Shown: one piece after another, positions 1 through 16,886 of the stretch
Layout of the letters: every line of letters starts with the position of its first letter
Position numbering within the stretch: the stretch's first letter is position 1
Origin: Ettlia oleoabundans
Taxonomy: Eukaryota; Chlorophyta; Chlorophyceae; Chlamydomonadales
Assembly (NCBI GenBank): GCA_019693395.1
Contig: JAAMXP010004347.1
Coordinates: forward strand, 1 to 16,886
DNA length: 16,886 nt
Reading direction: 5' to 3'
Made by a program: the position numbers and the translations under genes
The notes under the pieces: generated by a model
Told to the model about the DNA's origin: nothing
What the model saw: only the letters and a program-made list of their open reading frames with translations
Database searches by the model: none

Positions 1-603
1 GTGTTAAGCTGGGCAGGCTGTCTATTGCAGGGAGGGGTCCGATGGGGGTTGGGGTTGGGGTTGGGACACGCTTCTCAACTAAAATCTTCCAGTCTAGCAC
101 AAGTCTTAGTGCGCGAAACTTGGGTTTAGGGCTCACCCATTTGGCACAGCATTTTTTGGGGTCTTTGCACAGCTGGCCGTTGCTCCGGACGCCGCACGCA
201 AAGTTACTCTTGCTACGCTGCTGGCCTGCACATAAATGAAAAACAAAGTGATCTTTCATGATGCAGTAGCGTTGAATGAGAACGGTGCTGATGCTGTAGC
301 TATCCGACATATAGCGCAGCTGCAACAGCTGCTGAAGCTCACTGCCGCCACTACGGAGCAGAGAAGTCGGTGGAATGAGGCTGGGATACGACGGCAGTCG
401 ACTGAGCAGCACCATCAGCCTTTGCGTCCCACTAGGATTGCATCGCACCTTCCTACGAACTTAGAACAGCACTGGCATGGGAAACAGTCAGAAAGGCAGA
501 GCTCACCAGCTGCTGTGCCGGCAAGCAGGGCCAGCAGAACCGTCAGCAGTTGCAGCAGGGCCTGCTGCGGACGGCCTGCAGGCCTCGCTGCCGCCTTGTC
601 CAT
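1..603 (-). CDS. Gene A: secreted hevein-domain protein, 5' end only (runs off left edge)
   Basis: This is the first part of a third paralogue of genes B and C. Exon 1 (603-507) starts at an ATG and encodes a 32-residue signal peptide with a Leu-rich core (LLQLLTVLLALLAGTAA). It ends in phase 1 at a GTGAGC donor, as the signal exons of B and C also end in phase 1. Exon 2 (225-137) follows a TGTGCAG acceptor and encodes the first half of a hevein fold, CGVRSNGQLC then KKCCAKW. It ends in phase 0 at GTGAGC, exactly where gene C is interrupted. The third exon, expected to begin with Gly-aromatic-Cys-Gly, is not in the window. By analogy with C, a lectin and a beta-helix module should follow to the left; this is inference. 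The predicted sugar-contact Trp after the CC pair is present, but the preceding Ser is Ala. Confidence 0.72.
44..65 (+). repeat. Short TTGGGG tandem run (telomere-like, G-quadruplex-prone)
   Basis: GGGGG is followed by three consecutive TTGGGG-type units, the last imperfect. The run lies inside the second intron of gene A; on the transcribed RNA it reads as CCCCAA repeats. It is too short to be a telomere. It could be an interstitial telomere-like or G-quadruplex sequence, or just a microsatellite. Confidence 0.6.
137..225 (-). other. Hevein-type chitin-binding half-domain exon of gene A
   Basis: The exon codes for the first four cysteines of a type-1 chitin-binding domain: C-x8-C-x4-C-C, as in CGVRSNGQLC and KKCC. 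This spacing matches hevein. The other four cysteines lie beyond the left edge. The phase-0 intron after CCAKW is at the same place as the hevein intron of gene C. Confidence 0.75.
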
Positions 604-1243
604 GCAGGCAGGTAGCGGACGCGACTTTAAAGCTCAATCTGCATCGAGAGGAGGCCGGAGCCGGGCGCATAACTCCCTTTGGTGGGCCATGCCGGTCCAC
701 ATGCCCGGCGTTCACCGCCAGCACGCCCCTGACAGCCAGCCGTCGATTTGTCAAAAGTTGCAATTCAAAAGCAACACTCATAGTGGCGTTTTACCACCTG
801 TCGAGCACGTGCCCACAGTCGGGCGGGCCCCGGCGTCTCGTCACCGCAACAGAGCCCCGCTAGCCCCTTTAAAACTATTGTGTGAATGTGATGTTTACGA
901 TCGTAATACTACAGGGTGTTCCAAGGCTTTGTTGCGGGTGTAACGGCGATACCAAGCACTACGCTCGGCTGTACGGCAGGGTCACACTTGCAGTTCTAGG
1001 CGGCCGCAAGCGCATAAATTGTTGTCCGTCAATGAACACGTGATATAACGTGGCACAATACTGGGATTTAGTTGCCAGCAAGCCTTCACAGAGGTATGGG
1101 GTGAAACAAGTACAGCGGACACATAGTACGCGAAAGGAACAATCATGAAAGAACATTCATATGCAATCAACATGTATGTAGCAGCCCCAGCTTGTGGATG
1201 GTATCCGCCGCCTCGTCTCAGATGGTCGCCACCTGCAGCGGAT
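604..1243. other. Spacer between genes B and A (B 3' UTR plus A promoter)
   Basis: This 640 bp stretch separates the TGA of gene B from the ATG of gene A. It should hold the 3' end of B and the promoter and leader of A. I found no TGTAA (the usual green-algal poly(A) signal) on the minus strand here. The only TGTAA, near 938, is on the plus strand. TTTAAA-type AT patches occur near 625-632 and 867-873, but I cannot call a TATA box. No exon-like signal was recognised. Confidence 0.5.
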
Positions 1244-1960
1244 TCAGCGCATGCGGCCTGCCCTGCGTGCTGCCAGCTGCGCCGAAAAGAGGTCTGCTGG
1301 GTAGGGTTTTCTGCCGCCATCTAATTGCTCCACAAACCACCCTTCACCGCTGCACCATGGGCTGACCGCCTGCGCTGACACTGTGACGTTGGCACCAAAT
1401 GCCTCGGTTGCATCGCCTGTTTCTGCCTCTTCTTCTAGCAGCCTGCGCCTCGTTTTACCTGTGCCCGGTGAGGTCCAGAGACCGAAGAAGTTGAGCAGCG
1501 GCCCAAAACTGCAGGGAGGCAGCCCTGCCGCCTTGCCAGAGCTGGGCCCCACAGCCCACCAGGTCGTGTTGGCGGCCGTGTGCGCTCCGCGTGAGCTTTC
1601 GCCGCCGCTGACGAAAATCCGCTGTCCCAGCCCCGCATCTATGTTGGTGAACAAGTTGTTGTGAACAGCTGCATGATAAGGGACAAAGGCGGGAGATTGA
1701 AATGAGTGTGTGGTGCATTTCATGCATGATGAGGCCACAAAAGCAAGGTACGATTGTAGGTACGATGGCAGGAGTGTTGGCTTTTTGTGTCGCCAACCAG
1801 CCCTTGCGCCCCAGCAGGGCCAAGTGGCCAGCCCTAAGTCCACCCACCTGCCCTATGGCAGTCAATGTTGATGTCCATTCCCCTGCCGTTGGCGTACACC
1901 GTGTGCTCTGCCATGGAATCAACCGACAGATCGTGGAACCAGCGCTGCGGGATGTCAAAC
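1244..1960 (-). other. C-terminal beta-helix cap module of gene B (resembles DUF4955)
   Basis: The last two exons code for ANGRGMDINIDCHR, then HNNLFTNIDAGLGQR, SGGESSRGAHT, NTTWWAV and FGPLLNFFG, ending in a Leu/Ala/Arg-rich tail. The order matches gene C block by block. From memory it also resembles a C-terminal module of pectate-lyase-like proteins in Bacteroidota and relatives, which I believe is DUF4955; I could not search this. Gene B has this block in one final exon after the HR site, whereas gene C has an extra intron after GAYA. Confidence 0.55.
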
Positions 1961-4900
1961 CTGCGGCAGTTCAGGTGGATGACAGCAAGGGCGTGGCAGG
2001 GGGCCAACTCGTGGGGACATGCCCATGCAGACAGTATCAACAGACCATGTACATCAGTGTCATGGTCCCCCCTGCCAGCATCCCCGAATGCACGGGAAGA
2101 AGTAGCCCTAGTGGTGCATGCTGCAGCACTCAACCGCCCTTTGCTAAGGAAAAAAACGGTTTCCTCACACGAATTTGCTTGATATTTTGTTGAACAGAAT
2201 ACTATTGGTAACTTCATAGTCACTCACCGATTGACGAGCACAAGGCTGCAAGAGGAGGTCCAGATGGCATGGTGGCCGCTCACTTTCTTTTTTTCCATAG
2301 GTCCAGTGCCACTGTAAGATACGAGCAGTACGCAGGACCACCAACAATGGCGGCAGCGAGGGGTGCGCGCGCAAGTTGACTTTCTGGCGGGCCCCGGCAA
2401 AGGAGAAACACACAACTTAACCAAAGACACATCCATCTGCCAATGGAGTTTGAGCCCAGGGGCAGCGACAGCAGCCACATACCACCCACCGGAATTTGGT
2501 GAAATGTGTGGAAATGTTGGAGAGCGTCACAAAGTCGACGCCGCTGGCAATGACGCCATTGTCAGCGTCGACGAACTTAACCTGCACAGCACAGTGCAGG
2601 ACAATGCAGAGGCAGGTGAGAGGTAGCTCAGGACCAGGCGCGAAGCAGCTAAGGCGAGCACAGTACGACAACTGATGCCAGCGACAGTAAGCCGACATGC
2701 TGTGCCCGGGCCTAACAACAGCCTAGGTGCTTGCCAAGACTGAGCACAAGCGACACATGCACAGCTTGCTGATAGTTATAAAATGCAGCAGGCAAGAGCG
2801 GTAGATGCTGCTGGGCCCACATTTGACACCCAGCTGTTGGCTGTGTCATACAGGGCGATCCCATTGTTGCCCTTCACATCCAAGTGGTCAGGGTAGGTGC
2901 CTGCAGCAGATGATTGATTACACCAGCAACAAGGGATGTCACCAGCCAGCTCCATCAGTTCATCTGTTGAACAGTGGCAGGTAGGGTCATGTGCAATGCC
3001 ACATGTTTGCACTGGTGGCCCTGATGGGAGCCTAGCAGCTGGCATGACTCACTCCACTTAAACACCATCTGAAAGCTCTCAAAGCCGCAGTCGGATACTC
3101 TGGGCAAGAAGCGGTGCAACACTGGCTGCAGGTATTTTGGGGGGAGGGTGGGGACAGAACGCAGCAGCTGTCAAACTCTGCTGCCTTCAGCATGCCTTCA
3201 ACATCCCACAAGAGAGCAGAATAGCGAAGGAGGGGAAGCCCCTGGCCGGCAATTAACTTGATGAGTTGTGTGGATAGGTAAGAAAACCTTTAAATGCAAT
3301 AGGTGCCTGTTCCCTGCGTACACAGCACAATCCAGGCTCACAATTGAGGCATGAGCTGTGCCTGCTCACCTTCCACTTAAGCCGCACATCATAGGGTAGC
3401 GGGCGCTCAAATTCCACCCAGTTGGAGCCCACTGCCACCACCTTTGATATGTAGCGAATGCGCTCCTTGCCGTAAAACATGTCTGCAGATCGAGAGAGAA
3501 GTGAGGGCAAGCAAGTATGACAGGCAGAACAGCCTGCCCAACGCTGGGCCTCCAAGTCCCATGCCTGCCTTGATCCCTTCCTGCATTGCATGCTGCTTTG
3601 TTGGGGCCAAGACTTCCAGCAAGGACAGCAGACACGCTGCAACTTACTCTTCACAGTGCCACTGTCCACAACATTGTTTCCATACAGGTAAGATTCCAAG
3701 GATCCCATCGCTGCTGTGGCAAGGGCTTTGTCGGGATCTGCGCGAAGTTGTGGGAGGAAAGTGCATTTGCGGCTACTGCTGCAACAGCTGCCCACACACT
3801 TCTCACCCGCGTTGGCAGCCTTGCACCTTGCCATTGGCAGGCCCCATGGTGCCTGCTGCACTATGCCTGCCCAACCTCCTCACCTTCCTCGTCCTCTAAA
3901 GCTTCCGACTCCATGGCCAGCGAGCCGTAGAGTGCGGCAGCCAGCAGCATGGGGTCCAGCCCAAGAGGGTTGGTAGCATTTGGCTCAAATGCTTGGGAAG
4001 GCACCTGCAGATTACAGGGCACAGGGACCCGTAAGCTCATCAGCCCCACCACCTGGGGATCCGAAGGCTGCCACTGTCCACCCAAATCATTAACCACTGC
4101 ATTCATGCATCGCCGCAAGTTTTATTAGGTGTGGGATGGACTGCTGTGTGACATGAACATGCACCTTAAAACCAGAGCCCAGGAGCTGTGCTGCAGAATA
4201 TAAGACCCCACCGACCTTGCCGCAGGAACCCACCCACGTTGCTCCACCCACCCACCCACCTTGGTTGGATCCGCGTCCACAGCTGCCGCAATTTCCCACT
4301 GCGCCCTTACAGCAGCCTCCAGCGCCTTCTGCAGCTGCGGATCCTCATAAATCTGCAGGATGACGGGCCCATCCCGCTGCTGCGGTTGCTGCTGTGGCGG
4401 TGGTGCTGCTGTGCCTAGCACTGACACCTTTCCTGTGGGAATAGGCGGCAGGTCCTGCCGCAACCTGCGGCCTGCCCGCTGCATCGGCATTGCGCTCTCG
4501 ACGCTTTGCAACCTCCTGCGCTTTGTGTTGTCGGCTGCTGGCATGAACAACCGAAGCCACATGCCAGGGACAATTCCGCTGGTGCTAGCAACCTGCAGTG
4601 CCGAAGGGGCAGGGGTTGTGAGGCGGTCTTTGGGAGCCAAACGCAACACCGACTGACACTGGAAAGGAGCACACGTTTTTGAGCAAGTGGGGCACTGCAA
4701 CTGGCATGCTAGCGCGTGACAGATGGCTATTATGAACCAGCAGTATGGACCCAGCAGCGCATCCCAAACAGTAGGCCCCAACCGAATACGCACCACATTC
4801 GCACCTGCAGCCGGTAGTCCCCTCTGTTTGCCTCTCCTGACACGGTTGTGAGCCTGGTGGGCACATCAGCGCTGTCCATGCGCTTTCCCACAACGCTGCA

Positions 4901-7900
4901 GGTGGCAAAGAAGCAAGAGTGTATGGCAAGTCGTTGATGCCTTGTATCACCGCTGTACCGCTGTGCATAGCTAGTCACCATGTGACAGGAGACCAGCTTT
5001 AGGCCCAAAAGGTGGCAGTAGCTGCACGGGTCGCAGGCAGCAGCAGTAGCAGAGTTGCATGCCATCCTTGCTCATGAGATGAAAACATGCATCCTCCTGC
5101 TGAGCTAACTCAGCACAGCATGGCACGCGCAGCATGACATCACTAGCGTATGGCATGCTAAGGATCCCATTAGGGCTCCCGCCACAGCAACGTCATGATG
5201 GTCGAAAAAGCAGCCAGCTGAGTCGGGCAGCAGCATCACCTCCTGCCTGAGCAGGACCCACCTGAACCAGGCGCCGCCAAACGCCCAGTTCCGGGAGCTG
5301 CCATACACCGACTCAAGTGGAACTGGAAAGTACAGGATGCACCGCTCAACCTGCACATAGGCAGCACCCCATGCTTGGACATTCACCTTCCAGCCTGCCT
5401 TAAAACTTGGCTTGGATGCTTCGCTGTCTCATGTTTGCTGGATAACTGGATGCCAGCCACGCCATGGCAATCTGCGATGACCGGCAACGTGCGCAATTTG
5501 ACGCCACACCACACCGATGTCACAAACAGGACCGAAGGACAGACACTGCAGTCTCACCGAGGATCCACGCAGTACAACGTTGCTCTGGGTGATAGTAACG
5601 CTCTTACGAATGACGTACGTGCCATCTGGGATAAACACAGCCACTCCCCTACGCGTCTTTCCTGCCTCAGCTGAGGCGGCATCAATGGCTTTCAGGAAAG
5701 CGTCGCTGTCATCTGCACCAATTCACGTTTGCGGTGATTCAGCAAGCAGCTGACATGCCCCAGCGTTTACCAGCTGGCACCAAGGCAGGAGCTGAATATA
5801 GCGGTTTCAATTTTGAGCTGACTGCCAAATACAGCTACCTCGCTGCCAGGGGTTGAGCACCATATGCATACCTATGGCACCCTCCCTGAGCTGCAACATG
5901 AATAACTACAGCAAGAACAGCTTCCTGGCAGGCAGCAGCACTGATACCAGTGCCTACATCCCTCAATCTCAATCAAAGTGCCTACCAGTAGAACCATCTC
6001 CTCTTGCGCCAAAGTCACGAACATTAAATTTCACAGGGTACACTGGTAGGTCACGTAGGCTGGCTGCGCCAGCAGGGTCACGACAGAGAGGAGGCAGGCA
6101 GGGCTGGGTGAATGTGAGTGGCAGATCAAATGCTCAGCTGACTTCCACTAAGCCGGTTGAGTCCCAGGGCAAACGCACCCACAAGGTATCTGTGCATAGC
6201 CACCTTTCGGCCTATGTACGCATGACAACAACAGGCTGAACAGAAAGGAGTCCTTGCTTTCCTCCCAACCAGCGACAACACCCCTGCAGCAATCTGTAAA
6301 ACAGGCGCAGCAGCAGCGGCACAACCAGCACTATCATCAGCAGCAGGATTTGTCGGCAGCAGGCCCACCATTGTAGCCAGCCTGGCTCCAGTCGCCTAGA
6401 CGCCCCCCTGGGCTGTAAAGCTCTCCATTTGATCCCCACAATTGAGATGCCTGCTGAGAACCCATATCTGGCGGAGGGCGACTGGGTCTGGGGGGTGGAG
6501 GGGACGGATGCGGGCTTGGTGGAGGCGGCCGCGGTGGGGGTGAGGCAGGCGGGGGTGGCAATGGGGATGGGGAGGGTGGCGGTGGGGAAGGGGACGGGGA
6601 TGGTGATGGAGGCAGTGGGGATGGCGGCGGTGGGGATGGGGGTGTGGAGGGTAGAAGTGGGGAAGGTGGAGGTGGAGAAGGGGATGGCAGGGGCAGGTTG
6701 CCAGGCGATTGGCCACCCTTTGAGCTACACCTGCAACACAGGGCAGCAACGCAGGCGGTGCTGTTTACAACAAGTTTCCGCACATGGCCTTTTCACCCGC
6801 AGCAGTGCTTCACCACACAAGGAGCCAACCATCCCTGCGCCAGAAGGATGTCAGCTTGCCTCCTAGCTGTGTGCCGCTCTGGCCTTACAGACCACCATAG
6901 CTGCCAGCTGCATGCATTGGCCAAATGCCTCGTGAAAGCTTCAATGCGAATTGCTTCTGAACCCGCAACTCACTTGTAGCCAAAACTCAGCGTTTTTCCA
7001 GTTCCTGGGGGGCAGGCGTCCGTAAAAACGTCGTTGGACGCCCTCACAATGCACGCGTGCAACCCAAGGCAAGCTGCTGCCACAATGCTGCAGCAAAAGG
7101 ACCGCAGCATTGCAACAAGCCACAGCAAGGAGCAAGCCATGGATATTTGATAAAAAATCTCAATTGTAAGACTGGCGTGCAGGTTTCAGCATCCGTGCCG
7201 GGCAGCCTTACCATCAAAACGATTGAGCACGGGCAGCGGCAGCCTCGCCAGCGGTCATACATGTGTGCGGCACCTTTGCTGCCACTCGTTCATCCATGCA
7301 ACTGGCTGATGGCAGGCAGCAGAGTGAGGCACATACACGCTGCTCTGAGAAACGTAGATAGCACTATTAACTCTGTGTGAGTAGGGGCGACAGACCTGTA
7401 GCTGTCTGAGGCGTTGCAGCCCAAGAAGGAGTTGCCATAGATAGGGTCCATGATGCTGGAAATCGATTCATCTTGCAGGTTACACCCCGCATACGCGACC
7501 CCTTTCTGTCCAACTACGACAGAAACATCTGGTCCATCGCCTGCAGTGGAGCTTGAAGACAGGGGCTGCAGTGATGCAGGCTAGCCAAGGTGCTACTGGC
7601 CACAGAAAATCCGGCATGCCTCACTGCTGTTCAGTGGCAAGTAGGATCCTTGCATGGTTCCCTTAGCTCCCCTGCATACCTGATGTATCCCCAGGGCTGA
7701 CAGGTGGCGAAGGCACAAACGCCGAGCCAGTGTACCCAGGGTTTTGCGCCAGGAAAAGTGGGTTTATGTCGGCATTTTGTGCCGCTGCCTTGCCTTTCGC
7801 CGCCTTTTCTATTGCATCTGCAAATATGAACCCGTGTTTGAGCAGCGGGTCAGGGTGCGCACATAATGCATATAGCAAAACACTAAAACCGACTAACGAT

Positions 7901-8030
7901 GAATTAGCATCGCAGGAGACAACGCCGTGCACCAAGCCTGCGTCGCACCTTTTTTGGCCGCTGCCGCCACGGCAGCACAAAGGAGCACCACCAGCAGCTT
8001 TCTTAGGCCCGCGAAGCGAGTTTTCCTCAT
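1244..8030 (-). CDS. Gene B: secreted SUEL-lectin / SPPP-linker / right-handed beta-helix protein (19 exons)
   Basis: Exons, transcription order: 8030-7949, 7817-7680, 7540-7396, 7087-6974, 6730-6369, 6063-5986, 5712-5558, 5350-5262, 4895-4805, 4592-4260, 4004-3884, 3737-3648, 3482-3370, 3125-3053, 2900-2821, 2581-2490, 2311-2228, 1960-1848, 1668-1244. They total 2778 nt, 925 residues plus TGA; every intron is GT-AG and phases match throughout. Residues 1-25 are a signal peptide (core LLVVLLCAAVAAAA). Residues 28-73 are an Ala/Lys-rich then Pro-rich segment. Residues 79-161 are a SUEL-type lectin (ISSI..PIYGNS, AACLGLHAC, FGYKC). Residues 173-247 are an SPPPP linker. From about 255 comes the beta-helix module: SPGGRLGDWSQAGY, YPVKFNVRDFGA, IPDGTYVI, SNVVLRG, ILYFP, ERPLPYDVRL, GHHAIW, ANGRGMDINIDCHR, then HNNLFTNI and GPLLNF. 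The chosen ATG gives a clean signal peptide; an in-frame ATG at 8096 would bury it. An extracellular glycan-directed role is inferred; the enzyme activity is unknown. Confidence 0.85.
6469..6693 (-). repeat. SPPPP-type proline-rich linker coding repeat
   Basis: About 75 residues made almost only of Pro and Ser (SPPPPSP units), inside exon 5 of gene B. This matches the hydroxyproline-rich rods that separate domains in algal extracellular matrix proteins such as pherophorins. It would probably be hydroxylated and O-glycosylated (family knowledge). The plus strand here is an imperfect GGGGATGG-type purine run, so the DNA is repetitive and G-quadruplex-prone. Gene C has only a short KPxPKP-type linker at this place. 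Confidence 0.85.
6727..7526 (-). other. SUEL / galactose-rhamnose-binding lectin domain of gene B
   Basis: Encoded across exons 3-5, residues 79-161. The pattern follows the Gal_Lectin (SUEL) family: a strand ending in Cys (VAYAGC), ISSI then IYGN, a Cys-containing loop (GCNASDSY), the AACLGLHACIV segment, SNDVF.DACPPGTGKTL, and a terminal GYKC. Six cysteines match the six in gene C's lectin. Both internal introns (phase 2 and phase 2) are shared with gene C. Family members bind galactose or rhamnose; the specificity here cannot be read from sequence. Confidence 0.75.
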
Positions 8031-9116
8031 TGCTGTTGTTGATAATTGATGTGGACGTTGGCCTGCAGCAGCGTTGCCGGGAGCCGTCCAATACAACGCG
8101 CGTGCGCGGCAGTGCCGGACGGGTACAAGAGTAGTACTCGGGGCAAATGTCGAGCCTCAACAAGTACGCAACGCAGGGAGCACCCGCTGGGAACTGCCGA
8201 GGCACCGATGCAAGCCAGAGGCGGCGGTTGGTTGTAAACGGGAGGCTAAAGGCCAGTAATAATGCTACATAGGTTAATTTGATCGATTATACGACTTTAT
8301 CGCTTGGAATCAGCCTTGGATGCAACGATTGAACCGATCGAGGACCCAACCGGTTGCAACCGTCCGTAGCTGGAGCTCAGCATGCCCAGCACGATGCACC
8401 CCGCTGCCAGTTGGCAGTACCCCCGCCAACTTGGCCAGCAGGGCATTTGATCGGCACGAAAACATAGTGCTGAGTTGAATACACTGATTTGGAGAAAGTT
8501 TCTGTAGCAACTGGCTACCAATGACAGTGGCAGCTGCTGCTCTGAGAGCTCTGAAACTTTGCAAATCCAATTGGAAGCTTGCTGCGCTGCAGCAAGTACC
8601 CAATGGGCCCCTTAACAACTGCTTTGACTGAGTTGGCTCTTTCAGGGGTTTTATGCGGCCACTGGTCATGATTGTATTTAGTTACAGTAGGTCAAGATAG
8701 CACTGGCGGTGGAGCGCGCGGCGGGGACGCGCTGGACGGAAGGCATCATTACAAATGCTTGAAAAAGAATGGGGGAATGAGAAGAATCTCTAGGAATCCT
8801 TGGTGGTAGTGCATTACGCAAAGAATTAAAATCGCAACAAATCAGACCGAGGCAAGAGAGCCAGCCCAGCATGCATGGGGCTGTACAGGAGATCCTGGGT
8901 TGGCAGAATGGGGAAGGGCAATTTCATTGCAAGGCCCTTCCCTGCAGACAACCCTCAAAGAATGTCAAAACAATGGCAACCCATACTATTTGGTGGCGAC
9001 GGCTGACTGCGGTGGCAAGACGCATCGTCAACAAGCCCAGCCTGTCATAGCGCCACACCCGATAACCCAGGTGATGGCAGTGCCCGGGTTGTTGAGCACC
9101 ATCAACCAGTGCCTGC
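8031..9116. other. Spacer between genes C and B
   Basis: About 1.09 kb between the TGA of gene C and the ATG of gene B. It probably holds the C 3' UTR on the right and the B promoter and leader on the left. Minus-strand TGTAA motifs occur at 8749-8753 and 8682-8686. A weak TATA-like element (GTATAAT on the minus strand, 8286-8292) lies about 255 bp before the B start codon. Open frames exist (for example minus 8310-8669), but none shows a domain, signal peptide or splice pattern that I can support. Confidence 0.5.
8749..8753 (-). terminator. Candidate TGTAA poly(A) signal for gene C
   Basis: TGTAA is the usual polyadenylation signal in chlorophyte nuclear genes. This copy is about 365 bp past the gene C stop, a plausible 3' UTR length. 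A second TGTAA at 8682-8686 is an alternative. Five-base motifs occur by chance, so this is only a candidate. Confidence 0.35.
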
Positions 9117-9947
9117 TCAGCCCGCCACTCGCTTGACACGCCTGGCGACCATTGCTCGGTACATGTCCAGTGGTTCCAGTCGCTTGTTGAGCGGCTTGTT
9201 CTCCACCCACCACTGATGGGCCTCGCACCAGTGAGTCCGCCGCCCATCATTCAGCAAGAGCCGCTTGCCAGAGCGCTTTGGTTGTGCTGGCGCCGAGAAG
9301 CTGCCAATGAACACGAGGTGCGGCCCAAAATCGCAGCTTGGGAGCGGCACCTGGCGGTTGGCGGCTGGTCGCACGTTCCAGATGGTGTTGTTGGCAGCTG
9401 CAGCCGGTATGAGGGAGCCACAGTGGGCATCGCAGCAGCATGTGAGTGTGAACAAGGAAGTTATCAATATAGATTCCCTGTTCCCAGGGAAGTTGAGCAC
9501 ACATTCATCAAGCCCTGATCTTGAATTTACAACTCTTTGGGTAGCGTGCCCTTCCCACCTGCATATGCGCCACGGTTTTTGGCGCCACCGCTGTGGAAAG
9601 GCCTTGTTCCCCTCCCCAGGTTGATGTTGCTGGCCAGGTTGTTGTGAGGGCCTGCAAGCCAGGAAGCAGCAGGATTCACATATCAGAGCGTCAACTATAC
9701 TGCAAGCCCGCGACATTGCAACGTGCAGCAGGCAATACGGTGGCTGGAATACGTGGGCGAATGAGGATCTGAGCTTGCTAGCAAAATAGAAAGCAGTGTT
9801 GGTGGTGTGCCAGTGATGTCGCCAGTGGCAGAGAAATGCACAGGCAGGGAATGCATAGGCAGGGGAACAACGGGGCAGGAGAGGGGCAGGGCTCACCTCC
9901 TCTGTGGAAGTCAAGGTTGATGTTCACCCCCTTGCCGTTGGCAAACA
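9117..9947 (-). other. C-terminal beta-helix cap module of gene C (resembles DUF4955)
   Basis: Three exons code for ANGKGVNINLDFHR, HNNLASNINLGRGTR, SGGAKNRGAYA, NNTIWNV and CDFGPHLVFIGSF, then WVENKPLNKRLEPLDMYRAM near the end. Alignment with gene B is block by block. The resemblance to a bacterial C-terminal domain of beta-helix proteins (I believe DUF4955) is from memory and unconfirmed. An intron after GAYA is absent from gene B. Confidence 0.55.
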
Positions 9948-12900
9948 CTGCAGCCAGAGGCAACCAACTAGGGGTCGGCACATGCCGTATGCCATCATAA
10001 GAGCATCTTTGACACGCCCCTGTCAAACAGCATGCACCCTGCCGTGCGATGTGCCCCCACTGCTCGACTTATCCCAATCTTCATGCGCACTTCCCTCGCA
10101 CACCCCAGACATCTGGCTCCCACTCACCTAAGTTCTCTGAGAACACAGCAAAGGTGATGTCGTGGATGTACTCAGTATTTATGTTGAAGTTGGTGAACAC
10201 TGTGTTGATGGCACGGCTGCCCCACAGAGCATGGTGGCCGTTAGATGGGAAGGTCAGTGGCGTATGCCTGCACAGCACAGCAGCAGACAACGCTTGGCGC
10301 TTTGCTTTATTACAAAGCAGCCCGCTTGCAGCTGCCCTCACTTAAGGCTCTCAAGACCAGCCAGCCAGCATTGCCCTGGGAAGTATCGCTTTTACCCTGT
10401 CCTCATGCGGGCCACTCAAGCACAGCGCACGGCGAGACACTCGGCTCACACAAGCGCTTCCCATCAGCCCTGCTGGCCGCTTTCACGGATGCAACCAGCC
10501 CAGCTGGAGGCTTCTGGCAGGCAGCGGCAGGCGGCGGCTGGCAGCGGCAGCTGCTTGCCTGGGTTGTGAAACAGCCACCGTGACGCCCGTCACAGTGACA
10601 AAGTCGGACCGGAAGACGCCAAATGCGTTGTCCGCATTCACCACTTTAACCTGCAGCGGAGCAAGAATGGCACCGCCACAGCCAGCGGCGTCAGGCGGGT
10701 GTGTGCCAGCATCCTGTGTCCAGCAGGGGACATGCCCCACTGCGTTGTGCAGGTACACAAAGGCAACGGCATGCTTGAACCGGCTGGCTTCTTACCTTGC
10801 GGATCCAGCAATTGCCAGAATCCAAGATGGCCACCCCGTTGTATCCATGAGCGCTGTGGTGTTCAGGGTATTTATCTGAAAGGCACAGTCACCGCACAGA
10901 GCACCCCAGACAGGTGTTGCTGTTGTGGTTTGAACTACGATGCGCGGCAGGCACACAGCATGCTGTGAGCAAGTCAAGTGGCACATTGCTGAGCACAATC
11001 CTGGCCAACAAGGTGAGCCAGTTCCAATCTCACCTGGCCGGAACCACACGGTGAAGCGTTCAAAGCCGCTATGCTGCACTTGCGGAGCGTACCGATTTAC
11101 CCAAGGCTGCAGAGTGGGAAGGAAGGGGCACATCAGCCAGCGAGGAAGCAGGCAGCAAGGCGTGACTCAGCTGGCTGTGGTACCGAGCTCGCCATGCACA
11201 GCAGTAGGCAAACAACAGCTGGCTGTTGGTGTGTAAGTGAGTTCACAGGCCAACAACTGTTGCACGGTGACTGCACACTGCCCTCTACTCATCCACTTAT
11301 GTACTTTCTGAACCTGCTCGCTGTGCTTGAACCAAAGACCAAGCCAAGCAATTACTCAGGCAAACAGCACACCCACCTGCCAGTGCAGGCGCAAGTCATA
11401 GTTGAGAGGTCGTTCCAATTGGATCCACTTAGGCCCCTTGGCAATCACCCTGCGGGAGGTAGGGTCACAAAGGATGGCTACATGCAGAAGGAAGACGACG
11501 GTATGCCAGGTGCCGTGCAAGCGAATTTTGGTTGCAAGGCTGGTACAGGATGCAGGGAGGAAAAGCAGGATGGATCTACCTCGATATGAAGCCGATATGG
11601 TCAGCTTTGTCAAAGGAGTCTGCAGCAGCAAAGGGTCTTGCTTTTACCCACAACAAATCTCAGTGGGACAGTCACAAGTGCATTGAACCAGCTAGTGCCC
11701 CTCCCAGCCAGACCAAACACCAGGACATGATTGGAGCTGCAGTTGTTGACTGTGGGCAGGCAAGTGCTGCCACTCTGACGGTTGCTGCTGGCCCTAAATC
11801 CTTACTTCTGCCACTGTCGACATGGGGCATGTCGCCGTAGAGGTAATCATCCAGGCTTCCTGGCGCAGCAGCAGTGATCACCCCGTCTTCCTCAGCTTTG
11901 TCCGCCATCAAATCATACTTCCCCCATTCCAGCGCTTCCCGGAGGGCAGGCGTCAGGGGCATAAACCGCCCTCTGTCGCCTGCTGCAGCTGTCCTGTTTG
12001 CCTGCAGCATGTGCCGTTGCCATTGCTGCCGCTCCTGGGGTGCCTGCTCATCTTCTGCAGAGGTCAGCCTCCGTCCGGTTGGTCCCCGGTACCGCTCCCT
12101 GGCTACTATGCGCACCCACATGCCCAGCTGAATGTCCGTGGTGCTTCTGACCTGCATGACGGAAGGAGGAAGCAAGAGATGCAGGCAATCATTGCCCTTG
12201 GACAGGGTGCAGGCTCGCTACTGGTTCCATTTTCAGTGCGAGCATCGCTTCGGCAAACAATCACCCACCACTTCAAGCAACCCACCTGCAACAACCTGTC
12301 ACCACGCCGTGCGGGGGCTGTGAGGGGGGCGATAGCGGACCTCTCATGCTTGAACCCAGGGTTGAAGCCGGCAATGCTGCAGAGTGGCACAGTGGGGGGC
12401 AAGCAGGAGCCGGGCAAGCATTGACACCTGTTTCATGCTACAAAGAGTGTCAGAACATAGAGACCTGGTGCACACACTTATGTGCTGAGGCAGCACCATG
12501 CACTTGCATGCCCCAATGCCTGCTGCTATGGGGTTCTGGCCGCAAAAGCAACAAGTGGTTTATGAACTGGCGAGTCAGAAGGCAGCAGCAAAGGGTGTGC
12601 GGGACGCACGAGATGAAAGAACCAGAGTTGGCCCATTCCTCCTTGTTGCCGTAGATCGCGGACAAGCTTTTTGGGAAGTAGAGAATCGTTTTTTTAGTCT
12701 GCATTGGTCAGCACAGACAGAGTTGACGGCCATGACCATATCGCAGCTGAATGCCAGTTGAGGGCTTAGGTCCTGCCTTGCTCGACAATCGCACAGGCTG
12801 GTCACTGCACGGACCAGTTCTGCTGTTGCTACAGCCTGTGGCCACTGGCGCTGTGCTCACCCCTGCACCACGCAGCACCACATTGCTCTGCAGAATCTCC

Positions 12901-15219
12901 AAGGCCTCTGTGATGCGGTATTTGCCGGCAGGAACCAGGATTGCAACACCTCTACCTCCCTTGTTCTGGAAACCGCCTCCTGGCTCCGGCGCCTGCAGGG
13001 CAGCAGCGGATGGCTGGAACTCATGGTTTTCTTTGGTACTCCAAGGCTCGTTGTGTTCAGTGCTGCTCCAGCAGGCATGATTTGTTGGCTAATGAGTATA
13101 TGGCTCTATGTTGGTGTGAGTAAACACAAATTCATCGTGCTGCTGTTTCCAGTGTGCCGCTATTGTGTCGCGAAAAGAAGAACGAGCCGCATACCTCGCT
13201 CATGGTGGCTGCAAGCCTTGATGCGGCTTCAATGGCCTTCTTGAAGGCAGCCGTGTCATCTGCAAATACGAACACTAGGCGCAGCAATCTACCAGACAGT
13301 TAACAAGGGTCTTGTCAAAAAACTAGCTGGGGGCCAAGCTGAGCGCACAATCAAGATTGGACTGAGCAATCCACTGACAGGCACGCATGTGCCTCACAGA
13401 ACCTGGCGGCTGCTCCTCGCATACCTTTTCTTTGGTTGCCAACGGCGCCAAATGCCTTGACGTTGAAGCGCACAGGGTAGTTTGGTATTTTAGCTTCATT
13501 AGCTGCAGCAAGTGATATCGAAACAATTTGCCCCTAGTCGACTACGAAGCAGCCAACAGTCATGGACCTGCTCCCGGAAATGTGGTGGCAGAAGGGAACA
13601 AACCAACTGCATCCTAACAAGTCAGCCACCGCTGGCAGTATTGGTCAAAACACATGACGCTTGACAGCAGCAAAGCAAAGTACACACACATGCCAGGCCA
13701 AAGTTGCACCCACCCATGTAACCGGCATAGCTCTGGTCCGTGAGCTTGGATCGAGGGGTCCATGGCCTGCCCTCAATGCCCCAGAGCGAGCTACGCATGA
13801 TATTAGGGTTTGGTTTTATAGCAGGCTTCGGGTTTGGGATTGACTTGGGTTGGACGGTTGGCTTGCCACACCTGTAACAGGAGGCATGCTGGGTGAAGTT
13901 AACTCGCTGTACTGCACCCAGGAAACCACGTTGGTCAGCACTCGCCCTTTTTCTCCACTCACACCAACAACAGCGCCTGTGACGCCACAACAGGCGACAC
14001 TATCGAGTCATTGGGAAAGATACTGAGCAGCTGAGGCAACTGGTGTGTGCAGGCGGAGGGAGTCGACATCCGCGCTCTTTTGATCGCAAGCACTCTGCAT
14101 ACCAGATGATCAGCTGGACCCGCAAGTTTTGCCATGTGAACTAGCGCCAAATCATTTTTAAGGCTGCCTAAAAAATGATCCATCCTGCCCTGCTTGCAGC
14201 CCTCAACCACCAGCAACAGTAGCAGCAGTTGTTGACTCACTGATAGCCCAGCCGAAGCGATTTACGGACTTTATGGCACGGGACGCCAAGCTTTGCGTTA
14301 GTGACAGGGATGGCGCACTTGGACTTGTGCAGGCATGCTGCGGTAACAGCATTGACAACCCTGCAAAGTGGCACACAAATGCATGGGATGCAAGTGACTT
14401 TAGGACAAGGGGGCATATGCTATTTAATACCTTGGCAGGTTTAAACGACAGGAAGCAGCAGGGGTAGACTGCATCTGAACTAAGGGCATCCTTGGGCACA
14501 CCTTGGCGAAAACTTAGTTCCGCACTTCTTGGCTGGGTTGCCGTACCGCACGCCCCATAGTGACGAAATGACGTTTCCGCCCTTGCATTCAAGACGAGCT
14601 GTTCCGCCCTGCCGAACTTCAATGATACGTCTGGAGGTTGCAGAGGCAGCATTAACCTGCTGCTTGGGTGTGGGCTTGGGCAAGGGGGCTACCTTGCCCG
14701 TGCAGGCACCGCTGTGGCAGTTGCCCATGCTACAGTACTGTATGCCAGTGCCGCAGAAGCCCTGCATGATTGGTGCATGCAGGCAGGACGAGTAAGTGGT
14801 GGAGCCGGCCTCCATTGCCAGCAGCAGCTAAATTACATGAACAAAAGAGTGGCTCACAGCTCGAGATGGGGTTTTCATGATTATAAGATGCGAATGCTTA
14901 CCCGAATACTGCAGCATTCCTTTGCACCGGCACATTGCTTGTTACCAGCTTCCGGTCCACATTGGACTGCAACGATGAATGACAAGGCGTTGATAGAGTG
15001 TAGAGGGTAGGGTGCGACAGAAGACGGTAGCTGCCCCAGCATGCAGCAGTAGCATGGGTGACCTTGCTGATCCACATGAAAAAATGCACTTGGCATGAAC
15101 GAGAGGTAGTATGCTTGCCTTCAGGCGACATAGGCAATGTGGGACAGACCTGCGTCTGCTGGAACAGCTGCAAGTGCCAGCACGACCAGCACCGCCACCG
15201 ACACACGCCAGCTGACCAT
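9117..15219 (-). CDS. Gene C: secreted hevein / SUEL-lectin / right-handed beta-helix protein (19 exons)
   Basis: Exons, transcription order: 15219-15150, 14966-14902, 14761-14502, 14360-14241, 13871-13714, 13502-13425, 13259-13195, 12992-12861, 12698-12610, 12376-12286, 12151-11806, 11477-11377, 11106-11034, 10875-10796, 10650-10559, 10267-10128, 9947-9897, 9651-9559, 9397-9117. They total 2385 nt, 794 residues plus TGA, with all phases agreeing. Residues 1-23 are a signal peptide (VSVAVLVVLALAAVPADA). Residues 26-65 are a complete eight-Cys hevein domain. Residues 89-173 are a SUEL lectin. Residues 174-200 are a Pro/Lys linker. The rest is a beta-helix module: GIEGRPWTPRSKLTDQSYAG, YPVRFNVKAFGA, VPAGKYRI, SNVVLRG, ILYFP, ERPLNYDLRL, GHHALW, ANGKGVNINLDFHR, HNNLASNI and FGPHLVF. 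One intron (10558-10268) is GC-AG. Least certain is the donor at 14501 inside the lectin. An extracellular, glycan-binding role is inferred; catalysis is not established. Confidence 0.85.
13868..14632 (-). other. SUEL / galactose-rhamnose-binding lectin domain of gene C
   Basis: Residues 89-173, exons 3-5. Family features: IIEVRQGGTARLEC, VISSLWGVRYGNP, a short Cys loop, VVNAVTAACLHKSKCAIPV, GVPCHKV.KSL and the closing GYQC. It has six cysteines, at the same relative positions as the gene B lectin. The intron in the middle depends on an AG-GTGTGC donor at 14501. The donor is not ideal, but it gives the same phase and position as the B intron and restores the frame. Confidence 0.75.
14702..14961 (-). 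other. Hevein-type (chitin-binding type 1) domain of gene C
   Basis: Residues 26-65 show all eight cysteines with hevein spacing: CGPEAGNKQC, KECCSIR, then GFCGTGIQYC, SMGNC and HSGAC. Hevein domains bind chitin and other GlcNAc polymers. Of the usual sugar contacts, Ser after CC is kept, the first aromatic (Trp in hevein) is Arg, the second is Phe, and the later Tyr is kept. A phase-0 intron splits the domain after CCSIR, as in gene A. Confidence 0.88.
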
Positions 15220-16662
15220 AACAGTCACGCCGTCACCGTGCGTGCGCGCGGCGCTGCAGGGGCAATTGAGCAGATGTCAGTGTTGTGTAGCAGCGGTCAG
15301 CCCTGCCACCAGCGTCCACGCGTCCGAACAGCCAAACGTAAGTGACGGCATCTTGCGGCCTTGGCCGGTGTCCGGCGGCGTTACAAGGCCTCAGTCAAGT
15401 CAGTAAGGTCATCTCACTCACATCCGCGCCTCGACAGGTCGGAACCGCCGACTCACACTCAACCGTCCACCAATCGCTGGCGATTGCGGCAGATTGCTGC
15501 TTGACTTGGAGTTTACTGGTCTAAGAAAGGGACAATTTTCGGTCTGATCACGGATTGTACGCCTGCAGGCGGCTCCATACAAGGCTGCTGTGGCGCCTTC
15601 TCGCAGCACGGGGCGCGAAGCCAAAATGGGAACCGCGAAAAGAATAGCTTTCCAAGACAGGCAACCAGCATTGCCAGTTTCAGTAGACCTGAATTCACAA
15701 TTCGAGGGTATCCGCCGTGATCGTCCGCTGAAAACGCGGCACCAAGCCCAACTCCCGCCCAACCGGCGTTCCGCCGCCAAACTGCCAGCAGCATTATACC
15801 AACCGCTAGACAGCGACGCGTTTTCTGTTACTTGCGGAAACTACCGCAAACACTCCATCCACACCCTCTTGCGCAGCTGTGCCTCAATAGGCCTGCATGG
15901 TCGGGACTTGCAGGATTTACAGGTGAAGGGTCAAGCACACATGTGCCTTGCTGCTACGAACAAGTAACCCCGTTGCTGCATAAAAACAAGAAAAAAGCAG
16001 AAGCACTCTTGATGATAAATTAGTTTTATTGAAAAACCAGTTCACTCCCCCTAGGACAAAAAGCTGCGCAAGTTGCCTGCGCCAGACCATTGCACGTATA
16101 TAAACAGGGAGACAGATTGCAAGGGATGGAACCCGCTACTTCTGCGGGGGTACACAAGTGCAAAGTAGTAGGAAAATGGTTGGAGGTATATCACAATAAA
16201 CAGCTTCAGGCACACAGGGGCACATGCCGTACAACAGGCTGAGGTGCGCCCTGCAACGCAATGAACGTACAGTGGGAACAAAAGGAGGCTACTAAGATCA
16301 ACAACATGCAGCCTACAGGTATGGGGAAGTTGTACAGAAACTTGGATGTGGGGGTGAGTTGACGTATACTTTGATGTTTAAAGGCCAGGCATGTAAGGCT
16401 GTAAGATGCATGTGAAAGAACGCTAAAACGCCGCCGATGGTAAAGTGCAGGCGGCTGGGGGCTGCCACTGCGGCACACAGGCGGAAAAGGCGACGAATGA
16501 GAGTAGTAGAGGTCAGTAGGTACGATGAGTTTGAAGAACGTAATCTTTGCACAACGATTTGTAGAAAATATAAGTGGGGCACGCTCGCCTGCCAGTCTGC
16601 AGGCCTCAAGAGTGGAGCATACGTGGACCGGCAGCGCAGCGCTAGCGTGGTCTGGCCCCAGC
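15220..16662. other. Spacer between genes D and C
   Basis: About 1.44 kb with no supported gene. The left part should be the promoter and leader of gene C; I see no clear TATA box within 200 bp of its ATG. The right part is probably the 3' UTR of gene D: minus-strand TGTAA motifs occur at 15917-15921 and 15381-15385, and an AT-rich patch lies around 16005-16040. A small inverted repeat (CCCGC, 7-base loop, GCGGG) is near 16131-16147. Open frames on both strands lack recognisable domains. Confidence 0.45.
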
Positions 16663-16808
16663 TCATGACCCTGTGCAGGAGAGGTAGAGGTCTTGCAGGT
16701 CGAGCTCGCATTGATCCCGCTGCGGCACACACTCGCTCAGCTCGTTGTAGCAGGTATGATTGGAGCTCCTCAAGTCGATGAGTTCATTGTAGACGGTGGC
16801 ACCATCCT
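16663..16808 (-). CDS. Gene D: last exon of an unrelated cysteine-containing protein (partial)
   Basis: A minus-strand reading frame with coding character ends at a TGA (16663-16665). It reads EDGATVYNELIDLRSS, then HTCYNELSECVPQRDQCELD and LQDLYLSCTGS. Upstream is a strongly pyrimidine-rich tract ending in CGCAG, a good acceptor, so I begin the exon at 16808. The frame stays open as a Pro-rich stretch to the window edge, so the exon could be longer. Four cysteines with acidic and Leu residues suggest a small disulphide-bonded or helical C-terminus. It does not resemble the C-termini of B or C. I do not recognise the family. Confidence 0.4.
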
Positions 16809-16886
16809 CTGCGATTGGTGGTGGTGGGGCACAGGCAGGGGAGGACGGAGTGGGCAGTGGTAGTGAGTGGGTGTGTCGGGGTGGGG

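What the first reader, a model, noticed from the sequence alone, without database searches (positions are those of the whole stretch)
1..15219. Tandem array of three multimodular lectin / beta-helix genes
Three same-strand paralogues sit head to tail (starts at 15219, 8030 and 603). Each has a signal peptide. The two complete ones join a glycan-binding lectin to a pectate-lyase-like beta-helix with a distinctive C-terminal cap. I do not know a described eukaryotic family with hevein + SUEL + beta-helix + this cap in one chain. It could be an algal wall or sheath remodelling system, or one aimed at glycans of other organisms.
Basis: partly seen in the sequence, partly recalled or inferred. Interest (0 to 1): 0.78.

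Follow-up and report, generated by a model that had tools for sequence, protein, structure and literature searches.

The report
Algal lectin-fused polysaccharide lyase-like genes
A Chlorella-like green alga carries side-by-side genes for secreted proteins that join sugar-binding lectin domains to a beta-helix related to bacterial hyaluronan/chondroitin lyases, probably for cutting acidic polysaccharides of its own cell wall.

Summary
Gene A (15219..9117, 20 exons, 798 aa): signal peptide, hevein, SUEL lectin, beta-helix. Gene B (8030..1244, 19 exons, 925 aa): signal peptide, SUEL, proline-rich linker, beta-helix. Gene C (603..<1) is cut by the contig end after a signal peptide and half a hevein domain. 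Ortholog-guided spliced alignment reproduced most junctions, and A and B share 13 introns in position and phase. In Micractinium tetrahymenae the two orthologues carry consecutive locus tags, so the pair is probably old.

The beta-helix plus "cap" is a known bacterial module. Its only biochemically characterised relatives found here are the BT3328 / PL29 glycosaminoglycan lyases, whose C-terminus is Pfam DUF4955. A and B hit the BT3328 family model (E 6e-15, 1e-13), as do 69 of 69 aligned relatives; A and B lie far below its strict cut-off. A His/acid set is kept. Best reading: a secreted, lectin-targeted, PL29-like lyase on uronic-acid polysaccharide of a rhamnose-, galactose-, glucosamine- and uronate-rich wall. 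Activity, substrate and lyase versus hydrolase are untested. The same architecture occurs in unstudied Micractinium proteins; ten paper searches found nothing on it. New variant of a known kind.

The parts
9117..15219 (-). Gene A, 20 exons, 798 aa: signal peptide, hevein, SUEL lectin, short Pro/Lys-rich linker, beta-helix core with C-terminal cap
   Evidence: models; Pfam; exons 4-19 reproduced by ortholog-guided alignment; groups with M. tetrahymenae P0133
14702..14964 (-). Gene A hevein / chitin-binding type 1 domain, residues 25-65, split by intron 2
   Evidence: PF00187 E 6.4e-6 (26.8 bits, cut-off 27.8); 8 of 8 cysteines
13868..14593 (-). Gene A SUEL (rhamnose/galactose-binding) lectin domain, residues 102-173, across exons 3-5
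   Evidence: PF02140 E 1.7e-8, over cut-off; one search match to a solved rhamnose-binding lectin 5h4s E 1.6e-5
9117..13792 (-). Gene A beta-helix core plus cap (PL29-like module), residues 199-798
   Evidence: PF12708; NF058554 BT_3328 family E 6.4e-15 (best stretch residues 215-412); conserved residues
10268..10558 (-). The only GC-AG intron of gene A (intron 16)
   Evidence: same boundaries
1244..8030 (-). Gene B, 19 exons, 925 aa: signal peptide, SUEL lectin, proline-rich linker, beta-helix core with cap; exons 1-3 and 5 provisional
   Evidence: exon 4 and exons 6-18 reproduced; groups with C. ohadii P0001, Micractinium P0002 and P0003
6727..7484 (-). Gene B SUEL lectin domain, residues 93-161, across exons 3-5
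   Evidence: PF02140 E 4.5e-7 (30.6 bits, cut-off 31.4); 6 cysteines and two introns shared with gene A's SUEL
6460..6714 (-). Gene B proline/serine-rich linker in exon 5
   Evidence: sequence; internal structure of this exon not fixed
1244..6447 (-). Gene B beta-helix core plus cap (PL29-like module), residues 255-925
   Evidence: PF12708 1.4e-15; NF058554 E 1.4e-13 (best stretch residues 273-440)
137..603 (-). Gene C, first two exons: signal peptide and first half of a hevein domain; the rest lies beyond the contig end
   Evidence: exon 1/2 and 2/3 junctions have the same phase and hevein position as gene A; no Pfam hit for its 62 aa

Best explanation
Genes A and B (and probably C) encode secreted multimodular enzymes of the alga's own cell wall. 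The catalytic part is a right-handed beta-helix distantly related to PL29 polysaccharide lyases. It binds a uronic-acid-containing chain in its groove and cuts it by beta-elimination, using a conserved His/acid cluster. The SUEL domain (rhamnose/galactose) and, in A, the hevein domain (GlcNAc polymers) hold the enzyme on the wall matrix next to its substrate; in B a proline-rich linker separates lectin and enzyme. Shown here by computation: gene structures (5' part of B provisional), domain order, ancestry of the core, conserved residues, and consecutive locus tags of the two orthologues in another genus. Inferred: secretion, sugar binding, lyase chemistry, own wall as substrate.
For: Domain order and signal-peptide-like starts. 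NF058554 (BT3328 family hyaluronic acid endo-lyase) is the best NCBIfam match of A (6.4e-15) and B (1.4e-13) and matches 69 of 69 members of alignment A2 at E 1e-5 or better. Profile-profile comparison of A2 with 6 BT3328-type proteins: probability 100, E 2.2e-56, 456 columns, residues 15-504 of 509. A profile of 11 algal cores against only 3 close BT3328 proteins: probability 98.7, 408 columns, against 61 and 113 columns for two proteins that share PF12708. An over-cut-off BT3328 protein has PF12708 (just under its cut-off) and DUF4955 with the same DFSYAGY motif. H286, H350, H374, D/E398 and H400 (P0008 numbering) are kept in A, B and the 5 BT3328-type rows aligned. BT3328 cleaves CS, DS and HA by endolytic beta-elimination (passages of PMC9067506). 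Chlorella vulgaris wall: rhamnose 35%, galactose 22%, glucosamine 12% of the acid-hydrolysed fraction, and a reported 15-20% uronic acids (passages of PMC12142970): sugars these modules would be expected to meet. The orthologues of A and B in M. tetrahymenae are ABPG75_013751 and _013752, both listed with an 8,844,789-base contig.
Against: No activity, expression or localisation data. PL29 kinship is distant: 54.4 and 50.0 bits against a cut-off of 1100, with best stretches over the first ~170-200 core residues. Gene A or B alone against the 3-protein BT3328 profile aligns over 166 and 158 columns only, and B alone against one BT3328 protein reaches probability 35.6. D314, R401 and R419, kept in most of the family, are not kept in the BT3328 rows, so chemistry may differ. 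The nearest solved folds mix phage tailspike depolymerases, lyases, C5-epimerases and GH28 hydrolases. Hevein of A has Arg where hevein has an aromatic residue, and both SUEL domains lack parts of the textbook sugar-binding motifs (recalled), so binding may be weak or altered. Bacterial relatives show no conserved lyase-type neighbourhood in the sample scanned.
Confidence: 0.5

Rival explanations
1. Same secreted fusion enzyme, but aimed at glycans of other organisms or of infection: bacterial or fungal exopolysaccharide, a protist host's surface, or the hyaluronan and chitin fibres that chloroviruses make on infected Chlorella-like cells.
For: The characterised relative BT3328 degrades hyaluronan. 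Chloroviruses cover infected host cells with hyaluronan or chitin; after hyaluronan lyase the surface resembles that of uninfected cells (passages of PMC5408694). A hevein + hyaluronan-lyase-like protein would match both polymers. C. variabilis, a host named in those passages, has a family member (P0004); Micractinium as a host is recalled.
Against: Relatives occur in many bacterial phyla, among them Acidobacteriota, Verrucomicrobiota and Planctomycetota, so the ancestral substrate need not be hyaluronan. Lectin-free copies occur in the same genome. Nothing ties expression to infection.
Confidence: 0.15
2. The core is a glycoside hydrolase (rhamnogalacturonase/GH28-like) rather than a lyase; databases name some relatives 'glycosyl hydrolase family 28-related'.
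Against: The NF049898 stretch in B is 58 residues at the N-terminal strip, and solved-structure matches have best stretches of about 30-105 residues there; NF058554 is stronger and longer. The conserved set is His-rich and by eye I do not see the GH28 Asp motifs (recalled) in it.
Confidence: 0.15
3. A uronan C5-epimerase, or a non-catalytic wall adhesin that uses the beta-helix only to bind.
Against: The near-invariant His/acid set across bacteria, algae and BT3328 proteins argues for catalysis. Pfam lists no extra epimerase-type modules in A or B.
Confidence: 0.1
4. Gene-model artefact: lectins and beta-helix are separate genes that I joined.
For: No RNA-seq for this alga was available; models made by hand, and the 5' exons of A and B were not reproduced.
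Against: Deposited or predicted proteins of relatives have the same fusion. P0006 (1192 aa) and P0134 (783 aa) are unbroken frames on contigs of at most 4087 and 2933 bases, which in such intron-rich genes look like transcripts (inference). A and B share introns inside SUEL and core.
Confidence: 0.05

Closest known systems
PL29 / BT3328 family (Bacteroides glycosaminoglycan lyase; NCBIfam NF058554)
   Same: Homology of the catalytic module from the DFSYAGY motif to the AQLxRRL end by profile comparison; PF12708-type start and DUF4955 end; conserved His residues and an acid
   Different: A and B far below the family cut-off; the over-cut-off protein seen here has an N-terminal DUF4988 and no lectin; algal members are eukaryotic, intron-rich, with hevein/SUEL; substrate unknown
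Hypothetical proteins of Chlorellaceae (Micractinium tetrahymenae ABPG75_013751, _013752, _000228; Chlorella ohadii COHA_005425; M. conductrix 'band 7'; C. variabilis CHLNCDRAFT_137072)
   Same: Orthologues or paralogues with the same core; most with a SUEL match, some of them under Pfam's cut-off; P0005 and P0069 with hevein + SUEL
   Different: Number of SUEL copies (none found in the C. variabilis protein, 1-2 in the others named here, 4 in unnamed P0006); no hevein match in the direct orthologue of A
Uncharacterised bacterial proteins, some named 'glycosyl hydrolase family 28-related' (Acidobacteriota, Verrucomicrobiota, Planctomycetota, others)
   Same: Same ~510-residue core, about 25-42% identical over the aligned parts (loci)
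   Different: No SUEL or hevein match in those scanned; P0143 carries CBM96 instead
Mannuronan C5-epimerases AlgE4/AlgE6 and GH28 polygalacturonases
   Same: Right-handed beta-helix fold; PF12708-type start
   Different: Sequence similarity found only in the N-terminal strip; whether they hold equivalents of the His set was not tested

Membership tests
PL29 / BT3328 family | Homology over the whole catalytic module | tested here: met
   hhalign prob 100, 456 columns, residues 15-504 of 509; 11 algal cores alone 98.7, 408 columns; not reached by A or B as single sequences (166, 158 columns)
PL29 / BT3328 family | Score above NCBIfam's equivalog cut-off (1100 bits) | tested here: not met
   A 54.4, B 50.0 bits
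PL29 / BT3328 family | C-terminal DUF4955 (PF16315) recognised | tested here: inconclusive
   Not matched in A or B at E up to 1; 14 of 69 members of A2 match at E 0.01 or better; profile alignment covers the region
PL29 / BT3328 family | Conserved His/acid residues of the BT3328 proteins | tested here: met
   H286, H350, H374, D/E398, H400 in A, B and the 5 BT3328-type rows; their catalytic role is not known to me
PL29 / BT3328 family | Endolytic beta-elimination of glycosaminoglycans | not testable with these tools
   needs an enzyme assay
SUEL lectin (PF02140), gene A | Pfam gathering score reached | tested here: met
   35.2 bits against 31.4
SUEL lectin (PF02140), gene B | Pfam gathering score reached | tested here: not met
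   30.6 bits against 31.4; six cysteines and two introns shared with A's domain
Hevein / CBM18 (PF00187), gene A | Pfam gathering score reached | tested here: not met
   26.8 bits against 27.8
Hevein / CBM18 (PF00187), gene A | Eight cysteines of the hevein pattern | tested here: met
   residues 26, 35, 41, 42, 48, 55, 60, 65
Hevein / CBM18 (PF00187), gene A | Chitin binding | not testable with these tools
   one aromatic contact (hevein W21, recalled) is Arg in A
GH28 rhamnogalacturonase/polygalacturonase | Full-length similarity and GH28 catalytic Asp motifs | tested here: inconclusive

The most novel reading that the evidence does not exclude
Chlorella-type algae own a lectin-guided hyaluronan-lyase-like family aimed at the hyaluronan and chitin that chloroviruses spin onto infected cells (or at a host's matrix in symbiosis): hevein anchors to chitin or GlcNAc polymer while the PL29-like core cuts the uronic-acid chain.
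Probability: 0.06. Interest if true: 0.85.

Novelty: new variant of a known kind. Interest (0 to 1): 0.52.

Why it matters
It would put a PL29-like polysaccharide lyase, described in the passages I saw only from Bacteroides, into green algae, fused to lectin domains otherwise known from plants and animals (recalled). It offers a testable enzyme for the poorly understood rhamnose- and uronate-containing Chlorella wall, which limits cell disruption in biotechnology, and it gives candidates for virus- or symbiosis-related surface remodelling.

Tried and rejected
GH28-like from PF12708 alone was the first idea; demoted to a rival. Exon-wise family searches of the own genome: PF13229 no candidate; PF02140 5 places, none over cut-off; PF00187 1 place, under cut-off. 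They miss A's own split domains, so they are lower bounds.

Bacterial gene neighbourhood as a clue to substrate: 174 flanking frames were found around 35 of the 80 loci; 151 were carried over by hand into the next script, which picked the 119 nearest; I then left out 16 long ones and three loci with them, and 103 frames of 32 loci were scanned. Of 167 families the 25 commonest were shown: regulators with 4 members each, GH5 3, Beta_helix 3, sulfatase 2, heparinase II/III C-terminal 2; no glucuronyl hydrolase among the 25. No conserved context seen.

Origin: the tree of 43 cores joins the algal rows with Acidobacteriota-type rows (98/96). With 11 of the alga's further copies added, and L137, L138, L139, L127, L128, L102 and L100 dropped (C941 and C10 were not put in), green algal rows fall in several places; direction of transfer is unresolved.

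The P0005 model (hevein + 2 SUEL + core) has mean pLDDT 73 with hevein unresolved and was not used for fold search. Of the six comparison proteins, four (P0161-P0164) are relatives found and aligned better than the BT3328 proteins; only P0015 and P0016, weak PF12708-bearing hits, served as controls. In IMG/VR 1 of 80 listed loci is a near-full-length relative (L140); the other 79 match only between residues 14 and 243, mostly about 57-120.

Papers: ten searches (listings and abstract starts seen) covered Chlorella wall sugars, DUF4955 (0 papers), Micractinium or rhamnose-binding lectin, SUEL in green algae, the M. tetrahymenae genome, Chlorella + pectate lyase, PL29, Chlorella + PL29 (0 papers), and hevein/SUEL in Chlorella or Micractinium; no listed title describes this fusion. 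Passages only, found by terms, were read in PMC9067506, PMC12877422, PMC5408694, PMC12142970 and PMC8759652. The founding PL29 paper was not held.
Full report
Observation. The window is one whole contig (C1066, 16,886 bases) of a 32.9-Mb, 1230-contig assembly. The minus strand shows three genes head to tail. Splice models: A, 15219..9117, 20 exons, 798 aa; B, 8030..1244, 19 exons, 925 aa; C, 603..137 and on past the contig end. Introns are GT-AG but for one GC-AG in A. I then aligned orthologous proteins to the DNA with a spliced-alignment script that does not see my models. With P0133 it returned the same ends for A exons 4-19; with P0001 and P0002 it returned the same ends for B exon 4 and exons 6-18. 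At the 5' part of B it disagreed: with P0002, exon 1 ends at 7921 instead of 7949, exon 2 is not used, exon 3 starts eleven bases upstream and exon 5 is split; with P0001, exon 5 is shortened. For A it put another first exon (15053-14984) in place of my exons 1-2 and began exon 3 late; P0133 has no hevein match. So the 5' ends of both models are provisional, though the hevein match of A spans the exon 2/3 junction.

Domains. Pfam sees the PF12708 start of the beta-helix in A and B, SUEL over cut-off in A and just under in B, and hevein just under in A. All eight hevein cysteines and six cysteines in each SUEL are present. A and B are 38% identical over 765 aligned residue pairs. They share 13 introns (of 19 and 18) in column and phase, two of them inside SUEL, against 0.44 expected by random placement. 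The common ancestor therefore probably already had SUEL joined to the core. C's two junctions have the same phase and hevein position as A's, which is why I accept it as a probable relative of A; its core has not been seen.

Relatives. Searching the core of B and all of A gave Chlorella ohadii, Micractinium, C. variabilis and Scenedesmus proteins, unnamed ones, and bacterial proteins of about 510 residues. In the tree of 43 cores B groups with P0001, P0002 and P0003 (100/100), A with P0133 and P0134 (100/99), and a third group (P0005, P0006, P0069; 100/100) has hevein (over cut-off only in P0005) plus 2-4 SUEL. P0133 and P0002 are ABPG75_013751 and ABPG75_013752, both listed with an 8.84-Mb contig of M. 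tetrahymenae: the A-B neighbourhood appears conserved between genera, judged from consecutive locus tags. In the alga's own genome the A protein matches 45 places at E 0.01, 23 in the window and 22 on 12 other contigs; the tool calls such counts lower bounds. Spliced models show beta-helix cores at 12 further places on 9 contigs, several cut by contig ends, so the true gene number may be lower. They include three copies in tandem on C375 with no SUEL or hevein hit nearby. SUEL exons precede the core on C257; SUEL also occurs without a core in the stretches fetched from C10 (cut by the contig end), C461 and C565.

Active-site candidates. In 43 aligned rows, 5 of them BT3328-type, H350, H374 and W440 are invariant. 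H286 and H400 are kept in 42 of 43, E272 in 41 of 43, and position 398 is Asp or Glu throughout. Genes A and B keep all of them. D314, R401 and R419 are kept in most of the family but not in the BT3328 rows. That pattern fits a shared chemistry with different substrate contacts; which residue is the base is not shown.

Likely function. BT3328 is a surface lyase that cuts chondroitin sulfate, dermatan sulfate and hyaluronan by endolytic beta-elimination (passages of PMC9067506). The acid-hydrolysed fraction of C. vulgaris wall is 35% rhamnose, 22% galactose and 12% glucosamine, and 15-20% uronic acids are reported for the wall (passages of PMC12142970, and PMC8759652, which also note that reports differ). 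SUEL, hevein and a uronate-cutting core fit that list, so I favour a wall-anchored lyase for loosening the matrix at growth or daughter-cell release. This step is inference. A viral-matrix target is attractive, since chloroviruses coat infected cells with hyaluronan or chitin (passages of PMC5408694), but nothing here shows it. The lectin motifs of A and B depart from textbook sugar-binding residues (recalled), so their specificity is open.

Context and novelty. Among sources that carry a name, lectin-fused versions were seen only in Chlorella and Micractinium; Scenedesmus P0156 has no lectin match. The ten paper searches found no paper on the fusion. I rate it a new variant of a known kind, a eukaryotic lectin-armed branch of a PL29-related superfamily, with real but moderate interest until an activity is shown.

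Noticed in passing
window 16664-16807 (-): Last exon of another, cut gene upstream of A (48 residues ending LSCTGS*), no Pfam match
   Followed up: partly
L113 and L114 (own genome C375): Three beta-helix genes in tandem in the same alga without lectin hits nearby, two of them close relatives of each other
   Followed up: partly
P0017 (1256 aa): A protein with two beta-helix cores in tandem; source organism not named; its first core has lost two of the family's conserved His
   Followed up: no
L140 (IMGVR_UViG_3300027888_000004): A 142-kb contig filed as viral carries a near-full-length relative, 39% identical (residues 14-476); may be a misfiled bacterial contig
   Followed up: no
own genome C461, C565 (L121, L123): SUEL lectin domains without a detectable beta-helix core in the stretches fetched
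   Followed up: no
P0143: A relative of unnamed, probably bacterial, source joins the same core to a CBM96 module, a parallel case of adding a sugar-binding domain
   Followed up: no
P0069, Micractinium conductrix: Deposited under the name 'band 7' although Pfam finds hevein (below cut-off), two SUEL and the beta-helix start; the name looks wrong
   Followed up: no
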